DNA of 64,000 nucleotides from Trueperaceae bacterium. Its GTDB lineage: Bacteria; Deinococcota; Deinococci; Deinococcales; Trueperaceae. Below are positions 1 through 64,000 of the stretch, piece after piece; within the stretch, counting starts at the first letter, position 1; each line of letters starts with the position of its first letter. Where the stretch lies: contig JAABTL010000006.1 in NCBI GenBank assembly GCA_011389865.1, positions 1 through 64,000 of the forward strand, in the 5' to 3' direction. A program made the translations under genes and the position numbers. The notes under the pieces were generated by a model. It worked only from the letters and a program-made list of their open reading frames with translations, did not search any database and was not told the origin of the DNA.

Positions 1-508
1 CGGGTGCATCGTCGCGCGACCGCCCGGCGGCTGCGCCGGTCTGCCGCAGCGGCGGCAGGCCCGCCCGCGCGCGCATCGCCGCCAGGCGCTCCAGCGCGGC
101 CTCATTGGGTGGCGCCGCGGCATCGACGACGGCGGGCCCGCCCGGTGCCAGGTCGAGGTCGGGGCGCAACTCGCCGAGCAGGAAGCGCGCCAGGCGCTCG
201 CGGTCGTGGCGCTCGAGGAAGCGGCCCGCGAGCGAGCTCGGGTAGCCCTCCGCCAGGAGCCGCCGCAGCGCCAGGGCGCGCACGAGGTGGTCGCCGTCGT
301 AGCGCGCCTCGACGCCCTCCTTGAGCGGCCTGGGCAGGACGCCCTCGGTCGTGTAGTGGCGCACCAGGCGCGGAGTGATCTCCAGCTTGCCGCGGGCCGC
401 TGCGTCGCCGGGGACGACCTCGGGCAGCAGCCGGTTCACCTCGGCGACGAAGTCGTCGAGGCCCCAGTCGCGGTCGCGGGCCGTGAGCGAAGCGTATGTG
501 ACCGGCAT
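1..508 (-). CDS. MerR-type HTH regulator, 3' end off window
   Basis: The reading frame starts at an ATG at 508 and stays open to the left edge, so only the first 169 codons are visible. Residues about 45-95 read ITPRLVRHYTTEGVLPRP..., the winged-helix pattern of MerR-family DNA-binding domains (helix-turn-helix followed by RhYy..GLlp). The visible C-terminal part is proline- and alanine-rich and gives no ligand-binding clue. The start is supported by a TAGGCT hexamer six bases upstream and by the absence of a ribosome-binding site, so the mRNA is probably leaderless. A perfect inverted repeat sits in the promoter spacer, the usual place for a MerR operator, which suggests autoregulation. It follows the sugar dehydrogenase operon in the same direction, but its own promoter makes it separable. 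The regulated signal is unknown. Confidence 0.75.
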   Translation of the reverse strand, partial: MPVTYASLTARDRDWGLDDFVAEVNRLLPEVVPGDAAARGKLEITPRLVRHYTTEGVLPRPLKEGVEARYDGDHLVRALALRRLLAEGYPSSLAGRFLERHDRERLARFLLGELRPDLDLAPGGPAVVDAAAPPNEAALERLAAMRARAGLPPLRQTGAAAGRSRDDAP

Positions 509-514
509 GGCCAC

Positions 515-544
515 AGCCTAAGGGATGACAACATGCGTTGTCAA
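515..544 (-). promoter_or_regulatory. Promoter of the MerR-type gene
   Basis: On the minus strand TTGACA (539-544) and TAGGCT (515-520) are separated by 18 bases. Six bases separate TAGGCT from the ATG at 508, so transcription would begin at or next to the start codon. The long spacer is typical of MerR-controlled promoters. Confidence 0.6.
526..543. promoter_or_regulatory. Inverted-repeat operator candidate
   Basis: TGACAAC, four bases, GTTGTCA: a perfect 7-bp inverted repeat filling the spacer between the -35 and -10 of the MerR-type gene. MerR proteins bind such dyads in the spacer; binding here by the adjacent gene product is an inference. Confidence 0.55.
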
Positions 545-584
545 TGCCAATGTGTGCTGCAACCTGGGTGCGACGCCGCGTCGC

Positions 585-1601
585 TCAGGGAACCAGCAGC
601 ACCTTCAGCGTCGCGCCGCCCGCGCGGGCGAGATCGTAGCCCCGCTGGGCCTCCTCGAGCGGAACCCGCGCGTCGATCCAGGCGCCGGCGTCCGCGCGGC
701 CGCCGGCCAGCAGGTCGATCGCGCGTTGCACGTCCTCCGTCTGGTACATCAGGGTGCCCTGGAGGCGCAGCTCGCGGTCCTGCACCCAGCCCGCCTGGAT
801 CGCGGGGTCGTGACCGTGGACGCCGATGACCATCACCGTCCCGGCCTTGACCACCGCGGCGATCGCGCTGCGCAGGGCGCCCTCGTTGCCGACGCACTCC
901 AGCACGACGTCGAAGGCCTGCTCGCCCACCTCGGCCGCCACTTCGAAGCCGAAGCGCTCGGCGGCGATCCGTCGCCGCGCGTCGTCGGTGTCGACGACCA
1001 GTACGTTGGCGCCGTCCTCGCGGGCCACCACGGCGCAGGTGAGACCGATCGTGCCGGCGCCCAGCACGGCGACGTCGCGGCCGGCGACGTCGCCGGTGAG
1101 TCGCAGGGCGTGGGTGGCGACCGCCAGCGGCTCGACCAGCGCGCCGTGCTCCGCGGGCATGCCAGCGGGCAAAGGGTGGAGCCGGTCGAGGGGCACGTCG
1201 GCCAGCTCGGCCATCGCGCCTGGCGCCTGGAACCCCATCACGCGCAGGTCCTCGCACAGGTGGTACTTGCCGCGGCGGCAGGTGCGGCACGTGCCACACG
1301 CCAGCGACGGCTCCAGAACGGCCACCCGCCCGATCCACGAGTCGGCGCCGCCGTCTTCGACGGTGCCGCCGTCTCCGACGGCGACGACCTCGCCGACGAC
1401 CTCGTGCCCCGGGTAGACCGGGTAGCTGACGAACGGGTGGTGCCCGCCCAGCACGTGCAGGTCGGAGCCGCAGATGCCGATCGCGGTCGGCCGCAGCCGG
1501 GCGTGCCCGGCGGGCACCTCGGCCGGGAGGGTCGCGGTCTCGACCCGCAGCTGCTCGGGGGCGTCGACGACGACGCGTCGGTAGGAGAGCGGCCCGCTCA
1601 T
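585..1601 (-). CDS. Zinc-dependent sugar/polyol dehydrogenase
   Basis: 338-residue medium-chain dehydrogenase. Catalytic zinc ligands are visible as C44 (GICGSD) and H66-E67 (GHE), and the structural zinc site as C102, C105, C108 and C116. The Rossmann turn GAGTIG is at 181-186. The family oxidises secondary alcohols of sugars, polyols or threonine with NAD(P). The ATG overlaps the stop of the preceding dehydrogenase by ATGA, so the two are translationally coupled and form the tail of the sugar ABC operon. Two paralogous dehydrogenases next to an ABC importer suggest successive oxidation of an imported polyol or sugar acid; the substrate cannot be read from sequence. Confidence 0.85.
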   Translation of the reverse strand: MSGPLSYRRVVVDAPEQLRVETATLPAEVPAGHARLRPTAIGICGSDLHVLGGHHPFVSYPVYPGHEVVGEVVAVGDGGTVEDGGADSWIGRVAVLEPSLACGTCRTCRRGKYHLCEDLRVMGFQAPGAMAELADVPLDRLHPLPAGMPAEHGALVEPLAVATHALRLTGDVAGRDVAVLGAGTIGLTCAVVAREDGANVLVVDTDDARRRIAAERFGFEVAAEVGEQAFDVVLECVGNEGALRSAIAAVVKAGTVMVIGVHGHDPAIQAGWVQDRELRLQGTLMYQTEDVQRAIDLLAGGRADAGAWIDARVPLEEAQRGYDLARAGGATLKVLLVP

Positions 1602-2671
1602 GCCGCCGCCTCGCCCTCGGGGCCGAACGAGAACTGGACCTTCATGCGCTCGGGGTCACGCATCGCGATCTCCAGGCCCTCCTCGAAGCGCTCGATGTCG
1701 AGCACGTGGGAGACGAGCGGCGCGACGTCGATGGCGCCGCTGCGGACCATCGATACGGCAGCCGGCACCGTCTGGTTGATGGCGAAGGACCCGACGATCG
1801 ACAGGTCGCGGCGGAAGAGCTCGTACGGCGCGACGGCGACGCGCGCGTCGCCCGGCGCGACGCCGAACACCCACAGGGTGCCGCCGGGACGAGCGTGCGC
1901 GAGCGCGCCCTCGATCACGGCGGGCACGCCGGTGGCGTCGACGACCAGCTCGAAGCCGAGCGGCGCGAGCTCGCGGGCGGCGGCCAGCTCGTCGGGCAGC
2001 AGCGCGAGGTCCGCGCCGAGGCGGCGGGCCATGGCCAGCCGGGAGGGCGCCACGTCGACGACCGCGACGGCGCTGGCACCCGCGCCCTTGAGCGCCTGGA
2101 TCAGCTGGCAACCCATCGGGCCGGCGCCGAAGAGCAGGGCGCGCGAGCCGGGCTCGAGCCGCAAGCGCTTCAGGCCCCAGGCGACGCAGGCGACCGGTTC
2201 GACCATCGCGCCCTCCGCGAAGCTCAGGTCGCCGATGTTGACGACCACCCGCTCGGGCACGGCCACGTACTCGGCGAACGCCCCGTCGCGGCTCACGCCG
2301 ACGACGGCGAGGTCGTGGCACTGGTTGACGGCGCCGCGCTGGCACTCGGGGCAGCGGCCGCAGGGGAGGTTGGGGTCGGCGGTGACGCGGTCGCCGACGC
2401 CGTGGAGGCGGACGTTCGCGCCTACCGCGACGATGGTCCCCGCGAACTCGTGCCCCGGGATCAGCGGGAAGCGGGCGAGCTCGTAGTCGCCCTCCAGGAT
2501 GTGGATGTCGGTGCCGCAGATGCCTGCGCGCGCCACGCGGACGAGGACGTCGTTCGGGCCGACCTCGGGCAGCGGCACGGTGGCGACGTCGACGCGGTTC
2601 GGTGAGAGGATGCGGCCGGCGCGCATCGTGGTGGGCAGCGCGGGGGCTTGGGTTTCGTTGGCGACGCTCAC
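1598..2671 (-). CDS. Zinc-dependent polyol dehydrogenase
   Basis: 357-residue medium-chain alcohol dehydrogenase, resembling arabinitol/sorbitol/threonine dehydrogenases. It has C52 in GICGTD, H74-E75 in PGHE, a structural zinc set at C104, C107, C110 and C118, and the NAD-binding turn GAGPMG at 182-187. The open frame continues far upstream, but the first part reads as shadow of the permease. I chose GTG at 2671 because it overlaps the permease stop as GTGA, as elsewhere in this operon. It is more like known polyol dehydrogenases than its downstream paralogue. Exact substrate unknown. Confidence 0.85.
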   Translation of the reverse strand: MSVANETQAPALPTTMRAGRILSPNRVDVATVPLPEVGPNDVLVRVARAGICGTDIHILEGDYELARFPLIPGHEFAGTIVAVGANVRLHGVGDRVTADPNLPCGRCPECQRGAVNQCHDLAVVGVSRDGAFAEYVAVPERVVVNIGDLSFAEGAMVEPVACVAWGLKRLRLEPGSRALLFGAGPMGCQLIQALKGAGASAVAVVDVAPSRLAMARRLGADLALLPDELAAARELAPLGFELVVDATGVPAVIEGALAHARPGGTLWVFGVAPGDARVAVAPYELFRRDLSIVGSFAINQTVPAAVSMVRSGAIDVAPLVSHVLDIERFEEGLEIAMRDPERMKVQFSFGPEGEAAA

Positions 2672-3492
2672 TTGACGGCTCCCATCGTGAGGCCGGTCAC
2701 CAGCTGCCGCTGCGCGATCCAGCCGGCGACGAGCACCGGGATCACGGCGGCGGTGGCTGCGGCCGACATCTTGGCGACGAACAGGTCGCCCTGCGCCGCC
2801 TTGAAGGTGCTGACGTACACCGACAGCGGCGAGGCGGCCCGGGTGGTGAGGTTGACGGCGAAGAAGAACTCGTTCCAGGTGAAGATCAGCGCCAGCAGGG
2901 CGGTGGCCGCGAGGCCGGGCAACAGCAGCGGGAGCAGCACGCGGGTGAACTCCTGCCACAGGCTGGCCCCGTCGAGGCGGGCGGCCTCGATGAGCGCGAA
3001 CGGCACGTCCTCCATGAAGCCGGTCACCATCCACACCACCAGCGGCAGGTTCATGCCGGCGAACAGCAGGATCAGCCCCAGGTGGGTGTCGAGCAGCGAC
3101 AGGTCGCGGAAGATGACGAAGAGCGGCACGATGACGCCGGCGGGCGGGAGCATGCGGGTCGACATCATCCACAGCATGCTGCCGTCGGTGCGCTTGGTGC
3201 GGTAGTAGGCCATGGCGTAGGCGGCCGGGAAGCCGAGGGCGAGCGCCAGCAGGGTCGAGGCGAGGGTGATCCAGACGGTGTTGCCCATGAACTCCAGCAC
3301 CGGGCCGCCGAACACGGCGACGCGCCAGTTCTCGAAGGTGGGCGTGAAGAACCACTTGGGTGGGAAGGCGATGGCGTCGTTCTCGGTCTTCAGCGAGGTG
3401 AGTGCCATCCACAGGATGGGGAAGAACATGGTGAAGGCGACCAGCAGGGTGCCGGTAGCCCACGCAAGGGTTCCCAGACGTTTCCGGGTCAT
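2668..3492 (-). CDS. Sugar ABC transporter permease (MalG/UgpE type)
   Basis: 274-residue inner-membrane permease of the carbohydrate CUT1 family, with about six hydrophobic segments starting at residues 10-28. The cytoplasmic loop that docks the ATPase is visible as EAARLDGAS...PLLLPG. The start ATG overlaps the stop of the first permease (ATGA at 3489-3492), ruling out the longer open frame upstream. It pairs with the permease before it and the binding protein at 4493-5815. No ATPase is encoded in this operon; the MsmK/UgpC-like ATPase at 27.6 kb is a candidate partner, as shared ATPases are known for CUT1 importers. Confidence 0.88.
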   Translation of the reverse strand: MTRKRLGTLAWATGTLLVAFTMFFPILWMALTSLKTENDAIAFPPKWFFTPTFENWRVAVFGGPVLEFMGNTVWITLASTLLALALGFPAAYAMAYYRTKRTDGSMLWMMSTRMLPPAGVIVPLFVIFRDLSLLDTHLGLILLFAGMNLPLVVWMVTGFMEDVPFALIEAARLDGASLWQEFTRVLLPLLLPGLAATALLALIFTWNEFFFAVNLTTRAASPLSVYVSTFKAAQGDLFVAKMSAAATAAVIPVLVAGWIAQRQLVTGLTMGAVK

Positions 3493-4406
3493 CGGCCCTC
3501 CTCCTGGCGCGAGCGGCGCACGACCTGGAGGAACAGGATGACCGCCAGGTTGGCCAGCACGATCGCGAAGATGCCGTAGGCCGAAGCGCGGCCGATGTTC
3601 CAGCGGCTGAACGCCTCGAGGAAGATCTGGTACGGCAGGTTGGTCGTTTGGATGCCGGGGCCGCCCGATGTGATCACGAAGATCTGGCCGAAGACGTTGA
3701 GCACGAAGATGATCTCGAGCAGCAGGGCGATCTCGATGAAGCGCCGCAGGTGCGGCAGGGTGACGAAGCGGAAGAGGCCTAGCGGCCCGGCGCCGTCGAG
3801 GCGGGCGGCCTCGACCACGTCCTCGGGCAAGGACTGCAGGCCGGCGAGCAGGATGAGCATGACGAACGGCGTCCATTGCCACGAGACGATGGCGATGATC
3901 GACGCCAACGGCGCGAATTCCACCAGGTAGACCGCGGGCAGCCCGAGCGAGCGCGACACCCAGGCGCTCAGGCCGAAGGCCGGGTCGAGCAGCAGGTACT
4001 TCCAGACGACGGCCGACGCGACCGGCATCATCAGGAACGGGCTGATCAGCAGGGTGCGGGCGAGCGTTCGGCCGGGGAACGGGCGGCTCAGCAGCAGCGC
4101 GAAGGCCATCCCCAGCACGAAGGTCACGACGACGACCGAGAGGGTCAGGACGAGGGTGTTGGTCAGCACCTGCCAGAAGTCGGGGTTCTGTAGGATCCGC
4201 TGGTAGTTGCGGAACATCGAGCCGAACCCGAGGAAGCCGGCGCTGCCTGGGCGCAGCAGGTTCCAGTTGGTGAACGAGTAGTAGATCGTCAGGGCGAACG
4301 GGACTTGCGTGAGCAGGATCAGATAGACGATCGCGGGCGCCGATAGGAAGCGCCGGCCCTCGCCGATCCGGCGTCGCCGCTTGGGCTGGATCACCGACGT
4401 GGTCAT
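3489..4406 (-). CDS. Sugar ABC transporter permease (MalF/UgpA type)
   Basis: 305-residue permease of the CUT1 family. A basic N-terminus (KRRRRIGEGRR) precedes the first membrane segment at about residues 20-40, and the EAA docking loop reads EAARLDGAGP...TLPHL. The start at 4406 is preceded by GGAGG four bases upstream. It is the partner of the downstream permease, with which it overlaps by four bases. A strong stem-loop separates it from the binding-protein gene, suggesting it is made in lower amounts than the binding protein. Confidence 0.88.
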   Translation of the reverse strand: MTTSVIQPKRRRRIGEGRRFLSAPAIVYLILLTQVPFALTIYYSFTNWNLLRPGSAGFLGFGSMFRNYQRILQNPDFWQVLTNTLVLTLSVVVVTFVLGMAFALLLSRPFPGRTLARTLLISPFLMMPVASAVVWKYLLLDPAFGLSAWVSRSLGLPAVYLVEFAPLASIIAIVSWQWTPFVMLILLAGLQSLPEDVVEAARLDGAGPLGLFRFVTLPHLRRFIEIALLLEIIFVLNVFGQIFVITSGGPGIQTTNLPYQIFLEAFSRWNIGRASAYGIFAIVLANLAVILFLQVVRRSRQEEGR

Positions 4407-4423
4407 GTCGCCTCCGGGGTCAT

Positions 4424-4454
4424 CGGGTTGGGGCGCCATGGGCGCCCCAACCCG
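4424..4454 (-). terminator. Intra-operon stem-loop after the binding-protein gene
   Basis: Perfect 14-bp stem (4424-4437 with 4441-4454) and a 3-base loop (ATG), 38 bases after the binding-protein stop and before the first permease. There is no U tract. It may be an attenuator or an mRNA 3' end protector, the usual arrangement for keeping binding protein in excess over permease. Confidence 0.6.
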
Positions 4455-4492
4455 CAGGGTGCGGCGGACTCAGGCGAGCCGCCGGTCTCGGA

Positions 4493-5815
4493 TCAGTAGT
4501 AGCCCGCGTCCTGCATCGCCTCGGCGGCGAGGCGCTGGGCGCGCTCGAGGCCGGTGTCCACGTCGACGTTGCCGGCGAGGATCTCGGCGACGATCTGCGC
4601 GACGTCGGTACCGATGCCCTGGAACTCGGGGATCTGCACGAACTGGACGCCCGGGGCGATCTGCGGTTCGGCCGTCGCATCGAGCGGGTCGGCGGCCTGG
4701 ATGGCGCCGAGCACCATCGGGGCGAACGGGGCGGCTGCGAGGTACTCGGGCCGCTCGTAGGTGCTGATGCGCGTGCCCGGCGGGACCGCAGCCCAGCCCT
4801 TCTCGGCGGCGACGAGCTCGATGTAGTCCTTCGAGGTGGCCCACATCATGAAGCGGAAGGCGGCCTCGGTGACGTTGGTGGTGGAGGGGATGGCGAGGTT
4901 CCACGACCACAGCCACTGGTTGCCCTTGGCGACGGGGCCGACGGGTGCGAGGGCGTGGGCGATGTCCGGGCCGGCGGGCGAGTTGGCCAGGAAGCCGGCG
5001 GCGACGGTCGCGTCGACCCACATGGCGGCGCGGCCCTGGCTCATCAGCGCCAGCGCCTCGGGGAAGCTCACGCCGGTGACGCCGGCGGGCCCGCAGCGCT
5101 GGACCAGGTCGGCGTAGAACGAGATGGCCGCGTGCCACTCGGGGGTGTCGATCTGGGGCACGCCCTCGGCGTCGAACCACTGGCCGCCGAAGGTGTTGAT
5201 CACGGTGGTGATGGGCGCCATGTTGTCGCCCCAGCCGGGCTTGCCGCGCAGCGCGATGCCGGTGATGCCGTTCGCGGGGTCGTGGACGGCGCAGGCGATC
5301 TCGGCGATCTGCTCCCAGGTGGGCTGGTCGGGCATCGTCAGCCCGGCCTCGTCCAGGATGCGCTTGTTGTACATCGTGAAGCTGGACTCACCGTAGAAGG
5401 GCACTGCGAACAGCTCGCCCTCGTACGACAGGCCGTCCCGGATGGCGGGCAGCAGGTCGTCGAAATCGTAGCCCTCGGCGGCGGCCGGGTACTGCTCGGC
5501 CAGGTCGGCGACCGACTGCAACCAGCCGTTGGCGCCCCACAGCGGGGTGTCGTACGCGCCGATGGTCACGATGTCGAACGAGGCGGCGCCGGTGGCGGCG
5601 TCGGTGGTGGCGCGGGAGCGCAGGGTCCCTTCGTCGAGGACGAGCCAATTGAGGCGGATGTCGGGGTTCTCGGCCTCGAAGATGGCGGAGAGCTCCTGCA
5701 TGACGACCATGTCGGGGTTGTTGACGGTCGCGATGGTCACCGTGGTCTGGGCCGTGGCGAGGCCGAGGGCGATCAGCGCGGTGAGCACGACGATCAGCGT
5801 GCGGAGTCTGGGCAT
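4493..5815 (-). CDS. Sugar ABC transporter substrate-binding protein
   Basis: 440 residues with a Sec signal peptide (MPRLRTLIVVLTALIALGLATA, cleaved before QTT). The mature part is a family-1 extracellular solute-binding protein: PDIRLNW..., AASFDIVTIGAYDTPLW, YGVP-like FAVPFYGESSFTMYNK, and QGRAAMWVDAT. It delivers a sugar or polyol to the two permeases downstream. The open frame extends upstream, but the ATG at 5815 is chosen because GAAGGAA lies just before it and the signal peptide begins there. Expression is probably controlled by the divergent LacI protein at 6101, given dyad sequences between the two genes. Confidence 0.88.
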   Translation of the reverse strand: MPRLRTLIVVLTALIALGLATAQTTVTIATVNNPDMVVMQELSAIFEAENPDIRLNWLVLDEGTLRSRATTDAATGAASFDIVTIGAYDTPLWGANGWLQSVADLAEQYPAAAEGYDFDDLLPAIRDGLSYEGELFAVPFYGESSFTMYNKRILDEAGLTMPDQPTWEQIAEIACAVHDPANGITGIALRGKPGWGDNMAPITTVINTFGGQWFDAEGVPQIDTPEWHAAISFYADLVQRCGPAGVTGVSFPEALALMSQGRAAMWVDATVAAGFLANSPAGPDIAHALAPVGPVAKGNQWLWSWNLAIPSTTNVTEAAFRFMMWATSKDYIELVAAEKGWAAVPPGTRISTYERPEYLAAAPFAPMVLGAIQAADPLDATAEPQIAPGVQFVQIPEFQGIGTDVAQIVAEILAGNVDVDTGLERAQRLAAEAMQDAGYY

Positions 5816-5905
5816 GGCGTTCCTTCCCGGTCTGAGGACGGCACCCAGGGGCGACGTCGTAGCGGTGTGGGTGGAGGGATCGGAGCGGCGCACGCCATCA
5901 CTCGC

Positions 5906-5921
5906 ATGGCCACGTGGCCAT
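5906..5921. promoter_or_regulatory. 16-bp perfect palindrome in the LacI/ABC intergenic region
   Basis: ATGGCCACGTGGCCAT is self-complementary. It lies in the leader of the binding-protein gene; its half ATGGCCAC recurs at 6037-6044 (reverse strand) near the promoter. Candidate second operator for the sugar operon. Confidence 0.5.
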
Positions 5922-6009
5922 CACGCGTGGTCGCGCGTTCTGCTGACCCCTGGGGCGGGGATCGGCCACCTCCTCACTGCGTAGTCGGCTGGAGAGCGGT
6001 GCGTCGGGA

Positions 6010-6026
6010 AATGTAGCCGTTGCTAC
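6010..6026 (-). promoter_or_regulatory. Probable promoter and operator of the sugar operon
   Basis: On the minus strand TACATT (6010-6015) could be the -10 of the operon. It is overlapped by GTAGC-CGTT-GCTAC (6013-6026), a perfect 5-bp dyad. A repressor bound there would block the -10; the LacI protein encoded next door is the natural candidate. Confidence 0.45.
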
Positions 6027-6088
6027 GGATGGACTCGTGGCCATAACGTAGACCGGACACGGGACCCTTGTCAAGTGGGGTCGTGGGA

Positions 6089-6094
6089 TACCAT
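6089..6094 (+). promoter_or_regulatory. -10 element of the LacI gene
   Basis: TACCAT, six bases before the GTG at 6101, with no ribosome-binding site: a leaderless start. TTGTCA at 6068-6073 may be the -35, with a short 15-base spacer. Confidence 0.55.
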
Positions 6095-6100
6095 GGGCTC

Positions 6101-7114
6101 GTGGCCAACATTCACGATGTCGCCCGTAGGGCCGGCGTCTCCGCGACCACCGCCAAGCGCGCCATCCGCGAACCCGACAAGCTCGCGCCCGGCACGCTCG
6201 AGCGCGTTCGGGCCGCCATCGAAGCGCTCCACTACGAGCCCGATCAGGTCGCCTCCGCGCTCCGCAGCGGCCACACCACCACGGTGGGGCTGATCATCGG
6301 CAGCATCGTCGAGCCGTTCTTCGCCGAGCTCACGCGCGCCATCGTCCACGACGTGCGCAGCAGGGGCTACAGCGTGGTCATCGCGGACAACGAGTACCGC
6401 TCGGATCTCGAGGCGGCGCACCTCCACACCTTCAACGGCAACCGGGTGTCGGGGTTGATCCTGCGCAGCGCGTACGACAGCGGTAACCTCCCCTACCTCG
6501 AGCGCATGCGCGCCCGTGGGGTGGCGATCGTCGAGGTCGACTACTTCGTGCCCGGAAGCCCGCTGTCGCACGTGTTGCTCGACAACGCCGGCGCGGTGGA
6601 GGCCGGCGTCGCCCATCTCGTCGCTCACGGGCACCGGCGGATCGCCGCGCTGGGCAGCTTCCACCGCACGCTCAACCCCGACGAGCGGGTCCAGACGTTC
6701 CCACGGGCGCTGGCAGAACAGGGGATACCGCTGCCGGACGCCTACGTGCGCGCCGTCTCGCCGACCGCCTGGGACGCCTACTCGCTCACGCTCGATCTCA
6801 TGCGGGTCGACGAGCCACCGACGGCGCTGTTCTCCATCACCGGTTCGATGGCCGGCGGCGCCTACCGCGCGCTGCGGCAGCTCGGCCTGCGGGTGCCCGA
6901 GGACGTCAGCCTGCTGTCCTTCGACGACTACGCCTGGATGGAGCTGGTCACGCCCGGGATCGACAGCCTGGCGCAGCCCGTGGCCACGATGGGGCGTGCG
7001 GCCGTGCGCCTGCTCTTCGAGCAGATGCGCCAGGGGCGCGACGCGCCCGTCGAGCGCCTGCGCTTCCCGGCGGAGATGATCGTGCGCGGGAGCGTGGCGG
7101 CGCCGTCGCGCTGA
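6101..7114 (+). CDS. LacI-family transcriptional regulator
   Basis: 337 residues: N-terminal LacI helix-turn-helix (ANIHDVARRAGVSATTAKRA...), hinge with ALRSGHTTTVGLIIG, and a periplasmic-binding-like effector domain ending in a typical C-terminus (SLAQPVATMGRAAVRLLFEQM). GTG at 6101 is preferred over the earlier in-frame codon because the HTH begins immediately after it and TACCAT precedes it by six bases. The recognition helix TTAKRAIREP differs from the common STVSRVLN, so its operator may also be unusual. Divergent from the sugar ABC operon, which it probably represses in the absence of substrate. Confidence 0.88.
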   Translation: MANIHDVARRAGVSATTAKRAIREPDKLAPGTLERVRAAIEALHYEPDQVASALRSGHTTTVGLIIGSIVEPFFAELTRAIVHDVRSRGYSVVIADNEYRSDLEAAHLHTFNGNRVSGLILRSAYDSGNLPYLERMRARGVAIVEVDYFVPGSPLSHVLLDNAGAVEAGVAHLVAHGHRRIAALGSFHRTLNPDERVQTFPRALAEQGIPLPDAYVRAVSPTAWDAYSLTLDLMRVDEPPTALFSITGSMAGGAYRALRQLGLRVPEDVSLLSFDDYAWMELVTPGIDSLAQPVATMGRAAVRLLFEQMRQGRDAPVERLRFPAEMIVRGSVAAPSR

Positions 7115-7177
7115 CCGCGGGGGTTCCGCCGGCGGGCGCCGTCGGCCTTCCGGGGCCGGGCAGTGCCTGGACGCCGG

Positions 7178-7215
7178 CCGGCGGCTCGGCCAGCGACCGG
7201 CGGCTCAGCCAGCGA
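7178..7215. repeat. 19-bp tandem duplication at the HNH gene 3' end
   Basis: Two adjacent 19-bp copies (7178-7196 and 7197-7215) differing at one base (CTCGGCC versus CTCAGCC). The second copy contains the HNH stop codon (7205-7207). This looks like a recent slippage duplication in the gap between two convergent genes. Confidence 0.7.
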
Positions 7216-8104
7216 CCGACGGACGCGGCGCCGCCAGCCAAGCCCGTGAGGCGGCGACGTGTTCGGCCAGCAGCTCGCGGCTCGGCAGCAGGTCGAAGCG
7301 TTCCGGCACCACCCGCAGCGGCCGGCCGTCGAGCGGCGCGTACGGCGTCGCGCCCCCGGCGGCCCGGCGCACGCTCGCGTGCACCCGGACGACGAACCCC
7401 TCCGGCTCGATGCACAGCAGCCCGTGCTCGAACAGTCGCGCGAGGTCCGCCCGCAGCAGCACCCCGTTCTCGACCCGGTTCGGTCCGCCGCGCGCAGCCG
7501 GGCGGAGCTGCACCACCTCGAGGGCGGCGAGCGCCCGCTCGCCGGTGACGGCACAGCGGTGCCCGTAGGCGTCGGCGACGGCGAGGCGGAAGCGGCCCGG
7601 CCCCGGTTCGCCGTCCAACGGCGTCGGCGACCAGCGCGCACCGAGCCGCCCACGTACCTGCTCCCATAGCGCGTGCGCCGCGTCGCCCCGGTAGAGCTTG
7701 CCGTGGGCCACGCTCGGCCGCCAGTCGTCCGGGACCGCGACCCAGTCGGACTCGTCGAGGATCGCGGGCCGGTCGAGGACCACGCAGCTGAGCAACGGAT
7801 CGACGGCCGTTGGCTCGGGGTGCGCGCGTGCGGTGCGTCGGCGGAGCTCGGCCGGGTCGACGACCCCGTTGGCGGCCCCGAAGGCCAGCCAGGCGAGCGA
7901 CAGCGGCAGCCGCTCGGCCGCGACGAAGCGACCGGCGCCGACGATGGCGTTCCAGGGGGCGTGCAGCTTGAGCAGGTAGGGCTCGCCGGGCTCGAGCGCG
8001 CGGAAGCGCCGTCGGTGGGGGCGCCAGAGGCTGGCGTCGCCCGGCGTGAGGACGGCCACGCGCTCGACCCAGGTGCGCTCCGTGAGGCCGACGAACGTCC
8101 TCAC
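7205..8104 (-). CDS. HNH endonuclease with N-terminal PUA/EVE-like region
   Basis: 299 residues. The C-terminal third carries the HNH motif of restriction-like proteins: GHRCAVTGERALAALEVVQL..., N in RVENGVLL, and LFEHGLL. The N-terminal RTFVGLTERTWVERV...GEPYLLKLHAP...IVGAGRFV resembles the modified-base-sensing-type domain seen in a family of HNH proteins starting MxxFVGVTD. A role in cleaving modified or foreign DNA is plausible but inferred. GTG at 8104 is chosen because the conserved N-terminus begins there and it overlaps the stop of a leaderless 17-codon ORF (GTGA). Convergent with the LacI gene. One usual family difference: the first HNH His is replaced by Gln (VVQL). Confidence 0.75.
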   Translation of the reverse strand: MRTFVGLTERTWVERVAVLTPGDASLWRPHRRRFRALEPGEPYLLKLHAPWNAIVGAGRFVAAERLPLSLAWLAFGAANGVVDPAELRRRTARAHPEPTAVDPLLSCVVLDRPAILDESDWVAVPDDWRPSVAHGKLYRGDAAHALWEQVRGRLGARWSPTPLDGEPGPGRFRLAVADAYGHRCAVTGERALAALEVVQLRPAARGGPNRVENGVLLRADLARLFEHGLLCIEPEGFVVRVHASVRRAAGGATPYAPLDGRPLRVVPERFDLLPSRELLAEHVAASRAWLAAPRPSVAG

Positions 8105-8154
8105 GGCCGGCGGCCTTGCTCGCCGGTCGGCGCCACCGACGGCGCGGGTGCCAT
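8101..8154 (-). CDS. 17-residue leader ORF overlapping the HNH gene start
   Basis: ATG at 8154 opens a 17-codon frame (MAPAPSVAPTGEQGRRP) whose TGA at 8101-8103 overlaps the HNH GTG as GTGA. TATGCT lies five bases before this ATG and there is no other recognisable promoter closer to the HNH start. The peptide is proline/alanine-rich with no homology I recognise. If translated, it would couple ribosomes to the HNH gene. Confidence 0.45.
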   Translation of the reverse strand: MAPAPSVAPTGEQGRRP

Positions 8155-8159
8155 GCGAC

Positions 8160-8165
8160 AGCATA
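8160..8165 (-). promoter_or_regulatory. -10 element before the HNH leader ORF
   Basis: TATGCT five bases before the ATG at 8154, matching the leaderless spacing used throughout this window. Confidence 0.5.
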
Positions 8166-8282
8166 CGGCCGCGAGGGAGGCGGTACGGCGGGCGGATGGC
8201 GGCGGCCGAGGGCCAGGCTGGGGCGCCCGGCCCTGGTGGTGCGGCCGGACGGCGGTGACGCTTGGGCGAGGTGGGTGCCGCC

Positions 8283-9284
8283 ATGAACCACGATCCTGCG
8301 GACCGCCTGCGCGTGCTGGTGTTCGGCGCCGGTGTCCTCGGGAGCTTCTACGCCGCGCGCCTGGCCGGCGCGGGTCACGACGTCACCGTGTTGGCGCGCG
8401 GCCGACGCTACCTCGACCTCGAGCGCCACGGCATCGTCCTGGAGTACTTCGACACCGAGGAGCGCACGATCACCCCCGTCCAGGTGGTCGACCGCATGCC
8501 GGTCGAGGAAGCCTTCGACGTGTGCCTGGTGCTGGTGCGCAAGACCCAGCTCGCCGAGGCGCTGCCCGTGCTGGCCAGCGGCGCCGGCGTGGCCGCCTTC
8601 CTGTTCATGGTCAACACCGCCGAGGGGCCCCGGGCGATGATCGACGCCGTCGGGCGTGAGCGTGTGCTGCTGGGCTTCGCCAACGCGGGCGGGGAGCGCG
8701 ACGGCCACCTCGTGCGGGTGATGGAGGCGCGGCGCGTGGGGGTCACCCTCGGCGAACTCGACGGCGCCCGCAGCGAGCGGCTCGAACGCTTCACCGCGGC
8801 CTTCCGCGACGCCGGCTTCCGCGTCGATCTCAGCGCCGACATGGACGCCTGGCTGCGCTACCACGTCGCGCTGGTGGCGCCGTTCGCCAACGCGCTGTAC
8901 GCGATCGGGGCCGACAACGTCGCCCTGGCGAACGACCCGACGACGATGCGGCTGGTGGTGCACGCGGTGCGCGAGGCCATCGGGGTCGTGCGGGCGCACG
9001 GCTTCCCCGTCGAGCCGCGCGCGCTGCGCCTGCTGGCGTGGCTGCCCGATGCGCTCCTGCTGCCACTGCTTCGGCGCAAGATCGCGTCGCCGATCATGGA
9101 CATCGCTGGCGTGCGCCACGCCGTCGCCGCGCGCGACGAGATGACCGCGCTCGACGCGGAGTTGCTCGCACTGGCGCGCGCCGCCGCCATCGACACGCCC
9201 GCGATGACGGAGCTGCGGCGGCGGGCGGGCGGCCCACGCCCGGCGTCGCGGGAGGACGCCCGGTCCGCCCAGCCGGGCGCGTGA
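8283..9284 (+). CDS. Ketopantoate reductase-like oxidoreductase
   Basis: 333 residues. The N-terminus has the NADP-binding pattern VLVFGAGVLGSFYAARLAGAGHDVTVLARGRR of the PanE/ApbA family, followed by LVLVRKTQ (family VK.q). The second half is all-helical with the usual ...SPIMD...G of the C-terminal domain in divergent members. Pantothenate-pathway PanE would reduce 2-dehydropantoate to pantoate, but such divergent homologues often act on other 2-keto acids, and no other pantothenate gene is nearby. ATG at 8283 is preferred over the TTG seven codons earlier; GAGGTGG lies upstream. Divergent from the HNH gene. Confidence 0.75.
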   Translation: MNHDPADRLRVLVFGAGVLGSFYAARLAGAGHDVTVLARGRRYLDLERHGIVLEYFDTEERTITPVQVVDRMPVEEAFDVCLVLVRKTQLAEALPVLASGAGVAAFLFMVNTAEGPRAMIDAVGRERVLLGFANAGGERDGHLVRVMEARRVGVTLGELDGARSERLERFTAAFRDAGFRVDLSADMDAWLRYHVALVAPFANALYAIGADNVALANDPTTMRLVVHAVREAIGVVRAHGFPVEPRALRLLAWLPDALLLPLLRRKIASPIMDIAGVRHAVAARDEMTALDAELLALARAAAIDTPAMTELRRRAGGPRPASREDARSAQPGA

Positions 9285-9303
9285 GCGTCGGGTTCGCCTG
9301 GGC

Positions 9304-10569
9304 TCACGCCGGCGTGGCGAGTCCCCCCAGCCGCCCCACGTCCGCACCGCTCGGCTTCTGGAACACGCGCAGGCCGAACTCGGGCGCGATCGCCAGCAGG
9401 TGGTCGAACACGTCCGACTGGATGCCCTCGTACACGGCCCAGCGGATGTCCGCCACGAACACGTAGACCTCGAGCGGTAGGCCCTCGGGCGTCGGGTCGA
9501 GCTGGCGGACGAGGAAGGTCATGTCGTGGCGGATGTCCGGGCGGCCGCGCAGGTAGGCGGCGACGTAGGCGCGGAAGGTGCCGACGTTGGTCAGCCGGCG
9601 GGCGTTGACCGGGTCCTCGCGGGCCTCGGGGTGGCGTTCCGTCCAAGCGTCGATCTCGCGCAGCTTGGCGTCGAAGTAGGGCCGCAGGACCGCGAAGCGG
9701 CGCAGGTCGTCGACCTCGTCGGGTTCGAGGAAGCGGATGGAGCTCATGTCGAGCAGGACGCTGCGCTTGATGCGGCGGCCGCCGGAGGCCTGCATCCCGC
9801 GCCAGTTCTTGAAGCTGTGCTCGAGGAAGCGGTGGGTGGGGATCACCGTGAAGGTGCGGTCCCAGTTCTGCACCTTGACGGTGTTGAGCGCGATGTCGAC
9901 GACGTCGCCGTCGGCGTTGAACTGCGGCATCTCGATCCAGTCGCCCACCCGGATGAGGTCGTTGCCGGTCAGCTGGATGCCGGCCACCAGGCTGAGCAGC
10001 GTGTCGCGGAACACCAGCAGCAGCACGGCCGAAGCGGCCCCCAGGCCGCCGAGGATCAGGAGCGGGTCGCGGCCGATGAGCGTGGCGATCAGCACGATCG
10101 CGATGGCCACGTAGACCACCAGGACGATCGCCTGCAGGTAGCCCTTGATCGGTCGGGTGGCGGCCTGCGGCCGCTTGGCGTACTCGTCGCCGAAAGCGGC
10201 CACGAAGGCGCCGATCGCGCCGGCGATCACCAGCAGCATGCCGGCGGCGATCAGGCGCTGGACCGCGACGGTGACGTCGTCGGGCAGCAATGGCAGGTAG
10301 GGGAGGCCGGTCCGGATGACGAGGAGCGGCACCGCCCAGGCGAGCCGGCGGAAGAAGTTCCGCTCGTGCAGCGCCTCGTCGAAGGTGAAGCGGGTCCGGC
10401 GGCCCCAGTGGCCGAGGAGCGCCACCAGGTAGCGCCGCGTCAGCGAGAACGCAAGCCACGCCGCGAGCAGCAGCGTCGCGCCGATCGCCAGCGTGGCCCA
10501 CAGCGGGTGGGCGGCGACCCAGGCGTCCAGCGGAGCAGTCCAGGCGGTCGGCGGGGGGTCGGCCTGCAT
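9304..10569 (-). CDS. Mechanosensitive ion channel, MscS family (YbdG-like)
   Basis: 421 residues. Four to five hydrophobic segments occupy residues about 22-45, 70-95, 105-130 and 145-190. The pore-lining helix with small residues (LGGLGAASAVLLLVFRDTLLSLVAGIQL) is followed by the MscS beta domain (LIRVGDWIEMP...G.VVDI.LNTVKVQNWDRTFTVIPTHRFL). Inserted ASGGRRIKRSVLLD and the long C-terminal region match the YbdG/MscM type. The channel releases solutes on hypo-osmotic shock. TACCCT lies eight bases before the ATG, so the gene is probably leaderless and monocistronic. Convergent with the ketopantoate reductase-like gene. Confidence 0.85.
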   Translation of the reverse strand: MQADPPPTAWTAPLDAWVAAHPLWATLAIGATLLLAAWLAFSLTRRYLVALLGHWGRRTRFTFDEALHERNFFRRLAWAVPLLVIRTGLPYLPLLPDDVTVAVQRLIAAGMLLVIAGAIGAFVAAFGDEYAKRPQAATRPIKGYLQAIVLVVYVAIAIVLIATLIGRDPLLILGGLGAASAVLLLVFRDTLLSLVAGIQLTGNDLIRVGDWIEMPQFNADGDVVDIALNTVKVQNWDRTFTVIPTHRFLEHSFKNWRGMQASGGRRIKRSVLLDMSSIRFLEPDEVDDLRRFAVLRPYFDAKLREIDAWTERHPEAREDPVNARRLTNVGTFRAYVAAYLRGRPDIRHDMTFLVRQLDPTPEGLPLEVYVFVADIRWAVYEGIQSDVFDHLLAIAPEFGLRVFQKPSGADVGRLGGLATPA

Positions 10570-10577
10570 GACGGTTC

Positions 10578-10583
10578 AGGGTA
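10578..10583 (-). promoter_or_regulatory. -10 element of the MscS-type gene
   Basis: TACCCT eight bases before the ATG at 10569, no ribosome-binding site: leaderless start candidate. Confidence 0.45.
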
Positions 10584-10606
10584 CCGCGGGCGCCACACGG
10601 CGTGGG

Positions 10607-11173
10607 TCAGAGCACCCCGAGCGCCACCGCCACGCCGATGGCGACCAGCGTGACGCCGGCCCCGACCGTCGCCGCCGTCTCCCACGCGCGCCGCGAAGCG
10701 CGGCCCAGGTGCAGGCCGGCGACCGAGAACACCACCGCCGCCATCGCGATGACGCCGGCGGTGAGCAGCGCGTCCACCTCCCCGAGGCCGAGGCTGAAGC
10801 CGACGACGACGTTGTCGATCGCCAGGCCGAAGGAGAGCGCGACCAGGCCGCCCCAGGTCGTCACCTGGCGCGCCTCACGCTTGGCGGCCGCGCGGCCGCG
10901 CAGGGGCGAGGTCGCGACCCAGACGCCCATGCCGATCAGCAGCGCGGGGCCGAGCCAGGCCGCCATGGTGCCGAGCCAGCGGGCGGCCTGGCGCCCGAGC
11001 CAGATGCCGACGAGCGGCACGGTGAACTCCATGGCGCCGAACACGACGGCCACCCGCGGCCAGCGTCGCGCCTGACCGAGCGCCCCCAGCGCCAGCGACG
11101 CCGCGAGGTTGTTCGCGCCGATCGCGACCGCGAGGGCGAGGAGCTTCGCTACCGGCATCGCTGCGTCCGACAC
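10607..11173 (-). CDS. MntP-like cation efflux membrane protein (DUF204)
   Basis: 188 residues with six hydrophobic segments arranged as two three-helix repeats, the MntP architecture. The second repeat keeps the conserved acidic motif (SFGLAIDNVVVGFSLG, D120). The first repeat reads AIGANNLAASLALGAL, with N21-N22 where manganese exporters normally have an aspartate. The family exports Mn(II). The Asn substitution may change specificity or activity. Translation probably starts at GTG 11173, which has GGGAG upstream; an ATG five codons later is the alternative. It has no obvious functional partner nearby. Confidence 0.7.
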   Translation of the reverse strand: MSDAAMPVAKLLALAVAIGANNLAASLALGALGQARRWPRVAVVFGAMEFTVPLVGIWLGRQAARWLGTMAAWLGPALLIGMGVWVATSPLRGRAAAKREARQVTTWGGLVALSFGLAIDNVVVGFSLGLGEVDALLTAGVIAMAAVVFSVAGLHLGRASRRAWETAATVGAGVTLVAIGVAVALGVL

Positions 11174-11198
11174 GGTGATCTCCCGCGACCCCGCGCCG

Positions 11199-12524
11199 TC
11201 AGCCCACGACCGCCGGCAGCCTCGCCAGCAGCCGCTCGAGGATCCGCCCGCCGTCGGCCCGCACGCCGTCGTGCTCGTACTCGTTGGTCACCCAGGCGGC
11301 GACCTGCGGCACCCGCGCCGCCGTCTCCAGCGACAGGCCGACGTCGACGTACATGTCGTCGTGGTAGACGGCAGCCGACACCGGCACGCCGTTGCCCGCG
11401 AGGCGGTCGAGGTCGTACAGCGCGGGCCAGTCCGCCTTGGCGGCGAGTGCCTCGGCGGCGCCGCGCAGCGGTCGCAGCGGCGCGAGCTGCTCGAACATCC
11501 AGGGGTAGACCATCTCGCCGGTGAAGCGGAACGGCCGGCCGGGCGCGTCGTCGAACTGCGGGAACTCGCTGCGCACGCGTTGCGCTGCCCACGCGGTCGC
11601 GTGCCCCTGGGCGTAGATCGCCTCGTGCAGCAGCGAGTAGATGGGGCTCGTGTGGAAGCTCGAGGCCGCCATGACGCCGTGCAGGAAGGCGTAGGCCAGG
11701 CGCTCACGCCCGCCGACGTCGACGAACGCGCGCTCGAGCAGGTCGACCAGCCGAGCGGCCCCGGTGGACGCCCCGAGGCCGATGCCGAGCAGCTGGAACT
11801 GCTCCACGGTCAGCCGCTCGCCGTCGGGCAGGCGCACGTCATTGCCGTTCAGGTGGTCGGCGATGCGGCGCGCGAGCGCCTGTGCGTGTGGGTAGCGCCC
11901 GAAGAGCGCACGGTTCTTGGCCTCGACCCGTGGGTAGGTGGCGCGGTAGACCTCCTCGGCGGTGCGCCTCAGCGACGGGATGCCGCCGGTGATGAGCGCC
12001 GCCTCGAGGCCCCCGGGCGCCGCGGAGAGGTAGCGCAGCAGGACGAAGCCGCCGTAGCTCTGGCCGAGCGCGCGCCAGGGGCGGTCGCCCAGCAGCTCGC
12101 GCCGAATCGCCTCGGCGTCCTCGACGATCGCGTCGGCGCGGAAATGCGCCAGGTAGGTGGCCTGGGCCGCGGCGTCGCCCTCGGCGGGCAGCGTCTCGCT
12201 GGTCACCGGCGTCGAGAGCCCGGTGCCGCGCTGGTCGAGCAGCAGCACGCGGTGCCCCTCGAGCGCCTTGCCGAGCCAGCCGCTGCGGGTCTCGGGGCGC
12301 GGCGCGGCGCCGCCGGGACCGCCCTGGAAGAAGACCAGCGTGGGCAGGTCGGCGTCCCGCTTCTCCGCGGCGACGACCTCGCGGGCGAAGACCGAGATCG
12401 TGCGGTCGCCGCGCGCGGGCGCGCCCCCGGCGAGGCGCGCGTGCGCCAGGGGGACCTCGAAGCGCAGGTTCGAGACGACCATCCCGTCGAGGGCGTAGCG
12501 CTCGGTGACGTGGTCGTGGGGCAT
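11199..12524 (-). CDS. Proline iminopeptidase-like alpha/beta hydrolase (S33)
   Basis: 441 residues. It shows the S33 peptidase signatures: FFQGGPGG (residues 66-72) for the oxyanion hole, LLLDQRGTGLS (95-104) and GQSYGG with nucleophile S156. The protein starts by binding-type SNLRFEVPLAHAR...ISVFAREVV, as in larger proline aminopeptidases (about 430 residues). It would cleave N-terminal proline from peptides in the cytoplasm; no signal peptide is present. ATG at 12524 is set by TACCAT five bases upstream, while the longer open frame runs into the HepT gene. Peptide and amino-acid scavenging fits the neighbouring amino-acid genes at 13.5-18 kb. Confidence 0.8.
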   Translation of the reverse strand: MPHDHVTERYALDGMVVSNLRFEVPLAHARLAGGAPARGDRTISVFAREVVAAEKRDADLPTLVFFQGGPGGAAPRPETRSGWLGKALEGHRVLLLDQRGTGLSTPVTSETLPAEGDAAAQATYLAHFRADAIVEDAEAIRRELLGDRPWRALGQSYGGFVLLRYLSAAPGGLEAALITGGIPSLRRTAEEVYRATYPRVEAKNRALFGRYPHAQALARRIADHLNGNDVRLPDGERLTVEQFQLLGIGLGASTGAARLVDLLERAFVDVGGRERLAYAFLHGVMAASSFHTSPIYSLLHEAIYAQGHATAWAAQRVRSEFPQFDDAPGRPFRFTGEMVYPWMFEQLAPLRPLRGAAEALAAKADWPALYDLDRLAGNGVPVSAAVYHDDMYVDVGLSLETAARVPQVAAWVTNEYEHDGVRADGGRILERLLARLPAVVG

Positions 12525-12529
12525 GACCG

Positions 12530-12535
12530 ATGGTA
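12530..12535 (-). promoter_or_regulatory. -10 element of the S33 hydrolase gene
   Basis: TACCAT five bases before the ATG at 12524, no ribosome-binding site: leaderless start. Confidence 0.5.
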
Positions 12536-12552
12536 CCCGTCCTCGGTCGCCG

Positions 12553-12903
12553 TCAGCGGTCGGCGGCCTTGACGCGGCGTGTGAGCCGATCGATGGCCGC
12601 GGCGAGCTCCGGCAGATCCTCGTCGATCGTCGTGGCCAAGATGCCGATGGCCGTGTCGTAGTAGTGGTGAGCGAGCTTGTGGCGCATCGCGACGACCTCT
12701 CGCCAGGGCACATCGGGTTCCGTCGCCAGCATCTCCGCTGGCAAGGCGCCCACCGCCTCCCCGATCTCGACGAGTCGCATGCGGATGGCGTCGAAGACGA
12801 GTGGGTCGTCGAAATCGCCGCGCTTGCGGTGCTCACCGATGGCCGAGATGGCGGTCCTCACGTCCGCAAGACGTTCAGTGACGGCGCGTCGCGACGCTCT
12901 CAC
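12553..12903 (-). CDS. hepT: HepT-like RNase toxin (HEPN domain)
   Basis: 116-residue HEPN (formerly DUF86) protein. The catalytic RX4HXY motif is complete: R74-HKLA-H79-H-Y81 (MRHKLAHHYYD). HepT toxins cleave tRNA or mRNA and are neutralised when the MntA partner adds AMP units to the tyrosine of this motif. The start is GTG at 12903, overlapping the antitoxin stop as GTGA, so antitoxin and toxin are translated in a coupled way. Family size (110-145 residues) matches. Activity is inferred from the family. Confidence 0.85.
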   Translation of the reverse strand: MRASRRAVTERLADVRTAISAIGEHRKRGDFDDPLVFDAIRMRLVEIGEAVGALPAEMLATEPDVPWREVVAMRHKLAHHYYDTAIGILATTIDEDLPELAAAIDRLTRRVKAADR

Positions 12904-13418
12904 AGCGGTACGGCCTCCGCCAGGACGCGGGCCCTGAGCTCGGGACGCAGCGCGGCGGCGGGTACCACGTCGGTCTCGACCCCCACGAGTCGTTCGACAC
13001 GTTGCGCGATGCGGCCCAAGGTGAGGACGCTGGTCCTCTCGGGGAGGTCGACCAGCAGGTCGAGGTCGCTGGTCGGGCCGGCGTCGCCGCGTGCCACGCT
13101 ACCGAAGACGCGGACGTTCGATCCACCGTGATCGGCGACGGCCGCGCGGATCGCGTCGCGGTGGATGGCGAGGCGTCGGGCCAAGGGTGAGTCGGGGAGC
13201 GTGGGGTGCCGGATGCTCGACGAGGTGGCGCGCAACTCCAACTCGTGCCCAGTGGCGGCCAGTAGGCGGCGCAGCGTCCCGAGACCGGGCTCGCGGCGAC
13301 CCGTCTCGTACGCGCTGATGGCACTCTGGCGCGTGCCCGAGCGCGACGCGAGCTGGGCCTGGGTCAGGCCGGCTCGGTGGCGCGTCTCGCGGAGCAGAAC
13401 GCCCGGATGTTCCATCAC
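12900..13418 (-). CDS. mntA: MntA-type nucleotidyltransferase antitoxin fused to XRE HTH
   Basis: 172 residues with two parts. Residues about 8-58 form an XRE/Cro-type helix-turn-helix (RHRAGLTQAQLASRSGTRQSAI...). Residues about 75-172 form a minimal nucleotidyltransferase with the complete GSX10DXD motif (G106-S107, D118, D120). MntA antitoxins AMPylate HepT. Stand-alone MntA lacks a DNA-binding domain, so this fusion can both modify the toxin and repress its operon. Starts are GTG 13418 or ATG 13415; TATACT lies six bases before the GTG. A near-perfect palindrome overlaps the promoter. Upstream tyrosine phenol-lyase is co-directional but separated by 109 bases. Confidence 0.85.
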   Translation of the reverse strand: MMEHPGVLLRETRHRAGLTQAQLASRSGTRQSAISAYETGRREPGLGTLRRLLAATGHELELRATSSSIRHPTLPDSPLARRLAIHRDAIRAAVADHGGSNVRVFGSVARGDAGPTSDLDLLVDLPERTSVLTLGRIAQRVERLVGVETDVVPAAALRPELRARVLAEAVPL

Positions 13419-13424
13419 GTATCG

Positions 13425-13445
13425 AGTATATCAATGATCAGTGAT
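13425..13445 (-). promoter_or_regulatory. Promoter and operator of the hepT-mntA operon
   Basis: TATACT (13425-13430, minus strand) is six bases before the GTG at 13418, a leaderless arrangement. Directly upstream, 13430-13445 is a 16-bp palindrome with two mismatched positions and centre TGATCA, likely the site bound by the XRE domain of the antitoxin. Confidence 0.6.
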
Positions 13446-13527
13446 TACAGGCCGCGCCAACCCAACCAGCGGGGCGCGAGCCCAGAGGCTACGGGTGCAG
13501 GAGCGGCGCGAAGTCCAGCGGCTAGAT

Positions 13528-15012
<1,485 letters not shown>

Positions 15013-15032
15013 TCATGCACGCTTGCACGACC

Positions 15033-15038
15033 ATGGTA
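15033..15038 (-). promoter_or_regulatory. Possible -10 element of the tyrosine phenol-lyase gene
   Basis: TACCAT on the minus strand, about 93 bases before the ATG at 14940. The predicted leader contains TGCACG twice in direct repeat. Unlike most starts here, this gene keeps a ribosome-binding site. Confidence 0.3.
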
Positions 15039-15088
15039 CGGCGGCGGGCGGGGAGGGCGGGTCCCGGTCGTGGTCCGGCACGGCCTGC

Positions 15089-15094
15089 TACACT
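15089..15094 (+). promoter_or_regulatory. -10 element of the GNAT gene
   Basis: TACACT six bases before the GTG at 15101, with no ribosome-binding site. Confidence 0.55.
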
Positions 15095-15100
15095 CCACGC

Positions 15101-15901
15101 GTGCGCGTCCGGTCACTCGGCCTCCACACCGACCTCGTCCTGCACGCTTGGCGTGGCCGTGTCCGCGACCGCGAGGACCACCTGGTGGTGACGCACCCCG
15201 ACGTGCCCGAGTTCCGCGGCGGCAACCTCCTGGTGTTCGAGCGTCCGCCGGAGGCGGCGGACTTCGAGCGCTGGTGCGAGCTGTTCGACCGGTCGGTCGG
15301 CGTGCCGCCGGCGATCGGCTTCCGCGCCTTCGGCTGGGACGGCCTCGATGGCGAGGTGGGCGACACGGCGGCCTTCATCGCGGCGGGCTTCGAACTCGAG
15401 CGCACCGTCGTGTTGGCCGCGCCGCGGCTGCTGCCCCCGGAGCGCCCGAACCGCGACGTGCGGCTGGCGGCCGTGACGGACGACGCCGGCTGGGAGGCGG
15501 CCGTCGACGTGCAGGCTTCTGAATCGGCGCGGCCGGGCTACCGCAGCCTCGTGGCGGGCGTCATGCGCGCGAACCGGCGGGTGGCCGAGGCCGGGCACGG
15601 CGTCTGGTGGGGGGCGTTCGTGGGCGACGTGATGGTGGCGACGATGGGCGTCTTCCGCGTCGGCGACCTGGCCCGCACTCAGGCGATCGTCACGCGCGCC
15701 GGTTGGCGCGGCCGCGGGATCGCCTCGACCCTGCTCCACCATGCCGCGGAGTCGGCGCGTGCCGCCTGGGGGACCGGGCTGCTGGTCCTGGAGGCCGAAG
15801 CCGATGTCCCGGCGCTGAACCTGTACCAGCGCGTCGGCCTGGCACTCATCGAGTGGCGCGCGGGTCTGGGCCAGCGGGCTTGGACGCCGCGGCGCCTGTG
15901 A
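15101..15901 (+). CDS. GNAT-family N-acetyltransferase
   Basis: 266 residues. The C-terminal half has the GNAT acetyl-CoA core: GVFRVGDLARTQAIVTRAGWRGRGIASTLL (the R-G-x-G-x-A/S pyrophosphate loop RGRGIA) followed by LVLEAEADVPALNLYQRVGL. The N-terminal half is a variable region found in larger GNAT proteins. The acceptor is unknown. GTG at 15101 is chosen over the earlier open frame because TACACT lies six bases before it. Divergent from tyrosine phenol-lyase and followed by the hydroxyproline epimerase, which has its own promoter. Confidence 0.8.
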   Translation: MRVRSLGLHTDLVLHAWRGRVRDREDHLVVTHPDVPEFRGGNLLVFERPPEAADFERWCELFDRSVGVPPAIGFRAFGWDGLDGEVGDTAAFIAAGFELERTVVLAAPRLLPPERPNRDVRLAAVTDDAGWEAAVDVQASESARPGYRSLVAGVMRANRRVAEAGHGVWWGAFVGDVMVATMGVFRVGDLARTQAIVTRAGWRGRGIASTLLHHAAESARAAWGTGLLVLEAEADVPALNLYQRVGLALIEWRAGLGQRAWTPRRL

Positions 15902-15936
15902 CCACCGGGCCTGCGCCGGACCGCCGCGCGCCACCG

Positions 15937-15942
15937 TAAGCT
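15937..15942 (+). promoter_or_regulatory. -10 element of the epimerase gene
   Basis: TAAGCT seven bases before the ATG at 15950, with no ribosome-binding site. Confidence 0.5.
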
Positions 15943-15949
15943 GGCGCCG

Positions 15950-16897
15950 ATGTCGCGCATCCACGTCGTCGACTCGCACACCGAGGGCGAGCCCACGCGA
16001 CTGGTGATCGCCGGCGGCCCCGACCTCGGCGGCGGCCCGCTCGCCGAGCGCCTCGCGCGCCTGCGCCGCGACCACGACGACCTGCGCCGCGCGGTCGTGC
16101 GCGAGCCGCGCGGCTCCGAGGTGCTGGTGGGGGCGCTGCTGTGCGAGCCGGTCGACCCGGGCGCCGCCGCCGGCGTCATCTTCTTCAACGACGTCGGCTA
16201 CCTCGGCATGTGCGGGCACGGCACCATCGGCCTGGTCGCCAGCCTCGCCTGGCTCGGGCGCCTCGCGCCCGGGAGCCACCGGATCGAGACGCCGGTCGGC
16301 GACGTCACCGCCGAGCTGCACGTCGACGGCCGGGTCAGCGTGCACAACGTGCCCGCGTACCGCTCGCGGGCGGCCGTCGCCGTCGACCTGCCGGGCGGCG
16401 GCCGCGTCACCGGCGACGTCGCCTGGGGCGGCAACTGGTTCTTCCTGGTGCGCGACCACGGGCTGCCGGTCGAGCCGGCCGCCATTTCCGAGCTCACCGC
16501 CTTCGCGTGGCGGGTGCGCCGCGGGCTCGAGGCGACCGGGATCACCGGCGACGACGGCGCCGAGATCGACCACGTCGAGCTGCTCGCCTGCTCGCCCACC
16601 GCCGACGCCCGCGCCTTCGTCCTCTGCCCTGGCGGGGCCTACGACCGCTCGCCCTGCGGCACCGGCACCAGCGCCAAGCTCGCCTGCCTGGCCGCCGACG
16701 GCGCGCTCGAGCCCGGGCACGCCTGGGTGCAGGAGAGCGTGATCGGCGGCCGCTTCGAGGCGCGCTACACGCCGCTGCCGGGCGGCCGGGTCGCGCCGGT
16801 GGTCACCGGCCGCGCCTGGGTGACCGCCGAGGCGTGGCTGGTGCGGGAGGCGGACGACCCGTTCCGCGACGGCATCCCGCAGGTGGGGCCGCGCTGA
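15950..16897 (+). CDS. 4-hydroxyproline 2-epimerase / proline racemase family
   Basis: 315 residues. Both catalytic cysteines of the proline racemase fold are present: C88 in MCGHGTIG and C236 in [12 protein letters not shown]. With two cysteines it should racemise or epimerise rather than dehydrate (dehydratases have Thr in the second position). The following D-amino-acid dehydrogenase-like gene overlaps its stop (TGATG), the arrangement of trans-4-hydroxyproline catabolism, where the epimer cis-4-hydroxy-D-proline is then oxidised. This favours hydroxyproline epimerase over proline racemase. The pathway may now be broken because the partner is frameshifted. Confidence 0.85.
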
Positions 16898-18182
16898 TGG
16901 CCCGCCACGTCCTCGTCGTAGGCGCCGGCGTCGTGGGGCTCAACGCCGCGGTCGAGCTGCGCCGCCGCGGTTTCGACGTCACGGTCCTCGAGCGCGACGC
17001 CGCCGGGCATGCCGCGACGTCCCACGGCAACGCCGGCATCGTCGTGCCGAGCCACTTCGTGCCCCTCGCGGCGCCGGGCGTGGTCGGGCAGGCGCTGCGC
17101 TGGATGCTCGACCCGCTGAGCCCCTTCTACGTGCGGCCGCGCGCCTCGCTCGAGCTGGCGCGCTGGGGCTGGGGCTTCCTGCGCAACGCCAACGCCGCGC
17201 ACGTCGCGCGCGCGGCGCCGCTGCTGCTGGAACTCAACCTGGCGAGCCGGCGCCGCTACGAGGCGCTCGTCGCCGAGCTCGGCGTGGACGTCGGCTTCAC
17301 GCGCCGGGGCCTGCTCATGCTGTGCCACACGGAGCGCGGCCTCGAGGAGGAGGCGCGGGGCGCGGCCACCGCCCGCGGGATGGGGCTCGACGCGCGGGTC
17401 CTGAGTGCGACCGAGGTAGGGGCGCTGGAGCCGGGCATCGAGCTCGACGTGGTCGGCGCCGTCCACGTGCGCGACGACGCGCACCTCGATCCGGGCGCGA
17501 CGATGCGCGCGCTGCGCGCCCGCCTCGAGCAGAATGGCGTGCGCTTCCGGAATGGGACCGAGGTGACCGGTCTACGCGATCGTCGGGACGCCGTCGAGGT
17601 CGAGGTCCGCGGGCCCGAGGGGACGGGGGTCGAGGGCGCCGACGCGCCGCGCGTCGAGGCGCCGACGCGCTGGTGCTCGCGGGCGGCAGCTGGTCCGGGG
17701 CGCTCGCGCGGCAGCTCGGCCTGCGTCTCCCGCTGCAGCCCGGCAAGGGGTACGCGCTGACGATCGAGCGGCCGTCGCAGCGGCTGCGCACGGCGGCGAT
17801 CCTCGTGGAGGCGCGCGCGGCGGCGACGCCGCTGGGCGACCGGCTGCGCATCGGCGGCACGATGGAGATCGCCGGCTTCGACCCGCGCCTGACCCCCGGG
17901 CGCATCGAGGGCATCAAGCGTGCGGCACGGCGCTACTTCCCGCGGCTGCTGCGCGCGGAGCTCGACGGCGCCGCCCCCTGGATGGGCTTCCGGCCCGTCA
18001 GCCCCGACGGCCTGCCCTACCTGGGGCGGGCGCCGCGGCACCCGAACGTGGTCGTCGCGACCGGCCACGCGATGATGGGCTTCAGCCTGGGGCCGATCAG
18101 CGGGCAGTTGGTCGCCGAGCTGGTCGCAGGCGAGCCGCCGAGCGTCGACCTGACGCTGCTGGCACCGGGGCGCTTCGGGTAG
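16897..18182 (+). pseudogene. Frameshifted D-amino-acid dehydrogenase (DadA-like)
   Basis: A FAD-dependent D-amino-acid (or cis-4-hydroxy-D-proline) oxidoreductase of about 428 residues, read in two frames. The first 250 codons have the FAD-binding start HVLVVGAGVVGLNAAVELRRRGFDVTVLER and the HGNAGIVVPS motif. After 17658 the frame is lost, and the rest (ADALVLAGGSWSGALA...KGYALTIERP...GFRPVSPDGLPYLGRAP...ATGHAMMGFSLGP) continues in the -1 frame. The break lies in the second copy of a short tandem duplication, where GGG has become GG; restoring one G gives one continuous gene of normal length. It may be a true inactivation or a sequencing error. ATG at 16897 overlaps the epimerase stop. Confidence 0.85.
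17629..17669 (+). repeat. Tandem duplication carrying the frameshift
   Basis: The 18-base unit at 17629-17646 recurs at 17653-17669 missing one G, with six bases between. The missing G shifts the DadA-like reading frame by -1. Confidence 0.8.
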
Positions 18183-18198
18183 CCTCTGGGCCTGGAGG
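18180..18198 (+). promoter_or_regulatory. -10 element and ribosome-binding site of the DinB-like gene
   Basis: TAGCCT (18180-18185) begins within the stop codon of the upstream gene, and GGAGG (18194-18198) precedes the ATG at 18204 by five bases. This gene therefore has a short leader, in contrast to its leaderless neighbours. Confidence 0.4.
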
Positions 18199-18203
18199 TG
18201 GTC

Positions 18204-19088
18204 ATGGGAGAGGTGGAGCCTAACGGCGGGGTGGCGTCGTCCGTGAACCTGCTGGCGCTCGCGGCGCGGGTCGAGTCCGAGGGCCGCTACAACGTGGCCA
18301 AGCTGCTGCGTGCCGCCGTGTTCGCGCGTGCGCAGCGTGAGGCCGACCAGGCGCTCGAGGAGGCGCCTCGGGGCGACGAGCTCCTGGAGGCGCTGCACGG
18401 GGTGGCCGACGCCTTCGCCACCGACCCGCTGCTGGTGCCGCTCAGCGAGCCCCTGAGGGCGGGCACGCGCGCCTTCGCCGCCGGTGCCGTCCCGCTGATC
18501 GACGAGGTGCCCGACCCCCTCGTGTGCCGGCGCTGCGGTCACGTGGCGATGGCCGAGGCGCCGGAGGCCTGCCCGCGCTGCGCCGCGGACGGCGTCACCT
18601 TCCTCGTCCAGCGGCCCGTCTGGTGGCTGGAGCGCTACGACCCCGCCTCCGCGATGGCGCAGCTGGAGCGCACGCCGGCGCGTGTGCGGGCGCTGCTCGA
18701 CCACATCCCGGTGTCGGCGTGGTCGCAACGGCCCGAGCCGGGCACCTGGTCGCCACACGAGGTCCTCTCTCACGTGCGCGACGCGCAGGGGGTCCTCGAG
18801 CAGCGGGTCGCGGCGATCCTGGAGCACGACGACCCCGACCTCGAGGCCAAGATGGTGTGGTCCTGGAACCAGGAGGCCCGCCCGGCGACCACCCAGGAGG
18901 TGCTGGACGCCTACCTGGCCTCGCGGGCGCGGGTCCTGGAGGTCCTGCGGGGCGCGCCCGCCGACGCCTGGTGGCGGACGGGCCGCCATCGCGAGTTCGG
19001 GCGACTCACCCTGACGCAGCAGGTCAGCTACTTCGCGGCCCACGAGCCGACGCACCTGCGGCAGCTGGCTACCGCGGCGAAGGGGTAG
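18204..19088 (+). CDS. DinB-superfamily protein with zinc ribbon
   Basis: 294 residues. An N-terminal helical region (about 10-90) resembles rubrerythrin-like or ferritin-like helices (NLLALAARVESEGRYNVAKLLRAAVFARAQREADQ). A zinc ribbon follows (VCRRCGH...CPRCAADGVTF; CxxC pairs near residues 110 and 128). The C-terminal half is a DinB/DUF664-type four-helix bundle with the metal-binding pattern HEVLSHV...HEPTHLRQL. DinB proteins are putative metal-dependent transferases or hydrolases of mostly unknown function. ATG at 18204 has GGAGG upstream; GTG two codons earlier is possible. It is co-directional with yjjI-yjjW, 90 bases apart. A link to oxidative or radical-enzyme protection is speculative. 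Confidence 0.65.
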   Translation: MGEVEPNGGVASSVNLLALAARVESEGRYNVAKLLRAAVFARAQREADQALEEAPRGDELLEALHGVADAFATDPLLVPLSEPLRAGTRAFAAGAVPLIDEVPDPLVCRRCGHVAMAEAPEACPRCAADGVTFLVQRPVWWLERYDPASAMAQLERTPARVRALLDHIPVSAWSQRPEPGTWSPHEVLSHVRDAQGVLEQRVAAILEHDDPDLEAKMVWSWNQEARPATTQEVLDAYLASRARVLEVLRGAPADAWWRTGRHREFGRLTLTQQVSYFAAHEPTHLRQLATAAKG

Positions 19089-19156
19089 GGGCGAGAGCAG
19101 CGCGGCCGCCCGCACGCCGGACCGCGCCCCGGTCGCCCGCCCCCTCGCCCACGGCG

Positions 19157-19173
19157 TATCCTGCGGCAGGAGG
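19157..19173 (+). promoter_or_regulatory. -10 element and ribosome-binding site of yjjI
   Basis: TATCCT (19157-19162) lies 16 bases before the ATG at 19179; AGGAGG (19168-19173) precedes the ATG by five bases. Confidence 0.45.
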
Positions 19174-19178
19174 CCCCG

Positions 19179-20753
19179 ATGGCGATCGCCGAACTGCCCC
19201 GCCCGGAGCTGCGCGACCTGGCCCGCGGCGTGATCGACGACCCGACGCTGAGCTACCGCCAGCGCGTCCAGCGCCTCGCGGGGCTCGCCGAGAACGCTCT
19301 GGAGATGCCCGACGTCAGCGCCGCCTGCCGTCAGGCGCTCGAGGAGCGCGTCGTCTGCGACATGTTCGAGGGCAATGCCCCCTACCGGCCGCGCTACCTG
19401 CTCCCCGACTACGCGCGTGCCCTGCAACGGGGCTCCGCCTACCTCGAGCTGCCGCCCCCCGCCGATCTGCACGAGGCGCTGTGGTTCCTGGCCTCGATGT
19501 ACGCCCAGGTGCCGTCGATCACCGGCTACCCCGTCTACCTGGGGGACCTCGACACGGTGCTCGCGCCCTACGTCGAGGGCTGGAGCGTGGACGAGATCGT
19601 CCCCGTGCTGCGCCCCTTCTGGCGCGCGCTCGACCGCATGCTGCCCGACGCCTTCGTGCACACCAACCTCGGCCCGAGCGACACGCCGTTCGCCCGCGCC
19701 GTCCTGCGACTGGAGCGCGAGCTGCTGCAGGTGGTGCCCAACCTGACGCTGAAGGTGCACCCCGACCTCACCCCGGACGACCTCCTGCTCGACGCGGTCC
19801 ACACGGTCTTCGCCTGTGCCAAGCCGCACTTCGTCAACGACCCGATGATGGTCGGCGACCTCGGCGACGACTACGGCGTCGTCAGCTGCTACAACTCGCT
19901 GAAGATCGGCGGCGGCTCACACACGATGGTGCGGCTCGACCTCAGCGCCGTCGCCCGGCGCCACCGCGGACCCAGCGAGCGCTTCTTCGACGACACCCTG
20001 CCGCGCTACGTCGAGCTCACCGCCGAACTCATGGAGGCGCGCATCCGCCACCTCGTCGAGCGCGCGCGCTTCTTCGAGCACGACTGGCTGGTGCGCGAGG
20101 GGCTGCTGTCGCTCGATCGCTTCTCCGCCATGTTCGGTCTCTACGGCCTCGCCGAGGCGGTCGACGCGCTGATGGCGCGCGACGGCCACCCGGGCCGCTA
20201 CGGGCACGATGAGGCCGCGAACGCGCTCTCCTACCGCATCACCCGCGCGGTCGCGGCGCAGGTCGCCCAGCGGCCGCTGCCCCACTGCGAGGGCTTCGGC
20301 GGGCGCGCCCTGCTGCACGCCCAGTCGGGCATCGACAGCGACGTCGGCGTGACCGCCGGCACCCGCATCCCGATCGGCAGCGAGCCCGGCCTCTACCAGC
20401 ACCTGCGCGCGGTGGCGCCTCACCACACGCTGTTCGCCTCCGGCGTCTCCGACATCGTGCACTTCGACGAGACCGCGACGCGCAACCCCGAGGCGGTCGT
20501 CGACGTCATCCGCGGCGCCTTCGCCGAGGGCATGCGCGACGTCACCTTCAACCTCGACTCGAACGACTTCATCCGCATCACCGGCTACCTGGTGCGCAAG
20601 AGCGACCTGGCGCGCATCGACGAGGGCGCCCGCCACGGCAGCACCTTCCTCGGCGCCGGCAGCGAGGCGGAGGCCCACTGCACCCAGCGCGCGACCAAGC
20701 GCGTCGTCGCCCACGAGCGGCTCGCCGGGGCGGAGCGGCGCTCGGACGCGTGA
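19179..20753 (+). CDS. yjjI: YjjI-family glycyl radical enzyme
   Basis: 524 residues, the length of the YjjI family and much shorter than pyruvate formate-lyase. The likely thiyl cysteine is C237 in VVSCYNSLKIGGGSH. The C-terminus (STFLGAGSEAEAHCTQRATKRVVAHE) matches the conserved YjjI tail, where the radical glycine is expected in FLGAG (490-494). The reaction of YjjI is not established, so I do not name a substrate. Such enzymes are destroyed by oxygen, implying that this bacterium has an anaerobic or micro-oxic life phase. The activase gene yjjW overlaps its stop codon (GTGA), as in enterobacterial yjjI-yjjW. Confidence 0.85.
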   Translation: MAIAELPRPELRDLARGVIDDPTLSYRQRVQRLAGLAENALEMPDVSAACRQALEERVVCDMFEGNAPYRPRYLLPDYARALQRGSAYLELPPPADLHEALWFLASMYAQVPSITGYPVYLGDLDTVLAPYVEGWSVDEIVPVLRPFWRALDRMLPDAFVHTNLGPSDTPFARAVLRLERELLQVVPNLTLKVHPDLTPDDLLLDAVHTVFACAKPHFVNDPMMVGDLGDDYGVVSCYNSLKIGGGSHTMVRLDLSAVARRHRGPSERFFDDTLPRYVELTAELMEARIRHLVERARFFEHDWLVREGLLSLDRFSAMFGLYGLAEAVDALMARDGHPGRYGHDEAANALSYRITRAVAAQVAQRPLPHCEGFGGRALLHAQSGIDSDVGVTAGTRIPIGSEPGLYQHLRAVAPHHTLFASGVSDIVHFDETATRNPEAVVDVIRGAFAEGMRDVTFNLDSNDFIRITGYLVRKSDLARIDEGARHGSTFLGAGSEAEAHCTQRATKRVVAHERLAGAERRSDA

Positions 20754-21658
20754 TCGAGGGGCCTCCCCCCGGCGCCGGCCGGGCTGCCGCCGGTGGCTTG
20801 CGACCCGGTGCCACCCGCGGCCTGGTTTCGGGCACGATCCCCTTCTCGTCGGTCGACGGCCCGGGGAACCGCTTCGTCGCCTTCCTGCAGGGCTGCAACT
20901 TCGACTGCATCGCCTGCCACAACCCCTACACGATCCATGCGTGCCACCACTGCGGCGAGTGCGTGGACGCCTGCGCCAGCGGGGCGCTGACCTTCGACGG
21001 CGCCGAGGTCTCGTGGGACGCGGACGCCTGCACCGGCTGCGACGACTGCGTCCGGGCGTGCCGCTTCGACAGCACGCCGAAGGCGCGCACGCTGTCGGTC
21101 GACGAACTCGTCGAGGCGGTGCGCGGGCCGGCGCCCTTCCTCTCCGGCGTGACCGTGTCGGGCGGCGAGGCGACGCTGCAGGCGGGGTTCGTGCGCGACT
21201 TCTTCGCCACGCTGAAGGCCGACGCGCGGCTGGGTCGCCTCACCTGTTTCGTCGACAGCAATGGCGCCGCGCCCGCCGAGGTGTGGGACGACCTCGATCC
21301 CGTGATGGACGGCGCGATGATCGACCTCAAGGCCTTCGACGATGACGTGCACCGGCGGATGACGGCGCAGCCCAACGCGCCCGTCCTGCGCTCGATCGAG
21401 CAGCTCGCGGCGGGCGGCAAGCTGCACGAGGTGCGGCTGCTGCTGCTGCCGGGCGTCAACGACGCGCCCGAGCAGCTCGCCCGCACGGCGGCGTGGCTGC
21501 GCGGCGTCGACCCCGACGTGCGGGTCAAGGTCATCGGCTTCCGCTGCCACGGCGTGCGCCCGATCGCCGGCGACGTGCCGGAGCCGACGGCGGAGGCGAT
21601 GGCGGGCTACGCCGAGGTGCTGCGAGGCGAGGGGCTCGAGCGTCTCGTCCTGGTGTGA
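20750..21658 (+). CDS. yjjW: YjjW-like glycyl radical enzyme activase (radical SAM)
   Basis: 302 residues. The radical SAM cluster is C49-x3-C53-x2-C56 (QGCNFDCIACHNP). Two further 4Fe-4S ferredoxin-type clusters follow at C65, C68, C71, C75 and C94, C97, C100, C104, as in larger activases. GVTVSGGEATLQ is the SAM-binding GGE motif. It abstracts hydrogen from the glycine of YjjI. Starts at GTG 20750, overlapping the yjjI stop. A strong hairpin 3 bases after its stop ends the unit, which may include the DinB-like gene. Confidence 0.9.
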   Translation: MIEGPPPGAGRAAAGGLRPGATRGLVSGTIPFSSVDGPGNRFVAFLQGCNFDCIACHNPYTIHACHHCGECVDACASGALTFDGAEVSWDADACTGCDDCVRACRFDSTPKARTLSVDELVEAVRGPAPFLSGVTVSGGEATLQAGFVRDFFATLKADARLGRLTCFVDSNGAAPAEVWDDLDPVMDGAMIDLKAFDDDVHRRMTAQPNAPVLRSIEQLAAGGKLHEVRLLLLPGVNDAPEQLARTAAWLRGVDPDVRVKVIGFRCHGVRPIAGDVPEPTAEAMAGYAEVLRGEGLERLVLV

Positions 21659-21660
21659 CG

Positions 21661-21694
21661 GCGGGCGGCGCCGGAGGATCCCGGCGCCGCCCGC
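21661..21694. terminator. Bidirectional terminator hairpin
   Basis: Perfect 14-bp GC stem (21661-21674 with 21681-21694), loop AGGATC, no U tract, lying between the convergent yjjW and ABC permease genes. Confidence 0.7.
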
Positions 21695-21719
21695 GTGAAC
21701 GTGGCACGCTGGCCGCCCG

Positions 21720-22970
21720 CTACTCGTAACGCAGCGCCTCGATCGGGTGCAAGCGCGCGGCACGGCTGGCCGGGTAGATCCCGGCGGCGATGCCGACCAC
21801 GACGCCGATGACGATGGCGGCGACGATCCACCCCCACGGCATGGCCGCGCTCAGGCCCAGCGCCCGGGCACCGATCCAGCCGCCGGCGAGGCCGAGGGCG
21901 GTCCCGATGACCGCGCCGATCAGGCCGTGGATGACCGCCTCGATCAGGAACAGCGACAGGATCGTGCGGCTCTGGCCGCCGATCGCCTTCATGATGCCGA
22001 TCTCGCGGGTGCGTTCGGTGACGCTGACGAGCATGATGTTGGCGATCCCGATCGAGCCGACCAGCAGGGCGATCAGGGCGATGCCGGTCACGAAGCCGGT
22101 CAGCAGGCCGAGGACGTCGTTGACCTCGTCGAGCACCTGCGAGTTGGTCGCCAGCAGGAAGCCCTGCCCGGCGGGAATCAGGTGCCGCGCGTCCGACGCC
22201 TCGTCGAGGTAGGCGCCGATCGCCAGCTGCGCGTCGGCGACCCCTTCGGTGGTGGCGATCGTCACGGCGACCTGCGAGAAGGTGCGGACACCGTCGCCGC
22301 CGCTCGGCAGCGCGACGGTGCCGGTGACGAACGGGTCGACGGGGACGTACACGCCGGATCCGCTGGCGAGCGCGGCCGCGAGGCCGTCGCTGGCAGCCAG
22401 GATCCCGACGACCTCGAGGTCGCGCTGCTGGCCGTCGAACAGGCGCACGCCGAGCGTGTCGCCGACGCCGATGGCGCCGCCGAGCAGGGCCACCGTGGCC
22501 TCGCTGATCACGGCCTCGGAGGCGCCGGGCGCGAAGGGGCGGCCGTCGGCGATGTCCGCGAGCGCGGCGCTGTCGGCGGTGGTCGCGGTCAGGCTGGAGA
22601 GGGCGACGGTGCGGTCGTCGATGGTGACCGAGGCGATCGGGACGCTGGTCAGTGGGGCCACGCTCTCGACCCCGTCGATGGCCGCGATCGCGGCGACGTC
22701 CCGCTCGCTGAACACGCTGAGGGTGGCGCGCGACCGCTCCGGCCCGTTGCCCGGCCCGAAGCCCTCGGTCGAGCCCGCGGTGACGTCGATCGTGCGGGTC
22801 GACGGGGTGCCGAAGCTGTCGGAGACGCTGGCCTGAACGCTGGCGCCCATCGTGACGAGCGCGATCACCGCGGCGATGCCGATGACGATGCCGAGGGCGG
22901 TCAGGGCCGAGCGCAGGCGGTTGTCCTTGACGGCCTGCCAGGCGATGGCGAAGCTCTGGGTGAGGCTCAT
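21720..22970 (-). CDS. MacB/FtsX-type ABC transporter permease
   Basis: 416 residues with the MacB topology: one N-terminal membrane helix (about 20-42), a large extracytoplasmic domain (about 45-285) and three C-terminal helices. The conserved loop TERTREIGIMKAIGGQSRTILSLFLIEAVIHG and the final PASRAARLHPIEALRYE are typical of the family. It works with the ATPase encoded just upstream, whose stop overlaps its ATG. These systems export peptides, toxins or lipoproteins, or drive extracytoplasmic mechanical work; no substrate gene is evident. The adjacent two-component system transcribed the other way may control it, as is common for such exporters. Confidence 0.88.
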   Translation of the reverse strand: MSLTQSFAIAWQAVKDNRLRSALTALGIVIGIAAVIALVTMGASVQASVSDSFGTPSTRTIDVTAGSTEGFGPGNGPERSRATLSVFSERDVAAIAAIDGVESVAPLTSVPIASVTIDDRTVALSSLTATTADSAALADIADGRPFAPGASEAVISEATVALLGGAIGVGDTLGVRLFDGQQRDLEVVGILAASDGLAAALASGSGVYVPVDPFVTGTVALPSGGDGVRTFSQVAVTIATTEGVADAQLAIGAYLDEASDARHLIPAGQGFLLATNSQVLDEVNDVLGLLTGFVTGIALIALLVGSIGIANIMLVSVTERTREIGIMKAIGGQSRTILSLFLIEAVIHGLIGAVIGTALGLAGGWIGARALGLSAAMPWGWIVAAIVIGVVVGIAAGIYPASRAARLHPIEALRYE

Positions 22971-23749
22971 GCGAGCACCTCTGCGGCGTGGCGTCTGTTG
23001 GCAGGATCTCGCCGGCCGCCGTGGGCCACGGGTGGTGGGGTGGCTGCGGTCAGGGCCTCGATCTCCTGGATGCGACCGTCCTCCATGTGGACGATGCGCT
23101 CCGCCCGCTCGGCGACGCGGCGCTCGTGGGTGACGAGCATGATCGTGTAGCCCTGGGCGTGCAGCTCGGCGAACAGCCGCAGCACTTCCTCGCCGGTCCG
23201 AGAGTCGAGGTTGCCGGTCGGCTCGTCCGCGAGCAGCAGCGTCGGCTCGTTGGCGAGCGCGCGAGCGATCGCCACCCTCTGGCGCTCGCCGCCCGAGAGC
23301 TGGTTCGGCTTGTGGTGCAACCGATCGCTCATGCCCATCCGTGCGAGGAGCTCCTCCGCGCGCCGCAGGCGCTCGCGCGCCGCCACGCCCTGGAACTGCA
23401 TCGGCAGGGTGACGTTGCCGAGGACGGTCAGCTTGGGCATCAGGTTGAACGACTGGAACACGAATCCGATCTCCTTGCCGCGCAGCCGGGTGCGCTCCTC
23501 GTCGGCGAGGCCCTCGACGTCACGCCCGTTCACCGTCAACCGGCCGCTGGTGGGCGCGTCGAGCAGGCCGATCAGCTGCATCAGGGTGGACTTGCCGGAG
23601 CCGCTGGGGCCCATGACGGCGGTGAAGGAGCCGTGGGGGACGTTCAGGCTGACGCCGTCGACGGCGTGCACGGTCGTGCCGATGGTGTAGGTCTTGGTCA
23701 GGCGTTCGACCTCGATCGCGTGGGGCGCGGGGGCGCTGGTGGGGTTCAT
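22967..23749 (-). CDS. MacB/LolD-type ABC transporter ATP-binding protein
   Basis: 260 residues. Walker A GPSGSGKS (47-54), Q loop [13 protein letters not shown], signature LSGGERQR (151-158) and Walker B LLLADEP (171-177) are complete. The short length and [11 protein letters not shown] start fit the LolD/MacB class. The ATG at 23749 has AGGAGG upstream; the longer open frame is not supported. Overlaps the permease start by four bases. It is divergent from the response regulator at 23898 with about 150 bases between. Confidence 0.9.
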
Positions 23750-23885
23750 CGCGTTCCTCCTGAGGTGCATCGTCCGTCCGGGGTGTGGAGCCGCCGCGGA
23801 GGCCACGTGAACCCCGTGCCGGCGTCGGCCCCAGCGCCCGTCGCTCCATTCCGCCCGCGTCGCCCCGTCCGCGGCCGCCAGCGCG

Positions 23886-23891
23886 TAGATT
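23886..23891 (+). promoter_or_regulatory. -10 element of the response regulator gene
   Basis: TAGATT six bases before the ATG at 23898, no ribosome-binding site. Confidence 0.55.
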
Positions 23892-23897
23892 GGCGCC

Positions 23898-24568
<671 letters not shown>

Positions 24569-24572
<4 letters not shown>

Positions 24573-25795
24573 ACCGCCTGGCGGTCCGCCTCGCCCTGGC
24601 GATGGCCGGCGTGGTCGCGATCGCGATCGTGCTGGTCGTCGCGGCGCAGTTCGTGCTGCTGCGCCAGCAGTACGCCGCGCTGCCCGAGGCGGTGCGCAGC
24701 GAGGTGGACGCGATCGTGACGCAGCATCGGGTGCCCGACGAGCAGCGGCGCGCGCGCTTGGAGCGGGCATTCCTCGCCTGGCTCGAGGACCCGGTGGCGC
24801 GCACGGCCGTCGTGGAGGCCCTGTTGGCGACGCGGCGGCCGGGAGCGCAGGTCGGCTTCCTGCTGGCCGCGTTGGCGGCGACCGCCATCGCCGTGGTCGT
24901 CGGCATCTTGGTCGCCGGGCGGATCGCGCGCCCGATCGCGGCCGTCGCGCGCGCGGCGGAGCGGGTGACGGCCGGCGACCTGGCTGCTCGCGCCGCCCCC
25001 GAGGCCGTGCGCGCGACGGGTGGTCGCCCGCGCCGCGCCGCCGACGAGGTCGAGCTGTTGGCGGCCGGCTTCGACGACATGGCCCGGAGCCTCGAGCGGC
25101 TCGAGCGCGAACGCAAGGCCCTGATCGCCGACGTCGCCCACGAGCTGCGCACGCCGCTCGCCGTCCTGCAGGGTCGCCTGGAGGCCATGATCGACGGCGT
25201 GCTGTCGGTCGACGCGGCCGAGCTCGAGCGACTGCACCGGCAGACCGGCCAACTGACGCGGTTGGTGGAGGACCTACGCGTTCTGTCGCTGGCGGACGCC
25301 GATCGCCTGGTGCTGCGGCTCGAGGACGTCGACCTCGTTCCCTGGGGCCGCGAGGTGGTCGCCGGCTTCGAGGCGTTGGCCGCGGAGCGGGGCGTGCGCG
25401 TGACGTTCGCGGCCGAGTCCGACGCGATGGTCGTGACGGCGGACCCGCTGCGACTGTCGCAGGTGCTGTCGAACCTGCTCGACAACGCCATCGGGGTGAC
25501 GCCCGCGGGTGGCGCGGTGGAGGTCGAGCTCGGCTTCACCGGCGACGGCGTGCGGATCGTCGTGCGCGATGGCGGTCCCGGGTTGTCGCCCGACGCGCTC
25601 GAGCGGGTCTTCGAGCGCTTCTACCGGTCGCCGGCCGCGCAGCCGATGCGGTCGGGCGGCAGCGGGCTCGGGTTGGCGATCGTCCGCAGCCTGGTCGAGG
25701 CGCACGGTGGCCGCGTGGCGGCGTCGAACCGCGCCCGCGGCGGGGCGCGCGTCGAGGTGTCGCTGCCGACGGATCTTGGGAGACGCGCTGGCTGA
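24569..25795 (+). CDS. Sensor histidine kinase (HAMP-HisKA-HATPase)
   Basis: 408 residues. Two membrane helices (about 8-30 and 96-117) flank a short, roughly 65-residue extracytoplasmic loop, followed by HAMP (RIARPIAAVARAAERVTAGDL) and the H box DVAHELRTPLAVL with H191. The ATP-binding domain has the N box (LSNLLDNAIGVTP), G1 (VRDGGPGLS) and G2 (GGSGLGLAI). GTG at 24569 overlaps the regulator stop. The small sensor loop suggests sensing within or near the membrane, as for exporter-linked kinases. Confidence 0.92.
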
Positions 25796-25834
25796 GCCGC
25801 CGGCCGGGGCGTGCGACGCGTGGCTCGCAGGCGG

Positions 25835-26074
25835 TCAATCGACCAGGGCCCGCTGCGCCGCCTCCACGACGGCCTTGACCGTGATGCCGTACTTCCGCAG
25901 CAGCGCGTCCGGGGAACCGGACTCGCCGAAGGTGTCGCGAATGCCCACCATCTCGACGCGCGTCGGGCGCGTGCGCGAGAGGTGCTCGGCCACCGCCCCG
26001 CCAAGCCCGCCGACGATCGTGTGCTGCTCGACGGTGAGGATCGGGCTGGGCACACGGCCCAGGCGCAGGTACAT
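25835..26074 (-). pseudogene. Transketolase C-terminal remnant
   Basis: 79 codons reading MYLRLGRVPSPILTVEQHTIVGGLGGAVAEHL...IRDTFGESGSPDALLRKYGITVKAVVEAAQRAL. This is the very C-terminal part of the transketolase C-terminal domain (pattern TVEEH.iiGGLGsAVAE...gi.D.FgeSG...LL.kyGl). The first 200 or more residues of even the split C-terminal subunit are missing, no start signal precedes the ATG, and the sequence before it is not transketolase-like. I read it as a leftover of a deletion or rearrangement between the kinase and the metallohydrolase gene. Confidence 0.7.
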
Positions 26075-26163
26075 GCGCCTCTTCGACGAGGCGCGCCGGC
26101 AGGTCGGGGTGCGCTACCCCCACGACGGGGGGTAGGTCGGCTGACCAGGCCGCCGCCGAGGCC

Positions 26164-27648
26164 TCAGGCGTAGAGCGGGTTCGACAGGGCCACCACCCAG
26201 GGGTGCGCGAACACCTCGTCGAGGGTGATCCCGAACGGGAGCGGCCGCGCCGCCGACCAGGCGGCCAACTCCGCCCGTCGTGCGGCGAGACCCACGTCCG
26301 CGACGACCTCGGCGCGCAGGAACGGGCCGTCGGGCTGCCACACGTACACGTCCTCGAACGCCTCGCCCACGACCGGCACCTCGCGCAGCACCCCCTGGGC
26401 ACCCACCCAGCGCAGCCGTTCGCCGACGGCGCCGCGGACCGACGCCGTCACCCGGTGCTCGGCGGCGGCGGGCAGGCGGCCACCCATCGGTACCGGCCCC
26501 GAACGAATCGCGAGCAGTGGTCCGCGCGGCCCCTCCGACACCGTTGCGCGGCCGTCGCGAAGGGAACGCAGCGCCTCGGGGACGCCCAGGCGAGGGAGCT
26601 GTAGCCAGGTGGTGGGGCTGCCCACCCGCAGCGCCTCCGGCTCGCGCTCGGGTCCTGCCGGTTGGTGACGGTCGCTGCCGCCGACCAGCGTCAGCCGTCT
26701 GCCGGCGGCCAGCAACCTGTCGTAGCGCGCAAGCGACTCCCAGTTGCGCAGCGGCCAAGGTCCCTGCCACGCTTCGAACGCGTCGACGTCCTCGGGAACG
26801 GGATACTCCCAGTCGCAGCCGATGCAGCCGGGCTGGGTCTTGGGGTGATTGACCGACACCAGCCCGCCGAGTTCGTGCCCGCGCCGCACCATGACCGCGA
26901 CGTCGGCGTCGCCCGCGATGCGGAAGTCGACCCAGCTCGAGGCGCCCCACACATTGGCGTGCCCGCGGTAGGTGGTGACCTCCATACCCGCGATCGGCAG
27001 TACGGGGCCGCCCTGGTGGCGGCGCAGGTCGGCGTGGTGGCTGACGGTGTTGTGGTCGGTGACGGCCAGGTAGCGCAGGCCGCGCGCGTGGGCGGCGGCC
27101 AGCAGCTCGTCGACGCTGCCTTGGGCGTCGCTGTGGTGGGTGTGGCTCTGCAGGTCGCCGGGGAACCAGGGGTCGTCGAGGGCGGCCGTAGCGCGGGCGA
27201 CGAACGCCGGGCGCGGGCCGGGTTCCGCCGGGCCCGAATCGGGTGGCGCCGGGGCTGCGCCGCGGGCGGGGGAGGATCCGGCGGGCCCGCCCGTGTCGAC
27301 CTCCACCTCCACACGGTAGGCGCAGCCCTCTGGCCCGATCCGGGCGCGTCCCAGCAGCACCTGCCAGCGCCCGGCCGGCAGCCGCCCGGGCAGGTAGCCT
27401 GGGGTGGCATCGTGCTCCGCCACGAAGGCCTCGCTGCGGGCGCCCCCGCTCCAACCGCGGAAACCCGCGGCAGAGGGGAAGGGCTTGGCCGTGGGATCGA
27501 GCAGGCCGAGGTCGAGGATGTGGCCAGGGTCGTGGCGGTAGCGGACGGTGACCCGCGTGCACGCCTCGGGCACCTCGAACGCGAGCTGCGCGACCGGTTC
27601 TGCCGGGTCGGCGTGCAGCACCCCCTCGAGCACGTGGACGGCGCTCAC
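26164..27648 (-). CDS. PHP-domain metallohydrolase (CehA/McbA type)
   Basis: 494 residues. An N-terminal beta-rich region (about 1-150, VTVRYRHDPGHILDLGLLDP) precedes a PHP domain with its metal ligands: DLQSHTHHSD, YLAVTDHNTVSHH, MEVTT, LVSVNHPK and GGSDRHQP. The CehA/McbA-like family hydrolyses phosphoesters or carbamates. Here it ends a sugar ABC/alpha-mannosidase operon, coupled to the ATPase gene by a GTGA overlap, so a phosphorylated or otherwise ester-linked glycan fragment is a reasonable but unproven substrate. There is no signal peptide, placing it in the cytoplasm. Confidence 0.75.
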   Translation of the reverse strand: MSAVHVLEGVLHADPAEPVAQLAFEVPEACTRVTVRYRHDPGHILDLGLLDPTAKPFPSAAGFRGWSGGARSEAFVAEHDATPGYLPGRLPAGRWQVLLGRARIGPEGCAYRVEVEVDTGGPAGSSPARGAAPAPPDSGPAEPGPRPAFVARATAALDDPWFPGDLQSHTHHSDAQGSVDELLAAAHARGLRYLAVTDHNTVSHHADLRRHQGGPVLPIAGMEVTTYRGHANVWGASSWVDFRIAGDADVAVMVRRGHELGGLVSVNHPKTQPGCIGCDWEYPVPEDVDAFEAWQGPWPLRNWESLARYDRLLAAGRRLTLVGGSDRHQPAGPEREPEALRVGSPTTWLQLPRLGVPEALRSLRDGRATVSEGPRGPLLAIRSGPVPMGGRLPAAAEHRVTASVRGAVGERLRWVGAQGVLREVPVVGEAFEDVYVWQPDGPFLRAEVVADVGLAARRAELAAWSAARPLPFGITLDEVFAHPWVVALSNPLYA

Positions 27649-28739
27649 GCCCGCTCGATCCGCTCCCCGCCGGTCCGGAAGAAGTGCATCTTGGCCTCGT
27701 CGAGCCCGAGGTGCACCACCGAATCCACGTCGGGCGGCTCGTCGGAGAAGAGCCTCACGGTGACCAGCGTGCCGTCGAAGCGCAGCGTCACCAGCGACTC
27801 CGGGCCCAGGGTCTCCACCGCGTAAGGCTCGCCCGATAGCGTTCCCGGTGTCGCCCGTGCCTCGAGGCGCAGGTGCTCGGGGCGGACCCCGACGATGAGC
27901 TCGCCGCCCTCGCCGACGTCGGCGACCAACCATGCCGCGGTCTCCGCCCGGAGAGGCAACTGGGCGGCGTCGGAGGCGAGGCTCGGGCGTTGGCCCGAAT
28001 GCACCTGGAAGCGCAGCATGTTCATCGGTGGGTTGCCGAGGAAGTTGGCCACGAAGGTGGTCGCGGGATGCCGGTAGACCTCGAGCGGAGGACCTATCTG
28101 CACGATCTTGCCTTCGTGCATGACGGCGATTCGGTCGGCGATCGCCATCGCCTCCGCCTGGTCGTGGGTCACGTACACGGCGGTGACGCCCAGCTCACGC
28201 TGCAGGTGCTTGAGGAAGCTGCGCGCCTCGAGGCGCAGCTTGGCGTCGAGGTTCGAGAGCGGTTCGTCGAAGAGGAACACCTGCGGCTTGTGCACCACCG
28301 CGCGGGCGACCGAGGTGCGTTGCTGCTGGCCGCCCGAGATCTGGCCGGGTCGCCTTGCCAGCAGGTCCCCGATCTGTAGGTGCTCGGACACCTCGGCCAC
28401 GCGACGGTCGCGTTCGTTCGGGGCAACCTTGCGCACCTTGAGCGGGTAGCCGATGTTCTCGCCGATCGACATGTGTGGGTAGAGGGCGTAGTCCTGGAAG
28501 ACCATGCCCACGTCGCGGTCCTTGGCGGCCAGCTGGGTCACCTCGCGCTCGCCGATGCGGATGCTGCCGGCGGTGGGCTTCTCGAGCCCGGCGATGAGGC
28601 GCAGGGTGGTCGTCTTTCCGCAGCCGGAAGGCCCCAGCAGGCACACGAACTCGCCATCGGCGATGACGAAAGAGACGCCGTCGACGGCCTTGACGGTGCC
28701 GAACGCCTTCTCGACGTCGTGGAAGCTCACCAGGGCCAC
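27645..28739 (-). CDS. Sugar ABC transporter ATPase (MsmK/UgpC/MalK type)
   Basis: 364 residues. Walker A GPSGCGKT, Q loop VFQDYALYPHMS, signature ISGGQQQRTSVARA, Walker B VFLFDEPLSNLDAKLR and switch VTHDQAEAM are complete. The C-terminal third has the OB-fold regulatory extension of MalK-type ATPases (GVRPEHLRLE...VTLRFDGTLVTVRL). GTG at 28739 has GGAGG seven bases upstream. Serves the permeases upstream and possibly also the ATPase-less importer at 2.7-5.8 kb. Confidence 0.92.
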   Translation of the reverse strand: MALVSFHDVEKAFGTVKAVDGVSFVIADGEFVCLLGPSGCGKTTTLRLIAGLEKPTAGSIRIGEREVTQLAAKDRDVGMVFQDYALYPHMSIGENIGYPLKVRKVAPNERDRRVAEVSEHLQIGDLLARRPGQISGGQQQRTSVARAVVHKPQVFLFDEPLSNLDAKLRLEARSFLKHLQRELGVTAVYVTHDQAEAMAIADRIAVMHEGKIVQIGPPLEVYRHPATTFVANFLGNPPMNMLRFQVHSGQRPSLASDAAQLPLRAETAAWLVADVGEGGELIVGVRPEHLRLEARATPGTLSGEPYAVETLGPESLVTLRFDGTLVTVRLFSDEPPDVDSVVHLGLDEAKMHFFRTGGERIERA

Positions 28740-28803
28740 GGGCGACCTCCGTCGAAGTCCTGCCGCGGGCGCGGCTCGCCCACCCTTGCGTAGGCACGAT
28801 CGG

Positions 28804-29646
28804 TCACGATTTGATCCCTCCGAAGAAGCGGAAGCCATACTTCCAGTTGACGAACAGGTACAGCAGGAGCACCGGGACCGTGTACAGCAGCGAGTAGGCG
28901 GCGGTGAGCGTCACCAGCGGGGTGCCGGCCTCGGTGTAGAAGGAGTAGATGGCGACGGACGCCGGCATCTTGGAGGGGCTGCGCAGCAGGATGAAGGGGA
29001 TCAGGAAGCCACCCCAGATGTTCACGAAAGCCCACACGCCCACCACCATCATCCCGGGGCGGACGATCGGCAGCGCCACGTCGCGGAACACCGCCCAGGG
29101 ACCAGCGCCAGCGACCATGGCGGACTCCTCATAGGAGCGCGGGATGGAGTCCACGAAGTCGCGCATGATGAAGATCGCCGCCGGGAGCAGACCGCCGGTG
29201 AACACCAGCACGACGCCTAGGTGCGAGTCGATGAGGCCCATCCCGAAGATCATCAGGAAGATCGGTACCATCGCGGCGGTGCCCGTGACCACCGACGAGA
29301 ACAGCACCAGCCCGTAGGTGATCGCCTCGGTGCCGCGGATGGCGGCGCGCGACAGAGCGTAGGCGGCCAGGGTGGCGCAGATCGTGACCAGCAGCATGCC
29401 GCCGCCGGCCTGGATCACGCTGTTCTGCACCAACGCCCGGATCGCGAACCTGTTCGCGAACACGCGCTCGAAGTTCTGCAGGCTCCAGGGATCGGGCCAC
29501 GTCACCGACAGGTTCGCCAGCGTGCTGAAGGGCGCCGTGGTCAGCCACAGCAGCGGTAGCACGAAGAAGGCGGCGAACAGGCAGGCGGCCACGTAGAAGG
29601 CGATGCGCCCGAACACGAAGCGGGCCGCGCGCACGCCGGGGCTCAC
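28804..29646 (-). CDS. Sugar ABC transporter permease (MalG type)
   Basis: 280 residues with six hydrophobic segments and the EAA loop ESAMVAGAGPWAVFRDVALPIVRPG. GTG at 29646 overlaps the stop of the other permease (GTGA), showing coupled translation. Partner of the permease at 29643-30548. About 64 bases separate it from the ATPase gene. Confidence 0.9.
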   Translation of the reverse strand: MSPGVRAARFVFGRIAFYVAACLFAAFFVLPLLWLTTAPFSTLANLSVTWPDPWSLQNFERVFANRFAIRALVQNSVIQAGGGMLLVTICATLAAYALSRAAIRGTEAITYGLVLFSSVVTGTAAMVPIFLMIFGMGLIDSHLGVVLVFTGGLLPAAIFIMRDFVDSIPRSYEESAMVAGAGPWAVFRDVALPIVRPGMMVVGVWAFVNIWGGFLIPFILLRSPSKMPASVAIYSFYTEAGTPLVTLTAAYSLLYTVPVLLLYLFVNWKYGFRFFGGIKS

Positions 29647-30548
29647 GGCCGGCCCCTCTGCGCGCGCAGCAGCGACAGGTAGAACATCGCGAAGCCCAGG
29701 TTGATGAGCATCATGACCATCCCAACGGCGCCTCCCATCCCGAAGCGGAAGAACTGGAACGCGGTACGGTAGGTGTAGATCGACACCAGTTCGGTCTTGA
29801 AGGCCGGGCCGCCGCCGGTGAGCAGGAACGGCGTGAAGGTGTTGAACGTCCACAGCGTGATGAGTACCAACGCCGTCACGATGTGGGTCTTGATCATCGG
29901 CAGGATGATGTCGTTCAGGCGCTGCCAGGTGTTCGCCCCGATGACCGACGCCGTCTCCAGGTAGCTGGGCGGAATCGACCCCAAGGCCGAACTGAAGAGC
30001 AGCATGCTGAAGGCAGTGCCGCGCCAGATGTTGAACAGCACGATCGATACCAACGGTAGAGCGAGCAACCAGTCGGGCCGGCCCAACCCGAGGAAGGCGA
30101 GCACCTGGTTGAGGGTGCCGCCGTCGCGGTCGAGGAACGCGAACCAGGCGAAGGCGACCACCACGTCGGGCATGATCCAGGCCAGGATGGCGAGCGTCTG
30201 CACGGTGCTCTGTACCCAGCCGCGGCGCTGAAAGAAGAACCAGGCGAGGATGAGGCCCAACAGCGCCTGTCCGACGATGGCTGAGAAGAACACGAACTGG
30301 CCGGTGAGCAGCAGCGAAGCGCCGAACTCGCCCGAGTTCAGGAAGCGGTCGAAGTCGAACAACCGCTGGTAGTTGGCGAGCCCGACGAACTCGGGGTTGA
30401 TGGCCGTGCGGCCGGTCAGGGTGCGATTGGTGAAGCTGACCGCCGCGATCCAGAAGAACGGCAGCACGATGAAGGCGGCGACGAAGACTCCGGCGGGCAA
30501 CAGGAACACGAGCCCGGCAGGGAGCGACAAGATAGGTCGGCGTTGCAC
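29643..30548 (-). CDS. Sugar ABC transporter permease (MalF type)
   Basis: 301 residues with six hydrophobic segments and the EAA loop ETASVIGANTWQRLNDIILPMIKTH. GTG at 30548 has GGAGG six bases upstream and fits the usual short N-terminus; an earlier in-frame TTG at 30608 would add a glycine-rich tail without support. A modest hairpin (7-bp stem, 30575-30602) lies between it and the binding-protein gene, echoing the stem-loop in the first sugar operon. Confidence 0.9.
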   Translation of the reverse strand: MQRRPILSLPAGLVFLLPAGVFVAAFIVLPFFWIAAVSFTNRTLTGRTAINPEFVGLANYQRLFDFDRFLNSGEFGASLLLTGQFVFFSAIVGQALLGLILAWFFFQRRGWVQSTVQTLAILAWIMPDVVVAFAWFAFLDRDGGTLNQVLAFLGLGRPDWLLALPLVSIVLFNIWRGTAFSMLLFSSALGSIPPSYLETASVIGANTWQRLNDIILPMIKTHIVTALVLITLWTFNTFTPFLLTGGGPAFKTELVSIYTYRTAFQFFRFGMGGAVGMVMMLINLGFAMFYLSLLRAQRGRP

Positions 30549-30612
30549 GCGTGACCTCCGACGGAGGGGTTGGGGGAGGGGACGGCCGCCGCCGCCCCCT
30601 CCGGTCAAGCCG

Positions 30613-31965
30613 TCATTCCAGCAGGTCGACGGTGTTCTCGATGCCGACGAGGTCGATGACCGCGAGGGCGTACTGCTCCATCGCCTGCAGCGGGGTCATC
30701 TCGCCGGAGACCACGCGCTCGGTCATCAGCTGCGTCTGGTACGACACCTCGGGGTACACGGCCTCGTTCGGCCGCGCCGTGGTGTACGGGCTCAACGTGG
30801 CGGAGGTCTCCGTCAGGAACGGTGCGTCGGGCACGGGGACGTCGTCCCGCGCGTGGATGCGCGGTTGGATCGTTTGGTACGCGTCGAGCATCTCCTTGCT
30901 GTTCATGAAGGCCAGCAGTTCCCAGGCCAGTTCGGGATGGCTGCTGTTGGGGTTCAGCACGCTGCCGGTGCCGCCGGAGATGGTCACGAAGTCCTGGCCG
31001 CGGAATCCTGCGCCGGGCTCCTTGGCCGGCATCATGGCCCAGCCCATGGTCTCGTCGCGGTTGGCGACCGCGAACTCCTGACCCGGCGACGTCGGGCCGC
31101 GGTAGAACCAGTCGCCCTCGACGAGCATGGCGGTGACGCCGTCGCGGAAGTTGGCGAACGAGCGGTTGCGGCCGTCCTGCAGCAGCTGCACGCGGGCGTC
31201 GCCCAGCTGCTCGTCGATGTAGATCGTCTCGTAGAACCCGAGGGTGTCGAGGAGACCCTGGCTGCGGACGATCCAGCGGCCCTCGTCATCCTGCAGGGAG
31301 TGGCCGGCCCCGAGCAGCACCATGTAGAAGCCCTGCATGGTGGTCGCCTCACCCATGGCGGTGCCGGCGTTGATCTGCAGCGGTACCGATTCGGGGAAGG
31401 CGGCCTTCACCATGCGGGCGGCCTCCAGCACTTCCTCCCACGAGACGGGTTGCCAGTTGGCCGGGTCGGGGATACCGGCGGCCTCGAGCATGTCGAGGCG
31501 GAGGTGGATCATGCGGTAGTCGGTCCCCAGCGGGACGCCGTAGAGCTCGCCGTCGAGCGACAGCTTGGCCTGGTTGCCGGGCGAGATGTGGCTCCAGCCC
31601 TCCCACTCGAGCGCGGCCGGGCCACCGACCTCGTGGAGCGGCTTGAGCAACCCCGCCTCGGCGAACTCGGGGACCCAGAAGCCGTCGAAGCTCATCACGT
31701 CGGCGCCGGCGCCAACCGACAGGTCGAGCGCGTACTGCTCCTTGAGGGCCTCGTCGGAACCACCGAACTCGATCAGCTCGACGGTAACGCCGGCGTGGCG
31801 GGCTTCGAACTCGGGGATGACGTACGTTTGGAGCCATTCGACCTGGTGCATGTTGACGCCGCCGGCGACCATGCGACCGGTGATGGTGAGCGTCTGGCCG
31901 AGCGCCACTCCGGCGACGGCCAGGACGACCAGAAGGGCCAGTGACGTGCGCGCGTATCGGTTCAT
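30613..31965 (-). CDS. Sugar ABC transporter substrate-binding protein
   Basis: 450 residues. Sec signal MNRYARTSLALLVVLAVAGVALG, cleaved before Q24 as in the binding protein of the first operon. The mature protein shows the family-1 pattern (IPEFEARHAGVTVELIEFGG, GADVMSFDGFWVPEFAEAGLLKPL, LYGVPLGTDYRMIHLRLDMLEAAG). AGGAGGAG precedes the ATG. Given the GH38 alpha-mannosidase directly upstream, mannose-containing oligosaccharides or mannosyl-compatible solutes are the likely cargo. Confidence 0.9.
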   Translation of the reverse strand: MNRYARTSLALLVVLAVAGVALGQTLTITGRMVAGGVNMHQVEWLQTYVIPEFEARHAGVTVELIEFGGSDEALKEQYALDLSVGAGADVMSFDGFWVPEFAEAGLLKPLHEVGGPAALEWEGWSHISPGNQAKLSLDGELYGVPLGTDYRMIHLRLDMLEAAGIPDPANWQPVSWEEVLEAARMVKAAFPESVPLQINAGTAMGEATTMQGFYMVLLGAGHSLQDDEGRWIVRSQGLLDTLGFYETIYIDEQLGDARVQLLQDGRNRSFANFRDGVTAMLVEGDWFYRGPTSPGQEFAVANRDETMGWAMMPAKEPGAGFRGQDFVTISGGTGSVLNPNSSHPELAWELLAFMNSKEMLDAYQTIQPRIHARDDVPVPDAPFLTETSATLSPYTTARPNEAVYPEVSYQTQLMTERVVSGEMTPLQAMEQYALAVIDLVGIENTVDLLE

Positions 31966-32074
31966 GCGATCTCCTCCTACGACCGGTGGGTCATGGCGGG
32001 CGGGCAGCCCGGGGGGTGCCTGGTGTGGCGTGCGTTCTCCCGGGAGCGCGGGCCGAACCGGCTCAGGGCATGGC

Positions 32075-34873
32075 TTATCGCCCCCTCTCGTGGTACGTCA
32101 GCTCGACGGTGACGACCTCCTTGGGGCCCAGGCGCAACTCCAGGCCGTCGTCGACGATGGCGAGGCGTTCGCCCCGGCTCTCGTCGAGGCGCGTCAGGAA
32201 GGCTTCGCTGAGGCGGTGCGACGTGTCCAGGCGGCCGCCGACGGGCTCGGGCGACGGGTTCCACAGCCGCACGATCAGCCCGCTTCCGGCGTCAGCGAGC
32301 TTGGCAGCCGAGAGCGTCAGGGGCGGCGTGAGCGCGATGCCGAGGCCCGGGTACGGGCAGTCGCTTCCGCCGGCGCCGCCTGCCAAGCCGGCGGCCGAAG
32401 CTCCGTGGGTCCGTGTGCCGAGCGTCGATTCCTTGCTGGGAGCGAGATCGGGGCGCGGTTCGGCGCGACCCGCCGCGAAGACGCGGGCGGGGGCCGTGAA
32501 GCGTTCGGCGGCCGCGGGCAGACGGCTCTTCCACCACGGCCCGGCGAACGGGACGACGGCGAGTTCGAAGCGATGGGGGCCGAGGCATTGGGCTCCAGGG
32601 GCGGGCAGCGCCGGTCCGGCGCCCTGGGGCCGCGAGGCGAGGTCGTCGCGTGACAGCCAACCCACGCAACGCAGCAGGGTGACGGCCAGTTCGACGCCTG
32701 CGGTGCCATTGGCTGCCTCGTACTCGGGAAGCCCGCGAGTCAGCACGGCGAGGCCGGCCCCGCCGTCGCTGACGGCGACGAAGCGGCGCTGGTGGCCGGT
32801 GGGCTGCGGTCGCTGGTACCAGTGGTCGGCGGTCGGTGGCCGCACCGGTCGCCGCAGGACGTCCCAGTGGCCGTCGGCCCACACGTGATCGGCGTCGATC
32901 CCGGTGTCGATGCGCAGGCGAAGGCGGTGGTCCTCGGCGGCGTTCGTGAGTTCGGCCATGAGGTCCATGCGCTCCGCGAAGGCTTCGAGTCCCAACGCGA
33001 CGTGCACGTCCATGGCCACGCGGCCGACGCGCTCGCGACGGTCGTCGCTGAGCCTCTGCGGCAGCTCCAGCCGGTAGCGCAGCTCGATCGCGCCGCTCAG
33101 GGTGCCTTCGGCCGCGAGTGTCGGCGGCGCCAGCGGCCGGCGGACGACGACGGCGCGGTCACCCGCCAGCGGCGAGAAGTCGTACTCGTCGCCGGCATCC
33201 GCCACGTCCTCGAACCGCAACTCCAGCCGGTGCTCACGCCCGCTGGCGCGGTCGAGCAGCACGACCGTCCCGTCGGAAGCCACCATGATCCGCAGCGCAG
33301 CGTTCTCGAGCTGGAGCCCACCACCCATCGTCGAGGCGCGAACGGGATCGGCTGGGAGCGGCCCGTGGGCGTCGCCGGCCCCGAGGCGCATTCGCGAGAG
33401 CGAGGTCGATCGGGTGGGCAACGCGACGGAGAGCGCCACCCGATCGATCCAGGCGTCGCTGCGGCCCGCTACCGCCACCCGCTGAACCTGACGGTTGGAG
33501 GGCAGCGGCCGGCCGGCCTCGTCGAGGGCCGTCAGCCGCGGGCCGTCACCGGCGGCAGCCTCGACCTCGGTGTGGACCACCGTCCACCCGTCGTACGGCA
33601 GTGGCTCGAACACCGCCAACTCGGGACCGGCCGCGTCCGCGGTGAGCGCAGCCACCGCGCGGCGGCAGAGCTCGTCGCCGACCTGCCGGACGGTCTCGAA
33701 GCGGGTGGCCATCTCCCGGTGGACGGGGTCGATCGAGCAGCCGCAGATCGAGTCGTGCGCGTGGTTGAGGAGCAGCCGGCGCCACGCGTGATCGAGCAGC
33801 GGACGGTCGTCGTGGCCGACGCGTGCGGCGGCGGCAAGCAACGGCTCCGCATAGCGCTCGAGCAACGTCTCGCACGCGTGGTTGGTCTGCTTCAGCGGCA
33901 TGCGCGCCGACCACACGCCGCCGAGCACGTGGTGGTAGCGACTGGCGTGGAACTCGCCCTGGTAGCGCTCCAGGGTGGCCAGCGGCGGGCGCGGTGCGTC
34001 GACGTACTCCTCGACGTCGGCATGCTGGAAGCGCACGGTCGGCATAGCCTGGGAGAGGGCGTCGATCACCTCGGGCAGGTTGCGCTGGGGAAACAGGTGG
34101 TCGGAGCCGTTGAGCAGCAGCGCCTGGCCGTTACGCGTGTAGCCGGCGATGCCCTGGGGCAGTCGCTCGATCGCCTCGCGGAGCCAAGTCGGGAAGGCGG
34201 CCTCGCTGGCCCGCGGCCCGAAGAGGGCGGCCCGCACCTGGCGCACGGCCAGGTCTGCGTCGTAGGGGTCGCCGTACGCCCAGTCGAGGTGCCCGAGCGC
34301 GGTGGCGGCCGAGTAGGTGCCGACGAGGTGGACGGCGAACACCTCGGTGCGGCCGTCGGAGGCCAGCCAGCGGAACTCGGTGCCGAGCCGCTCACCCTCG
34401 TCGCCGACGCCGCGTTCGAAGATCACCGCTTTGAGCCCGAAGCCGTCGACCAACAGCGGAAGCTGCGCCACGTGGCCGAACGAGTCGGGCGTGTACGCGA
34501 CCGGCATGGCGCCGCCAAACGCGCGGCACGCGCGCAGGCCGTGCTGCAGGTTGCGCACCAGCGCCTCCGGGCTGACGAGGTACTCGTCCGCGAGGACGTA
34601 CCAGGGGCCGATCCGCAGGCGACCGGCGCGCACGAGCTCAGCGACCTCGCCCCGCCGTTCGGGGCGCACGGTCAGGTAGTCCTCGACGGCCACCGCCTGG
34701 CCGTCGAGGGTGAAGCGGCGGTAGCGGTTGCCGGGGTCGTGCAGCAGTTCCAACACGGTGTCGACCACGTCGACCAGTCGCGCACGGAACACCTCGAGTG
34801 GCTGGTACCACTCGCGGTCCCAGTGGGTGTGCGGAACCAGATAGGCGGTAAGGCGAGGTTCAGAGTCGCTCAT
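32075..34873 (-). CDS. GH38 alpha-mannosidase
   Basis: 932 residues, normal for bacterial GH38 enzymes. The zinc-binding start VPHTHWDREW (H15, H17, D19), the catalytic nucleophile region AYTPDSFGHVAQLP (D130) and the late zinc ligand LLNHAHDSICGCSID are all present. The rest is the mid domain and beta-rich C-terminal domains of the family. No signal peptide, so it acts on imported mannosides in the cytoplasm; MngB-like mannosylglycerate hydrolase is one option. ATG at 34873 overlaps the LacI stop. TAD- or lectin-like additions are not evident. Confidence 0.9.
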   Translation of the reverse strand: MSDSEPRLTAYLVPHTHWDREWYQPLEVFRARLVDVVDTVLELLHDPGNRYRRFTLDGQAVAVEDYLTVRPERRGEVAELVRAGRLRIGPWYVLADEYLVSPEALVRNLQHGLRACRAFGGAMPVAYTPDSFGHVAQLPLLVDGFGLKAVIFERGVGDEGERLGTEFRWLASDGRTEVFAVHLVGTYSAATALGHLDWAYGDPYDADLAVRQVRAALFGPRASEAAFPTWLREAIERLPQGIAGYTRNGQALLLNGSDHLFPQRNLPEVIDALSQAMPTVRFQHADVEEYVDAPRPPLATLERYQGEFHASRYHHVLGGVWSARMPLKQTNHACETLLERYAEPLLAAAARVGHDDRPLLDHAWRRLLLNHAHDSICGCSIDPVHREMATRFETVRQVGDELCRRAVAALTADAAGPELAVFEPLPYDGWTVVHTEVEAAAGDGPRLTALDEAGRPLPSNRQVQRVAVAGRSDAWIDRVALSVALPTRSTSLSRMRLGAGDAHGPLPADPVRASTMGGGLQLENAALRIMVASDGTVVLLDRASGREHRLELRFEDVADAGDEYDFSPLAGDRAVVVRRPLAPPTLAAEGTLSGAIELRYRLELPQRLSDDRRERVGRVAMDVHVALGLEAFAERMDLMAELTNAAEDHRLRLRIDTGIDADHVWADGHWDVLRRPVRPPTADHWYQRPQPTGHQRRFVAVSDGGAGLAVLTRGLPEYEAANGTAGVELAVTLLRCVGWLSRDDLASRPQGAGPALPAPGAQCLGPHRFELAVVPFAGPWWKSRLPAAAERFTAPARVFAAGRAEPRPDLAPSKESTLGTRTHGASAAGLAGGAGGSDCPYPGLGIALTPPLTLSAAKLADAGSGLIVRLWNPSPEPVGGRLDTSHRLSEAFLTRLDESRGERLAIVDDGLELRLGPKEVVTVELTYHERGR

Positions 34874-35868
34874 GCGCTGGTCTCCCGCTCGATCAACCGG
34901 TGCCCGACGAGCCGCCGAAGGGGATCGGGCGCGTGGCCCTCGACCTGGTCGAGCACCAGCGTGGCCGCCTGGTGGCCGAGTTCGTGGGCGTGCAGTTCGA
35001 CGCTGCTGAGGCTGGGTACGGTGAAGCGTCCTATGTCGTCGTTGTTCATGCCGAACACGCGCACGCGGCCGGGGACATCGAGGCCTCTGCGGCGCAGGGT
35101 TTGCAGCGCGGCGGCAGCTAGCGCGTCCGAGATCGCTACCACCGCGTCGAGCGACGCACCCGCTCGGAGCCTGTCGTCGACTGCCTGTTGGGCGCTCTCG
35201 GGCCGGTCGTCGGTGAAGACGATCTGCGCCGGTTCCAGCTCTAGTCCGGCGTCACGGTGGGCGTCCGTGAAGCCCGTTGCGCGCTCGCGTGTGAAGGCCT
35301 GGCCGTCGTGGCCGTTGAGCAGCAGGAGGTGCCGGCAGCCACGCTGAAGCAGCGTGCGGGCGACGTCGAACGCCACCGCCCGGTTGTCGTTGTCCACGGT
35401 CGGGACGTCATCGCGTGCGGCTCGGCCGACGAGCACGTGAGGGAAGCCGTGGGCAGCAGCCAGGTCGGGAAGGGGATCGTCGGCGTCGAGATTCATGAAC
35501 ACCGCGCCGTCGGCCCAGCGCTCGCGCATCATCCGCAGAAGGGTCGCCCGGGCCTCGTCGGCGTCGACCGGCACCGAGAGCGCCAGGCTGGTGCCGCGCA
35601 TGCGGGTGCCGTCGTGCAGGCCACGCACGAAGCGCGTGAAGAAGCCGCTCGACATGGCGCTACCGCCCGGGTACAGAAGCTGAACTGACCAGGTCCGTCC
35701 CCTGGAGAGGCTGCGGGCGGCGCGGCTCGGGTGGTAGTGGAGCGCCGCCGCCGCGGCCAGGACCCGCTCGCGCGTGGCGGGCCGGACACGGGGATCGCCG
35801 TTGAGCGCCAGCGAGGCGGTCGACACCGAGACCGCCGCGCGGCGTGCGATGTCGCGAATGGTGGTCAT
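34870..35868 (-). CDS. LacI-family regulator of the mannoside operon
   Basis: 332 residues: HTH TTIRDIARRAAVSVSTASLALNGDPRVRPATRERV, hinge ALHYHPSRAARSLSRGRTWSVQLL, and the periplasmic-binding-like sensor domain with NMNNDDIGRFTVPSLSSVELHAHELG. ATG at 35868 is chosen by the position of the HTH and the GAGGGG upstream. It is the first gene of the operon with GH38 and the ABC transporter. A 30-bp perfect palindrome lies 14 bases before its start, with the CG-centred form typical of LacI-family operators, so it is likely autoregulated and induced by an imported mannoside. Confidence 0.9.
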   Translation of the reverse strand: MTTIRDIARRAAVSVSTASLALNGDPRVRPATRERVLAAAAALHYHPSRAARSLSRGRTWSVQLLYPGGSAMSSGFFTRFVRGLHDGTRMRGTSLALSVPVDADEARATLLRMMRERWADGAVFMNLDADDPLPDLAAAHGFPHVLVGRAARDDVPTVDNDNRAVAFDVARTLLQRGCRHLLLLNGHDGQAFTRERATGFTDAHRDAGLELEPAQIVFTDDRPESAQQAVDDRLRAGASLDAVVAISDALAAAALQTLRRRGLDVPGRVRVFGMNNDDIGRFTVPSLSSVELHAHELGHQAATLVLDQVEGHAPDPLRRLVGHRLIERETSA

Positions 35869-35881
35869 CCGACCCCTCGAC

Positions 35882-35911
35882 GCTCCCAATCGAACCGGTT
35901 CGATTGGGAGC
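35882..35911. promoter_or_regulatory. 30-bp perfect palindrome, LacI operator candidate
   Basis: Two 15-base arms with no spacer, centre GAACCGGTTC, each half ending in CGATTGGGAGC. It lies 14 bases upstream of the LacI start. A weaker CGAACCGGCTC occurs at 32054-32064 before the binding-protein gene. Confidence 0.7.
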
Positions 35912-36095
35912 CATGCCAACATCGGTCGGGACGCATACGACCTCGTTTCCTTCTTGACGCCAAGGTAGGCGGTCGAGCAGGGCGCCGTCAACCCCCGCGG
36001 ATGGCCCGCCAATCTGGCACCTTCGGCGTCCACCTTTGGGTGCGACCCGAGTACCCGCGTTAACCTCGTCTCACCCCAGCGCGAGGAGGCACCGG

Positions 36096-36500
36096 GTGGG
36101 CCCCGTCTTCGAGAAACTCAACCTCAAGGACCAGGCCGAGGTCGTCGTCCTGCACGCGCCGCTGTCGTTCGAGCCGGAGTTGGCGTGGCTGGCCGACCGG
36201 CGCGTCGTGCGCGACGTGAGCGAGGTCGAGACGGTGCGCTTCGCGCTGGCGTTCGCCTACATGAAGTCCGAGCTCGACGCCCTATCGGCCGCGCTGGCCA
36301 GCAAGGCCGAGGGCGACGCGGTCCTGTGGTTCGCCTACCCCAAGCGAACGTCGAAGCGCTACAAGGCCGACTTCGACCGCGACCACGGCTGGGAGGTGCT
36401 GCGGGTCGCGGGCTTCGAGCCCGTGCGCCAGGTGGCGATCGACGCCGACTGGTCGGCGCTGCGCTTCCGCCGGGCCGAGTTCGTCGGGGGTGCGCGCTAG
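36096..36500 (+). CDS. Small DUF3052-like protein
   Basis: 134 residues. FEKLNLKDQAEVVVLHAPLSFEPELAWL...VLWFAYPKRTSKRYKADFDRDHGWEVLRVAGFEPVRQVAIDADWSALRFRR follows the DUF3052-type layout (a Rossmann-like half resembling a degenerate methyltransferase, ending DxxWSaLrFr). Function is unknown. GTG at 36096 has GAGGAGG six bases upstream. It is followed directly by a GNAT gene that overlaps its end. Confidence 0.6.
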   Translation: MGPVFEKLNLKDQAEVVVLHAPLSFEPELAWLADRRVVRDVSEVETVRFALAFAYMKSELDALSAALASKAEGDAVLWFAYPKRTSKRYKADFDRDHGWEVLRVAGFEPVRQVAIDADWSALRFRRAEFVGGAR

Positions 36501-37293
36501 CGTGACGCGGCCGGAGCCCGCCGCGAACACCGGAGAACTCCGCCACCTCGCCGATAGCCTGCGCAGGGCGTCCGCGGCGACCCGCGACACGGTCGTCGTC
36601 GACGGCTTCGCGCTCTACCTGTCGCCCGATGGCGCCCACCCGTTCATGAGCCTCGCCATTCCGGAGGACGCCGAGCGCGGCGACTGGCGGTCGGCGCTCG
36701 CGGCGCTGCCTGCGGCCTTCGCCGCGCGGGGTCGCAGCCCGCGCATCGAGGTCTTCGCCGAGCTGCACCCGGCGCTGCTGCGGGCGGCCGACGCCGCCGG
36801 ATGGCGACGCGCGATGACGGCGCCGGTCCTGACGCTGGCGCGTGAGGCCCTGGCGCCGGTGCCGCCGGCCGTCGGCGAGTTCCGCTGGCTCGCGCCCGAC
36901 GAGAGCGGGCGGCTCGAGACGGTGCTGCGGGGCGCGCACGTCGCCTACGGGGGCGACGACGCCGACCCCGACGCGCTCGATTGGGGGCCTCAGCTCGTGC
37001 GCGGCCTGCGCCAGGGCACGCTGCTCGCGGGCGCCGTCGATGTCGACGGCGTGGCGCGGGCCGGAGCGGTCGTGCAGCTCGGCGGCGGCACCGGCGAGCT
37101 GGCAGGGGTGTGGACCCACCCGGCGTTCCGCCGCCGTGGCCTGGCGCGGCAGGCGTGTCACGCGCTGCTCGCGGGCGCCTTCGCCCGCGAAGTGGCGTCG
37201 GCATGGCTGTCGGCGGCCGAGGGGGCGCTCGGGCTCTACGAGGGTCTCGGCTTCGTGCGCGTCGGGACTCAGGTCAATCTCGAGCCGCCGTGA
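36490..37293 (+). CDS. GNAT-family N-acetyltransferase
   Basis: About 267 residues. The C-terminal part carries the acetyl-CoA loop ELAGVWTHPAFRRRGLARQACHALL (RRRGLA) and ends SAAEGALGLYEGLGFVRVGTQ. The N-terminal half is a degenerate GNAT-like domain as in two-domain members. Acceptor unknown. The start is uncertain: GTG 36490 overlaps the preceding gene by 11 bases, GTG 36502 does not; neither has a clear ribosome-binding site. Confidence 0.75.
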   Translation: MRASVTRPEPAANTGELRHLADSLRRASAATRDTVVVDGFALYLSPDGAHPFMSLAIPEDAERGDWRSALAALPAAFAARGRSPRIEVFAELHPALLRAADAAGWRRAMTAPVLTLAREALAPVPPAVGEFRWLAPDESGRLETVLRGAHVAYGGDDADPDALDWGPQLVRGLRQGTLLAGAVDVDGVARAGAVVQLGGGTGELAGVWTHPAFRRRGLARQACHALLAGAFAREVASAWLSAAEGALGLYEGLGFVRVGTQVNLEPP

Positions 37294-37370
37294 CCCCATG
37301 GGTGCGCGTGGCGGAATGAGGTGCCGCTGCCACCGACGTGAGATCACCTTCGTAACGAACGGTGGAGCCG

Positions 37371-37376
37371 TACACT
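37371..37376 (+). promoter_or_regulatory. -10 element of the second response regulator gene
   Basis: TACACT six bases before the ATG at 37383. GGAG happens to lie in the six bases between, too close to act as a normal ribosome-binding site. Confidence 0.5.
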
Positions 37377-37382
37377 GGAGTC

Positions 37383-38069
37383 ATGACCGGCCACGTGGCG
37401 GTGGATCGGGACCGGATCCTGATCGTCGAGGACGACGAGGGCCTGGCGTCTGCGCTGGACGCGGAGTTGCGGCGCGCCTACGAGACCGAGGTCGCCCACA
37501 CGGGGCGCGACGCCCTGGTTGCCTTCTCCGAGCGGCCGTTCGACCTGGTGGTGCTCGACCTGAACCTGCCCGACATGGACGGCATCGAGGTGGCGGAGCA
37601 GCTGCGCGAACACGACACGACGATCCTCATGTTGACCGCCCGTGCCGACGTCCACAGCCGCGTCGTCGGCCTCTACGCCGGCGCGAGCGACTACATGGCC
37701 AAGCCCTTCGACATGCAGGAGCTGCTGGCGCGCGTCTACGCCCAACTGCGGCGCCGGGGCCGGGAGCGGGTCGTCACACTGGGACCGCTCGCCCTGTCCC
37801 TGGTCGATCAGGTCTGCGCGGTGAACGGTGAGGAGTTGCCGCTGACGGCCCTCGAGTTCCGCCTCCTGGCGATCCTGATGGGCCACCCCGGTCGTGTCTT
37901 CCCCAAGGCGACGATCGAGGAACGCCTGTACGAGGACCGGGTGCCAAGCTCGAACGCCGTCGAGGTGCTGGTGTCGCGCGTCCGCGCGAAGCTCGACGCC
38001 ACCGGCGTAGCTGGCGTCATCGTCAACGTGCGCGGACTGGGGTACGTGATTCGGGACCCCACCCGGTGA
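37383..38069 (+). CDS. OmpR-family response regulator
   Basis: 228 residues. Receiver with VEDDE pocket, phosphoacceptor D59 (LVVLDLNLPDMDG), LTAR and MAKPFDM; winged helix with LTALEFRLLAILMGHPGRVFPKATIEERLY...VEVLVSRVRAKL. Start fixed by TACACT six bases upstream. Overlaps the kinase gene start (GTGA). No transporter or enzyme is adjacent to suggest the regulated process. Confidence 0.9.
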   Translation: MTGHVAVDRDRILIVEDDEGLASALDAELRRAYETEVAHTGRDALVAFSERPFDLVVLDLNLPDMDGIEVAEQLREHDTTILMLTARADVHSRVVGLYAGASDYMAKPFDMQELLARVYAQLRRRGRERVVTLGPLALSLVDQVCAVNGEELPLTALEFRLLAILMGHPGRVFPKATIEERLYEDRVPSSNAVEVLVSRVRAKLDATGVAGVIVNVRGLGYVIRDPTR

Positions 38070-39379
38070 CGCTACGCGTGCGGTTCGGGCTGTGGGCCGC
38101 GGTGTTCACGGCCGCGGTCGTCCTCGCGTTCGGCGTCGCGGTCGACGTCGGGTACCGCAGGCAGCTCTTCGCCCAGCTGGACGGGCTGTTGCTCGAGGAC
38201 CTCGCACGGGTGGCGGTGCTCCTCGAGGAGCCGATGCTGGGGGCCTCGTTCACGGGCGCGACCGAGGTGGGCGTGACGCTGCAGTTCGTCGATGCGCAGG
38301 GGCGTGTCGCGCTCGCCTGGGGTGACGACGAACCGCTTCCGGCGGCCGCCGAGCCGACGCGCCTCGATGCCGGCGGGCGGCACCTGCTCGTGGCGCAGGT
38401 GCCGTGGCCCTCCGTCGGCGGCACGATCCGCATGGCGCACGACGTGACGGCGGCGGTGCGCTCGGCGCACGACCTCGGCCGCCTGCTGCGCGTGGCCGGC
38501 GGCGGCGTCATCGTCGTCGCGGCGCTGTCGGCGTGGGCGCTGGCCCGCCGTGCCCTGCGCCCACTGGCCGAGCTGGCCGAGCAGACGCGTCGCCTCGACG
38601 CCGGGAAGCCGGGACGCGTGGACTACCGGGGCCCGCGGGACGAGGTCCATGACCTCGCCGACGGCCTCAACCAGACGCTCGCTGCGATCCGACGGCGCCA
38701 GGAGGACGAGCGCGCGTTCCTGCTCGAGGTCGCGCACGAGCTCGCCGCCCCGCTGACGCTGGTGCACTACCACCTCGACGGTCTGCGGCGCCGCGATCCG
38801 GCGGACGCGCGCCTGCGGGCGGCGTCCGACGGCGCGCGCGAGCTGTTGCGCACGTCGCAGGACCTGCTGGTGGTGGCGCGCGGCGACCTGTCCCGCAGCC
38901 TGGAGCCCTCGCTGGTCGACCTGCGCGAGACCGTGCGGCGGATCGCCGACGAGTACCCCGGGCTGCGGGTGACGCTCGGCGATGAGGCCCAGGTCGTCGG
39001 CGACCCGGAACGGCTGATGCAGGTGGTACGCAACCTGGTCCGCAACGCGGTGCAGGCGGGTGGAGGCGTGGACGGGGTCGAGGTCGCGCTCGCACGCGAC
39101 GGCGACGACCACGTCCTGCGTGTCCGCGACGGGGGGCCGGGGATGTCGACGGAGGCCGCCGAGCGCGCGTTCGAGCGTGGCTACAGCGGCGGTCGCGGCG
39201 CGGGCGTGGGGCTGGCGGTCGCTCGCAGCCTGACCGAGTTGCACGGGGGTAGCGTGCGCGTGGCGGAGACGTCGCCCGCCGGTACGGTCATGGAGGTCCG
39301 CCTGCCGGACGTGGCCGAGCGCATGGATGTGGATTACGTCACAGGCGCGGCGGCGTCATGTTCCCGTAAGTCGGGATGA
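38066..39379 (+). CDS. Sensor histidine kinase with altered H box
   Basis: 437 residues: membrane helix 8-28, an extracytoplasmic domain of about 110 residues, second helix about 143-160, HAMP, HisKA and HATPase (N box VRNLVRNAVQAG, G1 VRDGGPGMS, G2 GRGAGVGLAV). The H box is EVAHELAAPLTL: H224 and E225 are present, but the position H+4 is Ala where Thr or Asn supports phosphatase activity. It may therefore be kinase-biased. GTG at 38066 overlaps the regulator stop. Confidence 0.88.
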   Translation: MTLRVRFGLWAAVFTAAVVLAFGVAVDVGYRRQLFAQLDGLLLEDLARVAVLLEEPMLGASFTGATEVGVTLQFVDAQGRVALAWGDDEPLPAAAEPTRLDAGGRHLLVAQVPWPSVGGTIRMAHDVTAAVRSAHDLGRLLRVAGGGVIVVAALSAWALARRALRPLAELAEQTRRLDAGKPGRVDYRGPRDEVHDLADGLNQTLAAIRRRQEDERAFLLEVAHELAAPLTLVHYHLDGLRRRDPADARLRAASDGARELLRTSQDLLVVARGDLSRSLEPSLVDLRETVRRIADEYPGLRVTLGDEAQVVGDPERLMQVVRNLVRNAVQAGGGVDGVEVALARDGDDHVLRVRDGGPGMSTEAAERAFERGYSGGRGAGVGLAVARSLTELHGGSVRVAETSPAGTVMEVRLPDVAERMDVDYVTGAAASCSRKSG

Positions 39380-39437
39380 CTAACCTGGATACGCACCCGG
39401 GACTCGAGGGTCGTGGGATCGCGGAGGGGAGGGCCGG

Positions 39438-39986
39438 ATGCGCACCTGGATCGTGTGGCTCATCGCGCTGACGTGGTCGGCGGCCGTCGCCTCGTCGTCG
39501 CTCTTCCCGCCAGACGCCGAGGTCTTCCTGACCGTCGAGCGCGGCACCATCGTCGGGGTGGGCAAGATCACCGGCGGCAGCGTCTTCGAGATCCAGATCC
39601 TGCAGGGGTTCAGTGGACCCGCCCGCCTCACGCTGGTTGCGCCAGGCGAGGTTTCGGTGTTCGACGTGGTGGTTCGCGGGCGCGACCCCCAGGCGCCGGA
39701 CGGCGACCCCCAGCTGCCGGACGGCGACCGCCAGCTGCCGAGTGGCGACCTCTTGCTGCCCGACGGCACGTCCGTGTTCGCATCGTTGCGATCCGGCGGC
39801 GTTGCGGTCGCGGTCGTGTGGTCCGAGGCAGCGGTCGCCGACGATCGACCGCCTGGCACCGACGGCCGTTCGTCGGGCATCGACCAGTCGAACGCCAGCG
39901 AGACGGGCCGCGACAACGCCAATCCACGCGCGTCCGAGGGGGGCAACCCACGCTCCGGCGAGGAGAACCCCGGCCGCAGGCCCTGA
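39438..39986 (+). CDS. Exported protein with DPQLPDG repeats
   Basis: 182 residues. An N-terminal signal peptide (MRTWIVWLIALTWSAAVASS) leads to a region of about 60 residues rich in beta-strand-forming residues (VFLTVERGTIVGVGKITGGSVFEIQILQGFSGPARLTLVAPGEVSVFDVVVRG). Four seven-residue units (DPQAPDG, DPQLPDG, DRQLPSG, DLLLPDG) follow, then a disordered polar tail rich in D, G, S and N. I recognise no family. A GGAGGGGAGG stretch precedes the ATG, and TAACCT at 39378-39383 may be its -10. It could be a cell-envelope protein; the preceding two-component system might control it. Confidence 0.6.
   Translation: MRTWIVWLIALTWSAAVASSSLFPPDAEVFLTVERGTIVGVGKITGGSVFEIQILQGFSGPARLTLVAPGEVSVFDVVVRGRDPQAPDGDPQLPDGDRQLPSGDLLLPDGTSVFASLRSGGVAVAVVWSEAAVADDRPPGTDGRSSGIDQSNASETGRDNANPRASEGGNPRSGEENPGRRP
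39684..39767 (+). repeat. Four 21-bp tandem repeats in a coding region
   Basis: Units start at 39684, 39705, 39726 and 39747, each encoding seven residues of the type D-x-x-x-P-D/S-G. Units one and two are nearly identical at DNA level; four is the most divergent. Confidence 0.85.
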
Positions 39987-40008
39987 GCGCGCCCCGATCG
40001 CTCGCCAC

Positions 40009-43000
40009 TCAGCCCCGACGGACTTCGACCCGACTCCCCAAGGCGTCCCGCGTCACCAGCAGCTGCGCCTCGATGCGCCGCTTGAGCTCGTCGACGTGGG
40101 TGATCACGCCCACCATGCGCCGCTGGGTGAGGGGCAGGTCACGTAGGATCCGCACCACGCCGTCCAGCGCGTGCGCGTCGAGGCTGCCGAAGCCCTCGTC
40201 GATGAAGAGCGCGCCGAGCTCCACCGCACCGCTCGTGCGTTCCGCCGCCTCGGACAGGCCGAGCGCCAGCGCCAAGCTCGCCTGGAAGCTCTCGCCGCCC
40301 GACAACGTCGCGACGCGCCGCCGCGCGCCGCCGGCGTGCCGGTCCTCGACGTCGAGCTCGAGGCCACGCGCGCGCAACTCGTCGCTGCGGTCGCGCAGGC
40401 GCAGCTGGTAGCGGCCGCCCGTCATGCGCGCCAGGTGGGCATTGGCATGGCCCAGGACGCCGACGAAGATCCGGCGCAGCACGTAGGTCTCCAGGTCGAG
40501 GCGGGTCTGACCCTTGGCGTTGCCGTTCGCGAGGTCGGCGAGGTGCTGGGCCGCGCGTTGGCGCCCTTCGCGGGCGCCGAGCTCGACCTCGAGCTGCCGC
40601 CACCGCGCCAGGTCGCGGGCGAGCGCCGCATGGGCGTCGCGCGCGCCGTCGCGCGCCGTGGCGGCCGTGTCGCGGGCCACCTGGGTCTCGGCGACGGCGC
40701 GGTCCAGGGCCTCGACGTCCGGCGGCGTCCGCCCGGCGGTGGCGGCGCTCAGCGCCTCTCGCTGGGCAGCCTGAACGGAGACGGCGTCGTCGTGATGGCG
40801 GACCCGCTTCTCCAGGGCCCCGCGCAGCGCGGGGTCGAGCATGACCGCGGCCTGCGCCTCGGCGGCGGCCGCGACGTCCGCGTCGGCTGCCTCGCCAGCG
40901 GCGCGAAGGAAGCCCGCCTCGCGCAGGGCCGCCGCGGCCTCGCCCCGCCTGGCGGTCGCGCGCTCCTGCGCCGTCTTGGCCTCGGTCTCGGCCGTCGCAC
41001 GCCGTTCGGCCGCCAGCGCCGCGTCCTGAGCGGCCTTCGCGACCGCCGCGGCCCATGCCTCCGCCGCTCGATCGAACGATGCCACCGCGTCGCGCGCGCC
41101 CGCGAGCGCCGCCGCGAACGCCTCCGGGTCGTGGTGCTCGGCGTCGAGGCGAGCGAGCAGCGCCTCGAGGTCGGCGCTCGCGCGGGTCGCGGCCTCGCGC
41201 CGGCCGTCCAGCTCCTGGCGCGCCGACGCGACCGCCGGCAGCAGCTCGGCGAGAAGCTGGCGCGCGCCGGCGCGCGCGCTGCGCCGATGCTCGAGGTCCA
41301 TGGCGGCGCGCTCGGCTTCGGCGTGGCGTGCGCGGCGCTCCTCCAGCGCCGCCTCGAGGTCCGCGCGCGCGGGGACCGCGCCGGCGGTCCAGCCCGCGGA
41401 CCGTAGTTCGGCGGCGACCCGCTCCGTGGCGCGGGCGCGCGCCTTGGCCCGCTGCAGACCCTCGGCCTGGGTCGCCTGCAGCGCCCGGTGCGCCTCGGCG
41501 CGGGCGGCGGCGTCGTCGCCGCCGTGGGCCGGCGCGGGGTGGTCGGTGGCCCCGCACACGGGGCACGGCGCGCCGGCCTCGAGGCGGGTGCTCAGCGCGC
41601 GCGCGAGTGGTCGCCAGAGCGCCTCGAGGTCGACGGCCGCGGCGGGGTCTTCGGTGGCACTCAGGGCCCGTTCGGCCTCCCGCAGGCGCTCGTGGGCCGC
41701 GAGGGCAGCCTTGGCCTGAGCCGCCTCGGCCCTCGTCTCGCCCAAGCGGGCCGCCAGTGGCTCCAGGTGCTCGATCTCGCTCTCGGCCGTGGCCGACGCG
41801 ACCTCGGTCTCCCGCTGCCGACGCTCGAGGTCGTCGAGCAGGGTCTTCGCTTGGGCGGCCGCTTCGTTCGCCTGCGTCGCCGCGGACCTGACGGCCGCGA
41901 GGCGGGCGACGTCCGGCGCGAGCGGCGCGAGCCGCTCCACCTGCGCCTGCGCCGCTTCACGGGTCGCCCGGCCGGCCTCGTGGGCGGTCCGTTGCGCCTC
42001 GGCGGCGGCGGCGGATGCCGTCGCCTCCGCGTCCGCCGCCGAGGCCTCGGTCGCCTGCGCTCGGCGGCTGGCGGCCTCGCCCTGGGCGTCGCGCCAGGCC
42101 CGCACGGCCGGTTCGGCGTCACGGGCGGCGCGGTCGGTCTGCAGCCGTCGCCGATCGGCTTCGATGGCACCGGCCTCGGCGGCGAGCCGCTCGAGCTCGG
42201 CGACGGCCGCCGCCAGCGCCGCGAAGCGCTCGGCCCAGGCGTGACCGTCGCTGCGCGCCGCGATCGACGCGTGGAGCCGGCCGTCGGCCTCGGCCACCGC
42301 CTTCTCGGCGGCGTCTAGGCGCTCCCCGGCGGCGGTGACCAGCTCCGCGAGGGCGGCGGCGTCCGGCGCCTCGTGGGCCGTTCGGAGCTCTGCCAGCTCG
42401 TCGAGCGCCGCCTGCACCGCCTGCCGTAGGTGGGCGGCGTAGAGCTTGAGCCTGCGCTGCACGTCGGCGAAGCGCTGGGTGGCGAACAGGTCGGCCAGGG
42501 TCCGGGCGCGGGTGTCGTCGTCCTCGATGACCCGCCGGAACTGGCCCTGCGGCAGGACCACCGTCTGGCGGAACTGACCCGCGTCGCACCTGAGGAGCTC
42601 GACGACGGCCTGCGTCACCTGGGAGGCGCCGTCCACCAAGAGCGCCGGGCCGCCCTCGCCCAGGCGGTGTAGCGCTGCGGTCGGGTTGACCTCCGTGAAG
42701 CCTTCGCCCCGGCGCTTGCGCCGCCGCTGCCGCGGCGTTCGCTCGACGCGGTAGCGCGCGCCGGCGTGGGTGAACTCGAGCGCCACGCGCGCCTCGGCGC
42801 CGTCGGCCATGCTCGCGACGAGGTCGGTCGCGTTGCGCTCGCTGCCGCTGGTCTCGCCGAAGAGGGCGAAGGTGAGCGCGTCGAGCAGGGTGCTCTTGCC
42901 CGAGCCCGTCGGCCCGTGGATGAGGAACAGGCCGTGCGCGGCGACCGTGGCGAGGTCGACCACCTGCGGCTCGACGAACGGCCCGAAGGCCACCAGCTCC

Positions 43001-43017
43001 AGCCGCTCCGGGATCAT
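40009..43017 (-). CDS. sbcC: Exonuclease SbcC (Rad50-like ATPase)
   Basis: 1002 residues. Walker A HGPTGSGKST (34-43), a long coiled coil rich in Ala, Glu and Arg, a zinc hook CPVCGATDHPAP near residue 482, then the signature ATLSGGESFQASLALALGLSE and Walker B ALFIDEGFGSLDAHALD. SbcCD processes hairpins and DNA double-strand ends and is important for radiation tolerance in Deinococcus-type bacteria. ATG overlaps the sbcD stop (ATGA). The coiled coil is unusually Ala-rich, as expected from the base composition. Confidence 0.95.
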   Translation of the reverse strand: MIPERLELVAFGPFVEPQVVDLATVAAHGLFLIHGPTGSGKSTLLDALTFALFGETSGSERNATDLVASMADGAEARVALEFTHAGARYRVERTPRQRRRKRRGEGFTEVNPTAALHRLGEGGPALLVDGASQVTQAVVELLRCDAGQFRQTVVLPQGQFRRVIEDDDTRARTLADLFATQRFADVQRRLKLYAAHLRQAVQAALDELAELRTAHEAPDAAALAELVTAAGERLDAAEKAVAEADGRLHASIAARSDGHAWAERFAALAAAVAELERLAAEAGAIEADRRRLQTDRAARDAEPAVRAWRDAQGEAASRRAQATEASAADAEATASAAAAEAQRTAHEAGRATREAAQAQVERLAPLAPDVARLAAVRSAATQANEAAAQAKTLLDDLERRQRETEVASATAESEIEHLEPLAARLGETRAEAAQAKAALAAHERLREAERALSATEDPAAAVDLEALWRPLARALSTRLEAGAPCPVCGATDHPAPAHGGDDAAARAEAHRALQATQAEGLQRAKARARATERVAAELRSAGWTAGAVPARADLEAALEERRARHAEAERAAMDLEHRRSARAGARQLLAELLPAVASARQELDGRREAATRASADLEALLARLDAEHHDPEAFAAALAGARDAVASFDRAAEAWAAAVAKAAQDAALAAERRATAETEAKTAQERATARRGEAAAALREAGFLRAAGEAADADVAAAAEAQAAVMLDPALRGALEKRVRHHDDAVSVQAAQREALSAATAGRTPPDVEALDRAVAETQVARDTAATARDGARDAHAALARDLARWRQLEVELGAREGRQRAAQHLADLANGNAKGQTRLDLETYVLRRIFVGVLGHANAHLARMTGGRYQLRLRDRSDELRARGLELDVEDRHAGGARRRVATLSGGESFQASLALALGLSEAAERTSGAVELGALFIDEGFGSLDAHALDGVVRILRDLPLTQRRMVGVITHVDELKRRIEAQLLVTRDALGSRVEVRRG

Positions 43018-44180
43018 GCGCCGTCCTCCGGCTCGAAGGCCAGCGCGGCATCGAGGACCTCCAGCTGCAGGTCGCTCGCGTCCTGCCCGGTGCGTTCGCG
43101 CAGGAAGGCGAGCGTGACCTCGCGCGGATCGAGCGCGTGCAGCTCGTCCTCCGCCCCCGGCGCCGCGACGTCGGCCTCCGGTGGTGCCTGCTCGAGCAGC
43201 GAGCGCGGGTACGCGTCGCGCAGCCGCGGCAGCGCCGAGGCGATCGGCTCGCTGTCGGTGACGCGCACGAGCACGTAGCCCTCCCGCTCTTCCGGCGACT
43301 CCGTCGCGGCGGCCGCGATCACCTCGTCGAAGCTGTGACCCGTCAAGACCCGGACGGGTCGGGGTGGCTGCAGCGGGTGCTCCTCGACGCGCACCGCGTC
43401 GCCGTCGAGCGTGACGAGCGACGCGCTCTTGGCGTGCCCCGCCTCGGCGAACGAGGTGGGGTAGAGGCTGCCGGCGTAGCGAACGCGGCCGCCCGCGAGG
43501 CTGCGACGGCCGTGGAGGTGCCCCAGCGCCACGTACGCGAAGCCGTCGAACACGTCGGCGGGCACGGCGCCCGTGCCACCGACGGCGATCGCGTCCTCGC
43601 CCTCGTCCTCGCGGCCCGCGCCTTCGACGAAGGCATGCGCCACCGCGACCGGCACCAGCTCCGGTCGCTCGGCGCGGTGGGCGGCCAGCACGTGGGCACC
43701 CAGGAAGCGCAGCGCCGCGGCGTCGTCGCCGTCAGGGACGGTCTCGGTGTCCAGCCCGAAGGCCGCGCGTACGCGCACGGGGCGGGTGAAGGGCAGGCCG
43801 TACACGGCGACGTGCCCGAAGATGACGGGCGTGGCGACCGCGCCGAGGTCGGTGCGCAGGTGCACGCCGGCGCGCGCCGCCAGGCCGTCGAGGTGGCCGA
43901 GTCGCTCCGCCTGGTCGTGGTTGCCGGAGATCGCCACCACCGGCACGCCGGCTTCGACCAGCGCCTCCAGCGCGTCCGACCACACCCGCAGCGCCTCGAC
44001 GCCGGGTACGGCCGTGTCGAAGACGTCGCCGGCGACGATCAGCGCGTCGGGTCGCAGCTCGCGCGCCAGGTCGACGACCTGAGCGACCACCGCCGCCTGT
44101 TCCTCCAGCAGCGGGAAGTCGCGCAGGCGCTTGCCGAGATGCCAGTCGGCGGTGTGGAGCAGGCGCACGGGGTGGGGCAT
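43014..44180 (-). CDS. sbcD: Exonuclease SbcD (Mre11-like nuclease)
   Basis: 388 residues. All phosphodiesterase motifs are present: LHTADWHLGKRL (D12, H14), IVAGDVFDT, AISGNHDQ, VAHAFVEG and YVALGHLHGR. The C-terminal capping region and a final helix-rich tail complete the protein. ATG at 44180 is chosen where homology begins; the AATGCT six bases before it is a weak -10 and there is no ribosome-binding site. It forms a two-gene operon with sbcC and is divergent from the ABC exporter. Confidence 0.95.
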   Translation of the reverse strand: MPHPVRLLHTADWHLGKRLRDFPLLEEQAAVVAQVVDLARELRPDALIVAGDVFDTAVPGVEALRVWSDALEALVEAGVPVVAISGNHDQAERLGHLDGLAARAGVHLRTDLGAVATPVIFGHVAVYGLPFTRPVRVRAAFGLDTETVPDGDDAAALRFLGAHVLAAHRAERPELVPVAVAHAFVEGAGREDEGEDAIAVGGTGAVPADVFDGFAYVALGHLHGRRSLAGGRVRYAGSLYPTSFAEAGHAKSASLVTLDGDAVRVEEHPLQPPRPVRVLTGHSFDEVIAAAATESPEEREGYVLVRVTDSEPIASALPRLRDAYPRSLLEQAPPEADVAAPGAEDELHALDPREVTLAFLRERTGQDASDLQLEVLDAALAFEPEDGA

Positions 44181-44236
44181 GGCTTCAGCATTGAACCACG
44201 CGTCGCGCCGTGGCCAGCGTCGGGCACGGCTGCCGG

Positions 44237-44242
44237 TACACT
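44237..44242 (+). promoter_or_regulatory. -10 element of the ABC exporter ATPase gene
   Basis: TACACT ten bases before the GTG at 44253; the predicted leader is only a few bases. Confidence 0.4.
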
Positions 44243-44252
44243 GCACGTTCAC

Positions 44253-44924
44253 GTGCCCCCCAGCGACCCGATCCCCACCGCCCCCGACGCGCCGCTTCCG
44301 CTCGTCGCCAGCGGCGTGCGGGTCCGCCTCGGGGGCGTCGCGATCGTCGATGAGGCCGCGCTCACGCTCGTGCCGGGCGACCTCGTGCTGCTGACCGGCC
44401 CCAACGGGGCCGGCAAGAGCACGCTGCTGCGGGCGCTGGTCGGCCTGCTGCCGGCGTCGGGCGAGGTGCAGGTCCTGGGCCACCCGCCGACGAGCCTGGC
44501 GGCGAAGCGCGCGTTCGCCTTCGCGCCCGACGAGCCCGCCCTCTACGAGGACCTCACCCTCGCGGAGCACGTGCGCTTCCAGGCGCTGCTGTACGGACGG
44601 CCGGAGGCGGAGGAGCGAACGCTCGCCGCGCTCGCCGCGTTTGACCTCACGCCCAAGCTGGGCGAGTTCCCAGGCACCCACTCACGCGGCATGCGCCAGA
44701 AGCTGTCGCTGGCCCTCACGCTCGGCCTCGCGCTGCCCATGACGTTGCTCGACGAGCCCTTCAACGGCCTCGACCTGGTGTCGCAGGAACGCTTGGCGGC
44801 GGCGCTGGCGGAGCGCACCCGGGAGGGCGGCGCGGTGTTGCTGACGGGGCATCAGCGCGAGCTCGGCGGCCTCCTCGGTGCGCGGGTCGTCGAACTGCAC
44901 GACGGACGCCTGCAGGACGCATGA
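44253..44924 (+). CDS. ABC-2-type exporter ATP-binding protein
   Basis: 223 residues. Walker A LTGPNGAGKST, signature HSRGMRQKLSLALTLGL (SRGMRQK, a common variant in ABC-2 exporters), Walker B MTLLDEPFNGLD. GTG at 44253 is the first start after TACACT. It overlaps the membrane protein gene that follows (ATGA). The pair resembles exporters of unknown cargo. Confidence 0.85.
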   Translation: MPPSDPIPTAPDAPLPLVASGVRVRLGGVAIVDEAALTLVPGDLVLLTGPNGAGKSTLLRALVGLLPASGEVQVLGHPPTSLAAKRAFAFAPDEPALYEDLTLAEHVRFQALLYGRPEAEERTLAALAAFDLTPKLGEFPGTHSRGMRQKLSLALTLGLALPMTLLDEPFNGLDLVSQERLAAALAERTREGGAVLLTGHQRELGGLLGARVVELHDGRLQDA

Positions 44925-46498
44925 CCGCCATCGGCTGGCTGCGGCGCCGCACGCTCGCTCGGGCGACCCGCGGCTACGTCGTGTGGGTGGGGCGCGCGGT
45001 CGGGTGGTGGACGATCGGCTACCTGGTGTTCTGGTTGCTGGTGTTCGTCACCGCGGGCGTCGAGTCGTTGCCGCGCAGCGACGCCCCGCCGGCCGCCCCG
45101 TTGGCGGCGATCGCGGGCGCGCTGGCGGGGGTCTCGTTCCTCGCGCTGTTCGTCGCCGGCCGCACCCCGAACGTGGTGCTCGACCGCCGCGACCTCTACC
45201 GCCTGGGGCTCGCACCCGCGGCCCCGGGTGACGTGTTGGGCCTGCGCCTGGCCGAGCGCCGGCTGTGGCGGGCCGCCATCGGCGCCGCCGCGGGCGGGAC
45301 GTGGTCGCTGGTGGCGCCGGCGCTCTTCCACCTCCACGCGCCGTGGGCCGCTCCAGCCATGGCGCTCCTGGCCGTGGCCCACGCGGACCTCGGCTGGCTG
45401 CGCTACGCGGGCTTCCGGCGCACCGACGGCGAGGGGCGCGCGGCCCGCGCCGCCGCCAACTGGGGGATCCTCGGGGCCGCCGTCCTCGCGGCGGCCGGCG
45501 CCGCACCCGGTTCGTGGGGCGCGCTCGGCCTCGCCGGCGCGCTGACCTCGGCCCACCCGGGCACGCTGCTGCTGCCCGCGGCGCTCGCCGCCGCCGGCAG
45601 CGTCCTCGTGGGTCGCTCGCTGGCGTCGCGCTGGCCACCGCGCTTCGCCGCCCAGAGCCTGGTGCTGACCCAACTGCAGGCGATGCGCACGCTGCGGCTC
45701 CTGGCCGGCGTGGCCGGGATGGTGTCGGGGCGCGAGGCGGACGCGGCCGAGCGCGAGCGCCTGCTCGCGACGCTGCACGATCGGCCCGGGGCGACGCGGC
45801 CGCGTCGCTCGCTGCGGCCGCCGGCGCTCGACCGCCGTCCGTGGCGGGCCCTCGCGTGGCGCGCGGCCTCGTCGCTGGTCCGCCGACGCGTCTTCGCCCA
45901 GTTGCGGACGGTCGTCTGGAGCGTCGGCGCGGTCGCCGCCGGCTGGGCCGCGGCGCCCGCGCTGATCGGGGATCGGCTGCCGGCGGGCGGCGTACCGGGC
46001 GTCGCGCAGCCCGCGGTCGCCGCCGATCCCCTGGGCGCGGCGTTCGTGGCTGCCCTCGGCGTACTGGGCGGCGCCTGGCTCTTGGCGCGCGCCGGCGCCG
46101 CGCTGCTGGGCCCCGATCTGCCGCGCGGCACCGTGCCGGTCGAGGCGACCGAACGCACGCGCGGCCGCCTGGCGGTGCCCGTGGTCGTCTTGACGCTCGC
46201 CGCGGTGCCCGCCTACGCGCTGGCCAGCGCTCTCCGAGGCTGGATCGGCCTCGGTGCCGCCGGCCACGATCCACTGCTGACGTCCTTGGCGCTGGCCGCG
46301 CTGCTGCTGACGGTCCTGGTCGCGCTGGAGAAGTACGCGACCTGGACGGGCGTTGCCGCCGGCGCCTGGGAGGCGACGCTGGTGGCCGCGCTGGTCGCCA
46401 CCCTGCCGTCGCTGCTGCTGGGCGTCTTCGGGGTGCCCGGCGCGGCGCTGCCGCTGCAGCTGGTGCTGCTCACGCTGCTGTGGTGGGTGCCGGTCTGA
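44921..46498 (+). CDS. Multi-pass membrane component of the ABC exporter
   Basis: 525 residues, very hydrophobic, with about ten membrane segments (for example 27-45, 60-78, 120-150, 165-200, 300-320, 345-370, 395-415, 430-520). There is no motif I recognise beyond the general ABC-2-like layout. The four-base overlap with the ATPase gene makes it the likely permease. A basic, Arg-rich cytoplasmic loop (ATLHDRPGATRPRRSLRPPALDR...) lies in the middle and may contact the ATPase. Cargo unknown. Confidence 0.6.
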   Translation: MTAIGWLRRRTLARATRGYVVWVGRAVGWWTIGYLVFWLLVFVTAGVESLPRSDAPPAAPLAAIAGALAGVSFLALFVAGRTPNVVLDRRDLYRLGLAPAAPGDVLGLRLAERRLWRAAIGAAAGGTWSLVAPALFHLHAPWAAPAMALLAVAHADLGWLRYAGFRRTDGEGRAARAAANWGILGAAVLAAAGAAPGSWGALGLAGALTSAHPGTLLLPAALAAAGSVLVGRSLASRWPPRFAAQSLVLTQLQAMRTLRLLAGVAGMVSGREADAAERERLLATLHDRPGATRPRRSLRPPALDRRPWRALAWRAASSLVRRRVFAQLRTVVWSVGAVAAGWAAAPALIGDRLPAGGVPGVAQPAVAADPLGAAFVAALGVLGGAWLLARAGAALLGPDLPRGTVPVEATERTRGRLAVPVVVLTLAAVPAYALASALRGWIGLGAAGHDPLLTSLALAALLLTVLVALEKYATWTGVAAGAWEATLVAALVATLPSLLLGVFGVPGAALPLQLVLLTLLWWVPV

Positions 46499-46533
46499 CG
46501 GACCGCGGGAGCGATGCGCACTCGCGGCGGCGT

Positions 46534-46539
46534 TAGGCT
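46534..46539 (+). promoter_or_regulatory. -10 element of the VOC protein gene
   Basis: TAGGCT six bases before the ATG at 46546, no ribosome-binding site. Confidence 0.55.
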
Positions 46540-46545
46540 GCCGGC

Positions 46546-46962
46546 ATGCCCCACGCCCCTCTCCCCGCCACCGGTCAGGTCACCTTCCTGCCGACCGCCG
46601 ACCTGGACGCGACCCACGCCTTCTACGGCGGCCTGCTCGGCTTGCCGCTCGTGCGCGATCAGGACGTGTGCCGCATCTACCGCGCGAGTCCCGGAACGGG
46701 CGCCGAGAACGGCGGCGGCTACTGGGGCTTCTGCGACCGCGGTGACGCGGACGGTGGCCACGTCGTCCCCGAAGGCGTCCGGGTGGTGCTGACCCTGCTG
46801 GTCGACGACGTCGAGGCTGCCTACCGCGAGATGGTCGCGCGCGGTGCCGTGCCCGAGGGCCCGCCGGCGCACCACGAGCGCTACGCCGTGACGTCGTTCT
46901 TCGTGCGCGACCCGAACGGCTACCTCGTCGAGTTCCAGCGCTTCGACGTGCCGGTGGTGTGA
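46546..46962 (+). CDS. Glyoxalase/bleomycin-resistance (VOC) family protein
   Basis: 138 residues forming one VOC module pair: TFLPTADLDATHAFYGGLLGLPLVRDQDVCRIYRA... and VVLTLLVDDVEAAYREMVARGAVPEGPPAHHERYAVTSFFVRDPNGYLVEFQRF. The family binds a metal with two betaalphabetabetabeta units; members include dioxygenases, isomerases and resistance proteins, so the reaction cannot be named. A 16-bp hairpin ends the gene. Confidence 0.8.
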   Translation: MPHAPLPATGQVTFLPTADLDATHAFYGGLLGLPLVRDQDVCRIYRASPGTGAENGGGYWGFCDRGDADGGHVVPEGVRVVLTLLVDDVEAAYREMVARGAVPEGPPAHHERYAVTSFFVRDPNGYLVEFQRFDVPVV

Positions 46963-46970
46963 GCCGCGGC

Positions 46971-47009
46971 CGGCGGCGACCGGCGCACCCGTCGCGCCGG
47001 TCGCCGCCG
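46971..47009 (+). terminator. Terminator hairpin after the VOC gene
   Basis: Perfect 16-bp stem (46971-46986 with 46994-47009), 7-base loop, starting eight bases after the stop, no U tract. Confidence 0.7.
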
Positions 47010-47027
47010 CACGGCGCCGCACGGCGT

Positions 47028-47033
47028 TAGCCT
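47028..47033 (+). promoter_or_regulatory. -10 element of the DUF2461 gene
   Basis: TAGCCT five bases before the ATG at 47039, no ribosome-binding site. Confidence 0.5.
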
Positions 47034-47038
47034 GGGCC

Positions 47039-47707
47039 ATGACCGCCCCCCGTTTCAGCGGCTTCGGCCCCGCCGTGACCGATTGGTTCGTCGCGCTCGC
47101 GTCCGACAACTCGCGCGCCTATTGGGCCGCCACCAAGGACATCTGGCAGCGCGACGTCCGCGATCCTCTCGAGACGCTGCTCGCCGAGCTCGCCGAGGAG
47201 GCGGGCGGCCGCGTCAAGCTGTTCCGGCCGCACCGCGATCAGCGCTTCGCGCGCGGTGGTGGGCCGCTGAAGGCCAACGCCGGCGGCCTCGTGTTCGGCG
47301 CGGCGTCGAGCGCAGCGTCGCGCTACCTCGAGGTCTCGGCGGAGGGGTTCTACGCCGGGACCGGCTTCTACCGCTTCGAGCGCGACCAGCTCGCGCGCTA
47401 CCGGGCGGCCGCGGCCGGCGACGCCGGCGACGCGCTCGCGAGCGTTCTCGACGCGGCCCGCCGCGAGGGCCTCGAGATCGGCGGCGAGACGCTGCGCGGC
47501 GCGCCCCAGGGGTACGCCCGCGACCACCCGCGCATCGAGGTCCTGCGCCGCAAGGGCGTCTACCTCGGTTCCAGCCTGCCGCCCGGCGACGCGCTGGAGA
47601 CGCGCGCGCCGCTCGAGCTCGCGCGCCGGGTGTGGTCGGAGGCCGCCGACGTGGTGGCCTGGCTCGATGCGCACGTGGGTCCGAGCGAGCCGTCGGCTGG
47701 CGGGTAG
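47039..47707 (+). CDS. DUF2461 family protein
   Basis: 222 residues. FSGFGPAVTDWFVALASDNSRAYWAATKDIWQRDVRDPLETLLAELAEE... and KLFRPHRDQRFARGGGPLKANAGGLVF... and GFYAGTGFYRFERDQLARYRAA match the DUF2461 (TIGR02453) family seen widely in bacteria and fungi. Function is unknown. It is single and leaderless, convergent with the diguanylate cyclase gene. Confidence 0.8.
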   Translation: MTAPRFSGFGPAVTDWFVALASDNSRAYWAATKDIWQRDVRDPLETLLAELAEEAGGRVKLFRPHRDQRFARGGGPLKANAGGLVFGAASSAASRYLEVSAEGFYAGTGFYRFERDQLARYRAAAAGDAGDALASVLDAARREGLEIGGETLRGAPQGYARDHPRIEVLRRKGVYLGSSLPPGDALETRAPLELARRVWSEAADVVAWLDAHVGPSEPSAGG

Positions 47708-47726
47708 GTCGGCTGACGCCCGGGAG

Positions 47727-48632
47727 TCAAGCGAACGTGACGCGGTCGCGGCCCTCGTGCTTGCTGCGGTACATCGCGGCGTCGGCACGCCGCACGACCG
47801 TTTCGGGTGTGTCGTCCGAGAGGAGCAGGACCGCGCCGATCGACGCCGTGACGCTGATGGATCCTCCGGGAGTGTCCAGGCGCGAGTTGGCGATCAGCGT
47901 GCGCACCTTCTCCCCGATTCGGGTGGCGTCTTCGGCGGTACGGACGTCGCGCAAGAGCACGAGGAACTCCTCGCCGCCCCAACGCCCCGCGACGTCCGTC
48001 GCCCGGACGCTGCGGCGGAGCGTGGTCGCCACCATCCTCAGAACGCGGTCGCCGGCCTCGTGTCCGTACGTGTCGTTGACCCCCTTGAAGTGGTCGACGT
48101 CGAGCATCATCACGGCTGCCTGCGGCGGGAGCCCGGCGAACTCGGCCACGAGCGCTCGCAGTCGGCGCTCCAGCTGTGCGCGGTTGGCGACCTCAGTGAG
48201 TGCGTCGGTCTCGACCGAGCGACGCAACTGGCGGAGCTCCAGGCGTGTGCCGATGAGGCCGGTGTCGCCGCTGAAGCTCTCGACGGCGCCGACGATCTCG
48301 CCGTCGTCGTCGCGCAGTGCTGCGCAGCGCACCAGGACGGGCAGCCGGTGGCCCTCGGCGTGGTGGAGGAACACGTCGGCCTCGCGCACCTCCCCGTCCG
48401 CCATGCAACCGACCAGCGGGCAGTCGCCGGTGCAGAGCATCTCGCCCGCGGCCGTCACGTGGTTCAGGAGATTGTCACGGCAAGACCGCCCTACGACGTC
48501 CTCCGCGCGGTACCCGGTGATGCGCTCGGCGCCCTTGTTCCAGTAGGTGATGACGCGGTCACGATCGACGAAGTACACGCCATCGTAGAGATGGTCGACG
48601 ATGTCCTTGTAGTCTGGGGCGGTCTTGGTCAT
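47727..48632 (-). CDS. PAS-GGDEF diguanylate cyclase
   Basis: 301 residues, cytoplasmic. A PAS domain (about 8-125) contains three cysteines, C67, C71 and C76 (CTGDCPLVGC), a pattern seen in redox- or metal-sensing PAS domains. The GGDEF domain (about 140-301) has the active motif GGEEF at 219-223 and an intact RxxD inhibitory site at 210-213 (RATD), five residues before it. It should therefore make cyclic di-GMP and be product-inhibited. GGAGG precedes the ATG by seven bases. No EAL or receptor gene is nearby. Confidence 0.88.
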   Translation of the reverse strand: MTKTAPDYKDIVDHLYDGVYFVDRDRVITYWNKGAERITGYRAEDVVGRSCRDNLLNHVTAAGEMLCTGDCPLVGCMADGEVREADVFLHHAEGHRLPVLVRCAALRDDDGEIVGAVESFSGDTGLIGTRLELRQLRRSVETDALTEVANRAQLERRLRALVAEFAGLPPQAAVMMLDVDHFKGVNDTYGHEAGDRVLRMVATTLRRSVRATDVAGRWGGEEFLVLLRDVRTAEDATRIGEKVRTLIANSRLDTPGGSISVTASIGAVLLLSDDTPETVVRRADAAMYRSKHEGRDRVTFA

Positions 48633-48814
48633 GGAAGCGCCTCCGGGTGATCGGACGCCACGGTCATCGCGGAGCCGTCTCCCAGAGTAGCCCCTGCTTC
48701 CCGGGTCCTTCGGTCACGCCGACGGTACGGGGTTTCCGTGTCGGGCGGGCCCAGTCCCGGTCCCGACGCGCAGTCGCTCGACGCGCCATGCCATGCTCGC
48801 TGCGGAGGCCAGCC

Positions 48815-50449
<1,635 letters not shown>

Positions 50450-50452
50450 GGG

Positions 50453-50863
50453 TCAGGCGGGGTCCTGCGGCAAGGGCGCGACCTCCACGTCGGTGTGTCC
50501 GAAGTCGTCGCCCTTGAAGAGCAGCGGTTCGTCGAGCTCCTTGGCGAGCGCGTAGGCGAAGGCGTCGCCGTAGTTGAGGTTGGCCGGGTGTCCGCTGCCG
50601 CGACCGAAGTCACGGTAGGCGGTCCGGGCGATCCGCGCCTGCTCGCGCGTCACGGGTTCGAGGACGACGCCGAGGACGTCGAGCAGCTCGTCGAGGCGGC
50701 GCGTGGCGACCGGGTCGCGGCTGCCGTCGATCACGGCACCGGCCTCGACGTAGCTGGCGGTCGAGAGGTGCAGGGACCCTGCCGAGGCCATGGCGCGGGC
50801 GAGCGCGGGTGCCTCGGGCTCGTCCCGCAGCACGGCGATGATGGCGGAGGTGTCGAGGACCAC
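50453..50863 (-). CDS. vapC: VapC-type PIN-domain ribonuclease toxin
   Basis: 136 residues. The PIN acidic residues are present: D4 (VLDTSAII), E40 (SYVEAGAV), D100 ([12 protein letters not shown]) and D119-D120 ([11 protein letters not shown]). These toxins cleave RNA, often initiator or elongator tRNA. Starts at GTG 50863, three bases after the antitoxin stop. Its 3' end converges with the deacylase gene only four bases away. Confidence 0.9.
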
Positions 50864-50866
50864 GGG

Positions 50867-51142
50867 TCAGCGGGGAAGGCCGTCGTCGCCGTGGAGGAGC
50901 GTGCCGGGGTCGCCCGTCGCGAACGGCTCGCGCAGGCGGCCCGCGCAGTCGCGCCCGATCGCGAGGACGCGTTCGGCGAGCGCGTTCGCCTGTTCCCCGC
51001 GCGCGTGGGCGAGCATTGCGCGCTCCCGTTCGAGGCGCTCGCGCAGCGCCACCGTCACCGCCTCGGTCAGCGTCTCGCCGGTGACGGCAGCGAGCTCCTT
51101 CGCCAACCGGTGGGCGTCGGGGTGCTTGACGTTGAGGCTCAT
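50867..51142 (-). CDS. vapB: VapB-type antitoxin (Rv0623/PF07704-like)
   Basis: 91 residues. [42 protein letters not shown] is the ribbon-helix-helix-like N-terminus of the PSK/Rv0623-type antitoxins that pair with VapC. The C-terminal part would wrap the toxin. TAGAAT lies six bases before the ATG and is flanked by an inverted repeat, consistent with autorepression. First gene of the vapBC pair. Confidence 0.88.
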
Positions 51143-51148
51143 GGCGCC

Positions 51149-51170
51149 ATTCTACCATGGGAGTGGTAGA
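51149..51170 (-). promoter_or_regulatory. vapBC promoter with inverted-repeat operator
   Basis: TAGAAT (51149-51154) is six bases before the vapB ATG: leaderless. TCTACCA (51151-51157) and TGGTAGA (51164-51170) form a perfect 7-bp dyad with a 6-base spacer overlapping it. Confidence 0.6.
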
Positions 51171-51186
51171 CGTCTTCCCGCGCGGC

Positions 51187-52359
51187 TCAGCCGGCCGCCT
51201 CGAACGCCGCCCGCACCTCCGCCATCCGCGCCGGGTCACTCAGCAGTTCGGCCGCGACGCCGGCGAGCACCGCCGCGCCGTCGAGCACGGTGGTGTCGCC
51301 GCGCTGGGAGCCCGCGGCGACCTCGAAGGCCGCCGTGTGCGGCATCGCCACGTCGTCGATCGCCAGCAGGCCGTGCAGACTGGGGAGCGCCTGCGACACG
51401 TTGCCGATGTCCGACGAGCCGGTGGCCGCCAGCGGGTCGACCGGCAGGGTCGTCCGGCCGCGGCGCGCCGCGTGGCGCTCGAAGGCCGCCTCCAGCGGGC
51501 GATTGAAGCGCATCTCGCGGTAGCGGATCGACGCGGGCGTCACCTCGGCGCGGGCGCCCGTCATCATCGCGGCCCCCTCGAACAGCCGCTCGATGCGGGG
51601 CGCCAACTCCTCGAGCAGGTAGGTGCCGTCCGCGGAGCGGGCGACGAGCCTGAGGCCGGCGCGCTCGGGGATGACGTTCGGGGCGTCGCCGCCGTGGGTG
51701 ACGATGCCGTGGATGCGCACGTCGGGCCGTACCTGCTGGCGCAGGGCGTCGATCCCGGCGAAGGCCAGGCGCACGGCGTCGAGCGCGTTGACGCCCAGGT
51801 GGGGCGCCAGCGCCGCGTGCGCCGGGCGCCCGTGGTAGACGACGTCCCAGCGGGTGCTCGCCAGCAGCGGCATGGCCGCCTGGTTGGCGAGCCAGGGGTG
51901 GATCATGAGCGCGGCATCGATGCCGTCGAACACGCCGGCCTGCTGCAGCAGCACCTTGCCGCCGCCGCCCTCCTCGGCGGGGGTGCCCAGCACGACCAGC
52001 CGGCCCGGAAGCTCGTCCATCAGCGGCGCCAACGCGAGGCCCGCGCCTGCGCCCATGGTGGCGATGACGTTGTGGCCGCACGCGTGACCCAGCCCGGGCA
52101 GCGCGTCGTACTCGCACAGCAGGGCGACCGTCGGGCCGGGCGCCACGCCCTCGCGCACGGCCCGGAACGCCGTCGGCAGCCCGCCCACGCCGCGCTCCAC
52201 GGCGAACCCGCGGGCCTCCAGGGCGTCCGCCAGCCACGCGGAGGCCTGGAACTCCTCGAACAGGATCTCGGGGTGCGCGTGGATCCGGTGGGAGAGTTCG
52301 AGCAGGGCGTCGGCCTCGCGCTGCACGTTCGCGTCGATGCGTGGGTTCAGGTCCGTCAT
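51187..52359 (-). CDS. M20-family amidohydrolase / peptidase
   Basis: 390 residues of the M20D class (aminoacylase/indole-acetyl-amino-acid hydrolase-like). It has LSHRIHAHPEILFEEFQAS, ALLCEYDALPGLGHACGHNVIA (metal site H and D), GTPAEEGGGGK and the dimerisation lid with VTHGGDAPNVIPERA. It hydrolyses N-acyl or amide-linked amino acids. ATG at 52359 has GGAGGAG eight bases upstream; TAGCCT at 52391-52396 may be the -10, giving a short leader. With the D-aminoacylase and proline peptidase it adds to the amino-acid scavenging genes here. Confidence 0.85.
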   Translation of the reverse strand: MTDLNPRIDANVQREADALLELSHRIHAHPEILFEEFQASAWLADALEARGFAVERGVGGLPTAFRAVREGVAPGPTVALLCEYDALPGLGHACGHNVIATMGAGAGLALAPLMDELPGRLVVLGTPAEEGGGGKVLLQQAGVFDGIDAALMIHPWLANQAAMPLLASTRWDVVYHGRPAHAALAPHLGVNALDAVRLAFAGIDALRQQVRPDVRIHGIVTHGGDAPNVIPERAGLRLVARSADGTYLLEELAPRIERLFEGAAMMTGARAEVTPASIRYREMRFNRPLEAAFERHAARRGRTTLPVDPLAATGSSDIGNVSQALPSLHGLLAIDDVAMPHTAAFEVAAGSQRGDTTVLDGAAVLAGVAAELLSDPARMAEVRAAFEAAG

Positions 52360-52534
52360 GGGGTCTCCTCCGCGGGGTGTCGCGGCGGCCAGGCTACCGC
52401 GCGGCCGCGTGCCGGCCGGCCGTGGGTCGCCACGCGGGCGGTCGGCGCCTCCACACGCCCTCCACACACGACGCGAACGATTTCGCGGCATCGTGGGGTC
52501 GGCGCGACGGCGCGCCTTCGGAGGTCCGATTGCT

Positions 52535-53251
52535 GTGAACCCCCAGCCGACCGCCCACGGTCGCGGCCAGCTCGTGTTGGTCGTCGAGGACGAGACCACG
52601 CTGGCCGAGACGATCGAGCTCTACCTGCGCCACGAGGGCTTCCGCACGGAGCGCGCCGCGGACGGCGAACGCGCCCTCGAGCTGTTCCGTGCTGCCGGGC
52701 CAGATCTGGTGCTGCTCGACCTCGGTCTGCCGAGAATCGACGGCATGGAGGTGCTGCGCCGCATCCGCACGACCTCCGACGTGCCCGTCGTCATCCTCAC
52801 GGCGCGTGCCGAGGAGGTCGACGAGCTGTTGAGCTTGGGGATGGGAGCCGATGACTACCTGGTCAAGCCCGTCAGCGCCCGCAAGCTGCTGGCGCGCGTC
52901 AAGGTGGCGCTGCGGCGCTCGGCGCCCGCGGCCGACGACGGCCACGAGGTGCTGCGCGTCGGCGCGCTCGAGGTCGACGCGTACCGCGTCGAGGTGCGCT
53001 ACGCGGGGTCCCCCTTGGAGCTGACGCCCAGCGAGTTCAAGCTCGTGCAGCACATGGCCCGCACGCCCGGGCGCGTCATCGATCGCAGCGAGCTGTACGA
53101 GGCCGCCATCCCGGACGGCGACGCGCTCGAGCGCGCCGTCGACATCCACGTCGTCAACCTGCGGCGCAAGCTGCGCGAGGCCGGCGGGGGCGAGCAGCTG
53201 ATCCGCACGGTGCGCGGGCGCGGCTACGTGCTGGAGGACCGCGGCGCGTGA
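52535..53251 (+). CDS. OmpR-family response regulator
   Basis: 238 residues. Receiver with VVEDE, phosphoacceptor D62 (LVLLDLGLPRIDG), LTAR and YLVKPVS; winged helix LTPSEFKLVQHMARTPGRVIDRSELYEAAIPDGDALERAVDIHVVNLRRKLREAG. Strongly similar to the regulator at 23.9 kb, down to the IPDxDALER stretch, so the two systems are paralogues. The start is uncertain: GTG 52535 has GGAGG ten bases upstream; an ATT two codons earlier is better spaced. Overlaps the kinase (GTGA). Confidence 0.88.
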   Translation: MNPQPTAHGRGQLVLVVEDETTLAETIELYLRHEGFRTERAADGERALELFRAAGPDLVLLDLGLPRIDGMEVLRRIRTTSDVPVVILTARAEEVDELLSLGMGADDYLVKPVSARKLLARVKVALRRSAPAADDGHEVLRVGALEVDAYRVEVRYAGSPLELTPSEFKLVQHMARTPGRVIDRSELYEAAIPDGDALERAVDIHVVNLRRKLREAGGGEQLIRTVRGRGYVLEDRGA

Positions 53252-54492
53252 ACCGACTGTCGACCCGCCTGCTGCTCGCGATGGTCGTGGTGGCGCTGGT
53301 CTCGCTGCTGGCGGTGCCGGTGGCCACGACGCTGGCCGACCGCGCCGTGTTGGCGACGCTGCCCGAGGTGTACCGCGCGCGGGTCCAGGCCGACACGCCG
53401 CTGCCGTTGACGCTGCGCTGGTGGCTGTCGAGCCGACGGCCGTCGGTCCGGCCCGCGGCCGTGCCGCCGGGGGCGGTGGACGACCCGGTGCGACTCCGGG
53501 TCGAGGTCGAGCGACTGGTGACCTTCCTCGGCGACTCGCGCGCGGCCCGGCGCGACGCGATGGTCGTGGGTGCGCTGGTGGCGCTGTTGCTCGGGGTGGC
53601 GCTGGCGGCGTGGCTCTCGCGCAGCATCGCCCGGCCCATCGCGGCGGTGTCGGCCGCCAGCTCGGAGCTCGCGGCCGGGCGCTTCGGCACCCGCGTCGAG
53701 CTGCCGCGGCGGGCGGCGCAACCCGAGGAGACGCGGGCGCTCACCGACGGCTTCAACGCGATGTCCGAGGCGATCGAACGCTACGAGGGCGAGCGCAAGG
53801 CGATGGTGGCCGACGTCGCGCACGAGCTGCGCACGCCGCTGGCCGCCCTACGGCTGCGGCTCGAGGCGCTGGAGGACGGCCTGGTGCCGCTCTCGCAGGC
53901 GGAGGTGCGACGGCTGCGCGGCCACACGGACCTGCTCGCGCGCCTGGTCGACGACCTGCGGCTCCTCTCGCTGGCCGACGCCGGCCGCCTGACGCTGGAG
54001 CCGGTCGTCGTCGAACTGGGCGCGTGGCTCGCGGTGGCGAGCGAGGCCGCCCGCGACGCCCTGCAGCCGAGGGGCGTCGGGCTGACCGTGCGGGGGCCAG
54101 CGGCGCCCGTCGCCGTGCGCATCGACCCTCAGCGCATGACCCAGGTGCTGCACAACCTGATCGACAACGCGGCGCGCTACGCGCCCGAGGGGACCGACGT
54201 CGAGCTGGCGGTCGCGAACGACGGCGACGAGGTGCGGCTGACGGTGCGCGACCGGGGCCCCGGCGTCCCGGAGGGCGAGCTCGACACGATCTTCGATCGC
54301 TTCGTCCGCGGCGTGCGCCGCGACGAACGTGGTGGTTCCGGCAGCGGCCTCGGCCTGGCGATCGTGCGCACGCTGGTCGAGCTGCACGGCGGCGGGGTCG
54401 AGGTCCGCAACCTGGCCATGGCCGAGGGTGGCGGCGCGGCGTTCTCCGTCGTCCTGCCGGCGGGGGCCGTTGCCGAGGCGGCCGGGGCGTGA
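53248..54492 (+). CDS. Sensor histidine kinase
   Basis: 414 residues: membrane helix 8-30, an extracytoplasmic part of about 75 residues, second helix about 106-123, HAMP (SIARPIAAVSAASSELAAGRF), H box DVAHELRTPLAAL with H192, N box LHNLIDNAARYAPEG, G1 VRDRGPGVP and G2 GGSGSGLGLAI. GTG at 53248 overlaps the regulator stop. The gene 132 bases downstream encodes an exported protein and may be its target, as in periplasmic stress systems. Confidence 0.9.
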   Translation: MNRLSTRLLLAMVVVALVSLLAVPVATTLADRAVLATLPEVYRARVQADTPLPLTLRWWLSSRRPSVRPAAVPPGAVDDPVRLRVEVERLVTFLGDSRAARRDAMVVGALVALLLGVALAAWLSRSIARPIAAVSAASSELAAGRFGTRVELPRRAAQPEETRALTDGFNAMSEAIERYEGERKAMVADVAHELRTPLAALRLRLEALEDGLVPLSQAEVRRLRGHTDLLARLVDDLRLLSLADAGRLTLEPVVVELGAWLAVASEAARDALQPRGVGLTVRGPAAPVAVRIDPQRMTQVLHNLIDNAARYAPEGTDVELAVANDGDEVRLTVRDRGPGVPEGELDTIFDRFVRGVRRDERGGSGSGLGLAIVRTLVELHGGGVEVRNLAMAEGGGAAFSVVLPAGAVAEAAGA

Positions 54493-54624
54493 CGCCGGTT
54501 CACCGCGGCCTCATCTGCCAACCGAATCCGAACGCAGCGCCAACCGGGCGGCGACGGACGTCAGCGAACCTATCCACGTGGTCCGCGAGACGGACCGCGA
54601 ATCCTGGATGAACGGGAGAACGCC

Positions 54625-55443
54625 ATGACCCGAACCACGCGAACCGTCCTCACCTCCCTCCTCGTCGGCGGCCTGCTGTTGGCTGGCATCGGCCTCGCCC
54701 ACGGGCGCGGCGGTGCCGGCGGCCCGGCCGGCGCCCGCCCCGGCCTCGCCGGGCCCACGGCCATGCGCGGCCTGCCCGCGCTGCCGATGCTCGCCGGGCT
54801 GCCCATCGGCACGACCGTCGAGGCAGCCTTCCACGACGCCGATCCGGCGTCGGGCGCCGCGCCGGTGACGACGATCACGATCACCGTCGGGGTCGACAGC
54901 GAGACGGCCTTCGGCGAGGCCTTCGCGGAGGCCCGCGGGGCCGCCGCCGAGTGGGAGACTTCGTACCTGGTCGTCGCCACGAGCGAGATCCGCCGCACGA
55001 TCGACCTGCCGGAGACCGACGCCGCGGTCACGCCGGGCCGCGCCTGGGCCGCGACCCCGCTCCGCCTGCCGCTGGCCGGCATGGAGGACGGTGACACGAT
55101 CACGGTCGAGCTCTACGACGCCGACCCCGCCGAAGGCGGCGAGCTGCTCGAGACGTTGGGCTTCACGCTCGGCGTCGACAGCGCGATCGGCTTCCGCGCG
55201 GCCGTCGAGGACGCCCTCGAGGGTGCTTCGGTGGCCGTGGTGACGAGCAGTCCGCGCAGCATGACCGTGGACCTCGCGGCCGCCCCCGAGCGGGCTGCCG
55301 GCGCCGCCGCCCGGATGGGCCCCAAGACGGAGCGCATGGGCCGCATGGCGGAGCGCATGGGCGCCATGGCGGAGCGGTTCGGCGACGCCGCCGAACGCTG
55401 GGACGGCCCGCCGACGGCGCCCGGGATGCGAGGCCGCCGCTGA
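54625..55443 (+). CDS. Exported protein with duplicated domain and Met-rich tail
   Basis: 272 residues. Signal peptide MTRTTRTVLTSLLVGGLLLAGIGLAHG. Two homologous segments follow: GTTVEAAFHDADPASGAAPVTTITITVGVDSETAFGEAF... and GDTITVELYDADPAEGGELLETLGFTLGVDSAIGFRAAV..., each about 75 residues ending in a beta-rich xMTVDL/RTIDL strand. The C-terminus has MAERMG-type repeats (RMGRMAERMGAMAERFGDAAERW) that resemble a metal- or stress-sensing helical tail such as CpxP/CnrX. The family is not one I recognise. It follows the third two-component system, which suggests envelope sensing. Upstream, ATGAACGGGAGAACGCCATGA puts a six-codon ORF in overlap with its start, of unknown relevance. Confidence 0.6.
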   Translation: MTRTTRTVLTSLLVGGLLLAGIGLAHGRGGAGGPAGARPGLAGPTAMRGLPALPMLAGLPIGTTVEAAFHDADPASGAAPVTTITITVGVDSETAFGEAFAEARGAAAEWETSYLVVATSEIRRTIDLPETDAAVTPGRAWAATPLRLPLAGMEDGDTITVELYDADPAEGGELLETLGFTLGVDSAIGFRAAVEDALEGASVAVVTSSPRSMTVDLAAAPERAAGAAARMGPKTERMGRMAERMGAMAERFGDAAERWDGPPTAPGMRGRR

Positions 55444-55493
55444 CCCCCGCGTGAGGCGCCCGACCGGCCGCGGTCGGAACCCCTCGATGGCAA

Positions 55494-55523
55494 GCGCCCG
55501 CCGAAGACGATCTCGGCGGGCGC
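55494..55523. terminator. Terminator hairpin between convergent genes
   Basis: Perfect 11-bp stem (55494-55504 with 55513-55523), 8-base loop, no U tract. It sits between the exported-protein gene and the feo operon. Confidence 0.65.
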
Positions 55524-55551
55524 GCGATGTTGGGGGGCGGGGCGTGGGCGC

Positions 55552-55776
55552 CTAGGCGCGCAGCCAGCGTTCGGTGGCGTTCGTGTCGCAGGTCGCCTTG
55601 AGGGCGCACCAGCCGCAGACGTTCGGTCCGCAGGCCAGGCGCCGGACGTAGCCGCGGCGCTCCAGGCGCTCGAGCTCGCGGTGCAGGTGCGCCTCCGGCA
55701 CCTCGAGCCGCCGCGCGAGCTCGTCGACGGTGGCCGGGGCCGCCAGCGCCTGGAGGACCTCGACGCTCAGGGCCAC
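55552..55776 (-). CDS. feoC: FeoC-like iron-transport regulator
   Basis: 74 residues. A winged-helix N-terminus (VEVLQALAAPATVDELARRLEVPEAHLHRELERLERRGYVRR) is followed by a cysteine cluster C-x4-C-x2-C-x5-C (CGPNVCGWCALKATC), matching FeoC proteins that bind an iron-sulfur cluster. It starts at GTG 55776, overlapping the feoB stop. It is the last gene of the feoABC operon and probably senses iron or oxygen to control FeoB stability or expression. Confidence 0.8.
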   Translation of the reverse strand: MALSVEVLQALAAPATVDELARRLEVPEAHLHRELERLERRGYVRRLACGPNVCGWCALKATCDTNATERWLRA

Positions 55777-57869
55777 AGCGCGTACACCCCCCACGCGAGC
55801 AGGTAGGCGATGGTCGTCTGGTACACGATCGAGAAGGCCATCCAGCGGGCGCCGAAGGCGTTGCGCAGGGCCGCGAGGGTCGCGATGCAGGGGACGTAGA
55901 GCAGCAGGAAGACCATGAAGGCCATGGCGCCGGCGGTCGTCAGTGAGCCTGAGAGACGCGCCGTCAGCACGCTGTCGACCTCGTCGCCGCCGCCGCCGAA
56001 GCCCCACAGCGAGGTGAGCGTGTCGCGCGCGGCCTCGAGCAGGCCGACGCCCAGGGCGCCGAGCCCCGCGAGGAAGCCGAGGGGCGCCGTCGCCTCGCCG
56101 CTGCCGACGAAGGTCAGCGCCATGCTGCCGATGGCGACCTCCTTGGCCACCGCTGCCGGAATGAGCGCGCCCACGATGCGCCAATCGCCGAGGCCGAGTG
56201 GCGCGAAGAGCGGCGCCAGCGTCCGCGCGACGGCCTCGAAGAGGCTGGTGCCGTTGGGCAGCGTGACCTCGAGCAGGAGCCAGATGACGCTCACGACGAG
56301 GAGAATGGGGCCACCGGCGCTCTGCAGGAAGGCGCGGGTGCGCGCCCACGCGAGCCGCAGGACGAGGCTGGCGGGCGGCCAGCGGTAGCTCGGGAGCTCC
56401 ATGGCGCCGCTGCCCTCGGGCGTGCGGAGGACCCGGCGGAACAAGAGGGCCGACGCGATGGCGACGGCGAAGCCGAGCACGTACAGGCCGGTCACGACGA
56501 CCGCGGCGTACGCGGGCACGAAGGCCGCGGCCATCAGGACGAAGACGGGCAGGCGGGCGCTGCAGGAGATCGAGGGCAGGGCCAGCGCCACCCGCAGGCG
56601 ATCGCCGCGCTCCTCGAGCATGCGCGTGGCCTGGATGGCCGGGACCGTGCAGCCGATCGACAGGACCATGGGCAGGACCGCGCGGCCCGGCAACCCGATG
56701 GCGCGCATCAGGCCGTCGGCGAGGTAGGCGACCCGGGCGAGGATCCCGGCGTTCTCCAGGAAGCCGAGGAGGACGAAGAGCACGAAGAGCACGGGCACGA
56801 ACGAGACCACGGTCCCGACGCCCTCGATGAGGGCGCCGGAGAGGAAGCTCGCGATCAACGGCGGTAGCGTCATCGCGGCCACCCAGCCGGCGGCGACCTC
56901 TTGCACGAGCCCGAAGAAGTCGATCCACGGCGTGGAGACCGCGAAGGTCAGGTGGAAGGTGAGCGCGAGGCCCGCGACGAGCGCCAGCGGACCGAGCACG
57001 GGGTGCAGCAACCAGCGGTCGACGCGCTCGCTGGGGTCGGCGCGGCGCGCGCGCTCGAGGGTCGCGCCGCCCGCGAGCTCGACCGCGGCACGGTGGCGCG
57101 CCTCCGCGATCGCCAGGAAGGGGTCGATGCCGGCGGCGTCGAGCGTCGCCCGCTCGGTCGCCGCGACGGCCCGCGCGGCCGGGGCGTCGGTCACCTCGGC
57201 GGAGAGGGTGGCGAGGGCGTGCCAGCGGCTGGCGACGTAGGGAGCGAGGCGCGCGGCGGCGTCGCGGATGGCCTCGGGGTAGGGGATCGTGGCAGGCGTC
57301 GCGCGGGCGCGCTCGGAGGCGTCCACGAGCCTCCCGGCGCCGTGGCGGCGGTGGTCGGGAAGGGCCACGACGGGCACGCCGAGGGCGGCCTCGAGGACGG
57401 CGGGTTCGAGCCCGACGCCGCGCTCGGCCGCCTGCTCGACGAGGTTCAGCGCCACGACCATCGGGCGGCCCAGCTCGGTGAGTTCCAGCGTGAGGGTGAG
57501 GTCGCGGGCGAGGTGCGTCGCGTCGACCACGTTGACGATGAGGGCCTCGGGGTGGGCCATGAGGGCGGGGAGGACGACGTCCTCCTCGGAGCTCGTGCCC
57601 GCGAGGGCGTAGGCGCCCGGGAGGTCGACGAGGGTGACGCGCGTGCCGCGGATGCGGGTGGTCGCGCTGGCGACCTCGACCGTGGTGCCGCTCCAGTTGC
57701 CGACCTGCAGCTGGCTGCCGGCGATCGCGTTGATCAGGCTGCTCTTGCCGACGTTGGGCGTGCCGACGAGGCACCAGGTCGTGGCGGCGTCGGTGGGCTC
57801 GACGCCGACGGAGGCCCGGTTCGCGGCGCCTTCCGAGGTGCCACCGCCGTCACACCGTGGGCAGGACAT
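55767..57869 (-). CDS. feoB: Ferrous iron transporter FeoB
   Basis: 700 residues. G domain: G1 GTPNVGKS (36-43), switch TT (GTTVEV), G3 DLPG (82-85). The G4 motif is N142-L-V-E145, where FeoB normally has N-x-x-D, the residue that selects guanine. The membrane part has about ten helices, with IGCTVPAI and LPSISCSARLPVF, the conserved cysteine-bearing gate sequences. It imports Fe(II). Residues 1-10 contain an extra C-x2-C pair (MSCPRC). The ATG lies inside the feoA 3' end (20-base overlap). Confidence 0.93.
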   Translation of the reverse strand: MSCPRCDGGGTSEGAANRASVGVEPTDAATTWCLVGTPNVGKSSLINAIAGSQLQVGNWSGTTVEVASATTRIRGTRVTLVDLPGAYALAGTSSEEDVVLPALMAHPEALIVNVVDATHLARDLTLTLELTELGRPMVVALNLVEQAAERGVGLEPAVLEAALGVPVVALPDHRRHGAGRLVDASERARATPATIPYPEAIRDAAARLAPYVASRWHALATLSAEVTDAPAARAVAATERATLDAAGIDPFLAIAEARHRAAVELAGGATLERARRADPSERVDRWLLHPVLGPLALVAGLALTFHLTFAVSTPWIDFFGLVQEVAAGWVAAMTLPPLIASFLSGALIEGVGTVVSFVPVLFVLFVLLGFLENAGILARVAYLADGLMRAIGLPGRAVLPMVLSIGCTVPAIQATRMLEERGDRLRVALALPSISCSARLPVFVLMAAAFVPAYAAVVVTGLYVLGFAVAIASALLFRRVLRTPEGSGAMELPSYRWPPASLVLRLAWARTRAFLQSAGGPILLVVSVIWLLLEVTLPNGTSLFEAVARTLAPLFAPLGLGDWRIVGALIPAAVAKEVAIGSMALTFVGSGEATAPLGFLAGLGALGVGLLEAARDTLTSLWGFGGGGDEVDSVLTARLSGSLTTAGAMAFMVFLLLYVPCIATLAALRNAFGARWMAFSIVYQTTIAYLLAWGVYALWP

Positions 57870-58284
57870 AGGCGTCTTCGGCGGGCGCCTGGCGGACCGG
57901 CATGCGAAGCGTGGACGGGTCGTCGACCTCGACCATGACGTCCCGGGCTTCGCAGGCGCGCAGCATGAGGTGGACGGTGCCGGCCCGCAGCTCGAGCGGT
58001 CCGTTGCCGGGCGCGCGGCCGAGGACGGCGAGCTCGGCGCTGGGCCGCAGCCCGAGGGCCATCAGGCGGCGCTGGAGGCGGGGCGCGCCGGCCAGGCTGA
58101 CCACGCGGGCGCAGCCGCCGCGCCCGAGCTCGCTGAGGGGGCAGACGACGCAGCAGGGGGCGCAGGCCGGCGGCGTACCGGTCTGCACCGCGGCCGACGC
58201 CGCCGGCATCGCGATCGTGGTCGCCGGCGTGGTCGCCGGCGCGGTCGCGTGCGCGGAATCCCCAGTCGCGAGGTCGGGTTTCAT
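57850..58284 (-). CDS. feoA: FeoA domain protein with Cys-rich N-terminal extension
   Basis: 144 residues. The last 85 residues are the SH3-like FeoA domain (VVSLAGAPRLQRRLMALGLRPSAELAVLGRAPGNGPLELRAGTVHLMLRACEARDVMVEV). It is preceded by an unusual stretch with four cysteines, C41-A-P-C44-C45-V-V-C48. FeoA activates FeoB. The ATG at 58284 is uncertain because an internal ATG at 58209 would still leave the Cys cluster in place; the region before it is Ala/Thr-rich. First gene of feoABC, placed 124 bases after the cytochrome stop. Confidence 0.8.
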   Translation of the reverse strand: MKPDLATGDSAHATAPATTPATTIAMPAASAAVQTGTPPACAPCCVVCPLSELGRGGCARVVSLAGAPRLQRRLMALGLRPSAELAVLGRAPGNGPLELRAGTVHLMLRACEARDVMVEVDDPSTLRMPVRQAPAEDAYVLPTV

Positions 58285-58351
58285 GTCGCCAGCATCGCGC
58301 CTGCCCCCGGGGGTCCGACAGGGACATCCTGCCCAGCGTCCCAAACGCGCA

Positions 58352-58379
58352 CGCGGGCCGCCCTCAGGGGCGGCCCGCG
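58352..58379 (-). terminator. Terminator hairpin after the cytochrome gene
   Basis: Perfect 12-bp stem with 4-base loop TCAG, 30 bases after the cytochrome stop and before feoA. It indicates that feoABC is transcribed separately. Confidence 0.7.
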
Positions 58380-58408
58380 CACGGTCCTTGGAGGTTTCTA
58401 GACGTCGG

Positions 58409-60670
58409 TCAGAAGGGGTCCGACGGGCGGGCCATGCCGCTGACGTCCCCGCCGAGGTCGGCGATCGAGTCGTGCAGCAACTGGATGACGTACTGGCTGT
58501 TGTGGACGTACGAACCGGGGTCCTTCTTGGCGTACTGGTAGTTGTAGGCGGCCCGCATGAGGCGCGGCGTCCAACTGCGGTACTGGTTGCCGTAGTTGAC
58601 CTCGTCGGCGTCCGCCGCGCCGTTGGCGTTGGTGTCGACGAAGAAGTACGGGTACGCGGCGCTGCTGTACACGATCGGCGTGCCGACGACGTCGCGGGCG
58701 TACGCCTGCAGCGCCTCGTCCAGCATCTCGACCATGTCGTAGATCTCGTAGTACGTGCCCTCGTCCTCGCTGCCGTCGCCGTCGAAGTCGCCGGGGAACT
58801 CGCGGATGTCGCGCAGGTCGGCGACGGTCGCCACGCCGGAGTGGCAGTCGGAGCAGGTGTTCACGATGTCGACCTGCTGGTTGTGCGGGTCGTGGCACTG
58901 CGTGCAGGTGCCGACGTCGGGGTCGTGGGGCCAGAAGCCGACGTAGTCCATGCCGGCGTACTGGTAGCCGCCCTGTGCCTCGCCGCCGAAGCGCGAAGCC
59001 GCGGCCGAGAAGTAGTGGACGTTGACGAAGCCGAGGCTGTCGGAGACCACGTCGTCCTCGACGCTGCCGATGCGCCGGTCGACGGTGGGCGTCGACGCGC
59101 GGCCGGAGTGGCACACGGCGCAGAGGTTGTCGCCGGAGGTGCCGAAGCTGAGCTCGGCGCCGCTGGGGAAGGTGACGCTGGCGACCTCGAGCAGGCCGTA
59201 GTCGGCGTCACTGATATGGCAGGTGGTGCACTCCATCCCGTCGGTCGGGGCGTGGGCGATCTGCGTGCCGTTCTGCACGAAGAAGGCCATCCCGTCGCCG
59301 CTGTGGCAGGTGGAGCAGCTCGCGGGCACGGCGCCGTCCTCGTCCCAGTGCCGCCAGGCCTCGGTGGAGCCGTCGAAGTGGCCCGCGTCGTTGCGATGCA
59401 GCCGCTCGATGACGCCGAGGTCGACGACTTGGGTGAGGGCGAGCGCGTCGCGCAGCGAGGCGATGTCGAGGCCGCCGGCGCTGGCCAGGATCTCGCCCGC
59501 GGGCTCGTCGCCCGGGCGGGCCAGGGCCACCGTGTTCGCCCCGAGCGCGCCGGCGAGGTCCTCGATGCTGTCGTAGACGATCTGGATCAGGTACTTGGCG
59601 TTGTGGGCGTAGCCGCCCGGGTCCTTCTTGGCGACCTGGTAGTTGTAGGTGGCCGCCAACAGCCGCGGGGTGAAGCTCGCGTAGGCGTTGCCGCGGTTCT
59701 GTTCTTCGGCCGAGATCGAGCCGTCGCCATCGCTGTCGTTGAAGAAGTACGGGTGCCCGTCGGCGTACCCGATCGGCTGGCCCACGACCTCGGTCGCGTA
59801 CTGCTGGATCAGGCCGAACAGGAGCGACCGGAGGTTGTACAGCTCGGTGTAGATGCCGGTCGTGATGTCGCCATCGCCGTCGTAATCGACGAACGAGCCG
59901 GGCGCGCGGATGTCACGCAGGTCCGCGACCGTCTCCACGCCCGTGTGGCACGTGGCGCAACTGGCGACGTCGAGTTGCAGGCTGTGCGGGTCGTGGCACG
60001 ACTGGCAGGTGGCGTAGCCCTCGGCGTGGTCGAAGCGCGGCTCGTACCACTTGCCTGGGTACTCGAACCCGCCGCCGGCGTCGGCGCCGTAGAGGGTGGC
60101 CGCGGCCGTGTAGTAGTGGATGTTGACGAAGCCCTGCTCCGCCATGACCTCGTCGTGGTCGACGCCCGCGCGCTCGATGGCGCCGACGATCGTCGCACCG
60201 CTGGCGCGGCCCTGGTGGCACTCCATGCACACGGCCTCGCGGCCGAGGCCGGTCAGCAGCTCGCCGGAGGGCATGGTGACCTCGGTCTGGGCGACCGTGA
60301 CGTCGTTGTGGCAGGTGGTGCACTGCAGGATGCCGGGCGTGGCGTCCGCGTCGACGGTCCCGGCCGCCGATCCGTCGAGGCCGATGAAGTCGTGGAAGCC
60401 CGCGTTGGCGTGGCACTTCGCGCAGCGGGCTGGCACCGCGACCGGGTCGCTGTTGTTCCAGTAGGTGAACGACCGGGACGTGAGGTCGGCGTGCGGGCTG
60501 CGGACCCAGCTGTCGAAGAAGGGGATCTCGAGCTGGTCGTACGTGAGGATCGGCGCCTCGCCCTGGGCGCTGGCCGTCAGGCCTGCCGGCGAGCCTCCGG
60601 TGTTGGCCGCGATCAAACCGATGCCGATCGCGAGCACGACGAGAACGGGAAGGAATGCGATGGGCCTCAT
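58409..60670 (-). CDS. Decahaem c-type cytochrome built of two pentahaem repeats
   Basis: 753 residues. An N-terminal export signal (about 5-22, cleavage near ASA-QG) is followed by ten CxxCH haem-binding motifs at 83, 117, 148, 222, 238, 452, 481, 517, 589 and 606. The halves 80-380 and 450-745 repeat the same plan: five haems with matching spacing, GFVNxHYxxAA...GG..Y, TVADLRDIR, and a closing TPRLxxAxYNYQxAKKDPG. Four acidic loops resemble EF-hand Ca-binding sites (DYDGDGD near 262, DSDGDGSISAEE 312, DFDGDGS 628, DTNANG 679). It probably shuttles electrons outside the membrane. No terminal reductase gene is adjacent. ATG at 60670 has GGAGGTGA and overlaps a leader ORF stop. I know of no exact family. 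Confidence 0.88.
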   Translation of the reverse strand: MRPIAFLPVLVVLAIGIGLIAANTGGSPAGLTASAQGEAPILTYDQLEIPFFDSWVRSPHADLTSRSFTYWNNSDPVAVPARCAKCHANAGFHDFIGLDGSAAGTVDADATPGILQCTTCHNDVTVAQTEVTMPSGELLTGLGREAVCMECHQGRASGATIVGAIERAGVDHDEVMAEQGFVNIHYYTAAATLYGADAGGGFEYPGKWYEPRFDHAEGYATCQSCHDPHSLQLDVASCATCHTGVETVADLRDIRAPGSFVDYDGDGDITTGIYTELYNLRSLLFGLIQQYATEVVGQPIGYADGHPYFFNDSDGDGSISAEEQNRGNAYASFTPRLLAATYNYQVAKKDPGGYAHNAKYLIQIVYDSIEDLAGALGANTVALARPGDEPAGEILASAGGLDIASLRDALALTQVVDLGVIERLHRNDAGHFDGSTEAWRHWDEDGAVPASCSTCHSGDGMAFFVQNGTQIAHAPTDGMECTTCHISDADYGLLEVASVTFPSGAELSFGTSGDNLCAVCHSGRASTPTVDRRIGSVEDDVVSDSLGFVNVHYFSAAASRFGGEAQGGYQYAGMDYVGFWPHDPDVGTCTQCHDPHNQQVDIVNTCSDCHSGVATVADLRDIREFPGDFDGDGSEDEGTYYEIYDMVEMLDEALQAYARDVVGTPIVYSSAAYPYFFVDTNANGAADADEVNYGNQYRSWTPRLMRAAYNYQYAKKDPGSYVHNSQYVIQLLHDSIADLGGDVSGMARPSDPF

Positions 60671-60744
60671 CCGACGTCACCTCCGAGCTTTCCGATACCC
60701 GCCCGCCCGGCACGGGCGACGCGAGGCTTCGAATCCAGCTTCAT
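60667..60744 (-). CDS. 25-residue leader ORF overlapping the cytochrome start
   Basis: ATG at 60744 opens MKLDSKPRVARAGRAGIGKL..., a basic 25-residue peptide ending at TGA 60667-60669, which overlaps the cytochrome ATG as ATGA. TAGACT lies five bases before this ATG and is the only good promoter hexamer seen. The cytochrome has its own ribosome-binding site within the leader ORF. Coupling of the two is an inference. Confidence 0.45.
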   Translation of the reverse strand: MKLDSKPRVARAGRAGIGKLGGDVG

Positions 60745-60749
60745 GGATG

Positions 60750-60755
60750 AGTCTA
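60750..60755 (-). promoter_or_regulatory. -10 element before the cytochrome leader ORF
   Basis: TAGACT five bases before the ATG at 60744, in the leaderless spacing. The rest of 60756-60878 shows nothing further that I can assign. Confidence 0.5.
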
Positions 60756-60878
60756 GCATGAGCACGAGGCGAGCGTGCGGTGAGAACGTCACCCAGGCCA
60801 CGGTTCGACGACCCTCGTGCAGGACGTTCACGAGCTCGACCCGCGGTGGCACGCCTGGGACCTACGTCCCGGCGCCCG

Positions 60879-61877
60879 CTACCAGGCGTACGCCTTCGGC
60901 GCCTCGCCCCCGGGGCCGGGGAAGATCTCGTCGAGCTGCTCGAGCGTCGCCTCGTCGAGGGTGATCTCGGTGGCGCGCACGGCGCTCTCGAGCTGCTCGA
61001 TCGTGCGCGGGCCGATGATCGGGGCGGTGACGACCGGGTTGTGCAGCAGCCACGCCAGGGCGACCGTCGCCGGCGCCTCGCCGATCTCGCGGCAGAGCGC
61101 TTCGTAGCGCTCCAGCTGCTGGCGCTTCGCCTCGATCTGCTTCTGGACGCCCTCCGACACGCGCCGGCCACTGTCGAGCTTCTCGAGCACGCCGCCGAGC
61201 AGGCCGCCGCCCAGGGGGCTCCAGGGGATCAGCCCCAGGCCGTAGTGGCGGCAGGCGGGGATCACCTCGAGTTCGACCATGCGGTTGTCGAGGTGGTAGA
61301 TGCTCTGCTCGCTCGCCAGGCCCGTCATCCCGCGCCGTGCCGCCTCCTGGCAGGCGGTGGCGATGTCCCAGCCGGCGAAGTTCGAGGAGCCGACGTAGAC
61401 CACCGAACCCTGCTTGACCAGCGCGTCGAACGCCTGCCAGGTCTCGTCCCACGGGCACTCGCGGTCGATGTGGTGCATCTGGTAGAGGTCGATGACGTCG
61501 GTCTGCAGGCGACGAAGACTGCCCTCGCAGTGCTTGCGGATCTTGTAGGCGGAGAGGCTGCGGCCGTCGGTGTTGGGTTCCGCGCGGTCGTCCTTGCCGT
61601 TGGCCGGGTTGAACACCTTGGTCGCCAGCACCACGGCGTCGCGGCGGCCGTCCCCGAGCGCGAACCAGTTGCCCAGGATCCGCTCGGTGTGGCCGTGCTC
61701 GACGGCCCAGCCGTACACGTCGGCGGTGTCGAAGAAGTTGATGCCGAGCTCCAGCGCCCGGTCCATGATCGCGAAGGACTCGTTCTGGCTGGTGTGCCAG
61801 CCGAAGTTCATCGTGCCGAGGCAGAGGTCGCTGACGAGGACGCCGTGCTTACCGAGGCGCTTGTGGCTGATGCTCAT
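60879..61877 (-). CDS. Aldo/keto reductase
   Basis: 332 residues of the AKR family (YajO/YghZ-like). Catalytic D50, Y55 (FFDTADVYG), K87 (LATKVFNP) and a His (LYQMHHIDRECP) are in place, with the NADPH-binding GLIPWSPLGGGLLGG and PIIGPRTIEQLE. Reduces aldehydes or ketones, substrate unknown. ATG at 61877 has AGGAG upstream; TATCCT at 61913-61918 may be the -10. The long upstream open frame is a shadow of the next gene. Confidence 0.9.
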   Translation of the reverse strand: MSISHKRLGKHGVLVSDLCLGTMNFGWHTSQNESFAIMDRALELGINFFDTADVYGWAVEHGHTERILGNWFALGDGRRDAVVLATKVFNPANGKDDRAEPNTDGRSLSAYKIRKHCEGSLRRLQTDVIDLYQMHHIDRECPWDETWQAFDALVKQGSVVYVGSSNFAGWDIATACQEAARRGMTGLASEQSIYHLDNRMVELEVIPACRHYGLGLIPWSPLGGGLLGGVLEKLDSGRRVSEGVQKQIEAKRQQLERYEALCREIGEAPATVALAWLLHNPVVTAPIIGPRTIEQLESAVRATEITLDEATLEQLDEIFPGPGGEAPKAYAW

Positions 61878-61981
61878 GGCGGGCTCCTTCCGAGTCCGGT
61901 GGGCGTGCGTACAGGATACGCCCGACCCAGTGGGGCGTGCGCCACGGGGCCCGCTCACCGGTCTCGGCCGCCGCGCGTGGG

Positions 61982-62842
61982 CTACTCGGCGGTCGCCTCG
62001 TCCCAGCCGTCGAGGAAGGCGTGCCAGGCCGCCTCGGCGGCGGTGAGCGAGAGGCCCAGGTGCAGCTCGAAGGCGACCAGCACGGCGGCCGTGTCGGGCG
62101 CCAGGTTGGCGTCGTCGAGGAACGCGCGGAAGGCGGCGATGCGCGCGGCGTCGCCGTGTCCTGGTCCGAGCAGGAAGGTGACGAACGAGCCCGCGGCCGG
62201 GTAGGTGACGCCGTCCGGCAGGGCGGTGAACGCCTGGTTGCCGTGCGCCAGGGGCGTGAGGGCCGGCAGCTCGCCCTGCTGGCGGGCGTCCTGGGCGTTG
62301 CCGTGCACCGTCTTGCCGTACCAGGCGCCGAGCCGCGGCGGCAAGCCACGCTCGACCAAGGTCGGTGCGTCGAAGTAGACCTCGGGCCAGGTGTAGGTCA
62401 TGGCGACGCCCTCCATCCAGAAGTTCGCCAGGCGCAGGGGGCGCGCGGTGGGCGTCGTCAGCACGTGCATCACCTCGTGGGCGTCGGCCGCGTGGACGCT
62501 GATGGTCGCGTCGTGCGCCAGGATCGCCCGGCCGTTGGTGTCCCAGCCGGTGAGCGCGTGCAGCGTCTCGCGGTCGGGGAAGGCGTAGTAGTCGATGCGT
62601 TCGGGCATGCGCCAGGCCGGACCGACCTCGTCCAGGAAGGTGAGCAGGCGTTGCAGGGCCGGGGCGGCAGGCTCCTCGTAGCGGGCGCCGACGAGCGTGA
62701 GATAACGCAGCTCCGTTTCGTGCACGACGCCGTCGGCCGCGACCTCCCAGTCCCCACGCGGGAGCCTGTCGTGGACCCAGGGGGTGCAGGCGGCGAGGGT
62801 GGCGACGCAACAGAGGGCGGCCGTGAGGCGACGTACGTCCAC
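61982..62842 (-). CDS. Lipoprotein with HExxH metallopeptidase-like domain
   Basis: 286 residues. A lipoprotein signal (VATLAAC, lipidated C19) precedes a domain with H122-E-V-M-H126 and a downstream E144 in FWMEGVA, the gluzincin zinc-ligand arrangement (HExxH...E). AGHNVxxx-type substrates cannot be deduced. GTG at 62842 has GAAGGGGAT upstream and places the signal correctly. Surface-anchored peptidase is the best guess, but activity is unproven. It lies between the alpha/beta hydrolase and the aldo/keto reductase, all in the same direction. Confidence 0.65.
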   Translation of the reverse strand: MDVRRLTAALCCVATLAACTPWVHDRLPRGDWEVAADGVVHETELRYLTLVGARYEEPAAPALQRLLTFLDEVGPAWRMPERIDYYAFPDRETLHALTGWDTNGRAILAHDATISVHAADAHEVMHVLTTPTARPLRLANFWMEGVAMTYTWPEVYFDAPTLVERGLPPRLGAWYGKTVHGNAQDARQQGELPALTPLAHGNQAFTALPDGVTYPAAGSFVTFLLGPGHGDAARIAAFRAFLDDANLAPDTAAVLVAFELHLGLSLTAAEAAWHAFLDGWDEATAE

Positions 62843-62935
62843 GTGATCCCCTTCCCGGCACCTGGCCCGACCGTAGGCCGAACGCATCCGGTCCGCTCGG
62901 GTCGCGCGTCCCCCCGGCCTCGCGGGCCGCTGGTG

Positions 62936-64000
62936 TCAGGGCCCGAAGCGCTCCGCCAGCCATGTCGTGATCTCCTCCAGCAGGGCGGGCAGGAAGGCCA
63001 TCTCCAGGCGCAGGTACTCGCCGAGCGCGCCGGTCTCCGCCCGCTGGAACAGATGGTTGGCCTCGGGCAGCACCACGACGGTGACGTCGTCGTTGCCGGC
63101 GGCGGCCAGCGCGGCCTCGAAGGCCGGTAGGTTCTCGTCGAGGTCGACCTGCGCGTCGAGTCCGGCGAACAGCCCGAGCACGGGCGCCGTGACCCGGGAC
63201 CAGTCGTCGGCGGGGTCGTAGGTCAGGAAGAAGCGCATCCAGGGCACCTGGAACGCCGCCGCGCCGGTGGCCGCCTGCTGGGCGACGAAGGCATCGACGT
63301 CGCCGATCTGCTCGCGTTGGGCGGCGGGCAGGGCGGCGACCTGGGCGGCCGTGACCTCGAGCAGGAACGCCTCGAGACCCGCCCAATCCTCGGCCAGCGC
63401 CAGCTCCACCACCCGGCGCTGCTGGCCCACGGCCTCGGCGACCTGCTCGGGGGTCATGCCTGAGTCGGCCGAGATGCGCTCGACCTGCGAGACCACGACG
63501 TCCGTGTACGGCAGCGCCGGAGGCGCCATCGCGATGACGAACGCCACCTCGGGCGCGCGGGCGCCGACCATGGCGACGAGAGCGCCGCCCTCGGAGTGGC
63601 CCAGGATGCCTACGCGTTCGGGGTCGACGTCGGGCCTGGCCGACAGGGTGCGGACGGCCGCCTCGAGGTCGTCGGCCAGGTCGGCCGAGGTGGCGTTCGC
63701 GTGGTCGCCGGTCGACGCGCCGACCCCGCGCTCGTCCCAGCGCAGGACGGCGAAGCCGGCGCGGGTCAGGTGATCGGCGAGCCAGCGGAGGGGTTCGTAG
63801 CCGGGCAGCGCCGGGTTGGCGCCGTCGCGGTCCTGGGCACCGCTGCCGCTCACCAGCGCCACGGCCGGGTGCGGCCCCGGGGTCTCGGGCAGCGACAGCA
63901 CCCCCGCGAGCGTCGCGCCGGCGGCGTCGAACGCCACCTCCTCGAGCGCGTACGGCAGGTCGGCCGGGTCGATCGCCTCCGGCTCGGGGATCTCCACCTC
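62936..64000 (-). CDS. Alpha/beta hydrolase, 5' end off window
   Basis: At least 354 codons, still open at the right edge. The fold signatures are clear: ALVSGSGAQDRDG, LRWDERGVGAS, nucleophile elbow ILGHSEGGALV, acid FAGLDAQVD and final His EANHLF. Related proteins carry an extra N-terminal domain before the hydrolase, so the true start probably lies beyond 64000 rather than at the GTG at 63997. Carboxylesterase-type activity is expected; the substrate is unknown. The opening region (EIPEPEAIDPADLPYALEEV) would be a linker to that N-terminal domain. Confidence 0.8.
   Translation of the reverse strand, partial: EVEIPEPEAIDPADLPYALEEVAFDAAGATLAGVLSLPETPGPHPAVALVSGSGAQDRDGANPALPGYEPLRWLADHLTRAGFAVLRWDERGVGASTGDHANATSADLADDLEAAVRTLSARPDVDPERVGILGHSEGGALVAMVGARAPEVAFVIAMAPPALPYTDVVVSQVERISADSGMTPEQVAEAVGQQRRVVELALAEDWAGLEAFLLEVTAAQVAALPAAQREQIGDVDAFVAQQAATGAAAFQVPWMRFFLTYDPADDWSRVTAPVLGLFAGLDAQVDLDENLPAFEAALAAAGNDDVTVVVLPEANHLFQRAETGALGEYLRLEMAFLPALLEEITTWLAERFGP

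Follow-up and report, generated by a model that had tools for sequence, protein, structure and literature searches.

Introduction

According to PMC4052901, most DNA motifs of LacI-family regulators are palindromes of even length, 16-22 nt, with a CG centre, more than 75% of the sites are located 140 to 30 bp upstream of a start codon, about 20% of the regulated operons are preceded by more than one site, and 72% of the LacI-family regulators studied are autoregulated. ManR-type LacI regulators of mannose and mannoside utilization are named in a table of the same source. Downstream of a promoter, a LacI-type protein can hinder the advancing polymerase, its own gene included, as described for lac repressor roadblocking (PMC4132739, PMC3711431).

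A perfect 30-bp palindrome precedes a LacI-family gene in a Trueperaceae bacterium (assembly GCA_011389865.1, contig JAABTL010000006.1), within the 64,000-nucleotide stretch analysed here, hereafter the window. Compared with the local repressors covered in PMC4052901, this locus is alike in its even, CG-centred palindrome of 16 bp, in its probable autoregulation, in the adjoining sugar operon and, in some relatives, in the presence of more than one site; it differs in that the site is nearer to the start codon than most and in that outer arms private to this genome bring the palindrome to 30 bp. The likeness to the ManR type is one of gene setting, namely a LacI-type regulator beside mannoside genes. 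A roadblock of the kind outlined in PMC4132739 and PMC3711431 would follow here from the position of a predicted promoter. A literature text search retrieved no match to the inner 12-mer of the palindrome, CGAACCGGTTCG, and searches combining Trueperaceae with LacI, or mannosylglycerate hydrolase with LacI, gave nothing on this operator or regulator and nothing at all, respectively.

The palindrome and the neighboring genes

The two 15-nt arms, GCTCCCAATCGAACC (35882-35896) and GGTTCGATTGGGAGC (35897-35911), are exactly complementary and meet without a spacer at a CG centre (ACCGGT), which bears out the palindrome and the CG-centred core described in an earlier note made from the sequence. The gap between the palindrome and the regulator ATG (35868-35866, minus strand) is 13 bp (35869-35881) and not the 14 bases given there. 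No perfect spacer-free palindrome elsewhere in the window comes near it in length, the next being three with 9-base arms and none reaching 10 or more. Arms of 15 bases were found in 0/200 sequences simulated with a first-order Markov model at the length and dinucleotide frequencies of the window, the longest simulated arms being of 13. If a spacer is allowed the size is not unique, as the window holds three perfect inverted repeats of similar dimensions, all of them G+C-rich, with 14-nt arms around 3 nt (4424-4454), 14-nt arms around 6 nt (21661-21694) and 16-nt arms around 7 nt (46971-47009).

The features of the locus are listed in Table 1. The regulator scored above the cut-off with both PF00356 (58 bits) and PF13377 (106 bits) and thus belongs to the LacI-family repressors, with an N-terminal LacI helix-turn-helix and a periplasmic-binding-protein-like sensor domain. 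It is the first of six genes on the minus strand and is followed by the GH38 mannosidase, the binding protein, the two permeases and the ATPase. The listed permease reading frames overlap by about 210 bases, so the true start of permease 2 may lie further in. With the NCBIfam equivalog model of mannosylglycerate hydrolase the GH38 protein reached 441 bits, below the cut-off of 1138. Judged from its gene content, the operon probably serves the use of alpha-mannosides.

Table 1. Features of the locus and their positions in the window.
Feature	Position	Strand	Basis
Perfect 30-bp palindrome (15-nt arms, spacer-free)	35882..35911		sequence and simulation
Putative operator core ATCGAACCGGTTCGAT	35889..35904		inner 12 bp CGAACCGGTTCG in 17/17 loci with upstream DNA; 16-mer exact in 11/17
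Left outer arm GCTCCCA, found in this genome only	35882..35888		comparison with relatives
Right outer arm TGGGAGC, found in this genome only	35905..35911		comparison with relatives
Predicted -35 element TTGACG	35986..35991	-	relaxed script
Predicted -10 element TACCTT, spacer 18	35962..35967	-	relaxed script
GAGGGG, likely Shine-Dalgarno of the regulator	35873..35878	-	read from sequence, inference
LacI-family regulator, 332 aa	34870..35868	-	PF00356, PF13377
GH38 alpha-mannosidase	32075..34873	-	ATG overlaps regulator stop
Half-copy CTGAGCCGGTTCGG, 10/14 match, probably not functional	32053..32066	-	sequence match
ABC solute-binding protein	30613..31965	-	annotated
ABC permease 1	29643..30608	-	annotated
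ABC permease 2	28804..29853	-	listed ORF
ABC ATPase, MalK/UgpC-like	27645..28838	-	annotated

Conservation of the site upstream of orthologous regulators

Of 111 genomes of the phylum that were searched, 18 have the regulator at E<=1e-50, that of the window included. The locus L104 is cut by a contig end and was excluded from the upstream counts, leaving 17 loci, the window and 16 relatives. In 17 of the 18 loci (window included) GH38 comes right after the regulator, and all six genes are present in eight of them (window, L091, L097, L099, L101, L102, L103, and L105), while in nine others the contig or the fetched stretch ends too early for the full set of six. In L106, the one exception, the two permeases precede GH38 and neither a binding protein nor an ATPase was detected at E<=1e-15.

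The earlier note proposed the palindrome as the likely operator and held that a lack of conservation upstream of orthologous regulators would speak against it. The proposal came through this comparison well, as the 12-mer CGAACCGGTTCG is present upstream of all 16 orthologous regulators with upstream DNA as well as in the window, over a range of 38-71% identity to the protein of the window. The 14-mer TCGAACCGGTTCGA is exact in 13/17 loci and matches 13 of 14 positions in the other four, and the window is among the 11 loci with an exact 16-mer ATCGAACCGGTTCGAT. Even the most distant orthologue, L106 (38% protein identity), carries two copies of the site. By comparison, 14 LacI genes less closely related to it (29-34% identity) were checked and none has CGAACCGGTTCG upstream (best match 10 of 14), these being the genes fetched as loci out of a longer list of regulator matches. 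Thus, as expected for a LacI-family operator, the 12-mer is conserved before the orthologous regulators and not before the others. Of the 17 orthologues whose N-terminus is present, the window counted, 14 have STASLALN as recognition helix and three deviate from it by one residue; the distant LacI proteins have TVSRV at this position in 11 of 14 cases. The centre of the site is located 24-38 bp before the start codon in 14/17 loci and 155 bp before the alignment-derived regulator start in L101-L103.

Numbered outward from the centre, pairs 1-6 are complementary in all 18 sites of the 16 relatives, pair 7 in 14/18 and pair 8 in 15/18, and the core is conserved in its letters, not only in its pairing. 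Beyond these positions complementarity falls (pairs 9 to 15 in 7, 10, 5, 8, 3, 6, and 6 of 18 sites), which makes ATCGAACCGGTTCGAT the best outline of the operator, an even, CG-centred palindrome whose 16 bp fall within the approximate 16-22 bp of LacI-family operators. Over pairs 9-15 the relatives average 2.5/7, close to the 2.2/7 obtained when arms from different loci were swapped, while the window has 7/7. The best relative, L094, has 5/7 and the closest one, L090, with a regulator 71% identical, has 1/7. The remark that the palindrome is longer than needed for a LacI dimer was therefore right as to length. The surplus, which consists of pairs 9-15, lacks conservation, however, and with no relative above 5/7 it does not clearly belong to the operator. 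Among 306 swapped arm pairings none reached 7/7 and four reached 6/7, which makes it unlikely that the outer extension is a trivial product of chance at one locus. In the light of this comparison the outer arms are a lineage-specific extension, outside what the operator model explains.

Outside the orthologous group, 48 further loci were scanned upstream (from a set of 49 public-record loci, L039 being omitted as a duplicate of the already counted G030), with a best match of 13/14 in one and at most 12/14 in the rest; hence the core is not shown beyond the orthologous group. The 13 of 14 match, ATCGAACCGTTTCGAT, is located about 213 bp upstream of the regulator in L078 (Maritalea mobilis), whose LacI protein has a recognition helix that also contains SLALN, which hints that helix and core may go together across phyla. 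Some of the 48 loci show their own palindromes close to the start codon. Seven of the loci (L048, L050-L053, L055, and L058), from Anaerolineaceae and other Chloroflexota, share a different near-palindrome around ATTGAAACGGTTCAAT, its centre about 12 bp upstream of the regulator gene, which apparently serves another LacI group as operator.

Specificity of the site in the genome and the family

No second copy within three mismatches of the 18-mer core was found in the window, and the 14-mer at up to three mismatches gave nine matches there, eight of them weak. In the genome as a whole (97% complete) there is no other place within one mismatch of TCGAACCGGTTCGA, so that at this threshold the site occurs only at the operon of its own regulator, as in a local autoregulated regulon. 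At up to two mismatches 20 places were counted in all vs 16 for the reversed control, and the genome holds eight other matches to the regulator, all within the reach of the one-mismatch search.

In the 39 genomes of the family CGAACCGGTTCG occurs at 45 places (reversed control, 15), 19 of which are at orthologous loci. The remaining 26 still make the 12-mer somewhat commoner than the control outside these loci (26 vs 15); the 14-mer is present at none of them, and the surrounding stretches, some shortened by contig ends, contain no relative of the regulator (tblastn E<=1e-6). A wider regulon in the relatives was rejected on these grounds. Outside the family, eight of the nine non-orthologue 12-mer places were read (all but the second place of G038) and likewise lacked the 14-mer. 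The uniqueness of the 14-mer in its own genome, together with the bare 12-mers elsewhere in the family, suggests that the regulator is probably local and acts at its own operon.

Predicted promoter position and possible repression geometry

With a relaxed script, TTGAC(A/G)-17/18-TAnnnT was detected upstream in 15/17 loci, a count that comes from related loci and without a shuffle control, and comparable -35/-10 elements are readable in L102 and L103 too. Assuming that transcription starts about 7 bp after the -10 element, the operator centre is tentatively predicted about 58 bp downstream, inside the leader. A predicted start upstream of the operator suggests a roadblock of the polymerase, a geometry left uncertain by the weakness of the promoter match and its absence from a stricter scan, which found none in the window at this place.

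Seven of the 17 loci (L099-L103, L105, and L106) have a second full or near-full site that overlaps the -10 element or follows it by at most 3 bp, at 54-84 bp from the leader site and with one mismatch in L100-L103 and two in L105. At the -10 element of the window and of nine other loci no second site was found within two mismatches. In L090 and L091 a second site precedes the mannosidase gene, where the window has no gap.

Alternative explanations

The earlier note also envisaged a two-site control by the palindrome together with a weaker half-copy before the binding-protein gene. The sequence CTGAGCCGGTTCGG, which matches 10 of 14 positions, does sit in the 109-bp gap before that gene; this score was equalled by 17 of 500 mononucleotide shuffles. 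Ten of the 13 loci in which the gap was compared do not exceed 9/14, and the two that also reach 10/14, making 3/13 with the window, have the match elsewhere, at different positions. The half-copy was rejected as a second operator for being weak and not conserved, and this form of two-site control retains little probability. In relatives that have a second site, it is found either at the -10 element or upstream of the mannosidase gene; two-site arrangements thus exist in the group, not where the note placed them. As to the outer pairs, a second regulator could be thought to bind the TGGGAGC arms while the core serves the local repressor. The CebR-type box is TGGGAGCGCTCCCA, and the arms GCTCCCA and TGGGAGC correspond to both its halves in opposite order, that is, as a split box. 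The halves are, however, inside out and 16 bp apart, the arms are not conserved, and the genome has no exact TGGGAGCGCTCCCA box, two places at one mismatch and 18 within two, fewer than the 38 of the reversed control. A CebR-type box built from the outer arms was rejected in view of this depletion, and control by two regulators is extremely improbable.

The palindrome might also act in the mRNA: folded into a 13-bp hairpin immediately ahead of the Shine-Dalgarno, it could affect how the operon RNA is translated or how stable it is. It would be part of the 5' leader if transcription starts at the predicted promoter, and a 91-nt stretch, when folded, exceeds its shuffles in stability (z -2.89; 0/200 as stable). 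Yet conservation is confined to the inner eight pairs, with the outer seven at the level of swapped arms, it concerns the letters of the core themselves, and no terminator-like site, with the stem and T run of an intrinsic terminator or attenuator, was found in 35700-36200. An RNA hairpin as a conserved function is not supported, given that the outer pairs are not kept in the relatives, and this reading has a low probability. A single element that couples two levels of control, repressor roadblock and 13-bp mRNA hairpin, in a leader-only operator extended to 30 bp, within a group whose members often have a further operator overlapping the promoter, would be very improbable.

Proposed mechanism

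The inner 16 bp of the palindrome are very likely the operator of the adjacent LacI repressor, through which the whole operon, the regulator gene included, would be repressed, perhaps by roadblock. Conservation among orthologues, the pairing of regulator and site, the uniqueness of the site in the genome and its position at the operon together point to the operator of a local autoregulated repressor. One repressor dimer, centred on the CG, would bind ATCGAACCGGTTCGAT as long as a sugar presumably derived from alpha-mannosides is absent, and the bound protein would shut off the regulator, the GH38 mannosidase and the ABC importer, provided that these genes are co-transcribed as their order suggests. 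As the predicted start lies about 58 bp ahead of the operator centre, the repressor would more likely block a polymerase already under way than keep it off the promoter. Among the points that count against the operator model are the shorter distance to the start codon compared with most LacI sites, the different gene order in L106, the slight excess of the 12-mer in the family outside the orthologous loci, and the outer arms.

Conclusion

The loci compared constitute a small natural series in which the core is fixed while the number of operators (one or two) and their place (-10 element or leader) vary, and which may be used in tests of the geometry of LacI repression. For the Trueperaceae, the locus provides a well-supported assignment of a regulator, its probable operator and an operon probably devoted to alpha-mannoside use, the operator being otherwise an ordinary one.

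Follow-up and report, generated by a model that had tools for sequence, protein, structure and literature searches.

A decahaem cytochrome gene directly upstream of feo genes raises the question of what this protein does for its host, and whether its work has anything to do with iron. The window, that is, the whole stretch of 64,000 nucleotides from a Trueperaceae bacterium that was analysed, carries such a gene as an uninterrupted open reading frame on the minus strand. The first-pass annotation had described it as a ten-haem cytochrome formed by an internal pentahaem duplication, with EF-hand-type loops, which could link extracellular electron transfer with iron acquisition. The gene and its main parts are listed below.

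58409..60670, minus strand: decahaem cytochrome gene, 753 aa, two pentahaem modules (ORF with ten CxxCH)
60566..60670, minus strand: Sec-type signal peptide, residues 1-35, no lipobox (read from the sequence; cleavage site inferred between LTASA and Q)
59507..60553, minus strand: module 1, residues 40-388, five haems (module profile match and alignment)
59453..59506, minus strand: inter-module linker, residues 389-406, predicted disordered (pLDDT <50 at residues 386-418)
58418..59452, minus strand: module 2, residues 407-751, five haems (module profile match and AF2 model)

The CxxCH motifs start at positions 83, 117, 148, 222 and 238 in the first half and at 452, 481, 517, 589 and 606 in the second, making ten against a mean of 0.02 in the shuffled protein. 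The halves align with 44% identity over 338 aa (252 bits, E 6e-86), and 500 shuffles of half 2 with Cys and His fixed gave at most 47 bits, so that their likeness is not owed to the haem motifs and points to a true duplication. These sequence comparisons confirm a decahaem protein that arose by internal pentahaem duplication, as first annotated; the spacing, which had been called the same in both sets, proved similar but not identical (34/31/74/16 in half 1 vs 29/36/72/17 in half 2). The genome of the window holds one copy of the gene, and a Sec-type N-terminus like that of the window protein was seen in 14 of 14 Trueperaceae members checked.

The haem sites and the conserved histidines outside the motifs are given below.

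60410..60424, minus strand: haem site 1.1, CAKCH (83-87), invariant in 124 modules
60308..60322, minus strand: haem site 1.2, CTTCH (117-121), CxxCH motif, module alignment
60215..60229, minus strand: haem site 1.3, CMECH (148-152), CxxCH motif, module alignment
59993..60007, minus strand: haem site 1.4, CQSCH (222-226), CxxCH motif, module alignment
59945..59959, minus strand: haem site 1.5, CATCH (238-242), CxxCH motif, module alignment
59303..59317, minus strand: haem site 2.1, CSTCH (452-456), CxxCH motif, module alignment
59216..59230, minus strand: haem site 2.2, CTTCH (481-485), CxxCH motif, module alignment
59108..59122, minus strand: haem site 2.3, CAVCH (517-521), CxxCH motif, module alignment
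58892..58906, minus strand: haem site 2.4, CTQCH (589-593), CxxCH motif, module alignment
58841..58855, minus strand: haem site 2.5, CSDCH (606-610), CxxCH motif, module alignment
60491..60493, minus strand: His60, non-motif, presumed distal ligand (His in at least 99% of 124 modules)
60116..60118, minus strand: His185, presumed distal ligand (module conservation)
60026..60028, minus strand: His215, presumed distal ligand (module conservation)
59984..59986, minus strand: His229 (DPH after haem site 4), presumed distal ligand (module conservation)
59603..59605, minus strand: His356 (YxHN), presumed distal ligand (module conservation)
59378..59380, minus strand: His431, counterpart of His60 (module conservation)
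59015..59017, minus strand: His552, counterpart of His185 (module conservation)
58925..58927, minus strand: His582, counterpart of His215 (module conservation)
58883..58885, minus strand: His596, counterpart of His229 (module conservation)
58502..58504, minus strand: His723, counterpart of His356 (module conservation)

Among 124 non-redundant modules from several phyla, the five CxxCH motifs are essentially invariant, and exactly five further histidines stand at 99-100% (H60/H431, H185/H552, H215/H582, H229/H596 and H356/H723). This inventory makes it probable that a module binds its five haems independently, every one of them bis-His ligated by residues of the module itself. The same inventory bears on whether the protein could instead be an enzyme, namely a catalytic multihaem reductase of the NrfA/OcwA type acting on nitrite, hydroxylamine or sulfite. 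In favour of such an enzyme are the distant resemblance to NrfA and OcwA in profile and structure comparisons and the Cytochrom_C552 (PF02335) hits of 8 among 95 modules (E up to 0.01); the window protein gave no PF02335 match. Some NrfA-like enzymes use CxxCH, and a missing CxxCK alone does not exclude catalysis. Still, NrfA and our protein share five haems per module and a helical C-terminus but differ in that all ten window sites are CxxCH, a motif invariant in the family, with no CxxCK; module haem 1 lies opposite the CxxCK haem in the NrfA alignment yet reads CxxCH, and five spare invariant histidines per five haems leave no obvious open site. We therefore regard an enzymatic role as very improbable.

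Structure models were consistent with a remote relationship to these proteins. AF2 gave a pLDDT of 79.6 and a pTM of 0.75 for the full-length cytochrome, and 93.5 and 0.90 for module 2 from 95 rows; DSSP of the models found helices and a few short strands, with long helices after the fifth haem. A PDB sequence search with the single protein returned no useful match, and the module profile matched chain A of 6r2q, which we take to be MtrA although the PDB file names the chain otherwise (E 1.8e-5), OcwA (2.2e-5) and NrfA (about 5e-4). The top Foldseek match of the full model was OcwA (prob 1.00, weak E 0.033, target TM 0.34), and the single module matched mostly NrfA, again weakly (E at least 0.7, query TM up to 0.49), the matches being weak overall (best E 0.03, TM <0.5). 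The modelled fold is thus likely a remote NrfA/OcwA-like core without a catalytic site, and not MtrC-like.

OcwA, the nonahaem cell-surface terminal reductase of Thermincola potens, is a pentahaem unit fused to a tetrahaem unit, with two five-coordinate haems (open distal sites, haems 2 and 5) and one His-Met haem (PMC6703420). Like our protein it has C-terminal helices after the last haem, but it carries nine haems against ten sites here, the identity is about 15%, and the window cytochrome has ten spare conserved histidines, predicted ligands, for its ten haems; the word calcium is absent from the OcwA paper (PMC6703420). With MtrC, MtrF and OmcA, the cytochrome shares ten haems arranged as two pentahaem domains, whereas its models lack their beta-barrel domains (I and III), having few short strands, and its acidic loops set it apart. 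No MtrC structure was among the Foldseek matches. Membership of the MtrC family was rejected, the TIGR03507 score of 25.6 bits being far below the cut-off of 209.3; a passing PF22113 score (41.4 bits vs 30) was dismissed as a sign of kinship with MtrC, as this model is unspecific and also passes in MtrA-like and NapC-like proteins.

A further alternative is that the protein polymerises as a nanowire subunit like OmcS or OmcE. It is indeed multi-module, haem-rich and exported, and the module profile weakly matches OmcS (E 0.03); this match, however, spans only a short haem-pair stretch, and the histidine inventory is complete within each module, so no ligand from a neighbouring subunit is required. 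We consider a nanowire extremely unlikely.

The acidic loops occupy the following positions.

59843..59887, minus strand: acidic loop A of module 1, DYDGDGDITTGIYTE (262-276); loop A in 118 of 124 modules
59702..59737, minus strand: acidic loop B of module 1, DSDGDGSISAEE (312-323), EF-type 12-mer; loop B in 114 of 124 modules by a relaxed pattern permitting Asn/Ser
58745..58789, minus strand: acidic loop A of module 2, DFDGDGSEDEGTYYE (628-642), loop pattern
58601..58636, minus strand: acidic loop B of module 2, DTNANGAADADE (679-690), loop pattern

The pattern [DN]x[DN]x[DN]G occurs exactly four times in the cytochrome (residues 262, 312, 628 and 679), at equivalent places in both halves, a number reached in none of 5000 shuffles, and 109 of 124 modules carry loops A and B together. 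Loop A reads D-x-D-G-D-G-x4-G-x3-E, sharing the DxDGDG core with known calcium loops but placing its conserved Glu at position 15 (262-276, 628-642), unlike an EF-hand. Loop B (312-323, 679-690) has the canonical 12-residue spacing, with acidic residues or Asn at positions 1, 3 and 5, Gly at 6 and Glu at 12. In the AF2 models the chain runs from loop A into the first post-haem helix, and from there through a short pair of strands and loop B to the second; neither loop is part of a helix-loop-helix, and Pfam EF-hand models match only 5 of 95 modules. Dx[DN]xDG calcium loops are known from many contexts besides helix-loop-helix (Rigden et al., PMC3123361). Because the Glu of loop A is at position 15 and neither loop sits in a helix-loop-helix, we prefer the more cautious label 'Dx[DN]xDG calcium-type loop'; the recurrence of acidic loops at equivalent places stands, while the EF-hand term fits only the 12-residue sequence of loop B. 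We found no paper joining multihaem cytochromes with EF-hands or calcium, in a literature search that lay outside most subscription journals.

On the side of the stop codon, the cytochrome gene is followed by a hairpin and then the feo genes.

58344..58386, minus strand: long G+C-rich hairpin after the cytochrome stop, terminator-like, no T-run (MFE fold, z -1.77)
57850..58284, minus strand: feoA, neighbour outside the proposed unit (PF04023, E 3e-15)
55767..57869, minus strand: feoB, neighbour (FeoB_N, Gate, FeoB_C)
55552..55770, minus strand: protein with winged-helix matches occupying the feoC position, neighbour (none of the listed Pfam matches is to FeoC)

This arrangement invites the explanation of an iron-acquisition role, in which Fe(III) would be reduced by the cytochrome external to the membrane and the Fe(II) handed to the adjacent FeoB. 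The same-strand order of cytochrome, feoA, feoB and winged-helix gene recurs in five genomes of one genus, the window's and four others (L034, L035, L036 and L038), down to 65% protein identity, and single-module relatives of the cytochrome adjoin ferric-reductase-type proteins. PF01794 proteins serve other roles too, and the family name is no test of iron reduction. Against this explanation, feo adjacency was not seen outside the phylum, nor in those other genera of Trueperaceae whose flanks could be read; the gap of 124 nt to the likely feoA start holds the strong hairpin, which the terminator scan did not call because it has no T-run; and no good Fur-like box was found. For these reasons a general functional link to feo was rejected, the feo adjacency is most likely genus-level synteny, and iron reduction for FeoB is decidedly unlikely. 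The iron part of the first-pass proposal thus falls away, while its extracellular electron transfer part gains indirect support from the contexts of homologues. On the other side of the cytochrome gene, two genes upstream, the ORF at 61982-62887 of the window (minus strand) encodes 301 aa that begin like a lipoprotein and match no Pfam family.

Three kinds of neighbour recur beside homologues in other phyla. In 5 of 5 Acidobacteriota/Aminicenantes loci (L024, L032, L137, L138 and L139) two genes stand immediately upstream of the cytochrome gene, one for a decahaem MtrA/DmsE-like protein and one for a protein of ~620 aa. The former matches TIGR03508 (E 4e-48, below the curated cut-off) and MtrA in 6r2q (E 2e-22); the latter is a weakly identified barrel (two members match OMP_b-brl and one the GSU2204 family), for which the PDB gave no match, to MtrB or otherwise. 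The homologues thus occupy the mtrC position, and the cytochrome most likely fills the MtrC role in the Acidobacteriota loci, as far as gene order can tell, yet stands outside the MtrC family. Among Anaerolineae, 9 of 13 two-module loci have a cytochrome b561 close to the gene, and 7 of 8 single-module loci have, next to it, a protein with ferric-reductase transmembrane, FAD and NAD domains. Judged by eye, N-termini of lipoprotein type are present in about half of the Anaerolineae forms; the simple pattern applied to them overlooks a few and calls a few too many. Anaerolineales genomes rich in multihaem proteins but lacking porin-cytochrome complexes were reported earlier (PMC7399161), and the Chloroflexi isolate Ardenticatena has been reported to respire on an electrode (PMC5808234); neither paper shows the two-by-five-haem cytochrome at work. 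Near the cytochrome gene of one other Trueperaceae genus lie genes for a DOMON-domain protein and for two small membrane proteins (L044:3690-4241, L045:5120-5671).

The window's organism presents a different picture. No MtrA-like, barrel, b561 or ferric-reductase-type genes were found near the cytochrome in nine Trueperaceae loci, the ~620-aa predicted barrel was absent from all 13 Trueperaceae genomes searched, and TIGR03508 never reached its cut-off in Trueperaceae genomes. Since input modules, barrel and TIGR03508 matches are missing there, surface location and export lack context support in this organism, in which the cytochrome gene is an orphan with no input module found adjoining. A ferric-reductase-type donor was also sought in the own genome and set aside, the match being partial and confined to the donor's C-terminal part. 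The genome encodes an alternative complex III (ActD E 3e-63, pentahaem ActA); in the profile searches that gave the inventory of its multihaem proteins, passing PF14522 matches fell on ActA only. Such a setting would suit a carrier or store in the periplasm, relaying or buffering electrons that pass between alternative complex III and terminal reductases in solution, and the Sec signal without a lipobox, together with the failure to find an outer-membrane conduit in the Trueperaceae searches, agrees with it. What counts against a periplasmic carrier comes from the relatives: the MtrA-like and barrel genes directly upstream in every Acidobacteriota/Aminicenantes locus, and the lipoprotein signals of about half of the Anaerolineae forms, in which surface anchoring fits presumed monoderms better. 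We hold this reading to be somewhat unlikely.

Homologues are widely but unevenly distributed. Besides the window's own genome, 15 Trueperaceae genomes gave a strong match, and records of Chloroflexota, Planctomycetota, Myxococcota and Aminicenantes contain homologues at ~40-50% identity. In Anaerolineae (the class of the genome of L027, a Caldilineaceae record), the two-module form or a large part of it was present in roughly 70 of the 298 genomes searched, and a single module in a frame of ~370-450 aa in over a dozen of the 298; within the phylum of the Aminicenantes genome G111, 4 of 247 genomes gave a strong match. No characterised member was found, so that no known family with an established role covers these homologues and the family is apparently uncharacterised. 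The number of modules per protein is one (Anaerolineae), two (the common form) or three (Myxococcota), and is not fixed at two: a Myxococcota gene (L023:5254-9060) encodes three tandem pentahaem modules with 15 CxxCH.

In a tree of 124 modules, first and second modules split by position and not by organism, with 3 and 4 changes of module position vs about 41 in shuffles; eight single modules of Anaerolineae group beside first modules, and the row L014, labelled 'single', is a truncated contig. Because modules cluster by position rather than by organism, the duplication is, on the module sequences, ancient and older than the spread over phyla. Three members from Trueperaceae branch separately from the others in this tree, which would suggest that the family acquired the gene twice; we do not claim this, as an AU test on the joined modules does not reject one Trueperaceae clade (p 0.79).

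Several other observations concern individual members. A Chloroflexi contig, that of L026, carries a run of cytochrome genes with 10, 10, 22, 29 and 32 CxxCH (L142:5844-19015), two of which belong to the two-by-five-haem family. The first part of the gene in the Aminicenantes genome G121 (2060254-2060952, L081) and the rest (2106354-2107931, L077) lie ~45 kb apart, as if by insertion or rearrangement. Profile matches in G541 (L099) and G111 (L075) contain an in-frame TAG, which may come from sequencing error, gene decay or overrun of the match, and a same-order genome (G101) encodes a 374-aa pentahaem protein with a weak module match and without the DxDGDG loop (L064:3401-4525).

Overall, we see a slightly better than even case that the cytochrome is a Ca-stabilised, extracytoplasmic and probably surface electron relay of two pentahaem modules, doing the job of MtrC with a different fold. 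It has ten haem sites and would be exported, and the five extra invariant histidines of each module suffice in number for bis-His ligation of all its haems. Each module would have a remotely NrfA/OcwA-like haem core, closed by the helices that come behind haem five; two acidic loops, one on either side of the first such helix, would probably bind Ca2+ and lock it. To go by the contexts of homologues, electrons would enter from a trans-membrane source, either an MtrA-like protein with a barrel or a cytochrome b561, or in the single-module form from a ferric-reductase-type flavocytochrome, and would pass from haem to haem towards an extracellular acceptor. For Trueperaceae we can only guess at the donor, which may be alternative complex III acting through a soluble cytochrome. 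A bolder version, unlikely in our estimate, would make this a phylum-crossing family of surface outlets built from one to three copies of Ca2+-locked pentahaem modules, served by three unrelated inputs and with electron transfer dependent on external calcium or gated by it.

The occurrence of the same uncharacterised protein beside different electron-supplying systems suggests a widespread, interchangeable electron outlet. If the relay reading is true, a structurally distinct, modular surface cytochrome would join the few known terminal cytochromes, an NrfA-like fold could occupy the MtrC position of a porin-cytochrome system, and the conserved calcium-type loops could make calcium dependence directly testable. 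The outlet would then also be widespread in Anaerolineae, where the machinery of extracellular electron transfer is little known.
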